A stretch of 64,000 bases of DNA. Source: Rosistilla ulvae (GTDB taxonomy: Bacteria; Planctomycetota; Planctomycetia; Pirellulales; Pirellulaceae). The stretch spans positions 4,093,798 to 4,157,797 of the forward strand of contig NZ_CP036261.1 in assembly GCF_007741475.1 (NCBI RefSeq). The letters are read 5' to 3'. Below are positions 1-64,000 of the stretch, one piece after another. Position numbers and translations under genes: made by a program. Numbering within the stretch: the stretch's first letter is position 1; each line of letters opens with the position of its first letter. Under the pieces are notes generated by a model, which had not been told where the DNA came from, did not search any database, and worked only from the letters and a program-made list of their open reading frames with translations.

Positions 1-2
1 CG

Positions 3-245
3 TGGGAGTTTCCCGAGAATCCGTTCAGCGAATCGTTCGACCGCGTCGATGCGGCGGTCGCCAAAAAGCAAGCGTATGAGACGCTGCAGGTGAAGAAGAA
101 CTTCCACGGTCCAGAAGGGCGAAAGGACTTCGACGCCGCCGTCAAGGAAACCGAAGCGGTCCGAAAACCGCTAGCCGATGCGATCGCCGATGCCATGCAA
201 CCAGTGACGCATCAGATCGCGATCCGCCAAGTCGCAGGCGAATGA
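3..245 (+). CDS. C-terminal fragment of an unrecognised protein
   Basis: An open frame enters from the left edge and stops with TGA at 243-245, giving about 80 residues. The tail is charged and probably helical (FDAAVKETEAVRKPLADAI), has no membrane segment and no motif that I recognise. Its composition is like that of the GC-rich housekeeping genes. The stop lies 78 bp before the convergent PH-domain gene. The family cannot be named without the missing N-terminus. Confidence 0.55.
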   Translation, partial: WEFPENPFSESFDRVDAAVAKKQAYETLQVKKNFHGPEGRKDFDAAVKETEAVRKPLADAIADAMQPVTHQIAIRQVAGE

Positions 246-323
246 GTTCGATAGCCTAAAGCTGCGACCATCGCAAGCGCCCCAGTGGTGCTGGTGGGCC
301 ATGAAACAGCGTTTGCGTTGACA

Positions 324-1043
324 TCAAAGACATTTGATCTCGTCGCGGATCTCGCACAACATCGCCAGGTGCCTTGGCGAAAATCCGCTTGTCGGCGACG
401 CGGGGCGGTCGTCTCCCAATCCTGCCGAGCGTGACTGACTGACGCGCGACATGATCTGTTCGCGTAGCTCGGCTGCGTCTTCGATCCCTTGAACCAGCAG
501 CTTGTTGCCGCTGGCGAATGGACTCTCGGCCTCCCCCTGCGACGAACCCGCGGTTTCGACGACGATCTCCGAGATCCCAAACAGATGCTGCAGCGGACCG
601 CGTCGCAGATAGACGTTCTGCACATTTTCAAACGTGATCGTATGCTCATAGATCACCCAGATCCCACGCCGGGCTCGCAGGCTGCGGTCGGTGATCACGT
701 ACCACATCGTGTCATAGCGAAGATGGAGCGCGATGTAAGCGACCAGATGCCCGACAAGCAACAGCGGAATCGCGATTCCTGTCAGCACCAGCGCGAGCTT
801 GTCAGCTTCGATCGCCACCACGCCCAACGCGACAGCGATCAAGAGGTCGATGACGACGGCGACGACCCAAAAATTGAACTTCAGATAGCTCAAGAACGCC
901 CGCGAGGGTTGGAAGCTGCGATAGAAATCGCCGTCGGCAACGGGCAGCGTCGGCGGATGATCGGGAACGCGAAAGCAATCGACGAGAATTTTCCAAACGC
1001 CGCGATAGATCCACGGCGAGGATCGAGCAACGGGAGCTGTCAT
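324..1043 (-). CDS. Membrane-flanked PH-domain protein (bPH2/DUF304 type)
   Basis: This 239-residue protein has two hydrophobic segments at about residues 53-78 and 83-108. They are followed by a bacterial PH-like (bPH2, formerly DUF304) domain at about 112-175, with the typical 'YVITDRSLRARRG' and 'ITFENVQNVYLRRGPLQ' strands. A low-complexity charged tail follows. The start ATG at 1043 overlaps the stop of the upstream gene by four bases (ATGA), so the two are translationally coupled. Pairs of such genes resemble YdbS/YdbT, membrane proteins of poorly known function. Family assignment is firm; the role is unknown. Confidence 0.8.
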   Translation of the reverse strand: MTAPVARSSPWIYRGVWKILVDCFRVPDHPPTLPVADGDFYRSFQPSRAFLSYLKFNFWVVAVVIDLLIAVALGVVAIEADKLALVLTGIAIPLLLVGHLVAYIALHLRYDTMWYVITDRSLRARRGIWVIYEHTITFENVQNVYLRRGPLQHLFGISEIVVETAGSSQGEAESPFASGNKLLVQGIEDAAELREQIMSRVSQSRSAGLGDDRPASPTSGFSPRHLAMLCEIRDEIKCL

Positions 1044-1561
1044 GTCTCGTCTCCCGCCGGCTCGTTTCGAATCCGTCGCAGTTCGTTGCGGATCTCGGTC
1101 AACACGCCCAACACGTCATCCTCGCCATCATCCGATTCGGAATCAAGCGTCTCGTTCCGCGCCCCTCGCATCTGGGCATACAGGAAATCGCGTAGCGGTT
1201 CGGGAGCGCGGATCCCTTCGATCTGCATCGTCGCCCCGGCGGTTCCCGAAGCGGTCTGCAGCGGCAATTTGGAAAGTCCCATCCAGCGTTCGACGATGTT
1301 CCGCGTGACGTGGATGTCTTGTAAACGTCGATACGTGAGATGAACCTCGCGTCGAAAAAAGTACCCCCAACACATCGAGACGCCCGTGTCGTCGAATCGA
1401 TAGCGAAGTGTCTTGAATCGAATCCACAACGGGAGAAAGACAAACGGAAACCCGACGACGGTGCAGGCCGCGACCAACAGGTAATAGACCAGCAGCGAAT
1501 CGTCTGGACGCGTGATCTTCGACGCGTCAAAGGGTTGCGGCGGCGGAGGCGATTCGGTCAC
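1040..1561 (-). CDS. Second bPH2/DUF304 PH-domain membrane protein
   Basis: The product has 173 residues. After a proline-rich cytosolic start comes a hydrophobic hairpin at about residues 23-50. The bPH2 domain follows: 'LRYRFDDTGVSMCWGYFF' begins it, and 'RRLQDIHVTRNIVERWMGL' is the second conserved block. It is the first gene of a two-gene operon with the other PH-domain protein (ATGA overlap), so the two probably form one membrane complex. The C-terminus is acidic. Both strands of evidence, domain and context, agree on family but not on function. Confidence 0.8.
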   Translation of the reverse strand: MTESPPPPQPFDASKITRPDDSLLVYYLLVAACTVVGFPFVFLPLWIRFKTLRYRFDDTGVSMCWGYFFRREVHLTYRRLQDIHVTRNIVERWMGLSKLPLQTASGTAGATMQIEGIRAPEPLRDFLYAQMRGARNETLDSESDDGEDDVLGVLTEIRNELRRIRNEPAGDET

Positions 1562-1573
1562 GTCGATTCTCGT

Positions 1574-2485
1574 TTACAAAAGGTTTTCGAGGTAGGATCG
1601 CGATCGGTTGATCTCAGCGGTCACTTCGGCCGTCGTCTCCAAAATCGGAATCCCCCGCGGCACCGGATGCATAAAGATCTCGGTCCAGCCGCTGAACTTG
1701 GTCTCGACCAACGCGTCGACCAGCGGTCCAAAATCGAGCTCGCCTCGCCCCGGCATTTGCAGCAATTCCTGTGACTTCGGCAGCTTCTTCATGCATCCCA
1801 TCCCGTATTGCCAGGCATAAAAGACCGACAACCGATCGCCGAGAGACTTAATCAGTTCGGCCAATGCTTCGGAGTCTTGGTCCAAATGATACGGTGCCAA
1901 AGCAATTCCCAGATGATCGCTGGGACACAGATCGATCAGCCACCGCAGCGAATCGGGAGATTCGATCAAATTGTTGCCGTGGTTTTCGATAGCGATCGTG
2001 ACGCCCGTCTCTTCCGCCACCGCAAGATGCGGTTTCATCTGTTCGACAAACTTCGCCACCCCGCGCTTCAGTTCACCTCCCTGCAATCCCTTGGGCCCCT
2101 TGCCGCCGGTTACGATGGTGGAACAGCCGAGGCGTTGTGCCAGCCGCATCTCATCCTGCAGTCCAAACGGCCCCAGCTTGTACTGCGTGATACAGCCCAG
2201 CGGAACCTTATGTTGTTCCAGAAGTACCGCAAACGCCTCTTCTCCCATCGCATCCAACTGCTCGCGTTGATCGCCGTGCGCCTTGGGCCAGATGTCCAAC
2301 GCAACGGAGCCTGTCTTCGCGACTTCGGGCAGAATCTCGGCAACCGGAGCGTAGCCATACATGCACGAACCGAGCAGGTACTGGAACTGGAAATCGCGAT
2401 CGGCAGCACGCGCGAATTGAGGCAGCGCAAGAGCCGCCCCAGCGGCAGCGCAGGTGGCGGAGAAGTGGCGTCGAGAGACTTGCAT
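1574..2485 (-). CDS. Tat-exported sugar phosphate isomerase/epimerase-like TIM barrel
   Basis: This 303-residue protein begins with a twin-arginine signal (SRRHF at residues 4-8, then an Ala/Leu-rich segment ending near 27). The rest is a xylose-isomerase-like TIM barrel (AP endonuclease 2 superfamily), with 'AIENHGNN' carrying the usual metal-ligand glutamate and a later 'GRGELDFGPLVDAL' block. Planctomycetes have many exported members, often of unknown sugar specificity. It lies 12 bp from the upstream PH-domain gene's start on the same strand but is probably transcribed toward lower coordinates independently. The substrate is unknown. Confidence 0.8.
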   Translation of the reverse strand: MQVSRRHFSATCAAAGAALALPQFARAADRDFQFQYLLGSCMYGYAPVAEILPEVAKTGSVALDIWPKAHGDQREQLDAMGEEAFAVLLEQHKVPLGCITQYKLGPFGLQDEMRLAQRLGCSTIVTGGKGPKGLQGGELKRGVAKFVEQMKPHLAVAEETGVTIAIENHGNNLIESPDSLRWLIDLCPSDHLGIALAPYHLDQDSEALAELIKSLGDRLSVFYAWQYGMGCMKKLPKSQELLQMPGRGELDFGPLVDALVETKFSGWTEIFMHPVPRGIPILETTAEVTAEINRSRSYLENLL

Positions 2486-3080
2486 GAGAGATCAATCACG
2501 GTGTTGGGGGACAACGAAAGCTCCCGACGCCCATCGCGTCGAAAGCAGCCGACGCGGAGATTATACCCACCTGCGCCCCCCTATTCCCAAGTTTTTGCCG
2601 CTCGCCGGGACCGCCCTACCGGTCAGTTCCGGACGAATGCATGTTTTCATTTCCCCATCCAATGCAGCCTTCGGGAATCGCCATCGCTCCCCCACGCTGT
2701 GAGACTGTCGATTTCGAACGCTGCCTGCCCGAGTCTCTCGGCCCACTCTGACACGTGTCGGATCTCGACATCTTTCTCATGGAAGTGTCAAGGCCCTACC
2801 CACCCCAACTGAATTGACACATGCCACCACACTAACCAGGCTATTGTCAGCTTTGACACCACCGCAAACGGCAAGTTGACAAAAGGGCTTGCCTGGTGAA
2901 ATCCGAACGTTAGCGGTCGATCGTGCACCGCGAACTAGTGAGAACAAGTAAATTCTTCTTTCTTACCCGGTCGTTCAGGTGAGAAACATAGTTATCCGAT
3001 TGAAATCCTGCGAGGTTGAACTCGCTATAACATTCACAATGTTTTTCAACTACCACCAACATTATCGAGGTTAACACGAA
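2486..3080. other. Intergenic, 595 bp, no gene; composition shift
   Basis: No convincing ORF on either strand. Sequence becomes AT-richer from about 2800. Three TTGACA-like hexamers occur at about 2815, 2850 and 2875. A weak -10-like TATAAC at 3026-3031 lies 50 bp before the next gene; its best upstream TTGAAA (3000) is 20 bp away, too far for a confident sigma-70 promoter. This marks the left edge of the accessory stretch. Confidence 0.5.
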
Positions 3081-3644
3081 ATGGCAGCTACTGAATGGTT
3101 TTACTTCGTTGGCGACGAACAAATCGGGCCGATAGCGACTGAAGAGCTTAAGCGACTGGCCGCTGACGGAACGATCAGCCCTGAGACAGAAGTATGGAAC
3201 GAAGGAATGCCTAGCCGAAGAGTCGCTAGCGCTCTTAATGGACTGTTCCCTAAGTCGGGGCCCGGTGTGTCCGCACCACCACCGAGCCGAAAATCGCCGG
3301 AGGCGGTTCGCACCGCACTAAAAGCGTCAGATAACGTGTCGAAAAAGCTTTGGTTTCTTGACCTCAAGTTTGAACAATTCGCAACTCCACGTCTAATTGG
3401 ATTTCTGTTCGCCGCTAGTTTGCTGTTACTCGTTCTTTTGGGCGTCGGTTCGATAGGCTATGCGCTTTTGAACTATCCCGTTCTTCAGGCGGCGATCATT
3501 TCTGTTGTAACGATTATCTATCTCTTCATACTTGCCGTTGGCATGCGGGTCTTTTTTGAGGGTTGTTTGCTTATGTTCCGAATGACAGAGCACCTATCCA
3601 ATCTCCGGCATTTGCGTCCAGAAGACGATCTTATTTCCAAGTAA
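3081..3644 (+). CDS. GYF_2 (DUF4339) plus DUF4282-like membrane protein
   Basis: The protein has 187 residues. Residues 3-53 form a GYF_2/DUF4339 domain: 'EWFYFVGDEQIGPIATEELK', then the Trp of 'ETEVWNEGM', a module thought to bind proline-rich peptides. A Ser/Pro linker follows. Residues 88-185 hold two transmembrane helices and match the DUF4282 pattern (short cytosolic stretch, two helices, 'GMRVFFE' after the second). GAGG lies 10 bp before the ATG. Genes with this architecture are common, functionally uncharacterised membrane proteins. Codon use is AT-richer than in the flanking housekeeping genes. Confidence 0.7.
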   Translation: MAATEWFYFVGDEQIGPIATEELKRLAADGTISPETEVWNEGMPSRRVASALNGLFPKSGPGVSAPPPSRKSPEAVRTALKASDNVSKKLWFLDLKFEQFATPRLIGFLFAASLLLLVLLGVGSIGYALLNYPVLQAAIISVVTIIYLFILAVGMRVFFEGCLLMFRMTEHLSNLRHLRPEDDLISK

Positions 3645-3693
3645 TCCCCAATCATTTTGTTTGCAAACGCAGTGCGACGTGGAAGGCTTAATA

Positions 3694-3894
3694 ATGAATA
3701 TGACTCCTGGTTCATGCTACCGCGTGACATCTAATGATAATGATGGCTCGGCCACGATGTTTCGGTACCTTGGTGACAATGGCTCCGGACAACAAAAAAT
3801 TGAAGTCCTAGACAGTTCAAGTGCCTGCAAGACGTTTGAGTGTTTAGTTCCGGGGGGGGTATACAACTTGCGATCCCGTAGACTGTCCGGATAA
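3694..3894 (+). CDS. Small orphan protein
   Basis: This 66-residue ORF starts at an ATG with GGAAGG seven bases upstream (3681-3686). An upstream TTG (3661) in frame would add 11 residues but has no ribosome site. The protein is soluble, with two cysteines ('SSACKTFECLV') and alternating hydrophobic strands suggesting a small beta barrel ('CYRVTSNDNDGSATMFRYLG', then 'QQKIEVLDSSSA'). It follows the GYF_2 gene by 49 bp on the same strand. No family is recognised. Confidence 0.5.
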   Translation: MNMTPGSCYRVTSNDNDGSATMFRYLGDNGSGQQKIEVLDSSSACKTFECLVPGGVYNLRSRRLSG

Positions 3895-4043
3895 CAACAT
3901 GTAAATCACAAATTCGGATAACAAAAAAATGCACGCGAGTTGCGGGTCGCGCGTTTCCTGATGGCGAGTCACTTGGCCGCACCCGCGTGATTTTAGTCGT
4001 TCGCCCAACATAGACCAACCGATCTCACAACGATGGGTACACT

Positions 4044-4745
4044 ATGCCGTGGATCATTTGTCCGAATTGTCTTAAACGAGAACTTGTATCGCTCGCAATC
4101 TGTGAGTCTTGGACAGTTGACGCAGTGGTCTATCTACCCGACGACTCTCCGTTATGGTTTTTGCACTGCGATACTTGTGATTCGTCGCGAGCCAACGGTT
4201 TCTATATGCGGATCGGTGTGGGAGCCGTAATCCAATTGCACAAACCAATGCAGGCTCAATTCGAAACGCTCAACCCAGGGATAAGTTATTGTGAATTCGA
4301 TCGTTGCCATGTTTTAGAACGCCACGTGTTGAGTCACGGACTGCACGTCTACCTAGCATCGAATGATACTGAGAACCGGGCCGTCATTCTCGATCCATGG
4401 GTACAAGGGGTGGACCAAACATTGACAGTTACAAACCGTGCGGCAGACAAATTTCGAGAATTTCTCGGGCGTGAGACTGCGAACTACCCAAACCATGTTC
4501 GACTCTTGGTCAACCATGATGATTCGACGGGGTATGTTCACGACCTGAAAATCGACAACGGTCCCATAGAGGAAACAGACTGGGGGCACGATATGCACGG
4601 CTTTGTGATCGCAATCGACTACGGGAGCTGGCCAAACGCGAAAGGCGCTACAGTCGACTGGGTCGTGCACGCGGACGGTAAGGCTGGATTCACCTTTGAC
4701 AATCCAAACGATTCGACATCACAGACCAGGCGAACCATTCGATAA
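4044..4745 (+). CDS. Zinc-ribbon protein with cysteine-less IscA/HesB-like domain
   Basis: The product has 233 residues. The N-terminus has a CPNC pair (C6, C9) and a CDTC pair (C42, C45), a probable zinc ribbon. A middle region of about 75 residues is unassigned. Residues 126-222 follow the A-type iron-sulfur carrier pattern: 'LTVTNRAADKFREFL' matches the first strand and helix of HesB/IscA, and 'GATVDWVVHADGKAGFTFDN' matches the GATIDY...GFxFxNPN signature. The family's metal-binding cysteines are absent: the first site reads DDSTGY, and after NPN there is no CGC. It therefore cannot bind a cluster in the known way. The HesB-like call is pattern matching by eye. Confidence 0.6.
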   Translation: MPWIICPNCLKRELVSLAICESWTVDAVVYLPDDSPLWFLHCDTCDSSRANGFYMRIGVGAVIQLHKPMQAQFETLNPGISYCEFDRCHVLERHVLSHGLHVYLASNDTENRAVILDPWVQGVDQTLTVTNRAADKFREFLGRETANYPNHVRLLVNHDDSTGYVHDLKIDNGPIEETDWGHDMHGFVIAIDYGSWPNAKGATVDWVVHADGKAGFTFDNPNDSTSQTRRTIR

Positions 4746-4838
4746 ACCTAGGTGGCGGAGCAAGGACCGCTTGAAACGGAAGAGCAACTCTCGCAATTCG
4801 GTGCTGGATATCGTGCTGCAACGTAAGAAGGTATTCGA

Positions 4839-5219
4839 ATGAAAGCACTCTGGGCTCACCATAGCGGTGTCTATATGTCGCGGAGTTTAAGGTGGTTATC
4901 ATTCCTGACAATCATGGTCGCCAACGTCATCGAGGCCTCTACGTCCGGAGGTATGGAGGAGCAGCCTCGGGACGCACTCGGTGTCGCACATTGATTGTTT
5001 CCGTTTCAAATCGCCACCTCATTGGTTTTAGGACTTCGATATTGGAAGGCTGATTCATGGAGACCGAATAAACTTTTTGTTGTGCTTCGAACACTCTTAT
5101 CCGGATGTGCTATTCTTAATTCGCTCTTATTGTGTTGATTGGTCTGGCAATGTATTAGCGTATCGCTCGCTGAATTGTCGAACAATGCAGTAAACCAGAG
5201 CGGAGGTGCCGTACAGGCA
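4839..5219 (+). pseudogene. Probable decayed small membrane protein (in-frame TGA codons)
   Basis: An ATG at 4839 has AGAAGG seven bases upstream and opens a 51-codon frame with a hydrophobic start (SLRWLSFLTIMVANVIEA), ending at TGA 4992. The same frame continues with a convincing hydrophobic stretch (FPFQIATSLVLGL, later LRTLLSGCAILNSLLL) to a second TGA near 5133, and then to a third at 5217-5219. Either this is a membrane gene interrupted by two nonsense codons, or two tiny ORFs happen to adjoin. Decay is the simpler reading. The remainder of 4746-5282 holds nothing else I can support. Confidence 0.3.
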
Positions 5220-5282
5220 TGAAAAGTACCAACTTCGCACAGCCCGGTTATGTCCGTCGTTATGCGATTTGAAGGTTCGCAA

Positions 5283-6140
5283 ATGAAAGAGACTGCTTAC
5301 CTGCTTCAATCCGCATTGATCAGCGCTTGGTGGGTTGGACTTGCGACCAATCGAACATTTTTCGATGCCTTCCAGTTTGACGAGATTCCACCAACGGCAT
5401 TCTGGGCTTTCTTCGCTCCCGATGTTGTCATAATCGGCGCCCTCTCTGCAATCCGCGCGTACCGGAAACTCCCCTCGCTTGAGCACATTGTCCTGGGAGC
5501 ATTTGGATACGCATCCTTGTATTGTGCGAACGCAACGTTTCTTACACACAGTGGATTCTTGCCCACCGGACTGATGTTGTTGGGACTTGGATACAACCTT
5601 TTCCTTTGTTTCAACGATTCTCTGTTTCGCAATGCCTCATCGAGCTTCTCTCTGAATGTCGCCAAGACTATAATTCAAATCGTTTGCATATGGATTTTGG
5701 CGTTGGCTGTCATCCCGTACATTATTTTGGATGCCTTCGAAGTTCTCTCGATGCCAAAACTTCAATTCCGCTTCTTTCTCGGTTTGCTTGTATTCACTTG
5801 TTGCAGCGCACTTGGATTGACGAGTTCCTACGTCATGGTTCGCGACGGTGCTGGAACTCCGCTTCCGCTCGATCAAACCAACGAACTGGTCGTGACGGGA
5901 CCTTATCACTATGTACGTAATCCGATGGCGATCGCTGGAATTGGTCAGGGGATCGCAATTGCAATAGTTTTTCAATCCATACCCATCTTGCTGTACGCAT
6001 TGCTCGGCGCGCTCGTGTGGCACCTTGTTGTTCGCCCAATCGAGGAACAGGACATGGTTTGGCGATTTGGTGACTCGTACTTGGAGTATCGGCGACGGGT
6101 TTCATGCTGGATACCGACATTCTGCCGACGCATCACCTAG
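5283..6140 (+). CDS. ICMT/PEMT-like membrane methyltransferase
   Basis: I chose the ATG at 5283 (GAAGG seven bases upstream) over an ATG 33 bp earlier; the product has about 285 residues. Several transmembrane helices precede the C-terminal isoprenylcysteine methyltransferase/phospholipid methyltransferase signature: 'LVVTGPYHYVRNPMAIAGI', then 'VVRPIEEQDMVWRFGDSYLE' and a closing 'YRRRV' segment. These supply the SAM-binding and catalytic motifs of the family. Bacterial members methylate small molecules or lipids, mostly undefined. It stands alone between the decayed ORF and a 286-bp gap with no gene. Confidence 0.75.
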   Translation: MKETAYLLQSALISAWWVGLATNRTFFDAFQFDEIPPTAFWAFFAPDVVIIGALSAIRAYRKLPSLEHIVLGAFGYASLYCANATFLTHSGFLPTGLMLLGLGYNLFLCFNDSLFRNASSSFSLNVAKTIIQIVCIWILALAVIPYIILDAFEVLSMPKLQFRFFLGLLVFTCCSALGLTSSYVMVRDGAGTPLPLDQTNELVVTGPYHYVRNPMAIAGIGQGIAIAIVFQSIPILLYALLGALVWHLVVRPIEEQDMVWRFGDSYLEYRRRVSCWIPTFCRRIT

Positions 6141-6426
6141 AAAACCAGTGTGCACAAGCCGCCTTCATCGCGCAGATTGAAGTAACCTGCACATCGGCGG
6201 TTTGGTATTCGTTGGCTGCAGCCAGAATTCAACGTCAACGTCTTGGCCGGGACAAATGATTGTTGCGATCAATGCTTGAAACGCCTCGTGTTGGTTTGCC
6301 ATCGCGGGCTTTATGGCTTTCGTTGACACGCTGTCACGAACGGTTGCCGGGATCAATCCTACCGACGTACGTTTTCAGCAGAGAGAGCATCAAGAGTTTC
6401 AGCAACCAAGGGAACAGCTCCCCCAG

Positions 6427-6840
6427 CTACTGATTCGATGACGCCAGTGCAAACGCCAGTTCGGTGCTCGGATTCATCTCGACGGTTGCAACCAATTCGC
6501 TGTCGACGTTGTACCGTTCCGGAAGTACCTGCCGGATCTGTCCGGGGACGTCTGGATCCAAGCCTTCGTTTTTGACAATTTCCACTCGATGAGTACCAGG
6601 TAGGATCTCGATTTCAAATCGCCCGGCCTCGATCGCTGCGATGAATTCCCCATCAGGAACATGGTGGTCACCAGGGTCGCTTGGAATAAACGAGATTTGC
6701 CCATAGTCTAGCGGTTGTTGATCAATCGTGACGGTCCCAAAAACGATTGTCATACCGGATTGCACAGGGAGTTCAGAATGTTCACACCCAAACAGTAAAG
6801 CTAGACCTGAGAACACTGTCAATTTCATATTCCTCATCAC
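6427..6840 (-). CDS. Small lipoprotein with carboxypeptidase-regulatory-like fold
   Basis: The 137-residue product has a lipoprotein signal ending LLFGC, so it is probably lipidated at that cysteine. The mature part has the planctomycete pattern 'VFGTVTIDQQPLDYGQISF' followed by an all-beta region with 'GRFEIEILPGTHRVEI'. It resembles the transthyretin-like/carboxypeptidase regulatory lipoproteins that usually follow DUF1559 genes in these bacteria. No DUF1559 gene is adjacent here, so it is a detached member. AT-rich codon use matches the surrounding accessory stretch. Confidence 0.7.
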   Translation of the reverse strand: MMRNMKLTVFSGLALLFGCEHSELPVQSGMTIVFGTVTIDQQPLDYGQISFIPSDPGDHHVPDGEFIAAIEAGRFEIEILPGTHRVEIVKNEGLDPDVPGQIRQVLPERYNVDSELVATVEMNPSTELAFALASSNQ

Positions 6841-7419
6841 TGCAAGATCTCCTTGATACCCAACTCAATTGGAACTGAAACACATTTGAACATTCGATGC
6901 TCCCAAACCGTCCGTTACTGGAATCCAACCTGAGCTGTAAGAGGGTGCCCGATGTTTGCAATTGACAACTACTAGCTGATCTCACAAGACTTTACGAGCT
7001 ACCCGAATGAAGAATTGACGCGGTGCGAGAACAACACGGGGGGATGATCTTGGGAGTCAAGCGATCTCGATTTCACGCGAGAAAATCACATCTTCCTGAA
7101 CACAAATTTGTGTGGGTCAGAACCCGACGGGTGCCTCGGTTTTCCAACCTTTGGTTCGACCATATTCAGTGGAGGGATACCCATTGGTAATGGGAAATGG
7201 GAGGAATACTCATCCTATCGTGGTATTACCCACCTATCCCGCAATTTCGGTTCTCGATAGGTTCATCGGCCCGGGTAGGTGCTTCATTTCGCGACGAGAG
7301 GCAGTGCCTGGCTTGTGGCAGCTTTAAAGGTTGCTTGCCGGATACCGGTTGATTCCCCAACGTGCGTAGAATGTGGTGTGTGCTGAATGCGAACCAAAAT
7401 GAGCCGCCCGTACTTCTGG
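6841..7419. other. Intergenic, 579 bp, no supported gene
   Basis: Short ORFs on both strands here lack ribosome sites and look random. A short inverted motif (ACCCATTGGTAATGGG) lies at about 7179-7194, between two minus-strand genes. Nothing else is recognised. Confidence 0.5.
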
Positions 7420-9069
7420 CTAGAAATTTGATACCACATTGCATTTTGGAAGTGCGGCCCGAATCTTTTCGACACCTTGTTTTGATACTCTCGTCCTGCG
7501 AATGTCCAATAGTGCAAGGGAATGCCGATCGTGGAGAGAAGCGAGTCCACGATCTGAAATTTTGCAATTGTTGATCACTAGCTGACGAAGTTTGGGAAGC
7601 GTCGCGAGGTGCGTCAGCCCTTCATCTGTCAAGTTTGTCTCAAAGGCATAGATTGAACTAAGATTGCGATTGGTGGCTAGCGTTTTCGCTCCCTGTTCTG
7701 TGAGAGCTTTTGTACCACCAATATTGATCGCAGTGATCTTGGGGAATTCGTTGGCGATCGTTTCGCAGGATTCCTCGGTGATTCGATTCCCCCAGATTCC
7801 AAGGTGCCATATGTTTGAGCACGCAGATAGTTTTTTGACGTCCGAGTCATTAAGGTGAGAATAGTTGCACTGGAATTCTTGCAAGGACTTCAAGCCGCAG
7901 ACTAAAGCAAATTGCTCAGGCATCATGGGGCGGTTGCCCCACCTGATCGTTTTGACGCTTCCGTCATCGTTGAAGTGGACGAAATCCGCCAGCGCAAACA
8001 GAGAAACGAAAACGGAGTTCACTCGAATGCCTAATTGTTTCCCCGCGTTGATCCCATTCGTAAAATCAATAGAGCGTGCCGATTCCTCCTTCAGGTTCTT
8101 CCGGCGCGTGCTACCGGAAACGATGCCAAGGTATTCATCTGTCTGTAGATCCGTAGCTTGCAGCTGAACTTGGCAAGTGATGCCTTTCGCGAGCATGTCG
8201 ACAGAGACAAGAACATCTGCTTTGGCTTCCTTGGCGATTTCGATATCGGGTACGTCACGGCTTGCAATCTGACGCTTGTCAGCGATCCGCTGTCGCATTA
8301 GTTCCGTTTGCTTTTTCGACACGACGTTGAAACCGTATCGGACCAACTCCGAGATGAGGTGAGCATGGAGAAAGTTCGCGTCATCGGTTAGGGAATCGGC
8401 ATCGGCGGATGGCTTCCATCGAGGCGGTGCGAGAACTATTCGTTTGGCTTGCTGCTCGATCTCTACTTGCCGTTTCATTGCGAAGGCGTCTATCACCTGT
8501 TGAGCATCTTCGTCCGTTGGCTCTGGGAAATTGATTGTACTTAGCCGTTCGGAAACGACCGTCAATGGGATCGCGTTGCCGAGTTGTTCGCGGATAATTC
8601 CCAACACTTCATCATTAGTAGGATCGACGATCGTCTCGGGATCTCCGAGCAAGACACAGCGACGGCCGGTTTCGACTCCGTCCTCCGATCCGCGATTCAC
8701 GAATACTCCTTTCTCGGAATTGTGGACGATGGTGGCTTCGAGTCGTCCAGCCTTCAATATCTTGCCGAGCTTCCACGCTGCGTAGGAAGCAAATGGGACG
8801 TGCGAATCAGCCAGTACTTCTTCGATGTCACCGACTCTTATTTCGATCGCCTTCTTTTTGAGGTTGACCGTCGTCGCGGCTGCAATGTCGAAGATCGACA
8901 ACTCATCCTCGCTTTCGTCGATGAGTGGGCCAAAGTATCTGTCGCCTGTCCAAGTATGGATTCGGACCATATTCGGCGAGGCGGCTTGGACGCTTGCGGG
9001 GAATCCGAAGTTGTGCGTGATAGCGCACAACAAGGCGAGACCAACAAATCGCAAATGAGTTTTGGACAT
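7420..9069 (-). CDS. Secreted protein with FlgT-C-like, CsgG/FlgO-like and LRR regions
   Basis: This 549-residue protein has a signal peptide ending near residue 28 (ASVQAA). Residues about 110-170 carry a pattern of the FlgT C-terminal type: 'GVFVNRGSEDGVETGRRCVL', then 'DEVLGIIREQ' and 'IPLTVVSERLS'. Residues about 205-315 resemble a CsgG/FlgO-like domain, with 'LISELVRYGFNVVSK' and 'KADVLVSVDMLAKG'. The C-terminal 150 residues are leucine-rich repeats with 'LTDEGLTHLATLPKLRQLVI' type units. The domain calls are by pattern only. This suggests a periplasmic or outer-membrane-associated binding protein. Codon use is AT-richer than in housekeeping genes. Confidence 0.6.
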   Translation of the reverse strand: MSKTHLRFVGLALLCAITHNFGFPASVQAASPNMVRIHTWTGDRYFGPLIDESEDELSIFDIAAATTVNLKKKAIEIRVGDIEEVLADSHVPFASYAAWKLGKILKAGRLEATIVHNSEKGVFVNRGSEDGVETGRRCVLLGDPETIVDPTNDEVLGIIREQLGNAIPLTVVSERLSTINFPEPTDEDAQQVIDAFAMKRQVEIEQQAKRIVLAPPRWKPSADADSLTDDANFLHAHLISELVRYGFNVVSKKQTELMRQRIADKRQIASRDVPDIEIAKEAKADVLVSVDMLAKGITCQVQLQATDLQTDEYLGIVSGSTRRKNLKEESARSIDFTNGINAGKQLGIRVNSVFVSLFALADFVHFNDDGSVKTIRWGNRPMMPEQFALVCGLKSLQEFQCNYSHLNDSDVKKLSACSNIWHLGIWGNRITEESCETIANEFPKITAINIGGTKALTEQGAKTLATNRNLSSIYAFETNLTDEGLTHLATLPKLRQLVINNCKISDRGLASLHDRHSLALLDIRRTRVSKQGVEKIRAALPKCNVVSNF

Positions 9070-9637
9070 CGAGCTTTGGCTTCAGAGGGGGCTTTGTGTT
9101 AGCAGTGCACCCCCCCATTAGAACCGGCGAGTGGGCAGTCATCAAGTGTTCCGTTTTGCTATCCCGAGGCTGACTTCACGCCCACTCCATTGCGCTACCT
9201 GGGAGAGCATTGGGCAAATCGGCCAACGCAGACGCTTACGGAAAGTTGCTGTGGCTGTTGCCTCGGTCCAGCTGGCAGCACACTGGTGGGTTGGGGCATC
9301 AAGCCGGGGATTTCGCAATTGCACTTGAGCAAGATGAAACGTGGCAAACTGCGGCCAGGCGTTATCCCAAGCCATGAAACTGCTTTGCGTTGGCGACCAC
9401 GCCGCCCCATTTGGTGTCAGAGCTAGAGGAACTGCTCAAGACGCACTATCGTCTCGTCCTGCGTCGGCGCTGCGTTGCGCAATGCCGACGCAGGGCGAGA
9501 CCTACCAACGTATTTTGCGGCAGGCCAGTTTGTTCTGCACCCGCGACGATCGTGTCTAGGGTAGTAGCAGAGATCGGCAGACGCAGTGGCCGGCGTTCCT
9601 CGGAATTGCCACGAATACCAAGGGGAATGATTGGGTA
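9070..9637. other. Intergenic, no supported gene; contains REP-like hairpin
   Basis: Several 60-80 codon ORFs overlap on opposite strands here with no ribosome sites. The only structure seen is the hairpin at 9451-9501, listed separately. Confidence 0.45.
9451..9501. repeat. Large REP-like inverted repeat upstream of RAYT
   Basis: GTCTCGTCCTGCGTCGGC (9451-9468) pairs with GCCGACGCAGGGCGAGAC (9484-9501), 18 bp with one G-T wobble and a 15-base loop. It stands 575 bp upstream of a REP-associated tyrosine transposase, the expected context for a REP/BIME hairpin, but there is no T-run that would make it a terminator. Confidence 0.6.
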
Positions 9638-9986
9638 ACGATTGGGGACAGGCATGTTTTGGCGATTCGATTGGGGACAGGCTCTTTTGAAGTCGATGCC
9701 TGTCCCAATTCGCCCGCTCACTCGGTGGCGCTTCGTGCTGGTATTGCTACGGACCGTCCCTGTCGAAACCGACGCGGTGCCTGCGAGCGAATCGGTTTCA
9801 ATATTTCCCGTTGGTGCCACACATCTCTTGTTTCGAAGGCCGCGGTCGCACCCGAACGCTATGGTCGGGCTCTCCGCTGACGCGATCGAATTCGTCGGGC
9901 GTCCGCCGGCTCGGCAGATAATCGCCGGTTTCCTGACTCCAACGCTGCAAAAGAACGATTGAGGAGAACGATTGGGGACTGGCACG
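9638..9986. repeat. Cluster of short GGGGACAGGC-type repeats
   Basis: The core CGATTGGGGACAGGC occurs at 9639-9653 and 9668-9682. A related GATTGGGGACTGGCACG is at 9970-9986, and an inverted imperfect copy (ATGCCTGTCCCAATT) at 9696-9710. A further inverted copy lies beyond the transposase at 11368-11379. Such repeats are typical companions of planctomycete RAYT genes (recalled knowledge, not searched). Confidence 0.65.
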
Positions 9987-10075
9987 TTCCAATTGCCTGG
10001 GAAGGCAGAGACGCCTAGAATTGCAAAGTGTTTTGGTCCAAGGCGAAGTGGCTTGGCTTTTGGAGGGCTCTGGTA

Positions 10076-11152
10076 ATGTCTCGGAAGGCAAGGGGAGAGG
10101 TAATCGATCCGGATCAGGTGCAGATCGTGCATTGCATCGAACGGTGCGTCCGCCGAGCCTTTTTGTGCGGCCTGGACCGTCTTACAGGGACATCGTTTGA
10201 ACATCGTCGCGGCTGGATCCGAAACCGACTCGAATTTCTTGCCTCCTGCTTTGCCATCGATTGCCTAACATTCGCGATCATGGGCAATCATCTGCACTTG
10301 GTCTTACGCAGTCGGCCGGATGTGGTTGCGGCTTTGTCCGACGAAGAAGTGGCACACCGCTGGCTGCGTTTGTTTCCCAATCGCCGCAACGACGATGGCT
10401 CGCCAGCCGATCCCAGCGTTGCCGAGGTCCAAATGATTGCGAGCAACCAGAAGATCCTCGCCCAACGGCGCCGGCGACTGTCGGACATCAGTTGGTGGAT
10501 GCGGTGCACTGCGGAAAACATCGCCCGACGCAGTAATGCCGAAGATGGCGTGACCGGCCACTTCTGGGAGGGAAGATACAAGGCGCAGGTCTTGCTCGAC
10601 GAAGCGAGCGTGCTTGCCTGTTCAGCCTATGTCGACTTGAATCCGATCCGGGCTGCGATAGCCGAATCGCTCGAACGTAGCGATTTCACTGGAGCCAAGG
10701 AGCGGATCGATGACATCGTCGAGACGGCGGCGGAGCCCCCAACACTGTCGCACGACTGGGAACGATCCTGCAAACCACGCCATAGTGGATGGATGAGTCC
10801 GGTGGAAATCAACGAGCGCGATGATCCGACCGGCCCCGATATCGAACCAAGTTTCCGGCGGGCAAGCTGCAAAGGATTCTTGTCAATTTCTCTAACCCGT
10901 TATCTCGAACTGCTCGATTGGACCGGGCGTAAACTCTGCAACGAGAAGCGTGGTTCGATTCCGGCCGAGCTTGCACCTATCTTGAGGCGTATCGGGCTGG
11001 AGCCCCACGCTTGGTGTAACTTGGTTTCGCGTTTTGGACGCATTTTCAAACGCGCCGCCGGCACTTCGGAGAGTCTCGCTCAAGAGGCCAGACGGCGTGG
11101 CCAAGCCTGGATCCAAGCTCCCGGCAATCCACTGATCGGTGCAGTCCCATAG
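10076..11152 (+). mobile_element. REP-associated tyrosine transposase (RAYT, Y1/HUH family)
   Basis: The ATG at 10076 is preferred over one at 10028, giving 358 residues. The N-terminus 'QIVHCIERCVRRAFLCG' and the HUH motif 'MGNHLHLVL' (H72, H74) are those of IS200-like/REP-associated transposases. A candidate catalytic tyrosine is Y185 in 'AYVDLNPIRA'; 'GHFWEGRYKAQ' is another family block. RAYTs are usually single-copy, domesticated enzymes that act on REP sequences rather than moving as insertion sequences. No inverted-repeat ends or target duplication were seen. Flanking short repeats and a large hairpin support the RAYT call. Confidence 0.85.
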
Positions 11153-11499
11153 CGACGCCAGAACCCGATTTGCCCTCAAACCGCACAATCTCTGGCGATC
11201 AATGCGCCGCCTCTCCCAAAAAACAGCCCCAATAAGCCAAATGGCCCCACCCAAGATTGTGTTGAACTCGCGATACGCATCACGCAACGCCCCCCGTAGC
11301 TGTCCCTGCAGCCTTCGGTAACCAACATCGCTCCCCCCGACTCGCGAACATTCCCGAGTTCAAACAATGCCTGTCCCCAAGCTTTACCTGTCGCACTCTA
11401 CTGCCGTATGGTTCCCGAGCGGAGCGATAGGTCGGCACTCGACGATGGAACTGCGCCCTTTGCCTCGGACGACACCTGATGGAATCCGTCATCATCGGA
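11153..11499. other. Intergenic, 347 bp; one RAYT-type repeat
   Basis: No gene is supported. An inverted copy of the RAYT-linked repeat (ATGCCTGTCCCCAAG) lies at about 11367-11381. The rest lies between the transposase stop and the convergent DUF1207 gene's stop. Confidence 0.5.
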
Positions 11500-12531
11500 T
11501 CAGTAATCGAACCAGATGCCGCCGCCGATCGTCTGTTCTTTGCGTTGGAAGAATTCGAATTGGGTGCTGTGGCCGTTGGTGTATTGAGCACCCCAACGGA
11601 GCCGTCGGCCGGATTGGCTGCCGGGAATTTGCCAGCCCATTTGTGCGGTCAAGCTCGGCGAATATCCAACCGCTTCGCGGATGTCGAGATTCATCGCGGT
11701 AAACGGTCCGCCCCACTTCAGCGACTTGGGAACCGGCACATACTCAAATCCGGTTTGAAACTGCCACGGCCTCGCTCCGCCGGACATTTTAAATGCAAAT
11801 GCGGTTTCGCCGTAAAGACGCAGCGAATCGAGAGCCTGGTAGCTGGCACCCAGGATCAGAGACTCGGTAACATAATTGATCCGTTCAAACGTCGGGTTCC
11901 GCTCCATATATTCGTCGCCGACGTGGGAGCTGATGTGGAAGTAGCCAAACTTCAGCGACCACGCACCCAAGGCTTTTGTCAGCTCGGTCCCAAAGCGGAA
12001 ATCGTTCGACTCAACGTCCTCGGAGTTGTACAGATCCAAACGCGTGATCACCGCACCTTCCAGATCCCATTGCCAACCCTCGGGGTGCTTCGCGTCGCTG
12101 GTGCCATAACGCAGCAGGCCGACGCGGCCACCTAACGTCGCGTCCCAAAACGCACCACCATCGTGTTCACTGAAGAGGACCGTGGAGATTCGCGGCTCGT
12201 GAGGCCCCGCCATATAGGAGTGCCACATCAAACCCTCGGGCAGCGTCTGCCAAGTCCACGCGTCTTGAGGCGCCGCAGCAGTGATCATCGCCGGCGGCAA
12301 CGGCGGAATGGGCTGGGCAGCCGACTCATAAATGACAACCGGCTCCTCGACGGTGATCGCCGAAGCGGCAGCAAGCTCAGCGACTTCACTCCACGACACC
12401 ACTGCAATCCCATCGTCACCCGTGACGACGGACTGCGGGGCGTTCAACAGCAACACGATCCATGCGAAGGATCTGACGACTGCCAATAGGCGGTTCGAGG
12501 AGTTTGAACGGTACAAACAGCTTGCCTGCAT
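11500..12531 (-). CDS. DUF1207 outer-membrane protein
   Basis: The 343-residue protein has a hydrophobic signal region (about residues 12-36). The rest is beta-rich and ends in an aromatic residue (GGGIWFDY), as outer-membrane barrels do. 'LPEGLMWHSYMAGPHEPRIS' is characteristic of DUF1207, and 'WQWDLEGAVITRLDL' and 'FKFGYFHISSHVGDEY'-like strands follow (the last read here as LKFGYFHISSH). DUF1207 proteins are planctomycete cell-surface proteins of unknown function. The gene is monocistronic, flanked by long intergenic regions. Confidence 0.8.
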   Translation of the reverse strand: MQASCLYRSNSSNRLLAVVRSFAWIVLLLNAPQSVVTGDDGIAVVSWSEVAELAAASAITVEEPVVIYESAAQPIPPLPPAMITAAAPQDAWTWQTLPEGLMWHSYMAGPHEPRISTVLFSEHDGGAFWDATLGGRVGLLRYGTSDAKHPEGWQWDLEGAVITRLDLYNSEDVESNDFRFGTELTKALGAWSLKFGYFHISSHVGDEYMERNPTFERINYVTESLILGASYQALDSLRLYGETAFAFKMSGGARPWQFQTGFEYVPVPKSLKWGGPFTAMNLDIREAVGYSPSLTAQMGWQIPGSQSGRRLRWGAQYTNGHSTQFEFFQRKEQTIGGGIWFDY

Positions 12532-13134
12532 TGTTGAATTCGAAGCAATACAAACTCAGTTACGAACCCACAGAGGATATCGACGAGGACGATCCGCTTC
12601 GTCAGCTCGTCGCCGCGTCGGCAATTGCCAGCAGCTCCATGGTGTCGCGGCGTGGATTCAGAGTGCGAGGCTGCCCCTGGCTTTGCTTGGGCCGAGTGCT
12701 CACCTCTTCTTCCGCCGCCTTAGGTCATCTCTGTTCGCGATGCAATCGCCAACTTCTTTGCTAGCGAAACGCGATTTGTAGTACGATCGCGTCGCGATCC
12801 TTTTGGATATATCGGCCGTATCGGTCGTGTTGCTCTTCGGGAAAATGCACAACGCGGGATTTCGCCGAATAGAATTCGCTAGCATCTGCGAGACATTGAT
12901 GAACAGTCAAAAGATCCGGGCCACGCTTTGCTATTGCTCCATGGCACCCGTTCGCATTCTCTCATGCAATGCCAGCAAATGCGTTTGCTGCTGCGACGAG
13001 CCAGGCAAGGAGGAATTTCAACAGCGGATTCCATGTGGCGCAAGCGTTAACCGACACGACAACTCTCGGTCAGCTCTATGATCCTCCGGAATGGACCCCC
13101 AGTCGCCCAGCGAAAGATTGGTCCGTCGCGGTGA
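12532..13134. other. Intergenic, 603 bp, nothing recognised
   Basis: Short overlapping ORFs on both strands have no ribosome sites or protein-like composition. No hairpin with a T-run was seen. It contains the divergent-side promoter region of the DUF1207 gene only by position. Confidence 0.45.
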
Positions 13135-14070
13135 CTACTGGACTTCGTTGGGCAGCGGTTGGCCGTCGAGACCGGCGAACAGGTTTTCGAGCGTCCGCTG
13201 CATCATCGTATGTCGCGTGCGGCCGGTGGCGCTGCCCAGATGAGGCGTGATGATCACGTTGGACAACTGGAACAGCGGATGATCTCGCGGCAACGGTTCG
13301 GGATCGGTGACGTCCAATCCCGCCGCTTGGATCGTTTCATCGCGAAGCGCTTCATATAAAGCTTGCGTATCGACGACCTGCCCGCGAGCCAGATTCAACA
13401 GGATCGCCGTCGGTTTCATCTTTCCAAGCTCCGCCGCGCCGATCATGCCCGCCGTCTCCGACGTCAGCGGACAGTTCAGCGAAACAAAATCGGACTCTTG
13501 CAGCAGATCATCCAGCGAGCGGTATTCGACGCCAAACTCCGCTTCGGCCTCGGGACGGCGGGACCGGTTGTGGTACAGCAACCGCATTTGAAATGCTTTG
13601 GCTCGCCGCGCTACCTCGCATCCGATCCTCCCCATTCCAACAATCCCCAACGTGCTGCCGGTCACTTCTTGGCCGATCAATAGCGCCGGGTTGTATTGCG
13701 TGAAATCCGCGCTTCGGGCGAACGCATCGCTGACGACCAACCTCCGCGCCGTCGCCAGCATCAGCGCGATCGTCAGATCGGCTGTCGCCGCGTCGACACA
13801 TCCGGGCGTGTTGCCGACCGGAATACCTCGCGCCGCGGCAGCCTGCAAATCGATATGATCGACTCCAACACCGTGGTTGCTGATCACACGCAACTGAGGA
13901 CATCGATCCATCATTTGGCCGTCGATCCGGACATGCCCGTAGGCCAAGATGCCGCGGGCGGCGGCGAAGTCGGCATCGGTCGCCGAATCGAAATAGCGCA
14001 GTTCACATCGTACCTGCGCAGGAGGCAAAAAGAACTCGGGCAGCGGATCGGTGAGGATGATGTCTTTCAT
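13135..14070 (-). CDS. D-isomer-specific 2-hydroxyacid dehydrogenase
   Basis: The product has 311 residues, typical of the family. The NAD(P)-binding Rossmann motif is GIVGMGRIG (142-150). The catalytic triad is visible: R229 in NLARGQ, E258 in DPEPL, and H277 in PHLGS. The substrate-binding domain has 'NHGVGVDHIDL'. It reduces or oxidises a 2-keto/2-hydroxy acid; glyoxylate/hydroxypyruvate reductase and phosphoglycerate dehydrogenase are both plausible, but no ACT domain is present, which argues against the latter. It is a lone gene. Confidence 0.88.
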   Translation of the reverse strand: MKDIILTDPLPEFFLPPAQVRCELRYFDSATDADFAAARGILAYGHVRIDGQMMDRCPQLRVISNHGVGVDHIDLQAAAARGIPVGNTPGCVDAATADLTIALMLATARRLVVSDAFARSADFTQYNPALLIGQEVTGSTLGIVGMGRIGCEVARRAKAFQMRLLYHNRSRRPEAEAEFGVEYRSLDDLLQESDFVSLNCPLTSETAGMIGAAELGKMKPTAILLNLARGQVVDTQALYEALRDETIQAAGLDVTDPEPLPRDHPLFQLSNVIITPHLGSATGRTRHTMMQRTLENLFAGLDGQPLPNEVQ

Positions 14071-14420
14071 GCCGGTGATTGTATACCCATTGGAGGACTG
14101 CTGCAGTTACTTGCTTGCGTTTTTCCGCGTTGTTATCGAACGTTGCAGCACCGATTTTGCAAATTGTGCAAACCAGGCGATTTGGGCCCCAAGGCGAACA
14201 GTCGACGTGGACCAAGGCATCACCGAAACGGCAAAACAGCGACCGAATAAGATCGGGCCCCAAAGGGACGGCACCGGTAAGTTGGTCTCAAATTTTCGTC
14301 CCCCCACGGTGCCGCCCGCTCGATTTCAGCAGGCCCTCTCTCCCCCTCCTGCCCAACCATCAATTCGGTCATAATCTCGGCAGCTGTATTTCATTTGCAC
14401 ACCCAATTTGGCGGCAATCC
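14071..14420. other. Intergenic, 350 bp, divergent promoter region
   Basis: This lies between the minus-strand dehydrogenase and the plus-strand M16 gene. An open frame upstream of the M16 gene runs through it but has no protein-like composition. GACGGCACC (14270-14278) and an imperfect inverted copy around 14306-14315 could form a weak long-loop hairpin. No promoter was identified with confidence. Confidence 0.4.
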
Positions 14421-15656
14421 GTGCCTTACGAAACAACGCTCCATCACACCTTCGACAATGGCCTTGTCTTGCTAGGCGATAAAATGCCCTGGCTGCGCTC
14501 GGCGGCCTTCGCATTTATGTTGCCCGCCGGCTGCCGTTTCGAATCTCCCGACCGACTCGGCTTGGCAGGCTTTGTCAACGAGATGATCCAACGCGGAGCG
14601 GGCAATCACAGCAGCCGCGATCTGGTAGCAATCCAAGACAATTTGGGCTTGGATCGATCCAGCAGCATCTCCACGGCCCACGGCAGCTTTGGCGGATCGA
14701 TGCCGGCCGAATCGCTCCCCGATGCGCTGACACTGTACGCCGATATGGTGATGCGGCCGCATCTGCCCGGCGACCAGATCGAAGACGCCCGCCTGATGTG
14801 TCTGCAAGAATTGCAAGCCGCCGAAGACGACCTGCCGCAAACGATGATGAACCGTTTGAAACAGATGCATTATGGCGACGTGCTGGGACGGAATTCTCTG
14901 GGGGACGAAGCGGGCTTGATGGCGATCGATGCCGCTGACATCCGATCGTTCTATCAACGTCGCTACCAACCCTGCGGCGCGATGCTGTCGGTCGCTGGCA
15001 ACTTCGATTGGGACGTCGTTCGGTCGCATGTCGAAACGTTGTTCGCCGACTGGAAGCCCGGCGATCCGATTAGCGAAGAGCCGGTCGTTGGGACCGCCGG
15101 TTACGAACATATCGAACATCCATCCCAACAGACGCATCTGGGAATCGCCTTTCCCGCGGTTCGTTATGGCGATCCGGATTATTACCCGATGCGAGCCGCC
15201 ATCGGCGTGTTGAGCGACGGGATGAGCAGCCGGTTGTTCACGCGGGTCCGTGAAGAGCGTGGGCTGTGCTACACGATCTCCGCCGGTTGCCATTCGATGC
15301 GCGAGGGCGGAGGTGTCTTCTGTTATGCAGGGACCACCGCCGAACGGGCGCAGGAGACGCTCGACGTCACGCTGCAGGAACTGCAAGGGATCGCCGATGG
15401 AATCGAAGAGAGCGAACTGGAACGGCTGAAGGTGCGGATTCAAAGCAGCCTGATCATGGAACAGGAATCGAGCGCGTCGCGGGCCTCGGCGATCGTTTCG
15501 GATTGGTACCTGTTGGGCCGCGTGCAATCGCGCGACGAATTGCAAAAGAAGATCGACGCGCTGACCACCGCCGACCTCGTCGACTACTGGAAACGCAATC
15601 CACCGAAAGACTTGCGGATCGTCACCGTTGGCCCCGAACCGCTGAAGGTTCCTTAA
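14421..15656 (+). CDS. M16 family protein, non-catalytic subunit
   Basis: I place the start at GTG 14421, because the open frame upstream (from 14079) has no family similarity; this gives 411 residues. The M16 fold is clear, but the zinc motif HxxEH is replaced by FVNEM (residues 51-55), so this subunit should not be proteolytic. It retains the R-Y substrate motif: 'SRLFTRVREERGLCYTISAG'. It is followed 100 bp later by a second M16 gene that has HFLEH. Heterodimers of an active and an inactive M16B protein are known in bacteria, which fits this pair. Confidence 0.85.
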   Translation: MPYETTLHHTFDNGLVLLGDKMPWLRSAAFAFMLPAGCRFESPDRLGLAGFVNEMIQRGAGNHSSRDLVAIQDNLGLDRSSSISTAHGSFGGSMPAESLPDALTLYADMVMRPHLPGDQIEDARLMCLQELQAAEDDLPQTMMNRLKQMHYGDVLGRNSLGDEAGLMAIDAADIRSFYQRRYQPCGAMLSVAGNFDWDVVRSHVETLFADWKPGDPISEEPVVGTAGYEHIEHPSQQTHLGIAFPAVRYGDPDYYPMRAAIGVLSDGMSSRLFTRVREERGLCYTISAGCHSMREGGGVFCYAGTTAERAQETLDVTLQELQGIADGIEESELERLKVRIQSSLIMEQESSASRASAIVSDWYLLGRVQSRDELQKKIDALTTADLVDYWKRNPPKDLRIVTVGPEPLKVP

Positions 15657-15756
15657 GCGACGCGATCCTTCGATCCAAACGCAAGGTCGTCGGAAACAAA
15701 TGCCGCCGCCGACCTGCATCAAAACCCAACCTCTACTTGCATGTGACCCACTTAAG

Positions 15757-16995
15757 ATGACTTTGGAATTCAAACAGCACACGCTCGCCAACGGACTGCA
15801 AATCATCGCGGAGATCAATCCGGCGGGATATACCGCGGCGTTTGGGTTCTTTGTTCGCACGGGAGCTCGCGACGAACGGCCCGAAGAATTAGGGCTCAGC
15901 CATTTCCTGGAGCACATGGTCTTCAAGGGAACATCGCGGCGGACCGCTGCCGATGTGAATCGCGAATTGGACGAACTAGGTGGCCAAGCGAACGCTTACA
16001 CCAGCGAAGAGCAAACGGTTTATTACACGACCGTGTTGCCGAAGTACCAGGACCGGGCAATCGATCTGTTGTGCGACATCATGCGTCCGGCGCTGCGAGA
16101 CGACGACTTCCAGACCGAACGTCAAGTAATCCTGGAAGAGATCGCCAAATACGACGACCAACCGCCGTTTGGTGCGTTCGAACGTTCGATGGAAACTTAC
16201 TTTGCCGGGCACCCTCTGGGTGGCCGCGTGTTGGGGACTCCCGAATCGATCGGACAGATGACCTCGACCGCGATGCGTGGCTACTTTGATCGGCGATACG
16301 ATCCCAAGAACATGTTGTTGTCGGTCGCCGGATGTGTCGACTTTGACGAGGTCGTTCGGCAGGTCGAATCGCTCGCCGGCGATTGGCCGACCGTCGAATC
16401 TGCGGCGATGACTCCCGCCACGACGACCGACGAACAAACGAAGATCGACCTGAAAGTCCCCGATTCCAGCCAGACCTACGTGATCCGTGTCGGTGCGGCC
16501 CCATCGATCGCCAACGATGACCGATTCGCCATGCGGATGCTGGTCTCGATGATGGGCGAAGAAGGGGGCAGCCGGCTGTTCTGGGATCTGATCGACACCG
16601 GCCGGGCCGATGTGGCGACGATGTGGACGCAAGAATTTCAGGACGCAGGCCTGTTGTTCACCTATCTAAGTTGTGCCCCCGAAGACGTCGACGCGAACCT
16701 GAAACTTGTCGATGGGGCGATTGAAGTTTTCGTTAAAAATGGACCGACCGACGACGAGATCGAACAGGCGAAAAACCGCATGTGTGCGGGACTGATTCTG
16801 TCGAGCGAACGCCCTAGCAACCGGATGTTTTCGATCGGCAACGCCTGGCAATTGCGTGGCGTTTATGAGACGCTCGATCATCAACTGCAGCGATACCGAT
16901 CGGTCAGCGATAGCGATTTGCGACGCGTGTTGGCCGAATTCCCGATGCATTATCGAACCGAAGTCCGCACGGTCAGTAAATCGCCAGCGACCTAA
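15757..16995 (+). CDS. M16 zinc metallopeptidase, catalytic subunit
   Basis: The product has 412 residues from the ATG at 15757; the in-frame ORF opening 57 bp earlier lacks a ribosome site. The inverted zinc motif HFLEH spans residues 49-53, and the third ligand is in ILEEIA (E127/E128). The C-terminal half has the family's SRLF sequence but not the R-Y pair: after it comes 'WDLIDTGRADVATMWTQ'. It is thus complementary to the upstream subunit, which has the R-Y motif but no zinc site. The likely product is a cytosolic or periplasmic peptidase heterodimer; no signal peptide is visible. The substrate is unknown. Confidence 0.88.
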   Translation: MTLEFKQHTLANGLQIIAEINPAGYTAAFGFFVRTGARDERPEELGLSHFLEHMVFKGTSRRTAADVNRELDELGGQANAYTSEEQTVYYTTVLPKYQDRAIDLLCDIMRPALRDDDFQTERQVILEEIAKYDDQPPFGAFERSMETYFAGHPLGGRVLGTPESIGQMTSTAMRGYFDRRYDPKNMLLSVAGCVDFDEVVRQVESLAGDWPTVESAAMTPATTTDEQTKIDLKVPDSSQTYVIRVGAAPSIANDDRFAMRMLVSMMGEEGGSRLFWDLIDTGRADVATMWTQEFQDAGLLFTYLSCAPEDVDANLKLVDGAIEVFVKNGPTDDEIEQAKNRMCAGLILSSERPSNRMFSIGNAWQLRGVYETLDHQLQRYRSVSDSDLRRVLAEFPMHYRTEVRTVSKSPAT

Positions 16996-17057
16996 TCTTC
17001 GCAATCCTCCACTGATCCCTTGCCCATTCCCCAACCGCCCGCATCCGCAATCCCACG

Positions 17058-18218
17058 ATGACTCAGCGACCTATGAAATTCCGCACACGCGCTATCCACG
17101 ACGGCAACTCGATCGATCCGCAGACCGGAGCCGTCGTGCCGCCGATCCATCTCGCCAGCACGTTTCGCCAACCCGGAGCGGGTGAGTGGGGCGAGTTCGA
17201 TTATTCGCGCAGCGGCAACCCGACGCGGTCGAACCTGCAAGCGACGCTCAATTCGCTCGAGGGAGCTGTCGGATCGTTAGCTTTCAGCAGCGGGATGGCG
17301 GCGACGCACTGCGTGACGATGCTGTTGGGCAATGGCGACCATGTCGTCGCCGGCAAAGACATCTATGGCGGCACCTACCGCTTGCTGCACAAGATCTGCG
17401 ATCGCAACGGGATCTCGGTGACGCTTGTCGACATGACCGATCTGGACGCTGTCGCTGCGGCGATCCAACCGAATACAAAACTGCTGTGGGCGGAAACGAT
17501 CGGCAACCCGCTCTTCTCGATCCCCAACCTCACCGCGCTGGCGGAACTAGCCCATTCTCGCGGCGCCCTGATCGGTGTCGACAACACCTTCGGAACGCCC
17601 GTCCTGGTGCGGCCGCTGGAATTTGGGATCGACATCGTCATGCACTCGGCCACCAAATACCTCGGTGGCCACAGCGATTGCTTGGGCGGAACCCTCTCGG
17701 TCGCCGTCAAAGAACTCTACGACCGACTCTATTTTGTCCAAAACGCAACCGGAGCGGTCCTCGATCCGTTCAGTAGCTTTCTGATCGGCCGCGGGCTCAA
17801 GACGCTGGACGTTCGGATTCGCGAGCAGAGCAAAACCGCGGCGCGATTGGCCGATTGGCTCGCCGCCCACCCTCGTGTCTCACGAGTCTATTACCCTGGC
17901 CTCACATCGCATCCCGGCCACGAACTGGCCGCGCGCCAATTCGACGGCATCTACGGTGCGATGCTCGGCTTTGAACTGGCGGGCGACTTCAAGGCGACCG
18001 CCGCGATGGTGGGCAAGACGCACCTGTTCCACTTGGCCGTCAGTTTGGGTGCGGTCGAATCGCTGATCGAACAACCTGCATCGATGTCGCACGCCAGTTA
18101 CGATCCCGCCGATCGCGCCAAAGCTGGCATCTCCGACGCGCTGGTCCGCCTGTCGGTGGGTCTAGAAGATTTTGACGATCTACGACAAGATATCGAACAA
18201 GCCATCGAATCGGTTTGA
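17058..18218 (+). CDS. Trans-sulfuration PLP enzyme (cystathionine gamma-synthase/lyase type)
   Basis: The 386-residue product belongs to the Cys/Met metabolism PLP-dependent family. 'YSRSGNPTRSNL' near residue 49, 'SSGMAATHC' near 78 and the PLP lysine K200 in 'HSATKYLGGHSD' are all in place. It catalyses elimination or replacement at the gamma carbon of homoserine esters or cystathionine. Sequence alone does not separate synthase (metB) from lyase (mccB/cgl). A second in-frame ATG at 17073 is an equally possible start. It is monocistronic, 62 bp after the M16 gene. Confidence 0.88.
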   Translation: MTQRPMKFRTRAIHDGNSIDPQTGAVVPPIHLASTFRQPGAGEWGEFDYSRSGNPTRSNLQATLNSLEGAVGSLAFSSGMAATHCVTMLLGNGDHVVAGKDIYGGTYRLLHKICDRNGISVTLVDMTDLDAVAAAIQPNTKLLWAETIGNPLFSIPNLTALAELAHSRGALIGVDNTFGTPVLVRPLEFGIDIVMHSATKYLGGHSDCLGGTLSVAVKELYDRLYFVQNATGAVLDPFSSFLIGRGLKTLDVRIREQSKTAARLADWLAAHPRVSRVYYPGLTSHPGHELAARQFDGIYGAMLGFELAGDFKATAAMVGKTHLFHLAVSLGAVESLIEQPASMSHASYDPADRAKAGISDALVRLSVGLEDFDDLRQDIEQAIESV

Positions 18219-18330
18219 ATTTCCGCTGGCTGAAACGAGCCCGCAGCTCCCCCCCAAAAAGCTATCTCCCACTTTTTTGACGCCGATGTAATACCGTCCG
18301 CCACACCACGCCGCGCCCACTTAGAGCCCC

Positions 18331-19692
18331 ATGGTCAATACTCTATTTCTACCCGAACTGCGTGAAATGCTTGCCGAATCGAACGATTCGGATCTTGCAG
18401 AGTTCTGCACGGCACTCCATCCGGTCCGCACGGCCGAGTTCATGGAGGGGCTGACAGCCAACGAGGCGTGGCAGGTTTTACAGCACGCCGACGTGGCGCT
18501 GCGAGCGGAGATTTTCAGTTATCTGGAGGAAGAGCGTCAGCTGGAGATCCTGGAACAAGAGGATCCGCAGCGGCTTGCCGACTTGGTCGCCGAGATGCCT
18601 TCGGACGATCGGGTCGACCTGATCCACGAACTGGAGGACGAGCGGGCCAACGAGATCCTGCCGCTGTTGCCCGAGGCCGAACGCCGCGACATCATGCGGC
18701 TGAAGAGCCACGCCGAAGAGACCGCCGGCGCGCTGATGACGACCGATTTCGTTCGGCTCTCCGCCTCGCTGACCGTTCGCGAAGCGTTGGACGACCTGAG
18801 CCGTCAGGCCGCGGATCACGAGACGATTTATTATCTGTACGTCGTCGACGAAGATCACCAATTGCGAGGGGTGGTATCGGGGCGTCAATTGATCGCGGCG
18901 ATGGGAAAGCCCAACACCACGATGGGCGAACTGATGGACACCGATATCGTCACGGTGCAGATCGACGAAGATCAAGAATCGGTCGCCGAAAAGGTCGAAC
19001 GCTACAACCTGCTGGCGATTCCCGTGGTCGACGAGGGCCGCGTGCTGATGGGGATCATCACGCACGATGACGTGATTGATGTGTTGCGCGACGAATTGAC
19101 CGAAGACGTTCAACGGATCGCGGCGGTCGCTCCGCTGGATGAAGGTTACCTGCGAGAGAACATTCTCACGCTGACCTGGAAGCGAGGCATCTGGCTGACC
19201 GTCCTCTTTTTCGCCGCGATGTTGACAATGCTTCTGCTGAGGCACTACGACGTCGAGCTGGAAAAATTCATCTGGTTGGCCTGGTTCATCCCGTTGGTGA
19301 TCAGTAGCGGCGGGAACACCGGCAGCCAATCGGCGACGCTGGTGATCACGGCGCTGACCAGCGGCGATGTGAAAGTTGGAGACTGGCGGACCGTCGCGAT
19401 CCGCGAGGTCATGATGGGCGTGCTGTTAGGAGGTTCGCTGGGAACGATCGGATATATCTTTGCGTTGTTTGTCGCCCCCAGCCCCTACGCAGCGATCACG
19501 ATCCCAATCACCGTGCTGTTGGTGATCAGCAGCGGAGCGATCGCCGGCGGCCTGCTGCCGCTGCTGTTCAAACGCTTGGAACTTGATCCCGCTTTGATGA
19601 GCAATCCGTTTGTCGCGGGGATCGTCGACATTTTAGGGATCATGATCTACATCAACGTCGCCCGCATCGTGCTCAGTGGCGTCGCGGAATAG
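18331..19692 (+). CDS. mgtE: Magnesium transporter MgtE
   Basis: The 453-residue product has the complete MgtE architecture. Residues 1-125 form the acidic helical N-domain ('LVAEMPSDDRVDLI'), about 130-255 two CBS domains, then a connecting helix and five transmembrane segments from about residue 288. The pore signature 'SGGNTGSQSATLVIT' follows the second segment. The family forms Mg2+-gated homodimeric channels. Its neighbours are unrelated, and the gene ends in a nested inverted repeat rather than a classical terminator. No Mg2+-sensing leader was recognised in the 112 bp upstream. Confidence 0.92.
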   Translation: MVNTLFLPELREMLAESNDSDLAEFCTALHPVRTAEFMEGLTANEAWQVLQHADVALRAEIFSYLEEERQLEILEQEDPQRLADLVAEMPSDDRVDLIHELEDERANEILPLLPEAERRDIMRLKSHAEETAGALMTTDFVRLSASLTVREALDDLSRQAADHETIYYLYVVDEDHQLRGVVSGRQLIAAMGKPNTTMGELMDTDIVTVQIDEDQESVAEKVERYNLLAIPVVDEGRVLMGIITHDDVIDVLRDELTEDVQRIAAVAPLDEGYLRENILTLTWKRGIWLTVLFFAAMLTMLLLRHYDVELEKFIWLAWFIPLVISSGGNTGSQSATLVITALTSGDVKVGDWRTVAIREVMMGVLLGGSLGTIGYIFALFVAPSPYAAITIPITVLLVISSGAIAGGLLPLLFKRLELDPALMSNPFVAGIVDILGIMIYINVARIVLSGVAE

Positions 19693-19693
19693 C

Positions 19694-19824
19694 GGCTAGT
19701 GCTTCATCCATATTTGAATTTGAGGTAGTGGACGAGGTCACGAGCTCGCGCCAGAGATTATGGGGACTCGTGACCTCGTCCATTGCCATCAGTCCTAAAA
19801 TCAAAGTTTGACAAACCACTAGCC
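19694..19824. repeat. Nested inverted repeat between convergent genes
   Basis: The inner arms TGGACGAGGTCACGAG (19729-19744) and CTCGTGACCTCGTCCA (19767-19782) are perfect over 16 bp, with a 22-base loop. Outer arms GGCTAGTG (19694-19701) and CACTAGCC (19817-19824) enclose them, for 131 bp in total. It fills the gap between the stops of mgtE and the glycoside hydrolase. It could act as a bidirectional terminator, or be a dispersed REP/MITE-like element. Confidence 0.65.
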
Positions 19825-19837
19825 ACTGCCGCCATGA

Positions 19838-21646
19838 TCATCGAGCGACGTAGCGGATATCGTCGAGATAAAACGTCACCGGTTTGCCTTGTCCCGCCAG
19901 CGACCAACCGAATCCCGTTTTAATCCGCGTCAGATCGCGACCGTCGAGCGGAATGCGGATCTGCTGCCACTGGTCGGTCAACCGAACATCTTTTCTTTCC
20001 ACCTTGGCGGTGTCGCGATAGGGCTGGTCCCCATCGATCGCTCCCAGGACAAAGTTCACCACGTCGCCCCCTGCGGCTCCGCGAACCCAAAACTGCAATT
20101 CTCCCGCGGCGGACAAATCGAAACCGCCGGGCTGCGATCCGGTCCAATCTCCCGGCGGCGATTGCCAGAAAACACCTCCCCAGCCGTCGGCCGCCGTGTA
20201 CTCAACTTGCAGACACGTTGGCCCCGAGTGCGGATCGTCGCGGCTGTCCAAAGTCATTTTGACAGCCGACGTGTTCCCCATGAATCCCAATGCCGCGTAG
20301 GGCTCGGTTTCCATCGCGTCACCATAAACGATCAACGGAAGCTTGGGCTTGGGCGACGCAATCGCGATCATTGGCGCATCGACGCGCAGCGGGATGTTGG
20401 CAACAGCGGCTCCACCTTTGCTGTCGCGAACATAAGCGAACAATCGATAGCCACCGCCTGCGTCGGGGACCGTTAGGACCGCTTGTCGAGAGTCCCCCAC
20501 GACCGCATCGCTCAGCGCAATCTCTTCGGCTTGCCAATCGCCGCCGACGCCGACCGTTCCCGAATCGTGTCGCAGGATCAATTTGGTTATGAGCGGGTCG
20601 GACTCGGGATCGCTGGCAACCAACGTCGCCCGGATTTTGTCCCCCGGCTTCAGTCCATCGGTCTGTTCCAGCGAGAGGCGATCGATTTGAGGGCATCGGT
20701 TTTCGGGCGGCTTGCCCGTCCACGCTTCGGTCATCGCATCGACAGCGGCCAACCGCGATCCGTCGGGTAACAACATCCCGAACCATGTCGCCGTCGTCTC
20801 CTGTTTGTCACCCCACAAAAAGGCATACGAGCCGAGGCAGAGTCTCGATTTTTGGCGAGCCGCTTCGCGGAAGCCGACAGCGTATTGAGCCGCCTTGGCG
20901 GTGCTGGTCGCTTCGATCGCCGAACCCCACGGCGTCTTTTCGACCTCCCACGGTCCATGTGGCCCATGTTCGGTGACGATATAAGGCTTGCTGTCCCCGG
21001 CGGCGCGATACCGTTGATCCAGCGACGCGATCCCGCCATAAGAATTAACGCCGATGATGTCGATGTTGGGGCAATAGCGTTCGATCTGCCCGACCTTGTC
21101 CTGCCCCAGTTCGGCGATCACCGTCATCGTCGGATGCGCCGGATCGATCTGTTTGCAAACTCGGGCGATGTGGTCGACGGCGTACCAGATCGCTGGATTG
21201 TTGCCGTCTCCCTCCATCTCGTTGCCGATTCCCCACATCAAGACCGCCGGGTGGTCCTTGTATTTTGTGATCGCATCGACACAGGTCTGCAATTGAGCCG
21301 CAACCTCTGCTTCGCTCTGATAGTTAAAACCATGTCGCGGATGTCCCAACCACAATCCAACGCAGACACTCAAGTTGTTTTTGTGAGCGGTGTCGAGCAC
21401 ATGATCGAGATTTTCAGTCGACCAAGTGCGGATCGAATTCCCGCCAGCCGCCGACAAGCGATCCAAGTGCTGCGTCCCGCCGACGCCGCGAACGACGTAA
21501 TCCTTGCCGCCGCGGAGCAGGCGAAATCCGTCGGTCTGATCGTGGTGAAGGGTTACTGGAATTTGAGCTGCCGTCTCGCCGACCACGATGAACACCAACA
21601 ACGTCGCCAAAACGAGAGCTTGCAATTTCGATCGTTCTGCGAACAT
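19838..21646 (-). CDS. Secreted glycoside hydrolase (TIM barrel) with C-terminal carbohydrate-binding-like domain
   Basis: This 602-residue protein has a signal peptide to about residue 27 (GETAAQ). A TIM barrel of GH2/GH5-like type spans about 35-315. Likely catalytic glutamates are E143 in GNEMEG and E226 in IVTEHGP. A beta-sandwich of about 100 residues follows. The last 160 residues, with 'GGFDLSAAGELQFWVRG' and 'KPVTFYLDDIRYV', look like a galactose-binding-type jelly roll (CBM11/CIA30 style). The substrate cannot be told. It is on the minus strand, 35 bp downstream of the phosphopantetheinyl transferase, possibly cotranscribed. Confidence 0.75.
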   Translation of the reverse strand: MFAERSKLQALVLATLLVFIVVGETAAQIPVTLHHDQTDGFRLLRGGKDYVVRGVGGTQHLDRLSAAGGNSIRTWSTENLDHVLDTAHKNNLSVCVGLWLGHPRHGFNYQSEAEVAAQLQTCVDAITKYKDHPAVLMWGIGNEMEGDGNNPAIWYAVDHIARVCKQIDPAHPTMTVIAELGQDKVGQIERYCPNIDIIGVNSYGGIASLDQRYRAAGDSKPYIVTEHGPHGPWEVEKTPWGSAIEATSTAKAAQYAVGFREAARQKSRLCLGSYAFLWGDKQETTATWFGMLLPDGSRLAAVDAMTEAWTGKPPENRCPQIDRLSLEQTDGLKPGDKIRATLVASDPESDPLITKLILRHDSGTVGVGGDWQAEEIALSDAVVGDSRQAVLTVPDAGGGYRLFAYVRDSKGGAAVANIPLRVDAPMIAIASPKPKLPLIVYGDAMETEPYAALGFMGNTSAVKMTLDSRDDPHSGPTCLQVEYTAADGWGGVFWQSPPGDWTGSQPGGFDLSAAGELQFWVRGAAGGDVVNFVLGAIDGDQPYRDTAKVERKDVRLTDQWQQIRIPLDGRDLTRIKTGFGWSLAGQGKPVTFYLDDIRYVAR

Positions 21647-21680
21647 GAGAGACCTCGTTTAGGATCGTGGAAAGATCGGA

Positions 21681-22418
21681 TCAAAGGATCTGCTGCCAGG
21701 GGAACTCCAGCTGATCGATCGCCTCAATCGGTGCCGAGGTGGCCAGCGTCGCCGACCACCGCGATGAAGGAGGACTGCGATGCAGCAGCCACCGCGAAGG
21801 GCCCGACTTTTCGTTGGCGACAGCGAAACGGAGACTCGCGTCGATTTCGATCTGCAAGGGACTGAGATAGAAGCCGTAGCCCGTCGCTTTTAAGACTGCT
21901 TCTTTGGCAGTCCAGTGATCGAACCACAGCGAATTGCTGGCGTCGAGCAACCGCTGCCGCTCGGTCTCGGTGTAAACCTGGCGGTCGATTCCCGGCCGCG
22001 ACTTCATCTCGCGGATCGCTTCGATGTCGACGCCTAACGGATTTTGGGAACCAACCGCCAATAGCGCGATGTCTTCGGTGTGTGACAGATTAAAGAAGAG
22101 CGACGGAGCGAGCTGCATCGCGGCGAAGTCGACGATCGGCCGGCCCATCTTCTCCACCGCCAGGACGACTTCGGCGGCGGGGCGCTTCAGATAGCTGCCG
22201 AGAATAAATCGCATCGCCACGTGCGCCGAGGCGTACCGCAATCGCAGCGGTTGCGAAACGAAGCGACTCGCCTTCGCAAACTCCTCGTCCGACAACACCT
22301 CTCGAGCCAGCAGATCGTTCTCGGGGACCAGGCAATCGGGAAACGGGCCTCCGTTGGGCTCCAGATCGATCCGCCACAGATGGACGGTGTTCGGCGACAG
22401 AAGAGGAGACGAAAACAT
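21681..22418 (-). CDS. 4'-phosphopantetheinyl transferase (Sfp type)
   Basis: From the ATG at 22418 the product has 245 residues, normal for Sfp-type enzymes. An upstream ATG at 22499 would add 27 residues unlike the family. Key motifs are GVDIE (Mg2+ binding), 'FNLSHTEDIALLAVG' and 'WTAKEAVLKATGYG' (phosphopantetheine transfer). It activates acyl or peptidyl carrier proteins by adding phosphopantetheine from CoA. No polyketide, peptide or polyunsaturated fatty acid synthase lies in the window, so its partner is elsewhere. Confidence 0.85.
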   Translation of the reverse strand: MFSSPLLSPNTVHLWRIDLEPNGGPFPDCLVPENDLLAREVLSDEEFAKASRFVSQPLRLRYASAHVAMRFILGSYLKRPAAEVVLAVEKMGRPIVDFAAMQLAPSLFFNLSHTEDIALLAVGSQNPLGVDIEAIREMKSRPGIDRQVYTETERQRLLDASNSLWFDHWTAKEAVLKATGYGFYLSPLQIEIDASLRFAVANEKSGPSRWLLHRSPPSSRWSATLATSAPIEAIDQLEFPWQQIL

Positions 22419-22709
22419 CCAGGCCAATCGGTTTTGGTTTGTGCAGCGGAGAAGAGCAGAATCTGTTGGGGGAGCTGTTGGCCCCTCCAGCAACATCAAT
22501 TGTTATTTTCTAGTCTAATTTAGCCGCAGTGACGACGCCGCCGCCGGCCTGGCTAGGCATCGCGCAGCCGCAGGGCACGGAAAAGCGTATTTGTCCATCT
22601 CGCGTGCCCCAAAGCGGTTGCTTCGGCGAAGATAAATTTGATATCGTTAGTTCGATGAGGCCTGTTGCCCGAACATTCTAACCAACTTACCTATCCAAGG
22701 CAGTCTTTC

Positions 22710-23738
22710 ATGGCAGACCAGAAGTCCGCACTCATTACCGGGATCACCGGCCAAGATGGTTCTTACCTGGCTGAATTGCTGCTCGAGAAGGGCTACCTCG
22801 TACACGGACTGGTACGCCGAAGCAGCACTTTTGGCACTGAGCGAATCGACCACATCTACCAGGATTTGCACGCCAACCCGACGCTGATGCTGCACTACGG
22901 CGACCTGACCGACGGCCAGGCGTTGACCAACCTCGTGCTCGATATCAAGCCCGACGAGATCTACAACCTGGGCGCCCAAAGCCACGTGCGGGTCTCATTC
23001 GACCAACCGGTCTACACGTTGCAAACCGTGGGCGTGGGGGCGTTGAACGTTCTCGAAGCCGCTCGACAACTGCAGAAGATCAAAGAGGTCCGCGTCTACC
23101 AAGCTTCCAGTTCGGAAATGTACGGTGATGTACTGCAGACACCGCAAACCGAAACGACGCCATTCAACCCACAGAGCCCTTATGCCTGTGCAAAGGTTTA
23201 CGCGTTCCACCAAACCGTCAACTATCGCGAAAGCTACGGCCTGTTCGCTTGCAACGGGATCCTGTTCAATCACGAATCCGAACGCCGCGGCGAGACATTT
23301 GTAACCCGCAAGATCACCCGCGCCGCGACGCGGATCAAAGCGGGTCTGCAGAAGAAACTGTATCTTGGAAACCTGGACGCCAAACGCGACTGGGGCTACG
23401 CCAAGGATTACGTCGAAGGAATGTGGCGGATCCTGCAGCACAGCGAGCCGGACGACTTCGTGCTGGCGACTGGCGAAACTCAATCGGTGCGTGAATTCCT
23501 TCGCTTGGTCTTCGAGCAACTGGAACTCAACTGGGAGGATTACGTGGAGATCGATCCGCGTTACTTCCGGCCGGCCGAAGTTGAATTGCTGTTGGGCGAT
23601 CCTTCCAAAGCGAAGGAAAAGCTGGGCTGGACCGCGTCGACCGACCTCCGCGAACTGGCTCGCATCATGGTCGAACACGACCTCGAACTGGCACAGCGCG
23701 AAGCTCACGCCAAGACGTTTGTCGCTGGCAGTGCTTAA
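22710..23738 (+). CDS. gmd: GDP-mannose 4,6-dehydratase
   Basis: The product has 342 residues from the ATG at 22710; a longer in-frame ORF starts at 22665. The SDR cofactor motif '[15 protein letters not shown]' is the Gmd hallmark, and 'YNLGAQSHV' and the '[10 protein letters not shown]' stretch supply substrate and catalytic residues, with YACAK as the Y-x3-K motif. It makes GDP-4-keto-6-deoxymannose from GDP-mannose, feeding fucose or rhamnose-type sugars of surface polysaccharide. The partner fucose synthase (fcl) is not next to it. An unusual neighbour is ahcY downstream. Confidence 0.92.
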
Positions 23739-23803
23739 AAGAATCGGCGTCCCCGCACAGAATGGCAGGGAGATGCACATCGTTGCAGCGATCGAGAAAT
23801 GCC

Positions 23804-23829
23804 AGCGAGCCAGCAAAGGCTGGCTCGCT
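23804..23829 (+). terminator. Hairpin after gmd
   Basis: AGCGAGCCAGC (23804-23814) pairs perfectly with GCTGGCTCGCT (23819-23829) around a four-base loop, 66 bp after the gmd stop. There is no T-run, so termination is inferred from position and stem strength. Confidence 0.5.
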
Positions 23830-24067
23830 AATTTCACTGCAGCGTAAAATCCGTTTAGCAGTCGTGGCGGAGGTTTACCGCCATGCACCTCGAGCAACCT
23901 TTGTGTTATGCTGCCGATGTGAAGCCCCTCAAATTTTACCGGTAAGGTAAATGCAGGCGGCTGGCGGTTCAGGCGATGGCTGCACCGAGGCTGTCTATCC
24001 ATCCTACAATTTTCCCTTCGACCGCCACGATGCTTTCCGAAGGGGCACGACTCAGGAGTTCAAACGA
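23830..24067 (+). other. ahcY leader region, 238 bp
   Basis: This is the region between the gmd hairpin and the ahcY start. It holds one small hairpin (TGGCGG 23865-23870 with CCGCCA 23878-23883) and a palindrome TTACCGGTAA near 23937-23946. AGGAG sits eight bases before the ahcY ATG. An open frame extends upstream from ahcY but has no family similarity. No known riboswitch was recognised. Confidence 0.4.
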
Positions 24068-25405
24068 ATGTCACAAGCTGAAATGACCAGAGAAGCTTAC
24101 AAAGTCAAAGATATTTCGCTGGCCGAATTTGGTCGCAAAGAGATCATGCTGGCCGAAAACGAAATGCCAGGCTTGATGGCATTGCGTGAAAAGTACGGCA
24201 AATCGAAGCCATTGGCTGGCGCTCGCATCGCTGGCTGCTTGCACATGACGATCCAAACCGCCGTTCTGATCGAGACCCTGGTCGAACTGGGCGCCGACGT
24301 AACTTGGAGCTCGTGCAACATCTTCAGCACCCAAGACCATGCCGCCGCCGCGATCGCAGCCGCTGGCATCCCGGTCTACGCTTGGAAGGGAATGAGCGAA
24401 GAGGAATTCAATTGGTGCATCGAACAAACGCTGACTTTCCCAAGCGGTGAAAAACTGAACATGATCTTGGACGATGGCGGTGACTTGACCGCGATGGTTC
24501 ACGAACGCTTCCCCGAACTGCTGGACGACATCCGCGGAATCAGCGAAGAGACGACCGCCGGTATCCACCGCCTGCAAGTCCTCGAGAAGAAGGGCCTGTT
24601 GAAGGTTCCTGCGATCAACGTCAACGACTCGGCGACCAAGAGCAAGTTCGACAACCTGTATGGCTGCCGCGAATCGCTGGCTGACGGCGTGAAGCGAGCC
24701 ACCGACATCATGTTGGCGGGCAAAGTTGCTGTCGTCGCCGGTTACGGTGACGTCGGAAAGGGCTGTGCCCACAGCCTGCAACGCTACGGTTGCCGCGTGA
24801 TCGTCACCGAAATCGATCCGATCAACGCGCTGCAAGCTGCGATGGAAGGCTTCGAAGTCACCACGATGGACAACGCCGCCAAAGAAGGCAACCTGTTCGT
24901 CACCACCACCGGTAACAAGGACATCATCCTGGGCGAGCACATGGCTGCGATGCCCAACGATGCAATCGTCTGCAACATCGGTCACTTCGACACCGAAATC
25001 GACATCGCGTGGCTGGAGCGTGAAGTCGCTGCGGGCAAGGTCACCAAGCTGAACATCAAACCAGCTGACATCGGTGCCGTCGATCGCTACACCTTCGCCG
25101 ACGGCCACTCGGTCATCGTTCTGGCTCAAGGCCGCCTGGTTAACTTGGGCTGTGCGACCGGACACCCAAGCTTTGTGATGAGCACCTCGTTCACCAACCA
25201 ATGCTTGGCTCAGATGGAACTGTGGTCGAACACCGATCAATACGAAGTCAAAACCGTCTTGCTGCCGAAGCGTTTGGACGAAGAAGTCGCTCGCTTGCAC
25301 TTGGATAAGCTGGGCGTGAAGCTGACGACGCTGACCGAAGACCAAGCCGAATACATGGGCGTGCCAGTTGAAGGCCCTTACAAGCCCGACCACTACCGCT
25401 ATTAA
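24068..25405 (+). CDS. ahcY: Adenosylhomocysteinase
   Basis: The product has 445 residues from the ATG at 24068 (AGGAG eight bases upstream). Highly conserved blocks are present throughout: '[16 protein letters not shown]' near residue 57, '[17 protein letters not shown]', the NAD motif '[16 protein letters not shown]', and the C-terminal '[10 protein letters not shown]' with the conserved Lys and Tyr. It hydrolyses S-adenosylhomocysteine to homocysteine and adenosine, completing the methyl cycle. It is monocistronic, ending in a strong intrinsic terminator. Confidence 0.96.
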
Positions 25406-25485
25406 TCGACTGCGATCGGGGTCCAGTGAACGCCTTCATTTGGGGGCATTTTCGACACCCGATCCAGCGTTAACCAAATGATGAT

Positions 25486-25520
25486 ACGGCCGCGCGTTGC
25501 GAAACGCGTGGCCGTTTTTT
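25486..25520 (+). terminator. Rho-independent terminator of ahcY
   Basis: ACGGCC-G-CGCGTT pairs with AACGCG-T-GGCCGT around a four-base GCGA loop, immediately followed by a run of six T (25515-25520). It is 80 bp after the ahcY stop and is the clearest intrinsic terminator in the window. Confidence 0.85.
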
Positions 25521-25681
25521 ATGGCACCATCGCGCCGGCCGCCCGAACGATTTAGCTCCCGCTGCCGTAGAAGCTACCGAAATCAAGCTGGGCCAACGTG
25601 AAATCTTGGAGAGCTGCGATTGACTTCTCTGCCGGCACGTTGATACTAAAAAGAAGCTTCATTCACTCCGAGACCTATCCG

Positions 25682-26065
25682 TTGCATTCCCCACGCGCTC
25701 GATTATCGACGCTGCTGCTGTACTTCCTGCTATTTGCAGGTGGACCGGGAATGCATTACGCCCCGATCTTTGGGCTGCACGGTCACGGCGATTGCTCGCA
25801 CGCCAACTGTCCAACGGAAAAGTCTGTCTGTCACGACGGATGTTGCCACGAGGCGGCACCGACCGATTCGGTTGCCGATGTTGCGACGGACTGTGATGGA
25901 GCTTGTGCCCTTTGCGATTTCTATTCGCACGCCAATCCAACGATCGCCTCACCGCAGCGGCTTGCTGCGGACGACGCGATTGCACAGGCTGACCCTACGA
26001 CAACGGTAGGGCATCCCAACGAAAACGTTGCTTCTTATTCACCGCGCGGACCGCCGCGTGTCTAG
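25682..26065 (+). CDS. Small secreted Cys/His-rich protein
   Basis: The TTG at 25682 puts a signal-peptide-like segment first (LSTLLLYFLLFAGG), giving 127 residues; a GTG at 25598 would add 28 unlikely residues. The mature part has eight cysteines and many histidines in the middle third: 'HGHGDCSHANC', 'CHDGCCHEA' and 'CDGACALCDF'. This suggests metal binding in the periplasm, but no named family was recognised with confidence. It lies 179 bp before a DUF1559 gene. The start is uncertain. Confidence 0.55.
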   Translation: MHSPRARLSTLLLYFLLFAGGPGMHYAPIFGLHGHGDCSHANCPTEKSVCHDGCCHEAAPTDSVADVATDCDGACALCDFYSHANPTIASPQRLAADDAIAQADPTTTVGHPNENVASYSPRGPPRV

Positions 26066-26243
26066 GTATCGCTAGCGATGCTTACGCATCCGCTGGAAGT
26101 CTGTCTGCGCGATAGCCTCCGTTTAGATCCCCTGAAGATCTGCTGCGCGCCGCTGCTCGATCGCCCCAGGAAACCGAATTTGGTTCCTACGATCCGAGTT
26201 CATCCGAATACCTATTATCTCATTCATTGATAAGAAGCCATTG

Positions 26244-27191
26244 ATGTTGTCCTCAAAACACGCACGCCCTCGCGGCGGCTTTACGCTGGTTGAACTGTTG
26301 GTCGTGATCGCGATCATCGGAATCCTGGTCGCCTTGTTGCTCCCCGCCGTGCAAGCCGCTCGCGCCGCCGCACGACGAACCCAGTGCAAAAACAACTGCA
26401 AACAAATCGGCCTGGCCTTGCACAACTACCACGATTCGTTCCGCCAGTTCCCCGCCGGATGGATCAGCTACCAAGGCGAGTTCGAACCGGGTTGGGGCTG
26501 GGCTGCCGCGATCCTGCCGTTCGCCGAACAGAACAACGTCTATGAGCAGATCGACTTCCGATTGCCGATCGAAGACAGCATCCACGATGCCGTTCGCGAA
26601 ACGGTCCTTTCGATGTACATCTGCCCTAGCGACATCGCCCCGGACCAGTTCTTGATCGCCGAAGGTTCCGGCGGCCATGTCCACTCGCACAGTGCCAGCG
26701 TCGTCGCTCCGACCTCGTATGCGATGAGCAGCGCGATTGTTGAAAGCGTCGATCACGACGGCCCTCATCTGTTCACCGTATCGAAGTCGAACTATGTCGG
26801 CGTCTTCGGATCGTTTGAGATTCACGACAATCCCTATCGCGGCGACGGTGCGTTTTTCGCTGACAGCCGCTTGCGTTTCCGCGACTTCGTCGATGGCACC
26901 AGCAGCACGATGATGGTTGGCGAACGCTTCGGGCGTCTAGGAAGTGCGATCTGGCACGGCGTCATCCCCGAAGCTGCCGAGCCCGAAGCACGGGTCGTTG
27001 GCGTAACCGACCACTCGCCGAATTCGGATCACATGCACTTCGAAGACTTCAGCAGCGAACATGTCACCGGAGCTCACTTCACTCTGGCCGATGGCTCGGT
27101 CCGAATGATCAGCGACACGATCGACCTGGACGTCTACCGCGCGCTGTCGACTCGCCAAGGTGGCGAACCGATCCAGAACGCCAGCTTCTAA
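26244..27191 (+). CDS. DUF1559 protein with type II pseudopilin-like N-terminus
   Basis: The 315-residue protein (ATG 26244; a TTG precedes it by one codon) opens with the prepilin cleavage/methylation motif 'GGFTLVELLVVIAIIGILV' and 'LLPAVQAARAAARRTQC'. The rest is a DUF1559 domain ending with 'HVTGAHFTLADGSVRMIS', the H-x-G-G/A-h...DGSVR block typical of this planctomycete-expanded family. It should be processed by prepilin peptidase and anchored in the inner membrane. The function of the family is not established. A strong hairpin follows the stop. Confidence 0.92.
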   Translation: MLSSKHARPRGGFTLVELLVVIAIIGILVALLLPAVQAARAAARRTQCKNNCKQIGLALHNYHDSFRQFPAGWISYQGEFEPGWGWAAAILPFAEQNNVYEQIDFRLPIEDSIHDAVRETVLSMYICPSDIAPDQFLIAEGSGGHVHSHSASVVAPTSYAMSSAIVESVDHDGPHLFTVSKSNYVGVFGSFEIHDNPYRGDGAFFADSRLRFRDFVDGTSSTMMVGERFGRLGSAIWHGVIPEAAEPEARVVGVTDHSPNSDHMHFEDFSSEHVTGAHFTLADGSVRMISDTIDLDVYRALSTRQGGEPIQNASF

Positions 27192-27205
27192 CATGCTGCT
27201 TCCAT

Positions 27206-27237
27206 CCCGGCGCCGCTCGGAAACCAACGGCGTCGGG
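27206..27237. terminator. Bidirectional terminator-like hairpin
   Basis: CCCGGCGCCG (27206-27215) pairs with CGGCGTCGGG (27228-27237), nine of ten positions, with a 12-base loop. It sits between the convergent ends of the DUF1559 gene and the acyltransferase-like gene. Confidence 0.5.
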
Positions 27238-27280
27238 AAACGCTACAGCTGCGAAACCAATCCTACTGCCGGCCGAATCG

Positions 27281-28561
27281 TTAAGACTTTACTGGCCTCG
27301 CCGGCGTAAACGCATTGGCGAATGCCGAGACCAGCAACCAAGTGATCAAGAAATAGATCAGCATTCCGGTCGCCGCCCACCACAGCGGCGAGTCCTTGGG
27401 AACGACCTGCAAAACCATCTCGGCGACGGGATGATGGATCACGTAGGCGATCAAAGCGTTCTGGCCAAACAGCGCAAACAGCCGCACGCGCAGCGATCCT
27501 AGATCGCAGGCGAGCACAAAAAACGCGTAGACCACACAGGTCATTCCGATTGAAAACCAGATGAAGCTTTGCGTGACAACTCGCTTGTCCATCATCCAGT
27601 AGTTCAGTTTTCGCTGCTCGGTTCCCGGCGGCTCCATAAACGGAGCTTCCGCCAATAGCGATCCCCACGATCGTCCTTCCAGGTTCGCCCACGGCGGGAC
27701 GACCGGCGACGCGGCAAACCTTTCGTCTTTGTCGCTAACCACCGGAACCGCATTGGTTTCGCGGACATCATAAAGCGTCGTCAGGCAAGAAGCGGCATAG
27801 CCCAGCCCCATCAAGACGGCTCCGCTGACAAGCAGCACGCCGACGGCGCGGCGAATCGATTGACTCGACATGAGGTCATAGACCAACGAACCGGCCAGCA
27901 TCACCACGCTCCAACTGATCAATCCAAAGCAACCGCCGTCCCACGCGCGGCGGCCGGTCGTTCCCAGCCAATCGTCGAACCAGTTCGGTTGTCCGTAGAC
28001 GAACCAATAATTGAACCATCCCGACAGCGCAATGTGCAGGATCGACAGACCGATCGCGATCGCCAAACGCACCCGCGGCGAGCACTCGATCACCGGTACC
28101 AGCAGCAGTTGCGTGACGCCGATGATCGCCAACACCTCCCACAAATCCGCTTTGATCAGTTCGGCGATAAACTTATGCACCCCCGCCGAATCGACGCCTG
28201 CCCACGTTTTGAAACTGCTGCCCAATCCGTACAGCACCAACGACAATAGCACCAATCCGAGCGAACGACGCAGCATGCCGATCCACGTTGCCCGGCGGCC
28301 CGCTTTCGCAACCTTCTTGATCACCGACAGCCGATAGGAAAAACCGCAGGCGAACAGGAAACCGGGCATGATCGAATCGGCCCAGCTGAAGTGCGTGTTA
28401 TTGTGCTTGAGCACTTGGTGCGTGATCGACAGTCCGCCCAAAAAATTGACGACAAACATTCCCGCAACGGCATAGCCACGAAACTGGTCCATCGAAACAA
28501 CGCGAGACGACCGAGCCTCGGTCGCCACCGGATCTACCGCGGCTGAAGACATCGAATGCAC
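27281..28561 (-). CDS. HGSNAT-like (DUF5009) multi-pass membrane acyltransferase, copy 1
   Basis: The product has 426 residues and about ten transmembrane segments. The N-terminal cytosolic end reads 'SMDQFRGYAVAGMFVVNF', the signature of the heparan-alpha-glucosaminide N-acetyltransferase-like family (DUF5009), followed by 'DSIMPGFLFACGFSYRLSV'. A conserved late block 'RVRLFALFGQNALIAYVIHH' precedes the last helices. It probably acylates sugars on or at the inner membrane. Its closest relative here is the next gene upstream, 48 bp away on the same strand. Substrate unknown. Confidence 0.8.
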   Translation of the reverse strand: MHSMSSAAVDPVATEARSSRVVSMDQFRGYAVAGMFVVNFLGGLSITHQVLKHNNTHFSWADSIMPGFLFACGFSYRLSVIKKVAKAGRRATWIGMLRRSLGLVLLSLVLYGLGSSFKTWAGVDSAGVHKFIAELIKADLWEVLAIIGVTQLLLVPVIECSPRVRLAIAIGLSILHIALSGWFNYWFVYGQPNWFDDWLGTTGRRAWDGGCFGLISWSVVMLAGSLVYDLMSSQSIRRAVGVLLVSGAVLMGLGYAASCLTTLYDVRETNAVPVVSDKDERFAASPVVPPWANLEGRSWGSLLAEAPFMEPPGTEQRKLNYWMMDKRVVTQSFIWFSIGMTCVVYAFFVLACDLGSLRVRLFALFGQNALIAYVIHHPVAEMVLQVVPKDSPLWWAATGMLIYFLITWLLVSAFANAFTPARPVKS

Positions 28562-28609
28562 CTGACGAGAAAAGAGAAAAAAAGCAAGGCAAACGCGAAT
28601 CCGTAAAAG

Positions 28610-29848
28610 CTACAGCCGCAAGAAGATCTTCTGCTTCTCCAAACTGCGGACAAACGTCCACGTGATCAGAAAAAACAGCAACAGTCCCGATGCGACATAC
28701 CAGCCGGGTGAGTCTTTGGGAATGAACGGCTTGACCGCCATCCCGACCATTTCGTGCAACACGTACGCCGCCAACGCATTGGTTCCAAACGTCTGGAAGA
28801 ACGACCAACGCAGCGTTAACAGATCGCACGCGATGTAGAACAGCAGATAGACCAGCACCGAAACCCCAGCGCAGAACGTGACGTACGACAGCGTCCCGCC
28901 GCGTTGGCTCATCATCCAGTAGTTCCATTTGCGATGCGACTGGTCGGGCGGCGCCACAAACGGCGGCTCGGCTAGCCGGTCGCTCCACGATTTCGCGTCC
29001 CACCAACGGTGAAACTGTGCGGCGGTTGGCAGCACCGGATCGTCCGCCAGCTTTGAATCGCTGACCGAGATCGGCAGCGCTGGCGTCACGTCGTACATTC
29101 GCGTCCCACACGACATCGCGTAACCAAGCAGAATCAAACCGCAGCCCCAGCCGGCCAGACGCAGCAGCGGCGCGCGGCCGGCCCCCGCAATCACAGCGTC
29201 GCAAACCAATGTGCCCATCAATGTTGGAACCGACCAAGTCAAGAAGCCCAACGGCCCGCCATCGATTCCGTTGGGGCTGGTGTTCACCCATGCGTAGTTG
29301 AACCAATACGACAGCAGCACATGCGCGATCGCACTTCCTACCATCCACAAACAACGAACCCGCGCGGTGGCGGCGATCACCGGCAGGATCCACAACGAAG
29401 TCACCGCGATGTGCATCAGCGTTTGAAACCAGTTCCGCTTCAGCAGTTCCGGCAGGATCCCCGCCGGCCCCAACGCAACCAACTCTTCCCAGGTGCTTGC
29501 AGGAGGGGAGACGTTGTAGATCACGATCGAGACAAGCATCAGTCCCAACAGACGCCGCACCATCCGCCAGTTGGCCGCCGCGGCGCCATCGCGCTGCACT
29601 CGTCGACCAAACGTCAATCGAAAGGCAAACCCAACCGCAAACAAAAACTGCGGCATGATCGTGTCGGCATAACTGCAGTAATCGTGATGGTGCTTCAACA
29701 CCGCTGGCGAGACGGAAAAGCTGGCCAGGAAATTGACTAACAACATTCCGACAACGGTATAACCGCGGAATTGATCCAATGACACGATTCGCTTGCGACT
29801 GTCGGATCGATCGACGGCAGCGGATGGGTTTTCGATGGCTGCCGTCAT
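28610..29848 (-). CDS. HGSNAT-like (DUF5009) multi-pass membrane acyltransferase, copy 2
   Basis: From the ATG at 29848 the product has 412 residues; the open frame extends to 30079 but that part is low-complexity and basic. The signature 'SLDQFRGYTVVGMLLVNF' matches copy 1 closely, as do 'ADTIMPQFLFAVGF' and the late 'FFQTFGTNALAAYVLHEM' block. The two copies differ in loops, so the duplication is old. Same strand and a 48-bp gap suggest one transcript. Predicted role: membrane-bound acyl transfer to a sugar. Confidence 0.8.
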   Translation of the reverse strand: MTAAIENPSAAVDRSDSRKRIVSLDQFRGYTVVGMLLVNFLASFSVSPAVLKHHHDYCSYADTIMPQFLFAVGFAFRLTFGRRVQRDGAAAANWRMVRRLLGLMLVSIVIYNVSPPASTWEELVALGPAGILPELLKRNWFQTLMHIAVTSLWILPVIAATARVRCLWMVGSAIAHVLLSYWFNYAWVNTSPNGIDGGPLGFLTWSVPTLMGTLVCDAVIAGAGRAPLLRLAGWGCGLILLGYAMSCGTRMYDVTPALPISVSDSKLADDPVLPTAAQFHRWWDAKSWSDRLAEPPFVAPPDQSHRKWNYWMMSQRGGTLSYVTFCAGVSVLVYLLFYIACDLLTLRWSFFQTFGTNALAAYVLHEMVGMAVKPFIPKDSPGWYVASGLLLFFLITWTFVRSLEKQKIFLRL

Positions 29849-29953
29849 TTTCTGGAGTTCGCCCGTTGAGGGATTTAGCGTTTGCCGGAGCGTTGCCTGT
29901 GGCAGGCCCCGGTGCGCGCGATGGTGCGGATGGTTTGTAGGTGTTTTTTTGTG

Positions 29954-30079
29954 AGCTCGAGAGCGGAGTTTGGGAGGAGTGGGCGGTGTAGTAATGGGGC
30001 CCGCGAGCGGAGCTGGGGAGATTTGACGTAATGCAGCGGCCCGCGAGCGGAGTCGCGGGACCACGGTGCGCGGGACCAC
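29954..30079. repeat. Short direct repeats upstream of the acyltransferase operon
   Basis: GGCCCGCGAGCGGAG occurs at 29998-30012 and 30038-30052, with a degenerate third copy (CTCGAGAGCGGAG) at 29956-29968. Next to them GCGGGACCAC is repeated at 30055-30064 and 30070-30079. Spacing is about 40-44 bp. Function unknown; they lie between a co-oriented lipoprotein gene's stop and the acyltransferase start. Confidence 0.55.
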
Positions 30080-30097
30080 TTTTTACTGCGAAGATAA

Positions 30098-30439
30098 TTA
30101 TTGCGTGGCGGCGGTGGCGGTTTCAATCGCTTGGATCGCCGATTTGGCGTCGCTTCGAACTTTCTCGTCCGAAGTTTCCTCGATCGCCTTTTGCAACTCA
30201 GGAATCGCTCCCTTCGCAAATGCCCCCATCCGCCCCAACTCGCGTGCCGCTTGAGCGTTCTTCTTGAGGCTGTTCTTGCGGTGAAGCATCTCGATCAGAT
30301 ACTCCTTCTTCTGATCGTCAGATTTTGCCATCTGCCCCGGCGCTTGCGGTTCGGTCGCCGTCGGCTCCGGATCGCCACCACACCCCATAATTCCAAGACT
30401 TCCAATCGCCAGAGCGACCCAAACGACAACGCGCATCAT
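30098..30439 (-). CDS. Small lipoprotein with HEAT-like helices
   Basis: From the ATG at 30439 the product has 113 residues; an ORF opening at 30649 is upstream noise. A lipoprotein signal ends in 'LGIMGCGG'. After a Pro/Thr linker, helical repeats 'AARELGRMGAFAKGAIPEL' and 'VRSDAKSAIQAIETA' have the HEAT/PBS-repeat pattern. GAGGGT lies about ten bases before the start. It follows the DUF1559 gene on the same strand, separated by a strong hairpin. A structural or scaffolding role at the membrane is inferred. Confidence 0.65.
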   Translation of the reverse strand: MMRVVVWVALAIGSLGIMGCGGDPEPTATEPQAPGQMAKSDDQKKEYLIEMLHRKNSLKKNAQAARELGRMGAFAKGAIPELQKAIEETSDEKVRSDAKSAIQAIETATAATQ

Positions 30440-30551
30440 ATCTCGAGTACCCTCAAATGGAATGCCGCGGATCGCATGGACGGCGATGCGTCCGAAAGCC
30501 CGCGGCGGGTTGAATTTGATCTTCAGGAAGCAGACAACAACGCTTCCTCGA

Positions 30552-30588
30552 CACGACACCGCAAGCCTTCCAAGCGGGCGGTGTCGTG
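30552..30588 (-). terminator. Hairpin between DUF1559 gene and lipoprotein gene
   Basis: CACGACACCGC (30552-30562) pairs perfectly with GCGGTGTCGTG (30578-30588). It starts 33 bp beyond the DUF1559 stop and has no T-run. It may attenuate readthrough into the lipoprotein gene. Confidence 0.5.
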
Positions 30589-30620
30589 CGCAGAAATCAC
30601 AAAACGTGATGGAACGTGGC

Positions 30621-31775
30621 TTAGAGACCGGTGAGGGCTTCGCCCCCACCGATCGTCGAGCTGCCGCGATACAGGGTCATGTCGATCGTCTCGCTGACGA
30701 AACGGACCGCCCCGTCGGCCAACAGGAACATCCCGCCGCCCGGATGTTGGCTGCGGAAGTTCGACGTGCTGTTGAGCCCGCCGTTGGCACTGCTGGTGGT
30801 ATCGCGTTGCTGGTCGCTACGGTCGCCTCCTGAATCTAGCGCCATGTAGCTGTCGGTGACGGGCCATTTGTTCAAGCGTTCCATCGTGCAACCAAAGGCG
30901 TTGGTTCCCAGCACGCTCGGCAGATCCTCGTCTCCAGGCTGGCCAACCAACCAGCCAAAGTTGGCTTCGAACCGCTGACCACCAAAGTCTGGATTGGTGC
31001 AGTTCACCCCGCGGCACAGCGGCCAGGCCGATCCCCCAGCTGCTTCGCCCATCGCAAACGTGTTGCTTGTCCCATCGGTCACCTCCGCAATCCGGACCTT
31101 CGTCGCGCGATTGAACATCCCTTTTTCCGAAGCCGGAATCGGGCCGTTCAAATAGCCCTTCTTCGATCCTCGTTGACGACGACCATCGGCAGCGAGGATG
31201 AACCCAGATGCCTGTTGGTCAGCGCGGTCCCAATCGACAGCCCATGCATCGTTGATCCCTTTGCAGAAAGCGTAGTGCATCGCCCCAAACTCAGGCACAC
31301 CGATACTGGGAGAATGGATTTCATCCCCCGCCGGTCCCCATTGAGCGACCGGGTTAGTCGGCCCGTTCGTCGCCGAAGGACAGATCGCCGTCTCCAGCAC
31401 CACCGTTTCGATGTCCGAACTGGCGGCCGCGTCGTACCAGTCTCCGTTGACACCAGGTGCGTCTTGCAACGCCGTCTGTTCCATGAACGGCAGCAATGCG
31501 ATCGTCGCATGGGTTTGCACGTACATGTAACCATCGCTGGCCGCCCGCGGCACATCGCCCATAGGGAACGCCCTGTAAACATCGTGGAACGTGTGCATCG
31601 CGATCCCAAACTGCTTCATGTTGTTGGTGCACTGCATCCGACGGGCGGCTTCGCGAGCCGCTTGAACCGCTGGCAATAACAAGCCAACAAGAATGCCGAT
31701 GATCGCAATAACGACCAACAACTCGACAAGCGTGAAGCCTGTCTTTCGAAAACGCGGACCTTGGACACAAGACAT
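30621..31775 (-). CDS. DUF1559 protein with type II pseudopilin-like N-terminus
   Basis: The ATG at 31775 has GGAG seven bases upstream, giving 384 residues; the longer ORF from 31829 is not needed. The prepilin-like motif is 'TGFTLVELLVVIAIIGILVG', followed by 'LLPAVQAAREAARRMQC'. The C-terminal DUF1559 block 'SQHPGGGMFLLADGAVRFVS' is complete. It is one of two members in the window, opposite in strand and quite different in the middle region. Its function is unknown, but processing by prepilin peptidase is expected. Confidence 0.92.
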   Translation of the reverse strand: MSCVQGPRFRKTGFTLVELLVVIAIIGILVGLLLPAVQAAREAARRMQCTNNMKQFGIAMHTFHDVYRAFPMGDVPRAASDGYMYVQTHATIALLPFMEQTALQDAPGVNGDWYDAAASSDIETVVLETAICPSATNGPTNPVAQWGPAGDEIHSPSIGVPEFGAMHYAFCKGINDAWAVDWDRADQQASGFILAADGRRQRGSKKGYLNGPIPASEKGMFNRATKVRIAEVTDGTSNTFAMGEAAGGSAWPLCRGVNCTNPDFGGQRFEANFGWLVGQPGDEDLPSVLGTNAFGCTMERLNKWPVTDSYMALDSGGDRSDQQRDTTSSANGGLNSTSNFRSQHPGGGMFLLADGAVRFVSETIDMTLYRGSSTIGGGEALTGL

Positions 31776-32336
31776 GTCATGACTCCGAATCGATAGATTT
31801 AAGAAAAGTTGCGAAGCGAGCGCTTGCATTGAATGTCGACGCGGCGCTCAGCGCGACGTGTTAGACATCTCAACGCTGATTAGATTCGATTACACTCTAC
31901 AGTCAAGAGATTTCTCTCCGCAGAAGTTTTAATTCTGCGCAAAGCGATGCCCCGAAGTAATGCTGCCATCCTCCGACGGCGACAGTCTGCAGTCAGAAGA
32001 ACCGCGCACAACCCAACATCTCAATCAACAGGAACCGCCACAGCGACACACCAAAGGAGGGGACGGGCATTTGCTAGAAATCCAGCAAATCGCGGGAGAG
32101 CCACCACGATCGACAGCCTTCAAGCCGTTCACACGGTACCGCGACCAGAGGCGGTAATCAGACAGCGCCGCTCTCCAGCTGCCGCCCAACATCGCGCGGC
32201 CGACGGAGAGCACCGGTGGGCAAAAAAAATTTCCCCAAGCAGACAATCTTCATCTCATCTACCCAATCCGCTGACGATTTCAGCGGCGTCCGGTGTCGAT
32301 TCGACGACGCTTCGAGCGCAGCCCAACACTGCCGCC
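31776..32336. other. Intergenic, 561 bp, nothing firm
   Basis: No ORF here looks protein-like. A small hairpin (ATTTGCT / AGCAAAT, about 32070-32091) is present. AT-rich sequence at 31860-31940 is a plausible promoter region for the DUF1559 gene, but no hexamers stand out. Confidence 0.45.
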
Positions 32337-33314
32337 TTACATCGGCAGCACATCTTCGTCGACCTGCGGCAGATCCTCGAGACTGCCCAATCCGAATAAG
32401 TTCAAGAAACGCTGCGTCGGATAATATTTGGGGACCGCGCGGCCCTCTCCTTCGGCTTTCTCTCGCGTGACGTCCAACAAGCGTCGCCGGACCAATTGAT
32501 TCAACAGCGGACCACAATCGCGGCCGCGTTGATTGGAGAGATCGGGAGCCGAGATGCCGGGCTGGTAGGCGACCAAGGCCAGAATCTCCAGAGCCACCTG
32601 CGACAGCCGCGCCTCGCGCACTTTGCCGTAAAAGACACGGCGAACCGCATCGACCTCGGGCGACAATAACATCCGGTAGCCCCCCTGTTCCTTGTCAATC
32701 CGCATCGCGTGCCCATCCTCGCGATAGATCGCGTTGAGCGATTCGATGATCGATTCGACCTCCTTGGGACTCACATCGCGCATCACGCGAGCGAGTTCTT
32801 TGGCGGTCAACGGCTTGTTTTCGGGGTGCCCGATGAACAACGCGGCTTCGACGATTCCCTCGGGCGTCGGCGGTTCGATCAGCTGTTCGTCGATCGGATC
32901 GATTTCAGCCGCCGCCGCCTCCTCCACCGCTTCGGTGTCGGCCACTTCCGCAGGCGGCGGTTCGGGCATCAGCCCAGCTTCAACCATCGCCTCGGCATAA
33001 GCTGCGCCGAGATCGTCCAACGAAAAATCGTCTTCTGCTTCGTCTTCTGCTTCGTCTTCTGCTTCGTCTTCTGCTTCGTCTTCTGCTTCGTCTTCTGCTT
33101 CGTCTTCTGCTTCGTCTTCTGCTTCGTCTTCTGCTTCGTCTTCTGCTTCGTCTTCTGCTTCGTCTTCTGCTTCGTCTTCTGCTTCGTCTTCTGCTTCGTC
33201 TTCTGCTTCAACCTCTGCTTCGTCTTCCTCGGACTCGCCTAGCTCATCGACGAGTTCGTCGTCGACCTTGGCTTTACCTTCTTGTTCCTCGTCGGCAGTG
33301 TTGTCGTCATCCAT
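32337..33314 (-). CDS. scpB: Chromosome segregation protein ScpB with acidic EDEA-repeat N-terminus
   Basis: This 325-residue product has its ScpB core at about residues 155-305: 'VEAALFIGHPENKPLTAKEL', 'RVFYGKVREARLSQVALEIL' and 'ALVAYQPGISAPDLSNQRGR' give the tandem winged-helix domains that bind ScpA and the SMC coiled-coil complex. The first 95 residues are acidic, mostly an EDEA tandem repeat encoded by a perfect 12-bp DNA repeat. The usual ScpB is about 180-220 residues, so the extension is extra. No scpA is next to it. The core call is firm. Confidence 0.88.
   Translation of the reverse strand: MDDDNTADEEQEGKAKVDDELVDELGESEEDEAEVEAEDEAEDEAEDEAEDEAEDEAEDEAEDEAEDEAEDEAEDEAEDEAEDEAEDEAEDEAEDDFSLDDLGAAYAEAMVEAGLMPEPPPAEVADTEAVEEAAAAEIDPIDEQLIEPPTPEGIVEAALFIGHPENKPLTAKELARVMRDVSPKEVESIIESLNAIYREDGHAMRIDKEQGGYRMLLSPEVDAVRRVFYGKVREARLSQVALEILALVAYQPGISAPDLSNQRGRDCGPLLNQLVRRRLLDVTREKAEGEGRAVPKYYPTQRFLNLFGLGSLEDLPQVDEDVLPM
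33028..33209. repeat. 12-bp tandem repeat in scpB
   Basis: About 15 perfect copies of a 12-bp unit (TCTTCTGCTTCG on the plus strand) run for 182 bp, with a degraded copy beyond 33210. On the coding strand each unit encodes Glu-Asp-Glu-Ala, so copy-number change keeps the frame. All three frames of both strands stay open through it, which creates long spurious ORFs. Confidence 0.95.
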
Positions 33315-33429
33315 GGTTGATCACACTTTACGCGGGGCTAGATTGAAACGAAGATCGTCGGCGGCGACATCGCGCCGCGCAGACTTTGCACGCTGGCGTG
33401 CCGACTTAGAAGCTCAAAAGTTGAAAGGA

Positions 33430-34164
33430 TTAAAACCATTCTTGGGTTGTCGGCTTCAGCACGATTTCCGGCACATGAGCTCGCGGCGGCAGCGAGGCGA
33501 TCGAGACCATCAGCGCACCAAAGTCCTCTGGCTGCAGGATCGAATCGCGATGCTCTTGGCTGACCGGATTGGGGCGTTTGTCCAACAGCGGCGTATTGAC
33601 TTCGCCCGGATAGACGTTGGTGATCCGCACACCTTCGTCGCGGACTTCGTTCGACGCCGCGGTTCCCATCGCAGTCATGGCGAACTTGCTGGCACAATAA
33701 GCGATGCCGCCAAGCTGGATCGCGCGTTTGCCGGCGATGCTGGAGATGTTGATGATCAGGCCATCGCGGCGAGCTCGCATCGCGGGCAGAACAGCATTCA
33801 TCACGTTGTACCCGCCGGTCGCATTGATCGCCAATACTTGGTCCCATTGCTCTGGCTGCATCTGCGCCATCGAACGGGTCGCGATGTTGATTCCCGCCGC
33901 GTTGCAGACGATATCGACAGGGCCGATCGTTTCGGCAACCCAAGCGAACAGCGAGTCGACGCTCTCGCGATCGGCGACATCAGCCGACCGGACAGCGATC
34001 GGGTGGGGCGAAGCGACCGAATCAGCAAATGTTTGCAACGTTTCGATCCGACGTCCGGCGATCACCACGCGGCAGCCCGCTTCGGCAAACCCGCGAGCGA
34101 TCCCCGCGCCGATCCCCGTCCCGCCACCGACGACGACGGCGACCTTATCCTTCAAAACACTCAT
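33430..34164 (-). CDS. SDR-family oxidoreductase
   Basis: The ATG at 34164 gives 244 residues, the normal length of a classical short-chain dehydrogenase. The NAD(P)-binding motif is GGGTGIGAGIA near residue 12. Asn-Ala-x-Gly is present as 'CNAAGIN'. The catalytic Ser and Tyr-x3-Lys are in 'NISSIAG' and 'YCASKFAM'. The substrate cannot be predicted. It is monocistronic on the minus strand, 115 bp beyond the scpB start. Confidence 0.87.
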   Translation of the reverse strand: MSVLKDKVAVVVGGGTGIGAGIARGFAEAGCRVVIAGRRIETLQTFADSVASPHPIAVRSADVADRESVDSLFAWVAETIGPVDIVCNAAGINIATRSMAQMQPEQWDQVLAINATGGYNVMNAVLPAMRARRDGLIINISSIAGKRAIQLGGIAYCASKFAMTAMGTAASNEVRDEGVRITNVYPGEVNTPLLDKRPNPVSQEHRDSILQPEDFGALMVSIASLPPRAHVPEIVLKPTTQEWF

Positions 34165-34618
34165 CCTGTCGAATCCCTGTTCCCGATGTACGAATTTACA
34201 CAACCCCAGCGAATCCGCTGGCGAGCTTCCATTGTTGATAACGTCTTCAATATAACGACTGTTAAGATCCCGAATACCGACGATCGCCAACAGCGATCGG
34301 GCTCAGCGGGGGCTCATCGAGTGCGAAACGTTTCCGCGGCAGGCGGTCGCCCCGCCGCGAGGTCCGGGGCAATTCAGCGGTTGCAAGTTGAGGCATCCGC
34401 CAGCATGCGTTAGCATCCGGTTCGCTGGGACAACGCCGCGCTAACGCGTGCCGGCTAATTTGCCTGATCATAAACACTTCACAGCACTGGCCGCAGGGTG
34501 CTCTGGATTGACAGAGAAACCATTGGAGGCGTACATTAACACGTTTTTCCTCGACCAAATTGAATGCGACGATGGCCACCCGTCGGCGTCGTCAACGTTC
34601 CGGCGCGAAGGAGCCAGT
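34165..34618. other. Intergenic between SDR gene and argB, 454 bp
   Basis: This is the divergent promoter region of SDR and arginine genes. An ORF in the argB frame runs through 34448-34618 without family similarity. One short hairpin (CGATCGC 34281-34287 with GCGATCG 34293-34299) was noted. No promoter or ARG operator was identified. Confidence 0.4.
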
Positions 34619-35500
34619 GTGGATCAGGCAATTGCCAAAGCGGACACCTTAATCGAAGCGATGGGCTGGATCCGTCAATTCCGAGGTAAGACGACCGTCA
34701 TCAAGCTCGGCGGCAGCTTGCTGGACGATACCGAAGCGCTCCATCACATCCTGCTGGACGTGATCTTTATGGAAACCGTCGGGATGCGCCCCGTGATCGT
34801 GCACGGCGGCGGCAAGGCGATCAATCGCGCGCTGGCTGCCGAGGGAATCGAGCCGGTCTTTATTAAAGGACGCCGCGTGACCGATCCCGGCACGCTGCAG
34901 ATCGTCCGCAAGGTGCTCGCTGGCGAAACCAACACGATGATCACGCAGGAAGTCGAGCGGATGGGAGGTCGGGCGATGAACCTGAGCTTCGATACGACCT
35001 GCGTTTTGCGAGGCAAAAAACTCGAACTCGAAGGCGAAGCCGACCTCGGCGCCGTCGGTTACGTCACCGATGTCGACCGCCACGTGATCGAGAGCCTCTC
35101 TTATACTAACCAGGTCCCCGTGATCCCTTCGATGTGCGAGGGCCCCGACGGCAATCCGCTGAACGTCAACGCCGACACCGCCGCGATGGCTGTCGCCCAG
35201 GCGTTGGGAGCCGAGAAGTTGATCTTCTTGAGCGACGTCAACGGCGTCCGAATGGACAAAGACGATCCCAGCACGACGATCCGCTCGCTGACAAGCGAGG
35301 AAGCAAAAGAACTGATCGCGTCGGGCGTGATCGACGCGGGAATGATCCCGAAAGTCGAAGCCTGTCTGGAGACGTTGGACCGCGGCGTGGGCAAGGTTCA
35401 CATCGTCGATGGCAAACTGCGACACTCCCTGTTGCTGGAAATCTATACGACCAGCGGCATCGGGACTGAGATCGTCAAGCAACGGCTGCCGATTCAATAA
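34619..35500 (+). CDS. argB: Acetylglutamate kinase
   Basis: I chose the GTG at 34619, because a strong AAGGAG lies five bases upstream (34608-34613) and the resulting 293 residues match the family length. The motifs '[11 protein letters not shown]', '[15 protein letters not shown]' and 'FLSDVNGVR' bind ATP and acetylglutamate. It phosphorylates N-acetylglutamate in arginine biosynthesis. It is followed 102 bp later by argD and then argF on the same strand, forming a three-gene arginine cluster. Confidence 0.93.
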
Positions 35501-35602
35501 CGTTGCGAGATTTAGAACGTCGCAAGACAATTTGGCGAACCCGCCGCGTCCCCTTGTCCTCTTTATCGCTTTCCCCTATTTCCGAGCGTGGAGCATCGTC
35601 CT

Positions 35603-36814
35603 TTGAGTGATTACCTTTCGTCGTCCGACACCGTGGAATTGTTCGATCAATTTGTGATCCCCAACTACGTTCGCTACCCGGTGAATTTGGTCCGCGGCGA
35701 GGGTTCGAAGGTCTGGGACAGCGAAGGCAAAGAGTATTTGGACCTGTTCCCGGGCTGGGGCTGCAATCTTTTGGGACACTGCCCGCCGCGGATCGTCGAA
35801 GCGGTCCAAAAGCAGGTCGCCGAATTGATCCACGTCCCCAACACCTGGTACATGCAACAGCAGGGCCAGTGGGCTCAACTGTTGAGCGAGCGGAGCTTTG
35901 GCGGCCAAGCGTTTTTCTGCAACAGCGGTGCCGAAGCGAATGAAGCGGCGATCAAGCTGGCGCGGCTGCACACGCCCGCCGAACGCTACAAGATCATCAC
36001 CTTCACCGGCGGTTTCCACGGCCGAACCCTTGGCGCCCTGACCGCTACCGCGCAACCAAAGTATCACGAGGGCTTGGGCCCGTTGGTCGCCGGGTTCACC
36101 TATTGTCCCTTTGGCGATCTGGCAGCGGTTCGCGAAGCGGTCAGCGATCAAACCTGTGCGATCATGCTCGAACCGATTCAAGGCGAAGGGGGCGTTCAAA
36201 TTCCGCCCGACGGTTTCCTGCAAGGACTGCGAGAACTGGCCGACGAGCACGGCCTGGTACTAATTTTTGATGAAGTTCAAACCGGATGCGGCCGGACCGG
36301 CGAGTGGTTTGGATATAAGTATTTTGGTGTCGAACCCGATATCATGACGCTCGCCAAATCGCTCTGTGGCGGCATTGCCGGCGGAGCGATGATGGCCCGT
36401 CCCGAGATCGCTGCCAGCCTGAAACCAGGCACGCATGCGTCGACTTTTGGCGGCAATCCGATCGCGGCAGCCGCGGGAATTGCAGCGATCGAAACGATCG
36501 AAGCCGAGGGGCTGTTGGATCATGCAAAGCAATTGAGTCAATTGATCGAAGACAAGGCCAACGCGTTGGTCGATCAGTTTGAATTCGTACGCCAAGTGCG
36601 TGTCGCCGGGTTGATGATCGGTATCGAACTGGATATCGAAGGCGCACCGATCGTCGCTCAATGCATGAAACAAGGTCTGTTGATCAATTGCACCCAAGGT
36701 AACATCTTGCGTTTGCTGCCCGCAATGAATCTAGAACTCTCCGATGCGGAGCGTGGTCTGGACATCATCGCCGAAGCATTGCAAGCGGTTGGTCGCGAAT
36801 CGATCGAAGCCTAA
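35603..36814 (+). CDS. argD: Acetylornithine/N-succinyldiaminopimelate-type aminotransferase
   Basis: The TTG at 35603 is preferred, as GGAG lies nine bases upstream (35590-35593); a GTG at 35588 without a ribosome site would add five residues. The product has 403 residues. Class-III aminotransferase motifs: 'FFCNSGAEANEAAIKLAR', 'FHGRTLGAL', 'VLIFDEVQTGCGRTG', and the PLP lysine in 'MTLAKSLCGG'. It transfers the amino group onto N-acetylglutamate semialdehyde. Lying between argB and argF fixes its role as ArgD. Confidence 0.92.
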   Translation: MSDYLSSSDTVELFDQFVIPNYVRYPVNLVRGEGSKVWDSEGKEYLDLFPGWGCNLLGHCPPRIVEAVQKQVAELIHVPNTWYMQQQGQWAQLLSERSFGGQAFFCNSGAEANEAAIKLARLHTPAERYKIITFTGGFHGRTLGALTATAQPKYHEGLGPLVAGFTYCPFGDLAAVREAVSDQTCAIMLEPIQGEGGVQIPPDGFLQGLRELADEHGLVLIFDEVQTGCGRTGEWFGYKYFGVEPDIMTLAKSLCGGIAGGAMMARPEIAASLKPGTHASTFGGNPIAAAAGIAAIETIEAEGLLDHAKQLSQLIEDKANALVDQFEFVRQVRVAGLMIGIELDIEGAPIVAQCMKQGLLINCTQGNILRLLPAMNLELSDAERGLDIIAEALQAVGRESIEA

Positions 36815-36850
36815 TTATCCGTCCGATTATCTGATTTTAAGGATCCGAAG

Positions 36851-37786
36851 ATGCGTCACCTACGCACGCTATTTGATCTCTCGCCCGCCGAAGTCAAACA
36901 AATCCTGGCGACCGCGCTGACACTGAAAACGCGACTGGCCGAAGGCGACCGAACGCCGATCTTGCCAGGCCGAGTGCTTGGTCTGCTTTTCGAAAAACCG
37001 AGCCTGCGGACTCGCGTCAGCTTTGAAGCCGGAATGGCGCAGCTGGGCGGATCGAGTCTGTTTCTCGGTTCGGATGTCGGATGGAAGACCCGGGAATCGG
37101 CAAGCGATTTCACCCGCGTGATCGGTCAGTATCTGGACGTCGTCGTCTGCCGAGCTAAAGGCCACGACCGCGTCGAAGAACTGGCGCAGTTCAACGCGTT
37201 GCCGGTCGTCAACGGCCTGACCGACCTGTCGCATCCCTGCCAAGCCTTGGCCGACATGCTGACGATCCTCGAGACGTTTGGCACATGTTCGGGCAAACAC
37301 ATAGTCTTTGTCGGCGACGGCAACAACGTCGCCCGCAGCTTGGCCCTGATCTGCGCGATGCTGGACGCTCGCTTCACCTTGGCCTGCCCCGCCGGATATG
37401 AGATCGATGCCCCGTGGATCGAGCGGATTCGCAGCGAATATCCCGACGCGCAAATCGAGCAGGTTCGCGACCCGATGCCGGCGGTAGCCGATGCCGACGC
37501 GATCTACACCGACGTCTGGACCAGCATGGGACAGGAGGACGAACGTGCCGAACGCGTCAAGATCTTCCAAGACTATCAAGTCAACGAAGCCCTGCAGGCG
37601 GCCGCTCCCAAGGAGTGCCAAATCCTCCACTGCCTGCCAGCGGTTCGCGGCGAAGAGATCACCGAAGGCGTGATCGAAAGCCCGCAGAGTGCGATCGTTC
37701 AGCAAGCCGGCAACCGCATGCACGCTCAAAAGGCGCTGTTGGTGTGGCTGATCGAACCGAACTGGATCGCGGAAAACGTCAAGTAA
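36851..37786 (+). CDS. argF: Ornithine carbamoyltransferase
   Basis: The 311-residue product starts at ATG 36851. The carbamoyl-phosphate motif is '[14 protein letters not shown]', with Leu where STRTR has Thr. '[12 protein letters not shown]' is the second carbamoyl-phosphate site. The ornithine motif is '[11 protein letters not shown]', and the C-terminal cysteine block is '[14 protein letters not shown]'. SMG points to ornithine rather than aspartate. It makes citrulline and completes the argB-argD-argF cluster, followed by a small hairpin terminator. Confidence 0.92.
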
Positions 37787-37807
37787 TCGCGCGGCCATAA
37801 AAGAATC

Positions 37808-37829
37808 GCGGCCATTCAACGGCCGCTTT
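37808..37829 (+). terminator. Hairpin terminator of the arginine cluster
   Basis: GCGGCC (37808-37813) pairs with GGCCGC (37821-37826) around a seven-base loop, followed by TTT. It is 22 bp after the argF stop. Confidence 0.6.
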
Positions 37830-37916
37830 CCTGTCGCGTGTTTCTTATCGAGAGCTCCTCTCGATCGCCGTCGCTTGCAGAATCATTTCCGCAGCGACGG
37901 CGCGGCGTCAGCTTCT

Positions 37917-40900
37917 CTATAGACCTGGGACCGCCGAGCGCTGCCAAAACTCGCGGTACTGCTGACTGCGAGTCTGCGTCGCGGCGTTCCGCTTGCGGGC
38001 CGCTTCGGCTTCGCCCGCCTGAGTGATCGGCGGCGGATAGGCACTCATCGCCCGAAACGGCAGCGGACCCGTCGTCTGACCAGCCAGCGTGTGCAGGTCG
38101 GCATCTTTATCCCACCCGACGCAGTGCAGAACAAAGTCCCGCTTCCAGCCCACCGGGATCGGTTCGGCGGGGACGGGAAAACGGAGCTGCATCTCGTCGC
38201 CTGCCGCCATCACGACCATGTCGTCATCCCAGGCGGCCAGCTTCGCCAAAACGTCGCCATACTGCGTAAGATTCCCGCTCAGCGGAGGCCACTTCGGCGC
38301 GGTCGACGCGTTTTCATAATCGTAGCGATGCGGTTGAGTCGATTGCCGCGGCAGCTGAGCCGAATAGCCATGGAAGCCGAGCGATGCCGATTGCAGTTCC
38401 AATGCGTATTGCCGGGTCTCAACGTCGGGCGGATCGACGGCAACCACCGCTTGGTCCCAATAGATTTGAGCCGAGGTGCGAATCCGAACCCGACGATCCT
38501 CGGGATTCAATTTGCCGGTGATGTCGACGACGATCGTCTTCGTCTTCCCGCCCGGGAATCCGATGTAAGGGATCGCTTTCTGCCAGCCACCTTCGCCGTC
38601 GGGGACTTCCAAAACGGGATAGATGACGCTCGCCAAATCGGGATTCTGGGCAATCTGAATATTGAGTGTCGTATCGGTCGGGAAGATCCATCCCGTCAGC
38701 ACCAAAGACAATCGCTTGGCGGCTGGGTCGATGTCGGCCAGATCCAATTCGATCCAGTGCGGAACGCACAATCCTTGGACGTACTGTTCCCGGAATCCTT
38801 GGACGTAATCCTCGTCGGCGTGCCGCAATTGTTGCGTGACATCGTCGCCGGATGAATCGACGGCCGATCGAACCGGTTGGATGCAAGCCTTATCCAACGC
38901 GTGGATCTTGTGCTCGGCGATGCTCGGCGGGCCAACCTTCTCGTTTGTAAAGATCTCGACGTCGGCGGGATGATCGATCGCTGTCAGCTGCAGATGATCG
39001 AAGTAGGCAAGTTCCCAAAGCTCCTCGGTGATCCGCAGCTCATAAAATCCATCTTTCGGCTGAACGAAGCGACCATCGACTTTCAAGTATTCCCAAGGAC
39101 GATCGGGGACAACTTTTCCGGGCGCAACCTGCAGCCCCAGCGGCGCCGCCCAAAGGCAATCGGTGACGAAGGCGAACTTCTCTCCATCCCAGCTGTAAAG
39201 ATAGGGACATGATCCCTTGAGCGTTTGCTGTTCGTAAAGGATCTGATTCGCCGCGGGCTGGACGACGCTTTGAGTGACGCCGTTGGGAAGGATCGCTCGC
39301 AGCGTGATCGCTTCGGATTCGGTCCCCATCCCGAAATGAGTGATCGGATCGGTGATGACTTGAGCGCGGTAGTAGGGGCCGTAGCGGAGCTCCAGAACCG
39401 ATCCGATCGCGTAATGATTCACGCGGCCGCTGGCGTTGTCATCGATCCCCTTAAAACTGGCTCGCAGATAATTGCCCGTTCCCTGCGTCGTGTTGCTCGC
39501 GATCCAAACACCATCGTCGCTGGCGATCGCCAGATCGATTCGTCCATCGCCATCCCAGTCGCCTGGGCTGACGTCGCGAATCGCCGCGTCGGCTTCGATC
39601 GCAAATTCGCCCAGCGAACTGGCGGCGCCATCGAAGCCGAGGCTATCGATCGCCAAGCCCGCTTCGTTCCACGAGACGAGATCCAACCAAGCGTCGTTGT
39701 TAAACTCGCTGGTGACAAATTGCGGCCCAGCCAACGGCGAATTCGCCTGACCGACCTTTTTCCAAACCCCGATATCGCTCGTTTCGCTGAAGACGACCTG
39801 CAGCCCGTCCCCCTGTGCGATGATCGGATCCCACGAGACATTGCCGTCGATGTCGCCGACGCCGATCTTTGTCGCCACGCCGCCGTCGCCGGTGTGCCAA
39901 TCTTTCGGTTGCCAGCGGAATTGCAAATGCAGCAAATTCTCGAGCACTCCGACCGTTCCGTCGCGCAAAACGGTTAGCAGATCGAGATCGAGATCGCGGT
40001 CGAAATCGACAAACGCAAAATCGATCGCCGGATTGTCCGACGGCGGCAATTGGCTGTGCGCGGAGACGGGAAAAAAAGTCATGTTCCCGCGATTGATCCA
40101 GATCTGCACGCCCTCGGTCTCGGTCCCCAGAACGAGATCGATATCGCCATCGGCATCGATATCGCAGGCGATCGAAGCGGTTACGCCGGTGATCGATTCC
40201 AAATTTGTCGGTTTTTCCGGAGTCCGCAATCGCTGCTGCGGATCGCTCGCCTCGGGGTTCGCTTGCAGCACCGTCACTCCCGCAGGCCCGGAGACGACAA
40301 AGCTGCGAAACGTATCGTGTTGATTGGCGCGCCTGGCGTCGCTGATATCCGTCGTCTGAACGCGCGACTTTCGCAACCGGTTGCGATCGCTCGAATCGAC
40401 GAGAAACAAATCGGCGACGACAAAACGTTGGCTGTCCGCAGGAACCGTCGCGGTGGCGATCCTTTGCCAACGATCGTCCTCCCTTTGCAGGATGCTCAAA
40501 CCGTCTTCGTCGAGGACCGCCAATTCCGAAGTTCCGTCGAGATCGAAGTCGACCCAAGCGACCTGTTTCGCCGCGGACCCTGTGGTTTCGGCGACGCTTT
40601 GAATGTCGAAGCTGATTGGAATCGGCGGCGTTGTTTCTCGATGCGACGCAGCCCACTGATCTCCCAATCGTCGCGACAGATCAAACGAAAGGAAATCGAG
40701 TTCGTGAGGCGTCGCCAGTCGCAGGTCGGTGCGATAGGCAGCCGTCCCTTTGTGCAGGTTGATCCAATAGTTTGTGTACAGTCCGGCCTGCTGCCAATCG
40801 TCATCGGCGATCGCCTGGATCACACGATCGGCAACGGCCAACGGCTCCATTCCCAGCGAGGCGGCGATCGTGGAGGTCTCCGGCACCAGCGGTTCGGCGA

Positions 40901-41654
40901 GTTCCTTCGATCGCTGCAACAATCGCGTTGCCGCGGGATCGCGTTGCTTGACCGCGACGTTAATCGCCTGCATCACGGCAAACAGATTGCGGGGATTCGC
41001 TTCGCTCGCCTCGATCAGCGTCGGCAGAACGCTTTGCGAAAGTTCGTCGTCGGTCGATTCGTCCAACGCGGTCGTTAGCGGGCCAACGAGCGCCAACCAA
41101 TCGGGATGCTCGGCGAGTGTTTCGGTCAAAAACCGAACGTTTTCCGCAGCCAGTTGCGTCGCCTGTGACGGAGCAACTCGAGAGGCCTCGACTTGCATCA
41201 GGCGTGACTTGAGCCAAGCGGCGGCGGCGTTTTCGCCAGCCAGAGCGGCGAAGCTGTCGATATTCTGCTGCGCCGCGGCGACCGCGGCAGGAAACTGCTG
41301 ACGTGCCGATTCGACAACCTCGGGATCGACACTTACGTTGTCGATCGTCGCGGCCAGTTGCCGCAAGCGGGAGACCGCATTGACGGCAAGGTTCTGCTGC
41401 AGACTGGGATCGTCGGGGAAAAGCGGCTGGATCGCCAGCAGCGTTGCTTGCGCCTGATCGACCTCGAGGTTTTCGATCTGCCCGACAGCGGTCCGCAACT
41501 GGGTCAACGTCTGCTGGACATCGACCTTTGGTCGCGTGAAGAACCAGATCCCAACGGCGGCGACGATAAAGATCGCTAGCGCCGCCATCAGCGGCTTGGA
41601 GACGGCGCCGCTTTTGGAATTCCCCTTCGCCGAGGTTCGATATCGACGCGTCAT
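37917..41654 (-). CDS. Giant VCBS/FG-GAP repeat protein with N-terminal membrane anchor
   Basis: This 1245-residue protein has one transmembrane helix at about residues 23-41 after a basic start, so the body is likely periplasmic. Residues 45-330 are helical (TPR-like). From about 380 to 830 there are FG-GAP/VCBS repeats with Asp-rich calcium loops such as 'DFDLDGTSELAVLDEDG', 'DIDADGDIDLVLG' and 'DWDGDGRIDLAIA', a beta-propeller. 'GSVLELRYGPYYRAQVITDP' resembles an ASPIC/UnbV segment. The final 400 residues are unassigned. Similar CRTAC1-type proteins occur widely in planctomycetes; function unknown. Confidence 0.75.
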   Translation of the reverse strand: MTRRYRTSAKGNSKSGAVSKPLMAALAIFIVAAVGIWFFTRPKVDVQQTLTQLRTAVGQIENLEVDQAQATLLAIQPLFPDDPSLQQNLAVNAVSRLRQLAATIDNVSVDPEVVESARQQFPAAVAAAQQNIDSFAALAGENAAAAWLKSRLMQVEASRVAPSQATQLAAENVRFLTETLAEHPDWLALVGPLTTALDESTDDELSQSVLPTLIEASEANPRNLFAVMQAINVAVKQRDPAATRLLQRSKELAEPLVPETSTIAASLGMEPLAVADRVIQAIADDDWQQAGLYTNYWINLHKGTAAYRTDLRLATPHELDFLSFDLSRRLGDQWAASHRETTPPIPISFDIQSVAETTGSAAKQVAWVDFDLDGTSELAVLDEDGLSILQREDDRWQRIATATVPADSQRFVVADLFLVDSSDRNRLRKSRVQTTDISDARRANQHDTFRSFVVSGPAGVTVLQANPEASDPQQRLRTPEKPTNLESITGVTASIACDIDADGDIDLVLGTETEGVQIWINRGNMTFFPVSAHSQLPPSDNPAIDFAFVDFDRDLDLDLLTVLRDGTVGVLENLLHLQFRWQPKDWHTGDGGVATKIGVGDIDGNVSWDPIIAQGDGLQVVFSETSDIGVWKKVGQANSPLAGPQFVTSEFNNDAWLDLVSWNEAGLAIDSLGFDGAASSLGEFAIEADAAIRDVSPGDWDGDGRIDLAIASDDGVWIASNTTQGTGNYLRASFKGIDDNASGRVNHYAIGSVLELRYGPYYRAQVITDPITHFGMGTESEAITLRAILPNGVTQSVVQPAANQILYEQQTLKGSCPYLYSWDGEKFAFVTDCLWAAPLGLQVAPGKVVPDRPWEYLKVDGRFVQPKDGFYELRITEELWELAYFDHLQLTAIDHPADVEIFTNEKVGPPSIAEHKIHALDKACIQPVRSAVDSSGDDVTQQLRHADEDYVQGFREQYVQGLCVPHWIELDLADIDPAAKRLSLVLTGWIFPTDTTLNIQIAQNPDLASVIYPVLEVPDGEGGWQKAIPYIGFPGGKTKTIVVDITGKLNPEDRRVRIRTSAQIYWDQAVVAVDPPDVETRQYALELQSASLGFHGYSAQLPRQSTQPHRYDYENASTAPKWPPLSGNLTQYGDVLAKLAAWDDDMVVMAAGDEMQLRFPVPAEPIPVGWKRDFVLHCVGWDKDADLHTLAGQTTGPLPFRAMSAYPPPITQAGEAEAARKRNAATQTRSQQYREFWQRSAVPGL

Positions 41655-41665
41655 GGTTCGACTTC

Positions 41666-42097
41666 TTATTCGTCCGAAACCGTAACTTTGTCCATCTTGT
41701 CGCCTTGAGCGATCGAATCGACAACGTCTTGGCCTTCGATCACTTTACCGAACACGCTGTGCTTGCCGTCCAAGTGAGGGCAGGCGACGTGGGTGATGAA
41801 GAACTGCGAACCGTTGGTGTTAGGTCCAGCGTTGGCCATCGACAGAACGCCGGGACCATCGTGACGAAGTTCGGGAACAAATTCGTCTTCGAAGTTGTAA
41901 CCAGGTCCGCCGGTTCCGGTCCCTTGAGGGCAACCACCTTGGATCATGAAGTCGGGGATCACGCGGTGGAAACTAAGACCATCATAAAAGCCTTTGCCCA
42001 CCAAAGTCTCGAAGTTCTCGACGGTCTTTGGTGTCTGTTCGGGGAACAGTTCGATACGAATGGTACCTTTAGTTGTTTCAAATGTTGCAGTTTTCAA
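41666..42097 (-). CDS. Cyclophilin-type peptidyl-prolyl isomerase
   Basis: The 143-residue protein is a short cytosolic cyclophilin. The catalytic core is intact: '[19 protein letters not shown]' with the Arg, Phe and Gln of the active site, and '[19 protein letters not shown]' with the second conserved block. There is no signal peptide. It catalyses cis-trans isomerisation of prolyl peptide bonds. It lies 12 bp from the giant VCBS gene's start on the same strand and is probably in one operon with it, perhaps as a folding aid, although that is inference only. Confidence 0.92.
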
Positions 42098-42237
42098 CGA
42101 AACGCTCCGGCTGGGAGTTGAACGGGCAGAGGAGTTTCTGCCAGTGTGGATTACAAGTTGGTTTAGGCGTCAGCTTAAAGGGTGTCGGCGGGCCCGGCAA
42201 CCTGTCCCCCGAAGCAAACGCCACTCGGCCAACGCAT

Positions 42238-44190
42238 TCATTCGTCGAACGTTTCGAGGTCCAATTGCTTCATTTTGCGGTACAGGTTGCTGCGATGTAG
42301 GCCCAGCATCGCAGCGGCTTCGGTCATGTTTCGCCCGGCGCGTTGGATCGCCGATTGGATGTGCTGGATCTGGAACTGCCGAGTCGCCTCGTTCAGCGAC
42401 TTGTTGGCCAACCGCTGGGCGTCGGATTGTTCGTTAGGACTCTGCGAGAAGCTGAGGTCCGACGGCTGGATTACGTCGGATGTGCAAAGATAACTGACGC
42501 GTTCGATAAGATTCCGCAGCTCGCGGATGTTGCCCGGCCAGAGATGGGATCGCAGAGCGCGGGCGGCGGCGGGGGAAAGCGTCGGAACGCGATGCCCCTG
42601 TTTATGAGCAAAGTCTTCCAAAAAATGTTGAGCCAGCAGCAGGATGTCGTCGCCGCGTTCGCGCAGCGGCGGCAGTTTTAAGGTGACAACGTTCAAGCGG
42701 AAGAAGAGGTCTTCGCGAAACCGTTTTTGACGGACAAGTTCGGCCAGCGGTTGGTTGGTCGCAGCCAAGACGCGGACATCGGTCGTGATCGGCGTAAAGC
42801 CCCCGACGCGAACAATCACCTTTTCCTCGAGCGCCCGCAGCAGTTTCGCCTGTCCGCCGAGGCTCATGTCGCCGATTTCGTCCAAGAACAACGTGCCGCC
42901 ATTGGCGATCTCAAACTTCCCGGCGCGGGCTTCGTGCGCGTCGGTGAACGCTCCCTTCTCGTGTCCAAACAATTCGCTTTCCAACAGCGTTTCGACGATC
43001 GCCGCGCAGTTGACAGCGATAAACGGCTCGTGGCGTCGGGCTCCCGACAGATGAATCGAACGCGCGAGGACCTCTTTGCCGGTTCCGTTTTCCCCGAGGA
43101 TCAAGACCGACAGATCGGTTTTTGCCACGCGATCGCTCGTCTTTCGCAGTGTCACGATCGACGGACTCTCCCCGATCACTTGAACGTTTTCGGCGACCGC
43201 AAGAGCCAACTTGTCGCAGTTCTGAGCCAGATGCTCCCGCTCTTGAGAGTTTTCGATCGCCGCGGCCGCATGCACCGCCAACTCGTTGAGCACGCGTTCG
43301 TCGTGTTCGGTGAAACGCCCGTCGCGTTTGTTGATGACTTCGAAGACTCCCATCCGTTTGCCGTTGCGGTTGTTCAACGGTACCGCAACCAGCGACGTCG
43401 TCTGGAACTGCAACTGAGCGTCCGGCTTGCGATTGACTTCCGATTCGCTGTCCGACGCATCCCAGCGTTTGGCGACGCCCGAACCGAGCACCGCGCCGAC
43501 GATTCCGGCCGAATCGTCGACTTCCAATTGGCCTCCTTCGACGCCCATCGCCGGGCGGCCGACCAACAGCGACCGACGGCGGTCCCACAAGAAGATGCTG
43601 GCTCGTTGAGCGTCCAACAACTGCGTCGCGGCTTCGGCCATCGATTCGAGCAGTTCCGTCCAATCGCGTTGCTGTTGCCACGTAGCGGCAATCTCCAACA
43701 TCGTCGTCAGGCGTTGGATCTCCGCACCGCGAGCCGCTTGGTCGCTGGCGATTTGCAGCAGCATCGCCGACAGTTCCGCCAACCCGATCATCATCGGTCG
43801 CAGCGCGTCGACTTGATCGACCGCCGAACGGGGCAACTGGACGACAAGCACGCTGGGGGCCCGATCCTTCGACACGATCGCAGCGGCGACCCAACCGCTG
43901 TCGTGACCTATGAATTGGGCTTCGAGCGCCGTTGAGATCACGACTTCGGGGACCGCGTCGATGCGGAAATCGGAGGCGGCGGCAAAGGCGGGTTCCAGCC
44001 CCCAGTCCATGCCGCGTTGGCGAACGATCGCGATCGCGCCGGGCCGAAAATCGGCCAAGACGCCGCTGATCGCTGGGTAAAATGTCGTCCCCAGCGGTTC
44101 GCCGGCGGCAACTTGGCGGAGTAATTCACAGCTGAGCTCGCGAACAACGGAGGGCCAATGTGACGAAAAATAGTCGGTTTTACTTGGCAT
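42238..44190 (-). CDS. GAF-domain sigma-54-dependent activator with variant GAFTGA loop
   Basis: The product has 650 residues. Residues 1-170 are unassigned, a GAF domain spans about 175-318, and the AAA+ domain runs from about 335. It contains Walker A GENGTGKE (366-373), Walker B 'GGTLFLDEIG' (431-440) and an arginine-finger segment 'RFREDLFFRLNVV'. A Fis-type helix-turn-helix ends the protein ('MTEAAAMLGLHRSNLYRKM'). The sigma-54 contact loop reads GAFTDA (413-418) instead of GAFTGA. The GAF domain likely senses a small ligand. Targets are unknown; no good -24/-12 promoter was seen nearby. Confidence 0.9.
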   Translation of the reverse strand: MPSKTDYFSSHWPSVVRELSCELLRQVAAGEPLGTTFYPAISGVLADFRPGAIAIVRQRGMDWGLEPAFAAASDFRIDAVPEVVISTALEAQFIGHDSGWVAAAIVSKDRAPSVLVVQLPRSAVDQVDALRPMMIGLAELSAMLLQIASDQAARGAEIQRLTTMLEIAATWQQQRDWTELLESMAEAATQLLDAQRASIFLWDRRRSLLVGRPAMGVEGGQLEVDDSAGIVGAVLGSGVAKRWDASDSESEVNRKPDAQLQFQTTSLVAVPLNNRNGKRMGVFEVINKRDGRFTEHDERVLNELAVHAAAAIENSQEREHLAQNCDKLALAVAENVQVIGESPSIVTLRKTSDRVAKTDLSVLILGENGTGKEVLARSIHLSGARRHEPFIAVNCAAIVETLLESELFGHEKGAFTDAHEARAGKFEIANGGTLFLDEIGDMSLGGQAKLLRALEEKVIVRVGGFTPITTDVRVLAATNQPLAELVRQKRFREDLFFRLNVVTLKLPPLRERGDDILLLAQHFLEDFAHKQGHRVPTLSPAAARALRSHLWPGNIRELRNLIERVSYLCTSDVIQPSDLSFSQSPNEQSDAQRLANKSLNEATRQFQIQHIQSAIQRAGRNMTEAAAMLGLHRSNLYRKMKQLDLETFDE

Positions 44191-44404
44191 TTCGCGAGGA
44201 CTTGATTGCGTGAGACGAACCGCCCAGCCAGCTTGGGCGACGACAGAGTCATTAACGCGACTGGCCTGATAGACGTTTTAGGCACTCGATTGTTATCTTA
44301 ACGATTGATTTTATCGAGGTAGCATCCAGCGATGTCGGGACCAATGCCCCGCCCTGGATTGGAATTGCATTTCGCATTGCTTAAAGAAAGGACAGTACGT
44401 CGCG

Positions 44405-45229
44405 ATGGATTTTACTGGAAAGAAGGGCTTGGTATTGGGCGTTGCAAACGACCATTCGATCGCTTGGGCTATCGCTCAAGAATTGCTCGAGGGGGGCGCC
44501 GAAGTCGGCTTTACCCACCTGCCCGATCGTCCCGATGACGAGCGACGCAAGAACCGCACCCGCGTCAGCAAGCTGACCGACAAATATCCTAACGCCAAGT
44601 TCCTGGAACCGTTGGACGTTTCCAACGACGAACAGATCGCTGGCATCATGGCCAAGGCGAAAGAGGAATTCGGAACTATCGATTTCCTGCTGCACTCGAT
44701 CGCGTTTGCCGATCGCGCCGATCTAGGCCGCGAAACGATCGAAACCAGCCGCGATGGGTTCAAGCTGGCGATGGACATCAGCGTCTACAGCTTGATCGCT
44801 GTCTGCAACGCAGCTCGATCGATCCTCGCCGACGGTGCATCGGTCGCCACGATGACCTACTTCGGCGGCGAAAAGTGCGTCCCCGGTTACAACGTGATGG
44901 GAATCTGCAAAGCCGCTCTCGAAGCGAGCATGCGATACCTGGCTTACGATCTGGGACAACAAGGCGTCCGCATCAACGCGCTGAGCGCTGGCCCGGTCCG
45001 AACTTTGGCTGGCAAAGCGGCTGGCGTCGACGATATGCTGGCGTTGTACGAACACATGGCGCCATTGGGACGCAACATCACGCACGGCGAAGTCGGCAAG
45101 ACGGGAGCGTTTTTGCTGAGCCCCGCCAGCCAAGGCATCACCGGCGAGATCTTGCACATCGATGGTGGATACCACGCGATGGGCAGCCCCGGCCGCTTGC
45201 TGGACAAGATCAAGCAACAGCAGAGCTAA
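44405..45229 (+). CDS. fabI: Enoyl-[acyl-carrier-protein] reductase (FabI type)
   Basis: This 274-residue SDR-like enzyme carries the FabI features. The cofactor motif is 'GLVLGVANDHSIAWAIAQ', and the Y-x6-K catalytic pair is in 'YNVMGICKAAL'. 'DFLLHSIAFAD' and 'AGPVRTLAGKA' are also family blocks. It reduces trans-2-enoyl-ACP in the last step of fatty acid elongation and is the usual triclosan target in sensitive bacteria. GAAAGGA lies about ten bases before the ATG. It is monocistronic. Confidence 0.93.
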   Translation: MDFTGKKGLVLGVANDHSIAWAIAQELLEGGAEVGFTHLPDRPDDERRKNRTRVSKLTDKYPNAKFLEPLDVSNDEQIAGIMAKAKEEFGTIDFLLHSIAFADRADLGRETIETSRDGFKLAMDISVYSLIAVCNAARSILADGASVATMTYFGGEKCVPGYNVMGICKAALEASMRYLAYDLGQQGVRINALSAGPVRTLAGKAAGVDDMLALYEHMAPLGRNITHGEVGKTGAFLLSPASQGITGEILHIDGGYHAMGSPGRLLDKIKQQQS

Positions 45230-45300
45230 GCTCGCTCGGCTACAATTGAAGCCGAATTGTTGTTTGCCGATGAAACGCCGCATACGGGACTGCCTTGGAA

Positions 45301-47760
45301 ATGAATCGCTTGACGTTTTGTCGCCGTTTTATTCCCCAACGGTTTTCCCTCTGCGTGCTGCTGGCCCTGGCACTGGCCAGCGGCGGTCAAGCTGACGATG
45401 CAAAGATCGACTTTCCCCACGATGTCGCTCCAATTTTGAAGCGGCATTGTGTCACCTGTCACGGCGGTCGGGAACGGGAAGGCGATTTTTCGATCAACAC
45501 CCGCGGCGACCTGATCGAATCGCAGATCATCGATCTCGATGCTCCCGACGCTTCACACCTTCTCGAATTGATAACCTCCGACGATCCCGACGCGCAGATG
45601 CCGCCGTCGGATCGGGCTCGGTTGTCGGCCGCCGAAGTGGAGATTCTGCGGCGTTGGATCGCCCAAGGATTACCGTGGGATGCGGAGCTGACGTTTGCGA
45701 TCAACAGCTACCAGCCGCCGTTGAAACCTCGCACGCCGCCGCTCCCCGCGGCTATCGATGGCCGAAATCACCCGATCGATCGGATCCTGGACGCTTATCT
45801 TGTCGATAACGATTTGCCGCGTCCGATGGCGATCGACGATGCAACTTTCGCTCGCCGAGTGCATCTGGATCTGACAGGTCTGCTGCCGACGCCGCAGCGG
45901 TTGCAGGAATTCCTAGCCGACCAAGATCCCGACAAACGAGAGCGTTTGATCGATGAACTGCTGGCCGATCGGTTCGCTTACGCCGAACATTGGCTTACCT
46001 TTTTTAACGACCTGCTGCGCAACGACTACAGCGGCACGGGCTTCATCACCGGCGGTCGCAAACAGGTGAGCGGTTGGCTGTACGATTCGCTGCTAGCGAA
46101 CAAACCGTTCGACCAGATGGCGCGAGAATTGATAGCGCCGCCGACGGCGGAGAGCCGCGGGTTCATCGACGGCATCAAGTGGCGAGGCGAAGTGAGCGCC
46201 GGGCAGACGCTGGAAATCCAATTCGCCCAGAGCCTGTCGCAATCGTTTCTTGGGATCAACATGAAGTGCGCTTCGTGCCACGACAGCTTCATCGATCGAT
46301 GGACGTTGCGCGATGCGTACGGGCTGGCGGCGATCTACGCTTCGCGGCCGCTGGAACTGCATCGCTGCGACAAGCCGACGGGGCAGATGGCCGAAGCCGC
46401 CTGGATGTTTCCAGAGCTCGGCCCGATCGATCCCGCCGCGCCGCGAGACGATCGACTGAAGCAACTTGCCGACCTGATGACCGATCGCGAAAACGGCCGC
46501 TTCGCCCGCACGATCGTCAACCGCTTGTGGTACCGAATGATGGGGCGAGGAATCGTGCATCCGTTGGACGCGATGCAGAACGAGCCCTGGAACATCGACT
46601 TGTTAGACTATCTGGCCAGTGATTTCATCGCCAACGGTTTTGATCTGAAACAGACGCTGAAGCGGATCGCCACCAGCGAGGCCTATCAATCGCAAACCGA
46701 AACGGTTGCCCAGCCCGAATCGTCGGAGACCTACGTCTATCGTGGCCCGCGAGCCCGGCGGATGACGGCGGAGCAGTTCCTCGATGCAATCTGGCAACTG
46801 ACCGGCAGCGGACCGGAAAAGTTCGACGCGCCAGTGGTGCGGAGCAATCTCAGCGACGAAGCGTTGGAATCGATCGCCATGGACGGGGATTGGATCTGGG
46901 GCGCGTCGGAGGTCCAGCCTCCCGCGGCAGGGGCCGAGGTGGCGCTGCGAAAAACGATCACTCTGGCCGACGATGTCGCCTCTGGCGGCGCGATGATCAC
47001 CTGCGACAACGCATTCCGGCTGTTCATCAACGGACGCCGCGTCGCCGCCGGAGACAACTGGACGCGTCCGCAGACGGTTCCGTTGGTGAAGCATCTGACC
47101 AAGGGTGAGAACACGCTGTTGGTGATCGCAAAAAATGCAGGTTCGTCTCCTAACCCGGCCGGGCTCTATTTCCAGGCCCAAATAACGCTCGACGATGGCG
47201 CGGTGAAGCGGCTGAAATCGGACGACTCTTGGCAATTCAGCAACACGTTGCCCAAAGAAACCAAGGGGCAACTTACCGATCTGCCAACCGAATGGCAGCC
47301 GGCGGAGGTCGTTCCCGCCGTGGCCGCTTGGAAAAGCCTGATCCAGGCGGAGGGCCGCACGCTGTTGGCCCGCGTCGCTTTGGGAGATGGCAATCTGCCG
47401 CCGGTTCGGGCTTCGCTGATGAAAAACACAGCGCTGATGAAATCGCTAGGACGGCCGATGCGAGAACAGATCGTATCGATGCGTCCGGATCGATTAACGA
47501 CGCTCGAAGCGATCGATCTGGCCAACGACGCCGCGTTGGCGAACAGCTTTGCCGCCGGAGCGCGTCGCATATTGCAGCAGCCGCCACAGCCGACCGACGC
47601 GTTGGTCCGGTCGCTGTTCCTGGCCGCGCTGTCGCGTCAGCCGACCGAGGTCGAGGCGAGGTTGTTCGCTGAAGCGATCGGCCAACAACCAAACGAAGCG
47701 AGCCTTCAAGACGCTTTGTGGGCGATCTGCATGTTGCCCGAATTCCTGTTGGTACGGTAA
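45301..47760 (+). CDS. PSD1-type protein: planctomycete cytochrome c, DUF1549 and DUF1553
   Basis: From the ATG at 45301 the product has 819 residues with a signal peptide (LCVLLALALASG, cleaved near 31). A c-type heme site CVTCH (50-54) belongs to the PSCyt1 domain. DUF1549 follows at about 130-340 ('ATFARRVHLDLTGLLPTP'), then DUF1553 ('RFARTIVNRLWYRMMGRG'). An inserted region of about 100 residues with a jelly-roll-like look ('AFRLFINGRRVAAGDNW') splits DUF1553. Such proteins are normally followed by a DUF1501 gene; here the next gene is a membrane protein. The function of the family is unproven. Confidence 0.88.
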   Translation: MNRLTFCRRFIPQRFSLCVLLALALASGGQADDAKIDFPHDVAPILKRHCVTCHGGREREGDFSINTRGDLIESQIIDLDAPDASHLLELITSDDPDAQMPPSDRARLSAAEVEILRRWIAQGLPWDAELTFAINSYQPPLKPRTPPLPAAIDGRNHPIDRILDAYLVDNDLPRPMAIDDATFARRVHLDLTGLLPTPQRLQEFLADQDPDKRERLIDELLADRFAYAEHWLTFFNDLLRNDYSGTGFITGGRKQVSGWLYDSLLANKPFDQMARELIAPPTAESRGFIDGIKWRGEVSAGQTLEIQFAQSLSQSFLGINMKCASCHDSFIDRWTLRDAYGLAAIYASRPLELHRCDKPTGQMAEAAWMFPELGPIDPAAPRDDRLKQLADLMTDRENGRFARTIVNRLWYRMMGRGIVHPLDAMQNEPWNIDLLDYLASDFIANGFDLKQTLKRIATSEAYQSQTETVAQPESSETYVYRGPRARRMTAEQFLDAIWQLTGSGPEKFDAPVVRSNLSDEALESIAMDGDWIWGASEVQPPAAGAEVALRKTITLADDVASGGAMITCDNAFRLFINGRRVAAGDNWTRPQTVPLVKHLTKGENTLLVIAKNAGSSPNPAGLYFQAQITLDDGAVKRLKSDDSWQFSNTLPKETKGQLTDLPTEWQPAEVVPAVAAWKSLIQAEGRTLLARVALGDGNLPPVRASLMKNTALMKSLGRPMREQIVSMRPDRLTTLEAIDLANDAALANSFAAGARRILQQPPQPTDALVRSLFLAALSRQPTEVEARLFAEAIGQQPNEASLQDALWAICMLPEFLLVR

Positions 47761-47823
47761 GCGAATCGCTGTTTGGTTCGAGCCAATTTTCTAGTGGGCC
47801 AAGTTTTAAGACGTTAGGTTTTT

Positions 47824-49089
47824 GTGAGTCATCGAATCGATTGGGTCCGTCGCGCCGTTTGTGTCAGCCTGGTGCTGTTGGTTGCCGCGACGTGGCGGCT
47901 GTGGTTTTCTCCCGAACCGTTTCCACAGATCCCCTTGTTGCGGCTTGCTGTCGATCTGCCACCCACGATCGATCCGATCGCTGCGGCGGTGATGTTAATC
48001 GCCGCAGCAGCGGCGGCAGCCGTGCGATCGATTCGCTTGCAAACGATTGCTCTGTCGACAGCCGCGTTTTCGCTGGTGCTGCTGTTTGTCGGCGACCAAC
48101 ATCGCTTGCAGCCCTGGGCCTACCAGATCTTTTGGATGTTGATTGCGATCGCTTGCTGCCGCGCCGCGGTTGCGCTGCGAATGATTCGGATCCTGGTGGT
48201 GAGCATCTACCTGTTTTCCGGGATCAGCAAGCTCGACTATCAATTTGTCTATACGATTGGGCGAGATTTCCTGGGCGGCTTGGTCGGCATGACGGGGCAA
48301 TCGATCGAGGGCTGGCCAGAGACGCTGTTGGTCGCAGCGACCTTGAGTTTTCCGATCGGCGAGATCGCGATCGCGGTTGCGCTCGTCTTCGCTCGCACCC
48401 GCGGGGCGGCTGTTTTGGCGGCGATCGCAATGCATCTGATCCTGTTTGTGCTATTGGGACCGCTGGGACTAAACCATCAACCGGGCGTGCTGATCTGGAA
48501 CCTCGTCTCGGCGACGATGGTCGGGTTGCTGTTTTGGAAGGTTAGCGGTGGTGCGGGCGTTGATGCGACGCAAGCGGATAAGGAATCAGAGGTGCCGCGG
48601 GCGGAATCGCAAAGCCATTTGTCGCGGCCTCACTTGCAGCCGTTGGCGGTTGTGATGCTGGCGGCGGTTAGCGCGGCGCCGCTGTTGGAGCCGTTTGGTT
48701 TCTACGATCACTGGTTGGCTTGGGGCTTGTATGCGCCGCACAATAGCCGCGTGCGGTTGCTGATCGACGAGCGGTCGATCGAACGCTTGCCCGCTTCGTT
48801 GCAGCGGCATGCCGTGCCGATCGCCGCCGGTTCCTCGACGCGTCAGGTGAATCTGGATCGCTGGTCGATCGATTGCCTGTCGGTCCCGATCTATCCGCAG
48901 TCGAGATTCCAGGCCGGCGTCGCCTTGGCGGTGCTGCAGCAGAGCCAGTTGGCAAGCGGCTTTCGACTGGAGCTTCAATCGGCATCCAACCGCCGCGACG
49001 GGCAAAGAACCATCCAAGAGATCGGCAACCAGGACCAACTGAAGCTGCACTTGAACCGGTACACCTTCAATGCGTTGCCCCGTCGGTAG
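47824..49089 (+). CDS. Multi-pass membrane protein of DoxX/MauE/HTTM-like type
   Basis: The 421-residue protein starts at GTG 47824. About eight hydrophobic segments fill the first 240 residues, with 'SIYLFSGISKLDYQFVYTIG' and 'GEIAIAVALVFARTRGAAV' similar to the DoxX/MauE/HTTM group. The last 130 residues are soluble. It follows the PSD1-type gene by 63 bp on the same strand, where a DUF1501 gene would be expected. No specific family is certain. Confidence 0.55.
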   Translation: MSHRIDWVRRAVCVSLVLLVAATWRLWFSPEPFPQIPLLRLAVDLPPTIDPIAAAVMLIAAAAAAAVRSIRLQTIALSTAAFSLVLLFVGDQHRLQPWAYQIFWMLIAIACCRAAVALRMIRILVVSIYLFSGISKLDYQFVYTIGRDFLGGLVGMTGQSIEGWPETLLVAATLSFPIGEIAIAVALVFARTRGAAVLAAIAMHLILFVLLGPLGLNHQPGVLIWNLVSATMVGLLFWKVSGGAGVDATQADKESEVPRAESQSHLSRPHLQPLAVVMLAAVSAAPLLEPFGFYDHWLAWGLYAPHNSRVRLLIDERSIERLPASLQRHAVPIAAGSSTRQVNLDRWSIDCLSVPIYPQSRFQAGVALAVLQQSQLASGFRLELQSASNRRDGQRTIQEIGNQDQLKLHLNRYTFNALPRR

Positions 49090-49139
49090 ATTCAGGCAAG
49101 AGAGCCTTAGATCGGGCTGAGACACTCCGCCGTCCCACT

Positions 49140-49196
49140 GGCCTCCATCGCCGTAGCAATCGGCGAGAGGCCCACACAGTCCGCTAGCGAACTGTG
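49140..49196. terminator. Two tandem hairpins between convergent genes
   Basis: First hairpin: GGCCTC-cat-CGCCG pairs with CGGCG-a-GAGGCC (49140-49172). Second: CACAGTCCGCTAGCGAACTGTG (49175-49196) is near-palindromic. No T-run follows either. They lie between the stops at 49089 and 49234 and probably serve both strands. Confidence 0.6.
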
Positions 49197-49233
49197 GATT
49201 CGAAGCATCCCCGGTTTTGGGATCACATGATCA

Positions 49234-49548
49234 TTAGCAGTTGCGTTGCACGGTGACGGGTGTGCGTCCCGCATCGTTGAGACTGCTGATCGGCAGCTGG
49301 CTGGTCCGTTGCCCATCGGTACCGTAGAAGTAGATCGCCCTGGTTTTCATGTCGCAGACGGCGGTCAATTTGACGCTACGAGGACCATGCAAGCAAAAGT
49401 AGAGGCCACACGGCGTGCCACCTTTTGCAATCACACGCTGGGTGATCGGGAACGCCCCAGGTTCCAGTTGGCCGAGTTCGCTGAGCGTATTCTGGACGAG
49501 CGTTCGGAGACGGGAAATGTCGATCTGAGCTATGGGATTCGCAATCAT
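49234..49548 (-). CDS. Small conserved-looking hypothetical protein
   Basis: The 104-residue ORF has balanced protein-like composition: 'DISRLRTLVQNTLSELGQLE', then 'QRVIAKGGTPCGLYFCLHGP' and 'SVKLTAVCDMKTRAIYFYG'. It looks like a small alpha/beta protein with three cysteines and no signal peptide. It is preferred over an overlapping plus-strand ORF (49246-49581) whose composition is random. No ribosome site is evident. Function unknown. Confidence 0.6.
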   Translation of the reverse strand: MIANPIAQIDISRLRTLVQNTLSELGQLEPGAFPITQRVIAKGGTPCGLYFCLHGPRSVKLTAVCDMKTRAIYFYGTDGQRTSQLPISSLNDAGRTPVTVQRNC

Positions 49549-49944
49549 CGTCGCGTTGTCACTCCATTGATGCCGGCATAGGTAGGATGTTTCATTTGCC
49601 CCGGTCTCGTCGCAGCGGATTCATTCCGCTCAACCCGTCGGGCAAAGTGTCTATCGTCCCACGATGCGGGCGAACTTCGCTTCTCAAATCCCGGAATCGG
49701 GCGAGAACGATTTCCTCGCCCCGATCCTTCGGGATGTGAGGGTTGCGCAAAGTAGAAAAAATAGACTGAGCTTCTCGCCGCCACCAGTCGGGTCGGAAAC
49801 GGGGCTTTTGCTATCAGATCGCCTTTCCCAAAGTAAAACTTTAACGGTTTTGCTGCATGTAGGGATACCAGCGGTCGATAGTCATTGCGTAAGGTTCGCG
49901 TTGTTGCAGGCTGACTTTTTTACTTTTGGCGGGAGCCCTTCGCT
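49549..49944. other. Intergenic, 396 bp, divergent promoter region
   Basis: This lies between the small minus-strand ORF and the plus-strand TIGR03546 gene. Short ORFs overlap on both strands without ribosome sites. A GGGAG nine bases before the 49945 start is the only signal seen. Confidence 0.45.
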
Positions 49945-50619
49945 GTGATTATTTGGCTGTATCGTCAGATCCAAGGTGTTCGCAAAGCACTTGCGGGACG
50001 TGACAAACCGGAGGAACTCGCTTGGGCGATGGCCTTGGGCGTGCTGTTAGGTGTTGTCCCTAAGGGTAATCTTGCCGCGCTGATGCTCGTCTTTGTCGTG
50101 CTGATCCTGCGGGTCAACCACGCCATGGCAGCGGTCACCGCCGTGGCCGTCAGCTTTGCTGCTGTCCTGTTCGATCCGTTCACGCACCAATTGGGGCAAT
50201 GGGTCTTGGAACAGCCTGCGTTGCAAGGCTTCTACGCCTGGAGCTGGCAGCAACCGCTGATCCCATGGACTGATTTAAACAACACCGTCGTGATGGGCAG
50301 CCTGTTGTTTGGATTGATGACGTTGTTCCCAACCTACAGCTTGACGCTGCCGTTGTTCCGCGCGATCGCCAAGGAAAAACCAGGCACAGCGGAAGATGCC
50401 GACGTGCGACAGACGACTTCCGTATCGGATGTCGAAACCAACGTGGCCCCCGAACCGGTCGCGGCGACATCCGCGCCGCAGCGTTCGCCGCAACCGCAGG
50501 TCGATGTGATTCGAGTTCATCGTGAACACCAAACAGCTGCCAAACCGATCGCTTCCAGCGGTCCCAAGGCAACGTGTGGCGGAACTCCCCAGGTCAAGAA
50601 GCAGGAGAAGGCAGCATGA
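49945..50619 (+). CDS. TIGR03546-family membrane protein
   Basis: The GTG at 49945 has GGGAG nine bases upstream, giving 224 residues. The first 150 residues carry several hydrophobic helices with 'ELAWAMALGVLLGVVPKGNL', typical of the TIGR03546/DUF2062-related group. A Pro/Ala/Gln-rich soluble tail follows. Its TGA stop overlaps the ATG of the TIGR03545 gene by four bases. Genes of these two families occur as neighbours, and coupled translation supports one complex. Function unknown. Confidence 0.8.
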   Translation: MIIWLYRQIQGVRKALAGRDKPEELAWAMALGVLLGVVPKGNLAALMLVFVVLILRVNHAMAAVTAVAVSFAAVLFDPFTHQLGQWVLEQPALQGFYAWSWQQPLIPWTDLNNTVVMGSLLFGLMTLFPTYSLTLPLFRAIAKEKPGTAEDADVRQTTSVSDVETNVAPEPVAATSAPQRSPQPQVDVIRVHREHQTAAKPIASSGPKATCGGTPQVKKQEKAA

Positions 50620-52364
50620 TTCGCTGGCGATTTGTATTAACCCGAGTTCTCATTGTTGTCCTCGTGATCGTCTTGATCCGTCTAGCGCTCGGCCCAGCCG
50701 TCCGTTACGCGGCGCAGCAAACGTTGCAGAAAGCGACGGGCGGACGCGTCGACATCGCACAAACGCATATCGATCTGTGGCCACCACGGATCTATTTCGA
50801 AGAGGTCCATATCGCCGATCCGTCCAAAGAGATGGAAGACGCGGTTCAAGCCGAACTGATCGAGTTCCGGTTGCAGCCTTCGGCGCTCGTCCGACGCCAA
50901 TGGGTTGTCGAAAAGGCGAGAATCACCGGGTTGAAGGTGAACGAAGCGCGGACCACCGATGGGCGACTGGCGACTCGTGAAACTCCCGCAACCAATGGCG
51001 AGAGCTTTTCCGGCAAGCTGGCAGGCCTGCTGCAAGACTACGCGAAGGACCACGCCACCGCATTCGCTCGCGATCTGGAAACCGTGAAGACTTCCGAAGA
51101 CATTCGCATTCGCTGGAAGAATGAATACGAATCGCTGACCGCGCGAGCGAAACAGCTCGAAGGGGCGATCCGCGAAGTGCGCGACGGGATCCAAGGGATC
51201 GACAACCCATTGCGCGACCTGCCACAACTGCAACGTGCACTCCAACAAGCTGAAGCCATCCGACAGGACCTGCTGGTCGTCCGCAAGGCGATCGACGACT
51301 TGCCGCTGGCCGTGCAAGCCGATTTGGCGCGGATGGAACAGGCGCGTCAAGCCGACGTCGACCGCGTCGCCGAATACATCCCGCTGGCCGATGGGCAAGA
51401 AGCTGATTTCAGCCCCGAGATGTTTCGCCAGGTTGTTACAACACAACTGGATCGCGTTCGCTCGTTCCTCGACGGCAGCCGTTCGGTCGCCGACTGGACA
51501 GTCGTCAGCCCCGAGTCAGAGCGAACCCGCGGCAAGGACTTCAACTTTGTGCTCGGTAAACTGCCGCCATCTTGGCTGGTCCAACTGGCGGAAGTATCTG
51601 GCGAGATCCAAGTCGACGGCGTGAAATACGATCTACAAGGCGTGATGGAAAACATCACAACTCAGCCGCTGCTGGCCAACGGACCGCTGGTTGGGCGATT
51701 GAAGCTGGACGGACCTCAGATCGTTCGTGTCGACTTCCAACGTCACACCGAAGAGCAACGCTCGTGGGATGACGTGACGTTGCACTGGCCCCAATTGCCG
51801 ATCAACACGTTGGCGGTTGGCGATTCGAAGGAAACCTCGATTCGTTTGCAGCCAGGTGGCGTGGAGCTGTGGGTTCAGATGCTGGTCGACGGAGATCATG
51901 TCGAAGGCAAGCTAATCTCGCAGATGCGGAACACCCACGTTTCCGCGGAGATTCCGTCGAACAAATACAACGCAGCGTTGGTATCGTCGCTGTCCGACTC
52001 GCTTCAAGACGTTCGGGAAGTGAACGTAGAGGCCCGCTTTGGTGGTCGTTGGGACACGATGAAGATCAACGTCGCCAGCAACCTTTCGGGGCTCTTCTCC
52101 AACGCGGTAAAGAACGGTCTGGCAGCACAGACCGCCGCCACGAAAACCCAGTTGATGGGATTGGCCGACAACGCCTACCGCGACCAAGTTGGGGAACTGC
52201 AGGTCTGGCTGACGCAGCAACAGACGCAGGTTCGCAAGACCCTGACCGAAGTCGACGGAAGCGTCGAAGAGATCAGCCAAAAGCTAGTCAAACAACTCGG
52301 CGCACCCGACCTCTACCTCGGCCGACTGCAACGCGGCCTAGAAGTCCCAATGCCGAAGTTCTAG
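50616..52364 (+). CDS. TIGR03545-family protein
   Basis: The ATG at 50616 overlaps the upstream stop (ATGA) and gives 582 residues; an earlier in-frame start at 50574 lies inside the upstream gene. One N-terminal transmembrane helix (VLTRVLIVVLVIVLIRLAL) anchors a long body with an AsmA-like first part ('GRVDIAQTHIDLWPPRIYFE'), a coiled-coil middle (about residues 130-260) and a late beta-rich part. It is probably periplasmic. It pairs with the TIGR03546 membrane protein; envelope lipid transport is possible but unproven. Confidence 0.8.
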   Translation: MIRWRFVLTRVLIVVLVIVLIRLALGPAVRYAAQQTLQKATGGRVDIAQTHIDLWPPRIYFEEVHIADPSKEMEDAVQAELIEFRLQPSALVRRQWVVEKARITGLKVNEARTTDGRLATRETPATNGESFSGKLAGLLQDYAKDHATAFARDLETVKTSEDIRIRWKNEYESLTARAKQLEGAIREVRDGIQGIDNPLRDLPQLQRALQQAEAIRQDLLVVRKAIDDLPLAVQADLARMEQARQADVDRVAEYIPLADGQEADFSPEMFRQVVTTQLDRVRSFLDGSRSVADWTVVSPESERTRGKDFNFVLGKLPPSWLVQLAEVSGEIQVDGVKYDLQGVMENITTQPLLANGPLVGRLKLDGPQIVRVDFQRHTEEQRSWDDVTLHWPQLPINTLAVGDSKETSIRLQPGGVELWVQMLVDGDHVEGKLISQMRNTHVSAEIPSNKYNAALVSSLSDSLQDVREVNVEARFGGRWDTMKINVASNLSGLFSNAVKNGLAAQTAATKTQLMGLADNAYRDQVGELQVWLTQQQTQVRKTLTEVDGSVEEISQKLVKQLGAPDLYLGRLQRGLEVPMPKF

Positions 52365-52375
52365 CGTCCACGTGA

Positions 52376-53785
52376 TTAGTTGGACTGCTGCACTGCAGCA
52401 GCGATTTCACGGTGCTGCGATGCCAATTTAGATTGTCCAATGGCATCGTAGCATAACGCCAATGAGGCATGCAGCCGTTTTTCCTGGGGGAACTTTGGCA
52501 GTGCGTATTCCAATTCATCCAACGCCTCCTCCCAACGTTCCAACCCTGCCAGCAGCTGCCCGCGCGTTTCACGAAAGGCGTGCGAATCGGGGAATTCCTG
52601 GAGCAATTCATCGATCAATTCCAACCCTCTTTGAAGGTCGCCATCTTCTTTGAGTAACTCGTAATAGGCGAGGTTGTTGGCTGCGATGCTTAAGCTCTTA
52701 TCAAGCTTGTAGGCGCGTTTCATATGGAAAACGGCATCGTCGACTAAGTTTAGCTGCCACCGACGCGAGCCCAGTACAAAATGGACAATCGCATTGTGGC
52801 GGCCACTAGTGAGCGATTGCTCCAGCATCTTTTCGATCCTTCCGCTGGGGTCGACGATACCAACATCCGCCAACTCCTTGATCACATCCGTACTCTCAGG
52901 ATCTGCGGCAAGTGCTTTCTGAAGATAGGACAGCAGTTCATCCAAACTAACTCGCTCGCTTTTTCGTTGGCGAAATCGAGCAAGATAGGCTTTGGCAAGC
53001 GTCTTGTTCCAATCCCCATCCGGATCAACATCGGCTCCTTGCAGAAGTATTTGTTCGGCATTGTCGAAGACATTGAGCCAAATTTGCACCTCAACGTATC
53101 GATAGCGTGCATCGCGATCCAACGGATGACTGGCAACCTGCTGCTTCAGGAAATCGCTCGCCAGTTCGGCTGCCTTGTTCGTTTCAGGCAGCAATTTGTG
53201 CTTCTGGCAAGCTTTGAATAGATCATAGTAGTACGCTGGGTTTTGAAGTGAAGCGTCTCTTAACGATTCCAATGCTCGTTCGGTCGAACCGGTTCCCCAA
53301 AAGCAAGTTGCCAGCAGATAGTTAACCTCGCTGTCCTTGTAGAGGGTCTTTTTCGCATTGGAAAGATGAGAGATTGCCGTTGTGATCGTTTCGAGGTCGG
53401 CCTCAGGATTGACCATCAATTGTTTGGCTTGCCAAACATGCGCGGGGCCAAATCCTTGTTTCTCCGGCGATGCAATCCCCGACATGATCCGCAAACCACG
53501 CTCCTGATCGCCCGCTGCGACGAGAGACAGCCCGAGATGGAAGCGGTCTTCAAGGCGAGGGTTGATGCGAATCAATCGGTCAAAACAGACGACCGCCAAG
53601 TCGTGCTGCTGTGCATCGTAGGCGCGCGTTGCGGCGTGACGATAGATATCCTCCAGCTTCGCTTCACGCGACCATACGTACAATAAAAAGGGGGTGAGCA
53701 CCAAACATCCCAACACGGCCGGAAGCCCCATCAGAAGATCGGAAAAATAGCGTTCACCGCGTTCAAAATCACCGTCGTACATCAT
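52376..53785 (-). CDS. Membrane-anchored TPR protein of exosortase module 1
   Basis: The 469-residue protein has one transmembrane helix at about residues 19-35 ('AVLGCLVLTPFLLYVW') and then TPR-like helical repeats to the end. Its start ATG at 53785 overlaps the exosortase stop by four bases. The last 110 residues ('AFRETRGQLLAGLERWEEAL') resemble the same region of the other TPR protein here ('VIETRGQIHAALQQWEQAL'). Position and coupling suggest that it forms part of the sorting or secretion machinery. Its stop is 11 bp from that of the convergent TIGR03545 gene. Confidence 0.75.
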   Translation of the reverse strand: MMYDGDFERGERYFSDLLMGLPAVLGCLVLTPFLLYVWSREAKLEDIYRHAATRAYDAQQHDLAVVCFDRLIRINPRLEDRFHLGLSLVAAGDQERGLRIMSGIASPEKQGFGPAHVWQAKQLMVNPEADLETITTAISHLSNAKKTLYKDSEVNYLLATCFWGTGSTERALESLRDASLQNPAYYYDLFKACQKHKLLPETNKAAELASDFLKQQVASHPLDRDARYRYVEVQIWLNVFDNAEQILLQGADVDPDGDWNKTLAKAYLARFRQRKSERVSLDELLSYLQKALAADPESTDVIKELADVGIVDPSGRIEKMLEQSLTSGRHNAIVHFVLGSRRWQLNLVDDAVFHMKRAYKLDKSLSIAANNLAYYELLKEDGDLQRGLELIDELLQEFPDSHAFRETRGQLLAGLERWEEALDELEYALPKFPQEKRLHASLALCYDAIGQSKLASQHREIAAAVQQSN

Positions 53786-55494
53786 TGCGAGTCTGTTCCT
53801 ACACTATCACCTAGAGGAGCCACATGCTGCCGGAACCGGTGGAACAAATCCGCCAGATCACCGCGTTCGACATCGGTCAGCGGCTCAGGTGACTGACAGA
53901 AGACTTGGATCTGAAAGCTAAGGCTATCGCTTTTTGCAACGGTTGCATCGCCGCCGCCAAAGAGAGATTTAACGAGCCGAAGCAGGTCATTCAATCGCCC
54001 CGCATGCCGTTGCATTTTTTTCACTTCAGGGGCAAGAAACCCGCGGAATTCGTTGTCGAACAGACCGGTTGTGACAAGCCCGTACTGCTCTGGTTCCTTT
54101 GCGACATCAAATGCCATGAAATCACCACCGCGGTCGAAGCCCGCATCGCGATACGTTGAAAATTTGATGTTGGTGTCTTCCCACCCTTGGCCTCGATAGC
54201 AATCGGTCAGGTAATGCCAACCATTGGTATAAGGGCCATCGATGGACGCCTGCGCTCGAAGCGCTCCCTTGGACATAATCCAAAGCTGCGAGACTTCGCC
54301 ATTCACATTTCCACTTTCTCTCACGACATGCTGGTACTCGACATTACGCCAACCGCCAAGCGTCGGGGGAACAAGATCTCCGCAGGGCTGCGCGAGGAGT
54401 TCGATATCCGCACGGGACGCAGATGCCATCGATCCACCTAACGCAATCGACGTGTACTGTACGAGTGCAAGCGTTCCAAACAACCCAAGCACGACGCGCC
54501 GCTCGCGCGCTCCCAAGAAACTGGAGATCGGACGTCGTTTTCGCTTCCGCTTCGGCTTGGTATCGCCAGCCTTTGCCTCATGTTCCTTATGCCAGTAAGG
54601 AGGAATCGACGCCGGCCACAGGAAGCATAAAAAACGCTCGGTGCTGAAAATTGCCAATAGAGTCAATGCAAAGAAAATCACTCCCAACATCTGATGATAG
54701 ACGCCCACATCCACCGGCAGTGCAAACTCCTCCTTCAAGACGACAACGGCAACAATTCGCGAGATATTGGCGACCAAGACCCAGAAGAAAGCAGCGACCA
54801 GAACCAACAGGGACCTCACGACGCCAGCCTTGTTCAAGATCAGATACAGACCTGTACAGAACAATGCTGAAAACAGCGATTGGACCCCACTGCAAGCCTC
54901 TTCGACCTGATACGACTGGGAGGGCAAGCGGAGCACAACACCATCCACCATGTGTCGATAGCCGAACAAATCCAAGATACCACTGGACAGATGGGTGGCA
55001 ATTCCCTGCAGAAAAACGATCAGCTCGCGGTCGTAGCTGAGCGGAATGGGGATCACCAACCACAACAATAACCAGGCCGGCAAAGCCTTCTTCGCGACCT
55101 GCCCCCCACCAAGAGAATAGATCAGTGCCGCCAGCAAAAACATACTCGACACCCCGGCAAGCCAGGGAGAAACCAGCAGGGTGGCAACCAATAGGCTCAG
55201 GAACGCAATCGCGATCAAAGAGCGACGCAGCCACTTAGAAGTTGGCTTATAGCTTGGATCGGAAAATGCCGCAACGATCAAAGCAAGGCCCGCCGCGATC
55301 CCCAGCGGAAAGAAGCTGTAGTGGTCGCGATACCAAAGCCACCTCGCCAATCGAAGCGATAGTGGAATATAAGCCGCAGCCAAAACTAACAGCAGCCCCA
55401 GACCAAAACGGTCGATCGAGAGCCAATTGGGAAGGAAGCTATAAAACGAACGCACTCCCCGAGAAGGGAGTGCGTGTGGAGTTTCTGTTGTCAC
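53782..55494 (-). CDS. Exosortase with fused EpsI-like C-terminal domain, module 1
   Basis: The product has 570 residues. Eight or more helices in the first 300 residues hold the exosortase triad: C201 in 'VEEACSGVQSL', R246 in 'VANISRIVAVV' and H267 in 'GVYHQMLGV'. After a basic linker (RKRKRR) and another helix, residues about 350-560 form a soluble domain with 'GWHYLTDCYRGQGWE', like the EpsI/DUF3485 protein that accompanies other exosortases. It should cleave and transfer PEP-CTERM proteins at the inner membrane. The PEP-CTERM gene lies 51 bp upstream. Confidence 0.88.
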   Translation of the reverse strand: MTTETPHALPSRGVRSFYSFLPNWLSIDRFGLGLLLVLAAAYIPLSLRLARWLWYRDHYSFFPLGIAAGLALIVAAFSDPSYKPTSKWLRRSLIAIAFLSLLVATLLVSPWLAGVSSMFLLAALIYSLGGGQVAKKALPAWLLLWLVIPIPLSYDRELIVFLQGIATHLSSGILDLFGYRHMVDGVVLRLPSQSYQVEEACSGVQSLFSALFCTGLYLILNKAGVVRSLLVLVAAFFWVLVANISRIVAVVVLKEEFALPVDVGVYHQMLGVIFFALTLLAIFSTERFLCFLWPASIPPYWHKEHEAKAGDTKPKRKRKRRPISSFLGARERRVVLGLFGTLALVQYTSIALGGSMASASRADIELLAQPCGDLVPPTLGGWRNVEYQHVVRESGNVNGEVSQLWIMSKGALRAQASIDGPYTNGWHYLTDCYRGQGWEDTNIKFSTYRDAGFDRGGDFMAFDVAKEPEQYGLVTTGLFDNEFRGFLAPEVKKMQRHAGRLNDLLRLVKSLFGGGDATVAKSDSLSFQIQVFCQSPEPLTDVERGDLADLFHRFRQHVAPLGDSVGTDSQ

Positions 55495-55545
55495 GTAGAT
55501 GACTCGGAAATGCTTTTGAAATCGACTGTCACTTACCAGGCTACG

Positions 55546-56292
55546 CTAAGCCTTTGGTGCAGCTTTCGATTTTCGTCGGCGAAGGTATCCAAGTCCAAAA
55601 GCGGATGCACCAAAACTGGAAAGTAGCAAGCTGACAGGTTCGGGATTAACGATTGTGCTGGATTGCACGCTACCAATCTGACCTGCCGTCAAGCTAACCG
55701 TAAAGGTGTTGGCGACGCGAAGCCGAGTACCAAAATCTCCAAGTCCTCCAACCGTCTCTTGTGTAGCAGCAAATGGCGACAACACCGATGGCGGAGCAAG
55801 CACAAGAGAATGGTTGTACGTGCTGCCACTACTGAAATCGAAAGGATTCAGTGGACCTGGATCGGGGAACGACGTCGAGAAATAGCCGGAACTATCGGTT
55901 AAAGTCCCGTCTCCCGTTGTGGAGATAGAATGCCGAAAGAAATCGATCGGGGCTCCCGCAACGGTGAACAGTTCGGATGTCGAAACTCGAATCGGTGTTG
56001 CTGGAACGTTGCCGCCGGTGAAGTCGTAATCTGCCTGAACATTCAATTGTCCCGATCCGGCATCGGCACCAAGGGTGTTTGCGTTGACAACAAAGCTTGC
56101 GCCACTTTGCCATCCAGCCAATGAAGTGAGATCGACTGTGATTGCACCAACATTTACGTTAGTGTCGTCGGCACTTCCATCAACAATGGTCGTGTTGAGG
56201 CCATTACCTTGAAATTGCAGGGTTAAAACGGCTTCCGCCTGCTGTTGCGACAAGACGCAAACCAGCGCTGCGATGATTATCGAAAGTCTCAT
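55546..56292 (-). CDS. PEP-CTERM sorting-domain protein
   Basis: The ATG at 56292 (GAGAGG upstream) gives 248 residues with a signal peptide ending near 'QQAEA'. The middle is a Gly/Ser/Thr-rich beta protein typical of extracellular PEP-CTERM cargo. The C-terminus is a complete tripartite sorting signal: 'NPEPVSLLLSS', a hydrophobic helix (about 15 residues) and RRRKSK. It lies between two exosortase-TPR modules on the same strand and is their obvious candidate substrate. Which of the two exosortases acts on it cannot be told. Confidence 0.88.
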   Translation of the reverse strand: MRLSIIIAALVCVLSQQQAEAVLTLQFQGNGLNTTIVDGSADDTNVNVGAITVDLTSLAGWQSGASFVVNANTLGADAGSGQLNVQADYDFTGGNVPATPIRVSTSELFTVAGAPIDFFRHSISTTGDGTLTDSSGYFSTSFPDPGPLNPFDFSSGSTYNHSLVLAPPSVLSPFAATQETVGGLGDFGTRLRVANTFTVSLTAGQIGSVQSSTIVNPEPVSLLLSSFGASAFGLGYLRRRKSKAAPKA

Positions 56293-56421
56293 CGAGTTGT
56301 ACCTCTCGTGGGGAGTATTCAGTTTTCGTAAATCGTAACACAAGGCATTTCCGTTGCAACTGGCATCTCGGTTATTTTCCCCCTTCTCTTCGCAAACTGC
56401 CTAAACCACGGCCCCTAGCTT

Positions 56422-57921
56422 CTAGTTTGTCAACGATTTGACAATCCGTGCGTGCTCTTCCGACAAGTCCTTGTTCCCCAAAGCCTCATAGACTTTTGCA
56501 AGGGTTTGATGCAATTCAACCGCCCCCTTCAGAACGGGAAGCGCCTGCTCCAAGTCTGTGAGAGCCTGCTCCCACTGCTGCAGTGCCGCATGGATTTGCC
56601 CCCGAGTTTCGATAACGTATGGGTACATTGGATTGTTCGCTTCAACAAGTTCGACAGCGCGACTGCTGAAACCAAGTGCTTTTTCGTATTCTGGCGGTTC
56701 CTTATGGGACATGAACCAAGCAATGTTGTTTAACAGCGCAGGCATCTGTGGATTTTTGCGATAGGCTTGCCTGAAGTGCTGCATCGCCTTGGCCGAATCT
56801 CCACCTTGGGTTGCGTGAGTGCCCAAAATGAAATGGGCGGTCGCCGTGGCATGCCCCGACGCAAGCATCTTGTTTACCAGTTGTTGCGCTTGCTCTCCTG
56901 CATCCCCTTCGAACCGCGAGAACTCAGCAAGTCGCGCAATCGCCGCTTGATTGCCTGGTTCGAGCGTCAAAACTTGCCCAAGCAGCCGAATGATCTGCAC
57001 TTGTGATTCCAGTGAATCACTCTCCAGCGCAAGAGAATCGACGCGCTGGACATATAGATTTGCCAGTGTCGAAGCCAACGTCTTCGACTGCGGTTGTAAG
57101 CCGGCTTCGGTGGCTAGTTGCATTCCTTCGACAAGCAGCTTTTCAGCCTCGGGGAACTCGCTATTTCTAAAATGGATCAACGCCAACTGAGTTCGAGCTG
57201 TGGCATCGCTGGGCTCCTCTGCAAGGAGCTCCTCGAGATAAGCTTTCGCCAGCTTATAATGCTTCTTTGCTTGAGACTTTTCCGAGACCTGATCGTAAAG
57301 ATCAGCGAGAGTAAGGTGCATTTCGGGACGTTGATCAACAATCTTTTCCAGATGCTCAATCGCCTCGCTCTTCATACCCGCTTTGTGGTAGGCAAATCCA
57401 TAAAGCAAGTGTGCGTCGGCAAGATTAGGCTCCTCAGCCACCGCTCCGTCGAGGTGGTGTATCAGCGGTGAGAGGTTGGCTGGCGTCCATTCCTTAATAC
57501 TGGCGACCAAACGATGCGCCTTCCACAGGTGCGCTCGGCCATAGCCGAATTCGTCCTCCGGTGCTAAGAGGTCCATGGACTTTAATGCGGCGTCGCTGCG
57601 TCCCAATGCTTCGTCGACCACAGCACGGTTAAATTGCACACTGGAATCGACGGGGGAATTGCCATCAATCTTCTGCAAAAACAACGCCGCGGTTTGATAG
57701 TCATGATCGATGACGGCTTCATTGACAGCCTTTTTATAGCGTTGTGCAGTCCGACCTTGCAGCAAGGGGCTAAGCATAGCGGGCAGCAAAACAGCGGCGA
57801 TCACGATTGCCGCGGGGAGTGCGGGCCATAAATGGCTTGTCTTACGCGTCTCCAGCCAATGGATTGGCCGAGCAAATAGGATCAAGAGCCAACCTTTACG
57901 ACGTGTTTTTCTCGGCCTCAT
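56422..57921 (-). CDS. Membrane-anchored TPR protein of exosortase module 2
   Basis: The 499-residue protein opens with a basic stretch and one transmembrane helix at about residues 34-53 ('LPAAIVIAAVLLPAML'). TPR repeats follow: 'DYQTAALFLQKIDGNSP', 'DAHLLYGFAYHKAGMKSEA', 'AMQHFRQAYRKNPQMPALL'. The ATG at 57921 overlaps the exosortase stop at 57918 by four bases, exactly as in module 1. It is homologous in layout and C-terminus to the module 1 TPR protein, so the two modules arose by duplication. Confidence 0.78.
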   Translation of the reverse strand: MRPRKTRRKGWLLILFARPIHWLETRKTSHLWPALPAAIVIAAVLLPAMLSPLLQGRTAQRYKKAVNEAVIDHDYQTAALFLQKIDGNSPVDSSVQFNRAVVDEALGRSDAALKSMDLLAPEDEFGYGRAHLWKAHRLVASIKEWTPANLSPLIHHLDGAVAEEPNLADAHLLYGFAYHKAGMKSEAIEHLEKIVDQRPEMHLTLADLYDQVSEKSQAKKHYKLAKAYLEELLAEEPSDATARTQLALIHFRNSEFPEAEKLLVEGMQLATEAGLQPQSKTLASTLANLYVQRVDSLALESDSLESQVQIIRLLGQVLTLEPGNQAAIARLAEFSRFEGDAGEQAQQLVNKMLASGHATATAHFILGTHATQGGDSAKAMQHFRQAYRKNPQMPALLNNIAWFMSHKEPPEYEKALGFSSRAVELVEANNPMYPYVIETRGQIHAALQQWEQALTDLEQALPVLKGAVELHQTLAKVYEALGNKDLSEEHARIVKSLTN

Positions 57922-59600
57922 TGGGTCACCTCGCGAATCAGCTCGACAAGCGTTATCGCAGTCTGATGGTGGAAGTCCCTCATCGCGGTTGCTTGCTGCT
58001 CGTCAAGTGGATCTTTAGATTGGTACAACAATTGAACTTGGTAACTGGACGGGTCACGACGCAACGAAGCCGTTTGCTTGAGAAACGCCGACTGAAATCG
58101 CGAGAGCCAGTACTGTAGCGTCCCCGAGCTATTGCCTGCCGGAACGAGCGGCTGCCCAGACTGGAGGAACTCGCTGAACCAAAGATGACCAACTTCACCG
58201 TCCGGTGCTGCGACGATTGCCTGAACACTCTGAATCTTATCGTTATCTTCCGTCGCAAGCACTTCGCGAGCAGAAACGTCATACCCCAGAGCGGCATAAC
58301 AACCGGTTAACTCATGCCAACCGAGAAACGGGAAATCGATCGCAACCGTAGCGGTTCCTCTCGGCGACCGATAAACCCAACTGGCAGTGTTGCGTCCCAT
58401 AAAATTCGTCAATGCTCTCGATTCGGCGTCGAACTCAACACGCTCCCACTCCCCTATCGTTTCGGGCAGCGAGTTTTCATTCAATGCAGTGATCATCTGT
58501 GGATTATCAGGATCGATCACGGTAACAGATTCCGCTTGCAACGCGAGTGTCGCTAGTTGCAAAACCAGCAGCAGGACGAAGCCACCACCGATGACATAAA
58601 TCCAGGTCGAGCCGTTTTGCACGTGAAGACGAAGCGACCGATCTTCCGTCGATTCCTCTTCAGTTGCGGTCGCGCTGAGATCGGTCGTCGGATAGTCCTC
58701 GAAATCGATATCGACCACTTCGTCGGATTCCAGGAAGAACAGCAGCAAGCGATCGCTACTGAATAGCAACGCAAACGCCAACGCGAACAAGACCAGTCCA
58801 AAGACTTGGTGAGCCGTTCCTGTCGAAATATCGATCCCAAAGTGCTGCATCGCGATCACGACACCGGCGACGCGGCCAATATTGATCGTACAGGCCCAGA
58901 AGGCGGCACAGCCCACCAGAGCAACGCAGTGATACCATGGCCGGCGATAGACCGTCAAAAAAATGGCCGCGGCGGCAACCAGCGTAAAAAGTGATTGAAT
59001 CCCACTGCAGGCTTCCTCTACCAGAAATTTGTCATTGGCAGTCTGGATGATGTGCCCCGCCAAAACATGGTTGACTCCGGTGAAATCGAGCAACCGGCTC
59101 GCCAACGTCGACGTTAAACCCTGCAGCCAAAAGATCAGATCGATGTCGAGATTCAGCGGCAACTTGATCAACAAAAAGAACAGGCACCACAACGGCAGAA
59201 AGCGGGAAAGCCAGCCCTGCTGATAGAGTTCCAACAAGATCGCTCCTGCGGTAACCGCCAAAGCCAACGCAGCAAGGTTTGGCGACCATGCAACATAGGC
59301 AATTGCCAACAGCAACAGCCCGGCCAGCAACAGCGACTTCTGCCAAATCGGACGGATTATTCGAGGGATCGGAGCAGATACCCACAAATGCGAAATCAGC
59401 ACCGGGATTGCGATCAACAATAGCGGGAAAAACTGATAGTGCTCGAAGGCCCAGAGCTGCTTGAAATGCAATACAAGCAACGGCGCAAAACTGGCCAAGA
59501 CAACAAAATAAAACGCTGCCCGCCGCTTCAGATCCTGCCAGGCCACAGAGCCTTCATGATTTGTATCAACGTCAAACGATTCTGCCGCCAAATCAGACAT
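57918..59600 (-). CDS. Exosortase with fused EpsI-like C-terminal domain, module 2
   Basis: The product has 560 residues. The triad is C198 in 'VEEACSGIQSL', R243 in 'TINIGRVAGVV' and H264 in 'GTAHQVFGLV'. A linker rich in acidic residues ('VVDIDFED') leads to an extra helix and a soluble domain with 'GWHELTGCYAALGYD', the counterpart of the module 1 motif. It is diverged from the module 1 enzyme in both halves. A carbamoyltransferase gene lies 92 bp upstream on the same strand. Confidence 0.88.
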   Translation of the reverse strand: MSDLAAESFDVDTNHEGSVAWQDLKRRAAFYFVVLASFAPLLVLHFKQLWAFEHYQFFPLLLIAIPVLISHLWVSAPIPRIIRPIWQKSLLLAGLLLLAIAYVAWSPNLAALALAVTAGAILLELYQQGWLSRFLPLWCLFFLLIKLPLNLDIDLIFWLQGLTSTLASRLLDFTGVNHVLAGHIIQTANDKFLVEEACSGIQSLFTLVAAAAIFLTVYRRPWYHCVALVGCAAFWACTINIGRVAGVVIAMQHFGIDISTGTAHQVFGLVLFALAFALLFSSDRLLLFFLESDEVVDIDFEDYPTTDLSATATEEESTEDRSLRLHVQNGSTWIYVIGGGFVLLLVLQLATLALQAESVTVIDPDNPQMITALNENSLPETIGEWERVEFDAESRALTNFMGRNTASWVYRSPRGTATVAIDFPFLGWHELTGCYAALGYDVSAREVLATEDNDKIQSVQAIVAAPDGEVGHLWFSEFLQSGQPLVPAGNSSGTLQYWLSRFQSAFLKQTASLRRDPSSYQVQLLYQSKDPLDEQQATAMRDFHHQTAITLVELIREVTQ

Positions 59601-59692
59601 GCGTGGTATAACTCTTCCCTAAGGATGTAATTGTTCAAACCGACGGAGGCATTCGGCCACTCCGGTTTCCGCGACCTAACCGTCGCGGCCGC

Positions 59693-61468
59693 CTACGTGG
59701 ATGCAACGCGTTTACGATATTGGGATGGAAAGGCAGGGTTACTGCGATCAACGATCAAATTCCCCAAGACCAACACATCCATGTCGGTTCGCAAAAAGCA
59801 ACTCAACGCCTCCGCTGGGGTTCGCACGACTGGCTCATTCTCGTTTAACGATGTGTTAAGCACAATTGGAACCCCCGTCCGCTTGTAAAACGCCGATATC
59901 AACGAATGATATCTAGGGTTTGTGCGGGTTGAAACACTTTGCAGACGACCGCTTCCGTCGACATGCGTCACCGCGGGAACCAATGCCTGCTTGTCGGAAC
60001 GAATTGGCAAAACCTTCTCCATATAAGGTGCATGTTCCTCGATCGCAAACCACTCCCCTACGTGTTCTTCGAGGATGCTCGGTGCAAATGGACGAAACTT
60101 CTCGCGAAACTTGATGCGCAGATTGATGATGTCACGCATGTCGGTGCGTCGCGGATCGGCGATCAACGATCGATTGCCAAGCGCCCGTGCGCCAAACTCC
60201 ATGCGTCCCTGGAACCAACCAACAACCTTCCCATCGATCATCAAGTCGACAGTTTGTTCCATCAGCGCGTCGTCGTCGTAGCGCTGAAATGGCAAATCAA
60301 GCTCTTCGATCGCCTGCAGGCACTCGTCGTTGCCAAACTGACACCCCCAATACGCGTGATCTTGAACAAAGGAGCGTCCTTTTTCCAACACCCGATTCCA
60401 AACATAAAAAGCAGCGCCGAACGAGGTGCCATTGTCCGCCGCCCCCGCAGGAACATAAACCTCCTCGAAAGGAGTCTTCTCAGTAATTTTTCCATTGGCG
60501 ACCGAATTCATCGCCACTCCTCCCGTCATGCACAGCTTGGTCTGCCCTGTCTGATGGTGAAGTCGCTCCAGCATGTGCAAGATGACCTCTTCGGTAACCA
60601 CCTGCAAACTCTTGGCGATATTCTCATGCTTCTTCGTTACCGGGGCATCGGACGATCGAATCGGTCCTAATTCTTGAACTAAACGATCGGTCAGGAACGG
60701 TTCGACGACCGGTGCCCCATCATTCCAATTCATCCGGATCCCCAACCGATGATGGTTGAAGTAGTCCAAATTTAGCTCGAACGTATTTCCGGTAAGCTTG
60801 ATCATTCGACGGATCGCATCGACATATTCGGGCTCGCCATAGGGAGCTAAGCCCATCACCTTGTATTCGTCCCCATAATACGGGAATCCAAGGTACATCG
60901 TGATCGCACTGTACAGAAACCCCAACGAGTGCGGGTAGTAGACGCGGTCCAATTCCGACCAAGTGTTCCCCTTGCCAAGGGCGGTCAAGGTGCTTGTGAA
61001 ATCCCCCATCCCATCGACACTCAACACAGCGGCTTCGTCGAAGGGTGAGATCAGAAAGCCCGCAGCGACATGCGTCTGATGATGTTCGATGCGATGAAAA
61101 CGAGCTTGAATTGCACGCTTGTCGACTCCAACAGCCCTGGCAAATTGATCTTCCAATGCCAAGGTCTTGCCTTGCCGGCGCAGTCGATCCAGGACCGCCC
61201 GTCCATTGGGGCGATGCTTGATCACGTAGCCGAGCCGTTTAGCCAGGTTCGCCTTGGGATTAAACGAGATCGCCACGTGGTCGAGCTGTTCGGAGGTGAT
61301 TCCTGCCTGATCCAAGCAATAGCGGATTGACTGAGCGGGAAAACCGGCCCAATGCTTGATCCGATTGAAACGCTCTTCCTCCACTGCGGCGACCAGTTGA
61401 CCGTCGACGACGATTGCCGCCGACGCATCGCCGTGATATGCGTTAATTCCTAAAACCGAGATCGTCAT
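59693..61468 (-). CDS. NodU/CmcH-family carbamoyltransferase
   Basis: This 591-residue enzyme has the family's two domains: an N-terminal ASKHA-like part with 'GINAYHGDASAAIVVDG' and 'VAAVEEERFNRIKHW', and a C-terminal carbamoyltransferase core with 'GRMEFGARALGNRSLIADPR' and 'INLRIKFREKFRPFAPS'. The family transfers the carbamoyl group from carbamoyl phosphate to hydroxyls of sugars or antibiotics. Its position among glycosyltransferases suggests carbamoylation of an exported polysaccharide; the acceptor is unknown. It starts 30 bp from the upstream glycosyltransferase stop. Confidence 0.9.
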   Translation of the reverse strand: MTISVLGINAYHGDASAAIVVDGQLVAAVEEERFNRIKHWAGFPAQSIRYCLDQAGITSEQLDHVAISFNPKANLAKRLGYVIKHRPNGRAVLDRLRRQGKTLALEDQFARAVGVDKRAIQARFHRIEHHQTHVAAGFLISPFDEAAVLSVDGMGDFTSTLTALGKGNTWSELDRVYYPHSLGFLYSAITMYLGFPYYGDEYKVMGLAPYGEPEYVDAIRRMIKLTGNTFELNLDYFNHHRLGIRMNWNDGAPVVEPFLTDRLVQELGPIRSSDAPVTKKHENIAKSLQVVTEEVILHMLERLHHQTGQTKLCMTGGVAMNSVANGKITEKTPFEEVYVPAGAADNGTSFGAAFYVWNRVLEKGRSFVQDHAYWGCQFGNDECLQAIEELDLPFQRYDDDALMEQTVDLMIDGKVVGWFQGRMEFGARALGNRSLIADPRRTDMRDIINLRIKFREKFRPFAPSILEEHVGEWFAIEEHAPYMEKVLPIRSDKQALVPAVTHVDGSGRLQSVSTRTNPRYHSLISAFYKRTGVPIVLNTSLNENEPVVRTPAEALSCFLRTDMDVLVLGNLIVDRSNPAFPSQYRKRVAST

Positions 61469-61498
61469 TCAAAGCTTACTTTCTTCCAAAACCAAAAA

Positions 61499-62626
61499 CT
61501 AACGCAACGCTTGTTCATAACAAGCCAACATTTTTGCCGCAACGCTCGACCAGGCAAACTGTGTGGAAACGAGCAACCTACCACGCTGCCCCATCTGATT
61601 GCGCTGATCATCGGCGAGTGCTGTCGCCTGCCGAATCGCATCAGCAATTCCGGCGCACGTGCCTTCGACCCACCAACCACATCGTTCCCTCTGCACGATC
61701 TGCCAGGGAGTACCCTGCGTGGCCACCACGGGCGTCCCACTGGCCAAAGCCTCGGCGATCGCTAATCCAAAATTTTCGCTTCGCGAAGCATTTACCAGAA
61801 ACCCGGCGGCAGCAAGCATTGACCACTTTTGCTGCTCGTCGACTTCACCAATCAAATGAACTCGCTCGCTTAAACCAGCGACGGCAATCAGGTGCTTTAC
61901 TTCTTGAACATACTTCCATTCCCCGGCCCCAGCGATTACAAGCGGCCAATCCAACGGAGCAGCCTGGTGCCACGCTTCGACCAAAACATCAAGCCCTTTC
62001 ACCGGGTCGATCCGCCCCAAAGCAATTGCAAACGGCTTGCCTCGACCGACAGGAAAAGCCCGAGGCAAAGGCAAGGCACTATCCGGTGGCAAGTCGCACC
62101 CGTTTGGAACGATTTCGATCGCCTGTGTCAGCCCCCGACGCATACAATCGTCGCGTTCTGCCTCGCTGGTCGCATGGATCACGGCAGCAAATCTTAGATC
62201 CCGCTGCTGATAAAGGTTCCAAGCGACTCGCTTCCGAAGCGGCTTTACGTTCAGGCATGCTTCCGACAACATGCCTCTGGGCGACACAACGTACGGCACC
62301 CTAATCGCCCTTGCTCGCCGAGCCGCACCGTGTACCGTCGGGCTCCACAAACCGTGGAGATGCACCACCGAAACCGCTTCCTCCGCATGAATCCTCACCA
62401 GCGCATCCGCGAGGCCGGAAGACCTCTTGGCGGACGGGATTGCATCAAAGCGAACGCCGCCAGCATCATCAACATCGACGGTTACCGCTTGGCCACGGTC
62501 TTGGAATAACACCGAAACACGGATCGCTGGCTCCAGGTGCGCCATGCTCAGTGCGAGCGCAGGAATCGACCGGCTCGGCCCACCGCTGGAACAATCCAGA
62601 TCGCGAACGATGTGAACGACATGCAT
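61499..62626 (-). CDS. GT4-family glycosyltransferase
   Basis: The 375-residue protein is a GT-B-fold glycosyltransferase. The N-terminal 'VRDLDCSSGGPSRSIPALA' is the typical acceptor-domain start, and the nucleotide-sugar site has the family's E-x7-E in 'SENFGLAIAEALASGTPVVA'. A preceding 'ALGRIDPVKGLDVLVEAW' is also characteristic. Donor and acceptor sugars are unknown. It lies between the carbamoyltransferase and a second GT4 gene, separated by 30 and 6 bp, so the three are probably one operon. Confidence 0.88.
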   Translation of the reverse strand: MHVVHIVRDLDCSSGGPSRSIPALALSMAHLEPAIRVSVLFQDRGQAVTVDVDDAGGVRFDAIPSAKRSSGLADALVRIHAEEAVSVVHLHGLWSPTVHGAARRARAIRVPYVVSPRGMLSEACLNVKPLRKRVAWNLYQQRDLRFAAVIHATSEAERDDCMRRGLTQAIEIVPNGCDLPPDSALPLPRAFPVGRGKPFAIALGRIDPVKGLDVLVEAWHQAAPLDWPLVIAGAGEWKYVQEVKHLIAVAGLSERVHLIGEVDEQQKWSMLAAAGFLVNASRSENFGLAIAEALASGTPVVATQGTPWQIVQRERCGWWVEGTCAGIADAIRQATALADDQRNQMGQRGRLLVSTQFAWSSVAAKMLACYEQALR

Positions 62627-62632
62627 CGCTAT

Positions 62633-63700
62633 CTAGAAGACCCTTGCCAATGCGTTCGTAAATCGCATTGCGAATCGGTCGGGAGAAAACGACTCACTAC
62701 GGACGATCGCTCTCCGTGATATCGAATCGAATCTCTCGGAGCCCATTGTCAACAACTCTTCGAGCCGATCTGCCAGCTGCTCGGGCTGAGCGAGGTCGAC
62801 ACACGCCCCCCCATTGCCGATGACCTCTGCAGCAGCATCCTCGGTCGAACCAATCGGAATACAGCCTTGGCTCATCGCTTCTAGGTAAACGATCCCAAAC
62901 CCTTCGCCATGACTGGGCATACAGAAAACTCGCGATTGGCGATAGAGTTCAAGCAACTTCTCGTTTGTCAGAAAACCATGAATTACAACATGTTCCTGGC
63001 AACCCGACTGAAGCACCTGCTTCCGAAAGCTGTCCAAGTGCTTTCCAGCACCGACAACATGCCACTGTAAATCGGGAATCTTCTCGATCAACTGCGGCAA
63101 CACCGCCAGCGTCTCCGCATGCCCTTTCGGTCGATCCGGTTCCATGCGCCCAACGGTTAAGATCCAAGGTCGACGTTGCGACAATCGATCGATGTCACAA
63201 CTTGGCATCTCAAACGTCAATGGAACAACGATCTGTTCGACGTTCAACGAGTGAAATGATTCAAAGCGTTGCCTGGTAAATTCCGAGTTGAAGATCAGCA
63301 GTTCCGCTTGTTCCATCGCCGCAAGTTTTCGCTGTGGCAAACGTTTCCATGCCTCAACGCCATGAACCCATAACGCATGCGGGGACCGTAAACGCTTGGG
63401 CAGGATGGTTTGACATTGCGCAATATCGACATGGTCATAGACGATTGCGTGAGGGCGATCGAGTGCCTGCCGCAACATCGCCACTGCGAACCGCTTGCGA
63501 TTCCCAGCGTAACCAATAGTCGATCGGAGCGGCTGACCAACGGCACGTTTCTCGTCGAGCAAAGAAATCGTCCGCCGTAGGCTCCAGTCTGAACTATCTT
63601 GGATCGCTTGGGCACAGGCTCTTGCAACTCCGGCAACGCCACCGAATTGTCTCCCTAAACCAACGGTTGCTAGCCAGATCGACAAATTAGACCGTCGCAT
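62633..63700 (-). CDS. GT4-family glycosyltransferase
   Basis: The 355-residue protein has the GT-B/GT4 pattern: 'LGRQFGGVAGVARACAQAI' near the start, 'ILTVGRMEPDRPKGHAETLA' in the donor domain and the E-x7-E motif in 'GEGFGIVYLEAMSQGCIPIG'. The start ATG at 63700 overlaps the stop of the upstream polymerase-like gene (63687) by 14 bases. It is six bases from the next glycosyltransferase gene. It likely assembles one linkage of an exported polysaccharide. Confidence 0.88.
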   Translation of the reverse strand: MRRSNLSIWLATVGLGRQFGGVAGVARACAQAIQDSSDWSLRRTISLLDEKRAVGQPLRSTIGYAGNRKRFAVAMLRQALDRPHAIVYDHVDIAQCQTILPKRLRSPHALWVHGVEAWKRLPQRKLAAMEQAELLIFNSEFTRQRFESFHSLNVEQIVVPLTFEMPSCDIDRLSQRRPWILTVGRMEPDRPKGHAETLAVLPQLIEKIPDLQWHVVGAGKHLDSFRKQVLQSGCQEHVVIHGFLTNEKLLELYRQSRVFCMPSHGEGFGIVYLEAMSQGCIPIGSTEDAAAEVIGNGGACVDLAQPEQLADRLEELLTMGSERFDSISRRAIVRSESFSPDRFAMRFTNALARVF

Positions 63701-64000
63701 CGGATTCCGCTGGCCGGCCTAGGACCGCTGCCTGGGTTCCAAGAAAAGGACGGTGATACGGAATCACGAAATGCCGCAAGACCCAGTACCCACCAAAGCA
63801 GATGACGGCTCCTTTGACCAATTGATTCAAGACGACGACCAATTCCGTTTCCGCCTTAATACCTTGGTAGAAGATCAACGGAACCCAGAACAGGAAGTCG
63901 GGATGCTTCACGACATGCAGCAGGACAAAGTTGTAGAACAGCGCGAAAAACGCCCCAAAGAGTCCCATAAACAAGATCCCACCATGGATCCCAAAATTAG
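63687..64000 (-). CDS. C-terminal part of a membrane protein, probably O-antigen/EPS polymerase-like
   Basis: The frame enters from the right edge and ends at 63687, giving about 104 residues. Two hydrophobic stretches ('LFGAFFALFYNFVLLHVV' and 'GAVICFGGYWVLRHFVI') frame a periplasmic loop with 'FLFWVPLIFYQGIKAETELV'. This Wzy-like pattern fits the neighbouring glycosyltransferases, but the family call is weak without the N-terminus. It overlaps the next gene by 14 bases, consistent with coupling. Confidence 0.5.
   Translation of the reverse strand, partial: NFGIHGGILFMGLFGAFFALFYNFVLLHVVKHPDFLFWVPLIFYQGIKAETELVVVLNQLVKGAVICFGGYWVLRHFVIPYHRPFLGTQAAVLGRPAESDATV

Follow-up and report, generated by a model that had tools for sequence, protein, structure and literature searches.

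Five genes on the minus strand of the window, which is the whole stretch of 64,000 nucleotides analysed here, make up two exosortase–TPR units and, between them, a gene for a protein with a PEP-CTERM-type tail (Table 1). The gene order and positions in the earlier note were borne out, and the overlap by ATGA of the exosortase gene with the TPR gene was confirmed in both pairs. The genes upstream of exosortase 1 are of polysaccharide type and their cluster extends past the end of the window into locus L073; the exosortase–TPR locus appears to form the last part of a gene cluster for extracellular polysaccharide. The converging TIGR03545 gene is a conserved flank, by which this locus can be recognised in the other two species of the genus. 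The open reading frame of the PEP-CTERM protein begins at TTG 56343, and ATG 56292 was preferred as the likelier start because it gives 248 aa, the same length as the protein predicted for the sister species. With GTG 55494 as the start of exosortase 2, the hairpin would run into its first codons.

Table 1. Features of the exosortase–TPR locus and its flanks. Positions are those of the window unless another locus is given.
Feature	Position	Strand	Description
TIGR03545 gene	50574..52364	(+)	converging on the exosortase–TPR locus
TPR partner 2	52376..53785	(-)	469 aa; membrane segment at N-terminus
Exosortase 2 (XrtU class)	53782..55494	(-)	570 aa; C-terminal domain ~366-563
Terminator-like hairpin	55450..55475	(-)	stem of 11 pairs followed by TCGTTTTA; separates the PEP-CTERM gene from exosortase 2
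PEP-CTERM-type-tail protein	55546..56292	(-)	248 aa from ATG 56292; opens the exosortase 2 cassette
TPR partner 1	56422..57921	(-)	499 aa; membrane segment at ~residues 36-54 at N-terminus, then TPR superhelix
Exosortase 1 (XrtU class)	57918..59600	(-)	560 aa
Polysaccharide-type genes	59693..63700	(-)	upstream of exosortase 1, same strand as the exosortases
Carbamoyltransferase	59693-61468	(-)	upstream of exosortase 1
Two GT4 glycosyltransferases	61499-62626, 62633-63700	(-)	upstream of exosortase 1
Second PEP-CTERM protein	L073:4753-5631	same strand	292 aa; ~8.4 kb upstream of exosortase 1

Exosortases 1 and 2, membrane enzymes with a presumed role in sorting surface proteins, matched PF09721 (124 and 127.1 bits; cut-off 25.7) and, with their C-terminal domains, the XrtU model NF033780 (122 and 99.1 bits against a cut-off of 40). 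With the strict exosortase model TIGR02602 (8TM_EpsH) they reached 90 and 101.9 bits, under its cut-off of 105.55; they were classed as XrtU and not as TIGR02602 exosortases. The genome holds four exosortases, three of them XrtU. The Cys-Arg-His triad, which the earlier note had seen in both enzymes, was located at C198-R243-H264 in exosortase 1 and C201-R246-H267 in exosortase 2. A Foldseek search with the XrtU C-terminal domain found nothing at E<=0.001 (the best value was 0.09), and its VIA-align values of 9.1 for SciW, 8.8 for Mog1 and 8.5 for PsbP hardly exceed those of models with no clear match, so the likeness of the predicted fold to these proteins is a lead only. The exosortase profile had a single match among the PDB sequences, at E 0.73, to an unrelated NADH-quinone oxidoreductase chain.

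The tail of the window PEP-CTERM protein, with PEP, a hydrophobic stretch and RRRK, is evident by eye. It was not matched by PF07589, the Pfam PEP-CTERM model (cut-off 20.7 bits), nor was the protein listed in the genome scan at E<=10, and the tail scored 44.5 bits with profile A1, a profile that includes this same tail. The whole genome was found to encode six PEP-CTERM tails against four exosortases, with tail variants that could not be assigned to single enzymes. In a planctomycete, PEP-CTERM genes have been linked to N-acyl amino acid genes (PMC7293339, in excerpt). The window protein had been described as the single PEP-CTERM protein of the locus, which holds within the window; a second one is encoded in the same cluster, ~4 kb past the window end. 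The one link between this 292-aa protein and exosortase 1 is the cluster that they share, and no hairpin was found after its gene.

A PEP-CTERM gene lay upstream of XrtU in 32 and downstream in 10 of 208 rows, which take in cut genes, some of them truncated versions of genes that the rows also contain complete, and six of the ten downstream genes also sit upstream of another XrtU. In 167 of the 208 rows there was no nearby PEP-CTERM gene, so local order is in general a weak guide to specificity. The hairpin was present at 16 of 27 junctions from a PEP-CTERM gene to XrtU versus 4 of 118 from another gene to XrtU, and at 1 of 95 junctions from XrtU to TPR and 1 of 22 from another gene to a PEP-CTERM gene; the strict hairpin was missing from the other 11 of the 27. 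The PEP-first order and the hairpin together suggest that the window PEP-CTERM gene belongs to exosortase 2. A scheme in which two enzymes share one cargo, as raised in the earlier note, is disfavoured by this order, by the hairpin and by the second PEP-CTERM gene of the cluster, and was rejected as the simplest reading on the grounds of cassette order and the second gene.

Both partner proteins matched TPR families, and the predicted structure of TPR 1 was a superhelix (pLDDT 93.5). Before the membrane segment, TPR 1 carries nine basic residues and one acidic residue, which fits an outward TPR domain; the two basic and five acidic residues of TPR 2 do not fit it. An N-terminal hydrophobic segment was found in 109 of 115 complete XrtU-linked partners. 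A partner gene, of a TPR or TPR-like family, follows 66 of the 94 intact XrtU genes that have room downstream; one such family, T2, was taken as TPR-like solely from its length and position, and two of its five tested members had weak TPR matches.

One rival is a duplication of the two-gene unit, as the earlier note had proposed, in tandem around one substrate gene and with later divergence, and the two units are indeed alike in gene types, order and ATGA overlaps. A genuine tandem duplication of PEP-CTERM, XrtU and TPR genes was found at another locus (L254), with 44, 41 and 45% identity, so a repeat unit can span three genes. However, identity in the window is 27% between the exosortases and 26% between the TPR proteins, and both units have closer kin at other loci. 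In the tree, exosortase 1 fell together with its genus's third XrtU (100/100) and exosortase 2 with other genera (96/91), the TPR tree agreed on the separate placement of the two units, and a sister constraint failed the AU test for the exosortases (p 7e-9) and for the TPR proteins (p 9e-4). These sequence comparisons refute a local or recent duplication under the models used, and we regard such an origin of the window pair as highly improbable. The TPR protein might instead be part of the polysaccharide assembly machinery and a mere neighbour of the exosortase. TPR proteins are common in polysaccharide clusters, and both XrtU loci of this genome that were annotated in detail sit in clusters of this type. 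Against this, the TPR tree tracks the XrtU tree, with 13 of 23 splits in common compared with at most three in 1000 label shuffles. The TPR profile, at E<=1e-20, had matches in all five XrtU genomes and no strong match in any of nine XrtU-less genomes, where part of the first-look candidates was scored; the strong matches all adjoin an XrtU, and the sole weak one sits within an exosortase–TPR fusion. Such natural fusions, seven proteins that join an intact exosortase core and a TPR domain in one chain (both halves confirmed by Pfam in all five tested), make this role less likely, and we consider it improbable. Co-inheritance, profile and fusions give good support to a dedicated partnership of the TPR protein with XrtU. 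The earlier note called each TPR protein an obligate partner of its exosortase; the dependence is one-sided, and in a survey of 50 genomes an adjoining TPR gene was lacking for 11 of 53 intact XrtU.

The two exosortases could also form one hetero-oligomeric machine, in which one catalyses and the other XrtU–TPR unit serves as receptor, scaffold or regulator with no need of catalysis, other genera having lost one active site. XrtU genes are repeatedly adjacent. Among the 23 multi-XrtU clusters in the sample, a number inflated in pairs because loci were chosen among the matches listed, partly for two close XrtU, and known pairs were added later, 16 combined intact copies with at least one triad-broken copy, five had both intact and two had a cut partner. 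The window does not hold an active exosortase beside a pseudo-exosortase without the triad: its pair is one of the five with both triads intact, which speaks against the machine. The 50-genome survey (assemblies of 1-100 contigs, with part of the first-look candidates scored) gave a fairer count, and here 9 of 21 clustered XrtU were broken versus 5 of 46 lone ones (Fisher p 0.007, with related genes treated as independent). Five of these 14 broken copies are thus solitary, and polysaccharide loci may simply collect exosortases and so give clusters. The broken copies were full-length, and 13 of 23 kept a TPR gene. Their dN/dS was 0.10 and 0.16 in the two of four comparisons with readable dS and 0.08-0.12 for intact copies, so they appear to be under constraint, somewhat weaker than that on intact ones. 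The XrtU set comprised 137 sequences from 83 genomes (147 entries before filtering, with incomplete or unreadable ones excluded). At least 10 changes between the broken and intact states were counted on a tree of 138 rows, which still includes one non-XrtU exosortase (L012), and the calls were identical between two alignments for 140 of 140 sequences. The closest BLAST relative of exosortase 1 outside the genus, in genome G025, is broken by a change of Arg to Cys, and its cluster mate falls in the exosortase 2 clade. On balance, we think it rather unlikely that the window pair works in this way.

A related and still tentative possibility is that XrtU act as paired XrtU–TPR units in which catalysis from one member suffices. 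The second member would be a non-enzymatic receptor or scaffold, retained in many lineages, often together with its TPR partner, despite the decay of its active site, and the window pair would be the still fully catalytic version. If true, pseudo-exosortases would be a new class of sorting factor. Among the literature matches listed from open-licence papers, none was found for pseudo-, tandem, multiple or paired exosortases, and in such papers exosortase was not found together with XrtU or with pseudoenzyme. Because broken XrtU lie beside intact ones in many genera, members of the exosortase family may do other things than cut, and annotation by family name would label many broken copies as exosortases. 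The data also define a cassette of substrate gene, hairpin, XrtU and TPR, and some genomes even encode enzyme and TPR partner as one fused protein; this bears on how exosortases find their substrates and on the roles of the surrounding proteins.

Taken as a whole, the locus is probably best read as two independent, old and separately derived XrtU units that work as follows. Unit A would consist of exosortase 1 and TPR 1, and cassette B of the PEP-CTERM protein, the hairpin, exosortase 2 and TPR 2. With the substrate gene first and a hairpin that would cut read-through, the anatomy of cassette B suggests an excess of substrate over enzyme. By analogy with the general exosortase model, the PEP-CTERM protein would be exported and remain tethered to the inner membrane through its C-terminal helix, and exosortase 2 would cut near the PEP motif via Cys201, His267 and Arg246. 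The cut protein would then be set free or attached to an acceptor, for which the cluster's polysaccharide is a candidate. The TPR protein may be anchored in the membrane with its superhelix presumably in the periplasm, where it would dock on the XrtU of its own unit and hold the substrate or a partner in the cell envelope. Unit A may act on different PEP-CTERM proteins, and the simplest candidate is the 292-aa protein of the same cluster.

Among known systems, iRhoms are pseudo-proteases, catalytically dead paralogues of membrane enzymes that are kept by selection. They parallel the broken XrtU of other genera and not the window pair, and differ in fold and organisms. LbcA (PDB 7rqf), a TPR protein that partners the periplasmic protease CtpA, acts like a substrate-presenting partner and has a TPR superhelix like that of TPR 1 (Foldseek E 5e-8, among many TPR folds); LbcA is not known to be tied to exosortases, and the likeness is that of TPR proteins in general. 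The earlier note knew of no described role for the TPR partner, and such partners are not wholly undescribed, since a bioinformatic study of 2006 described PrsT (TIGR02917), a TPR-repeat protein that belongs to the XrtA system and is, like the window partners, genetically tied to a PEP-CTERM/exosortase system (Haft 2006, PMC1569441, in excerpt). The window TPR proteins scored only 84.9 and 42.2 bits with TIGR02917 (cut-off 312.2), and in contrast to PrsT, for which the same excerpt describes a lipoprotein signal, a lipobox-like site was found in 0 of the 115 complete XrtU-linked partners. The Exosortase U (NF033780)/PEP-CTERM system shares with the window the XrtU score, the Cys-Arg-His triad, a polysaccharide-type cluster and a neighbour with a PEP-CTERM-type tail. 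Compared with that system, the window has a pair of deeply diverged XrtU units within a single cluster, TPR genes that each overlap their XrtU by ATGA, and a hairpin after the PEP-CTERM gene.

The arrangement claimed in the earlier note, with five genes on the minus strand, was confirmed, and ATGA overlaps were present at both exosortase/TPR borders. Exosortase 1 and exosortase 2 retain the Cys-Arg-His triad as claimed, and both exceeded the cut-offs of PF09721 and of the C-terminal model of the exosortase class XrtU (NF033780). For the PEP-CTERM ORF, ATG 56292 is the probable start. Glycan-type genes lie upstream of exosortase 1 and continue past the window end (further glycosyltransferases, acyltransferases and methyltransferases, with a polysaccharide-polymerase match below cut-off); the locus is therefore the end of a polysaccharide-type cluster. 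A glycosyltransferase gene at 61600-62800 showed just 57-73% identity with the sister species G001 in 200-base bins, adjacent bins reaching 86-97%, and as judged from sequence this pattern is that of a mosaic polysaccharide locus.

The R. ulvae genome (7.48 Mb, one contig) contains four exosortases, of which three are XrtU: the two of the window and another at 0.93 Mb, whose TPR gene starts 5 bases downstream and which lies near PF00953 sugar-phosphate transferase family, O-antigen ligase family and chain-length-type genes. The fourth exosortase (L012:750-9263) has as neighbours a gene of tyrosine autokinase type and one for a TPR protein of 1585 aa, whose similarity to PrsT is below cut-off. 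The genome survey of PEP-CTERM tails that had been proposed gave six, well above the remaining matches to a profile built from 12 tails; five of these 12 come from this genome and therefore match by construction, and the sixth tail of the genome, in a 320-aa ORF, was found despite its absence from the profile. The cargo described earlier as single is so inside the window, but another of the six lies in the same cluster, ~4 kb outside.

The suggestion that the TPR protein is the partner of its exosortase was supported by co-inheritance. The two trees shared 13 of 23 splits (1000 label shuffles gave a mean of 0.2 and a maximum of 3), and their distances were correlated (Spearman 0.58; 0/2000 permutations that high). 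With a TPR profile that includes TPR 1 and TPR 2, and with only part of the first-look candidates scored in several genomes, five XrtU genomes gave 3, 3, 2, 2 and 3 matches at E<=1e-20, the strong ones all beside an XrtU and the one weak match (G234) within an exosortase-TPR fusion, and nine genomes without an XrtU match gave 0. A partner gene was downstream of 66/94 intact XrtU with >2.5 kb of room, 57 from the TPR family and 9 from the weaker family T2, which is TPR-like by length and position only. An N-terminal hydrophobic segment was found in 109 of the 115 complete linked partners and a lipobox-like site in 0/115. The predicted structure of TPR 1 is a superhelix (pLDDT 93.5). Seven natural fusions (1037-1183 aa) have an exosortase core followed by a TPR domain matching the profile of XrtU-linked TPR proteins (E 3e-20 to 1e-113), and Pfam found both halves in all five tested. 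The TPR region of L276 and L277 begins at the core end and takes the position of the C-terminal domain of XrtU. L286-L290, from two genera, are probably one family, and therefore the seven are not all independent.

Features of the window and of the fetched loci (L numbers)
Feature	Position	Remark
Exosortase 1	57918..59600 (-)	unit A
TPR 1	56422..57921 (-)	unit A
PEP-CTERM gene	55546..56292 (-)	cassette B
Hairpin, 11-pair stem	55475-55450	between PEP-CTERM gene and exosortase 2
Exosortase 2	53782..55494 (-)	cassette B
TPR 2	52376..53785 (-)	cassette B
Carbamoyltransferase, two glycosyltransferases	upstream of exosortase 1	within window
Fusion	L276:231-3392	intact triad
Fusion	L277:6971-10084	intact triad
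Fusion	L286:946-4485	intact triad
Fusion	L287:850-4401	intact triad
Fusion	L288:1154-4672	intact triad
Fusion	L289:1468-4869	intact triad
Fusion	L290:1595-5029	intact triad

The earlier note had explained the two units by duplication, and a local duplication was not upheld: their forced sisterhood was rejected, the exosortases share 27% and the TPR proteins 26% identity, and they fall in separate groups in both trees. Among 36 exosortases, exosortase 1 clustered with its genus's third XrtU (support 100/100), and exosortase 2 with G003, G010 and G025 (96/91), and the same groups were recovered with 26 linked TPR proteins (95/93 and 99/98). The gene order is the same in G001, but G002, another species of the genus, has a single PEP-XrtU-TPR set at the locus identified as equivalent by its TIGR03545 neighbour, with an exosortase near neither of the window pair (30% and 29% identity). 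Given this different module set, the locus seems to exchange modules. Positions 57,401-59,600 were 96-100% identical to G001 (200-base bins), the flanks showing 54-85% over 1.6 kb leftward and 85-93% over 2 kb rightward, and dS was 0.02 for exosortase 1 and 0.57-1.54 for the next four genes. These values point to a probable recent exchange of exosortase 1 and the N-terminal part of TPR 1 between the two species.

All fetched loci together gave 208 XrtU rows, counting broken and cut copies. A PEP-CTERM gene directly preceded XrtU in 32 of them and followed it in 10 (one row counts in both sets); six of those 10 genes also preceded another XrtU. A strict terminator-like hairpin occurred at 16/27 PEP-CTERM/XrtU junctions compared to 4/118 other-gene/XrtU junctions (Fisher 6e-11, the related sequences not being independent), at 1/95 XrtU/TPR and at 1/22 gene/PEP junctions. 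The window hairpin is kept in G001 with one loop change and has the most pairs among the region's 15 terminator-like sites (9.2 expected, plain scan). Locus L254:2899-10169 carries PEP-XrtU-TPR twice in tandem (44, 41 and 45% identity) plus a third PEP-XrtU start; thus the repeat unit can comprise three genes, giving XrtU-TPR followed by PEP-XrtU-TPR as the reading of the window.

The triad was intact in 110 and broken in 27 of 137 full-length XrtU (83 genomes), and MAFFT and a model from intact sequences gave the same intact or broken state for 140/140 sequences. Sampling that favoured pairs gave 23 clusters with at least two XrtU within 15 kb: in 16, an intact copy stood with one or more broken ones, five were all intact (the window, G001, G142, G159, G178), and in two a contig end truncated one partner. 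In 50 genomes (1-100 contigs; 67 full-length XrtU), 9/21 clustered compared to 5/46 lone copies were broken (p 0.007), and an intact XrtU was present as well in all ten genomes that had a broken one. Broken copies are long open frames; of 10 tested, 9 had a match at E<=0.01 to a model for exosortases or XrtU, in some cases below its cut-off, and 13/23 retained a TPR gene. With dS near saturation, dN/dS was 0.10 and 0.16 for broken copies (the 2/4 comparisons with finite dS) and 0.08-0.12 for intact neighbours in related pairs. At least 10 state changes were needed on the tree, where long branches make placement unsure. Intact and broken copies are also paired in L215 (Verrucomicrobiales); named records with both-intact pairs are L252, L254 and L264. 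One G065 locus (L175) packs three XrtU into ~11 kb: a single intact copy and two broken ones, with the third gene on the opposite strand. The closest BLAST relative of exosortase 1 beyond its genus is an Arg-to-Cys copy in G025, and support was only moderate (83) for grouping exosortase 1 with this copy's mostly broken set; the other XrtU of that G025 cluster belongs to the exosortase 2 group.

The sequence data show the gene order and the overlaps, the co-inheritance, the fusions, the enrichment of the hairpin and the triad states. We propose that the PEP-CTERM protein would be exported and then anchored, with cleavage by exosortase 2. The TPR protein would dock and face outward, and the charge pattern around the membrane segment fits this placement for TPR 1 but not for TPR 2. 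Unit A may serve other substrates.
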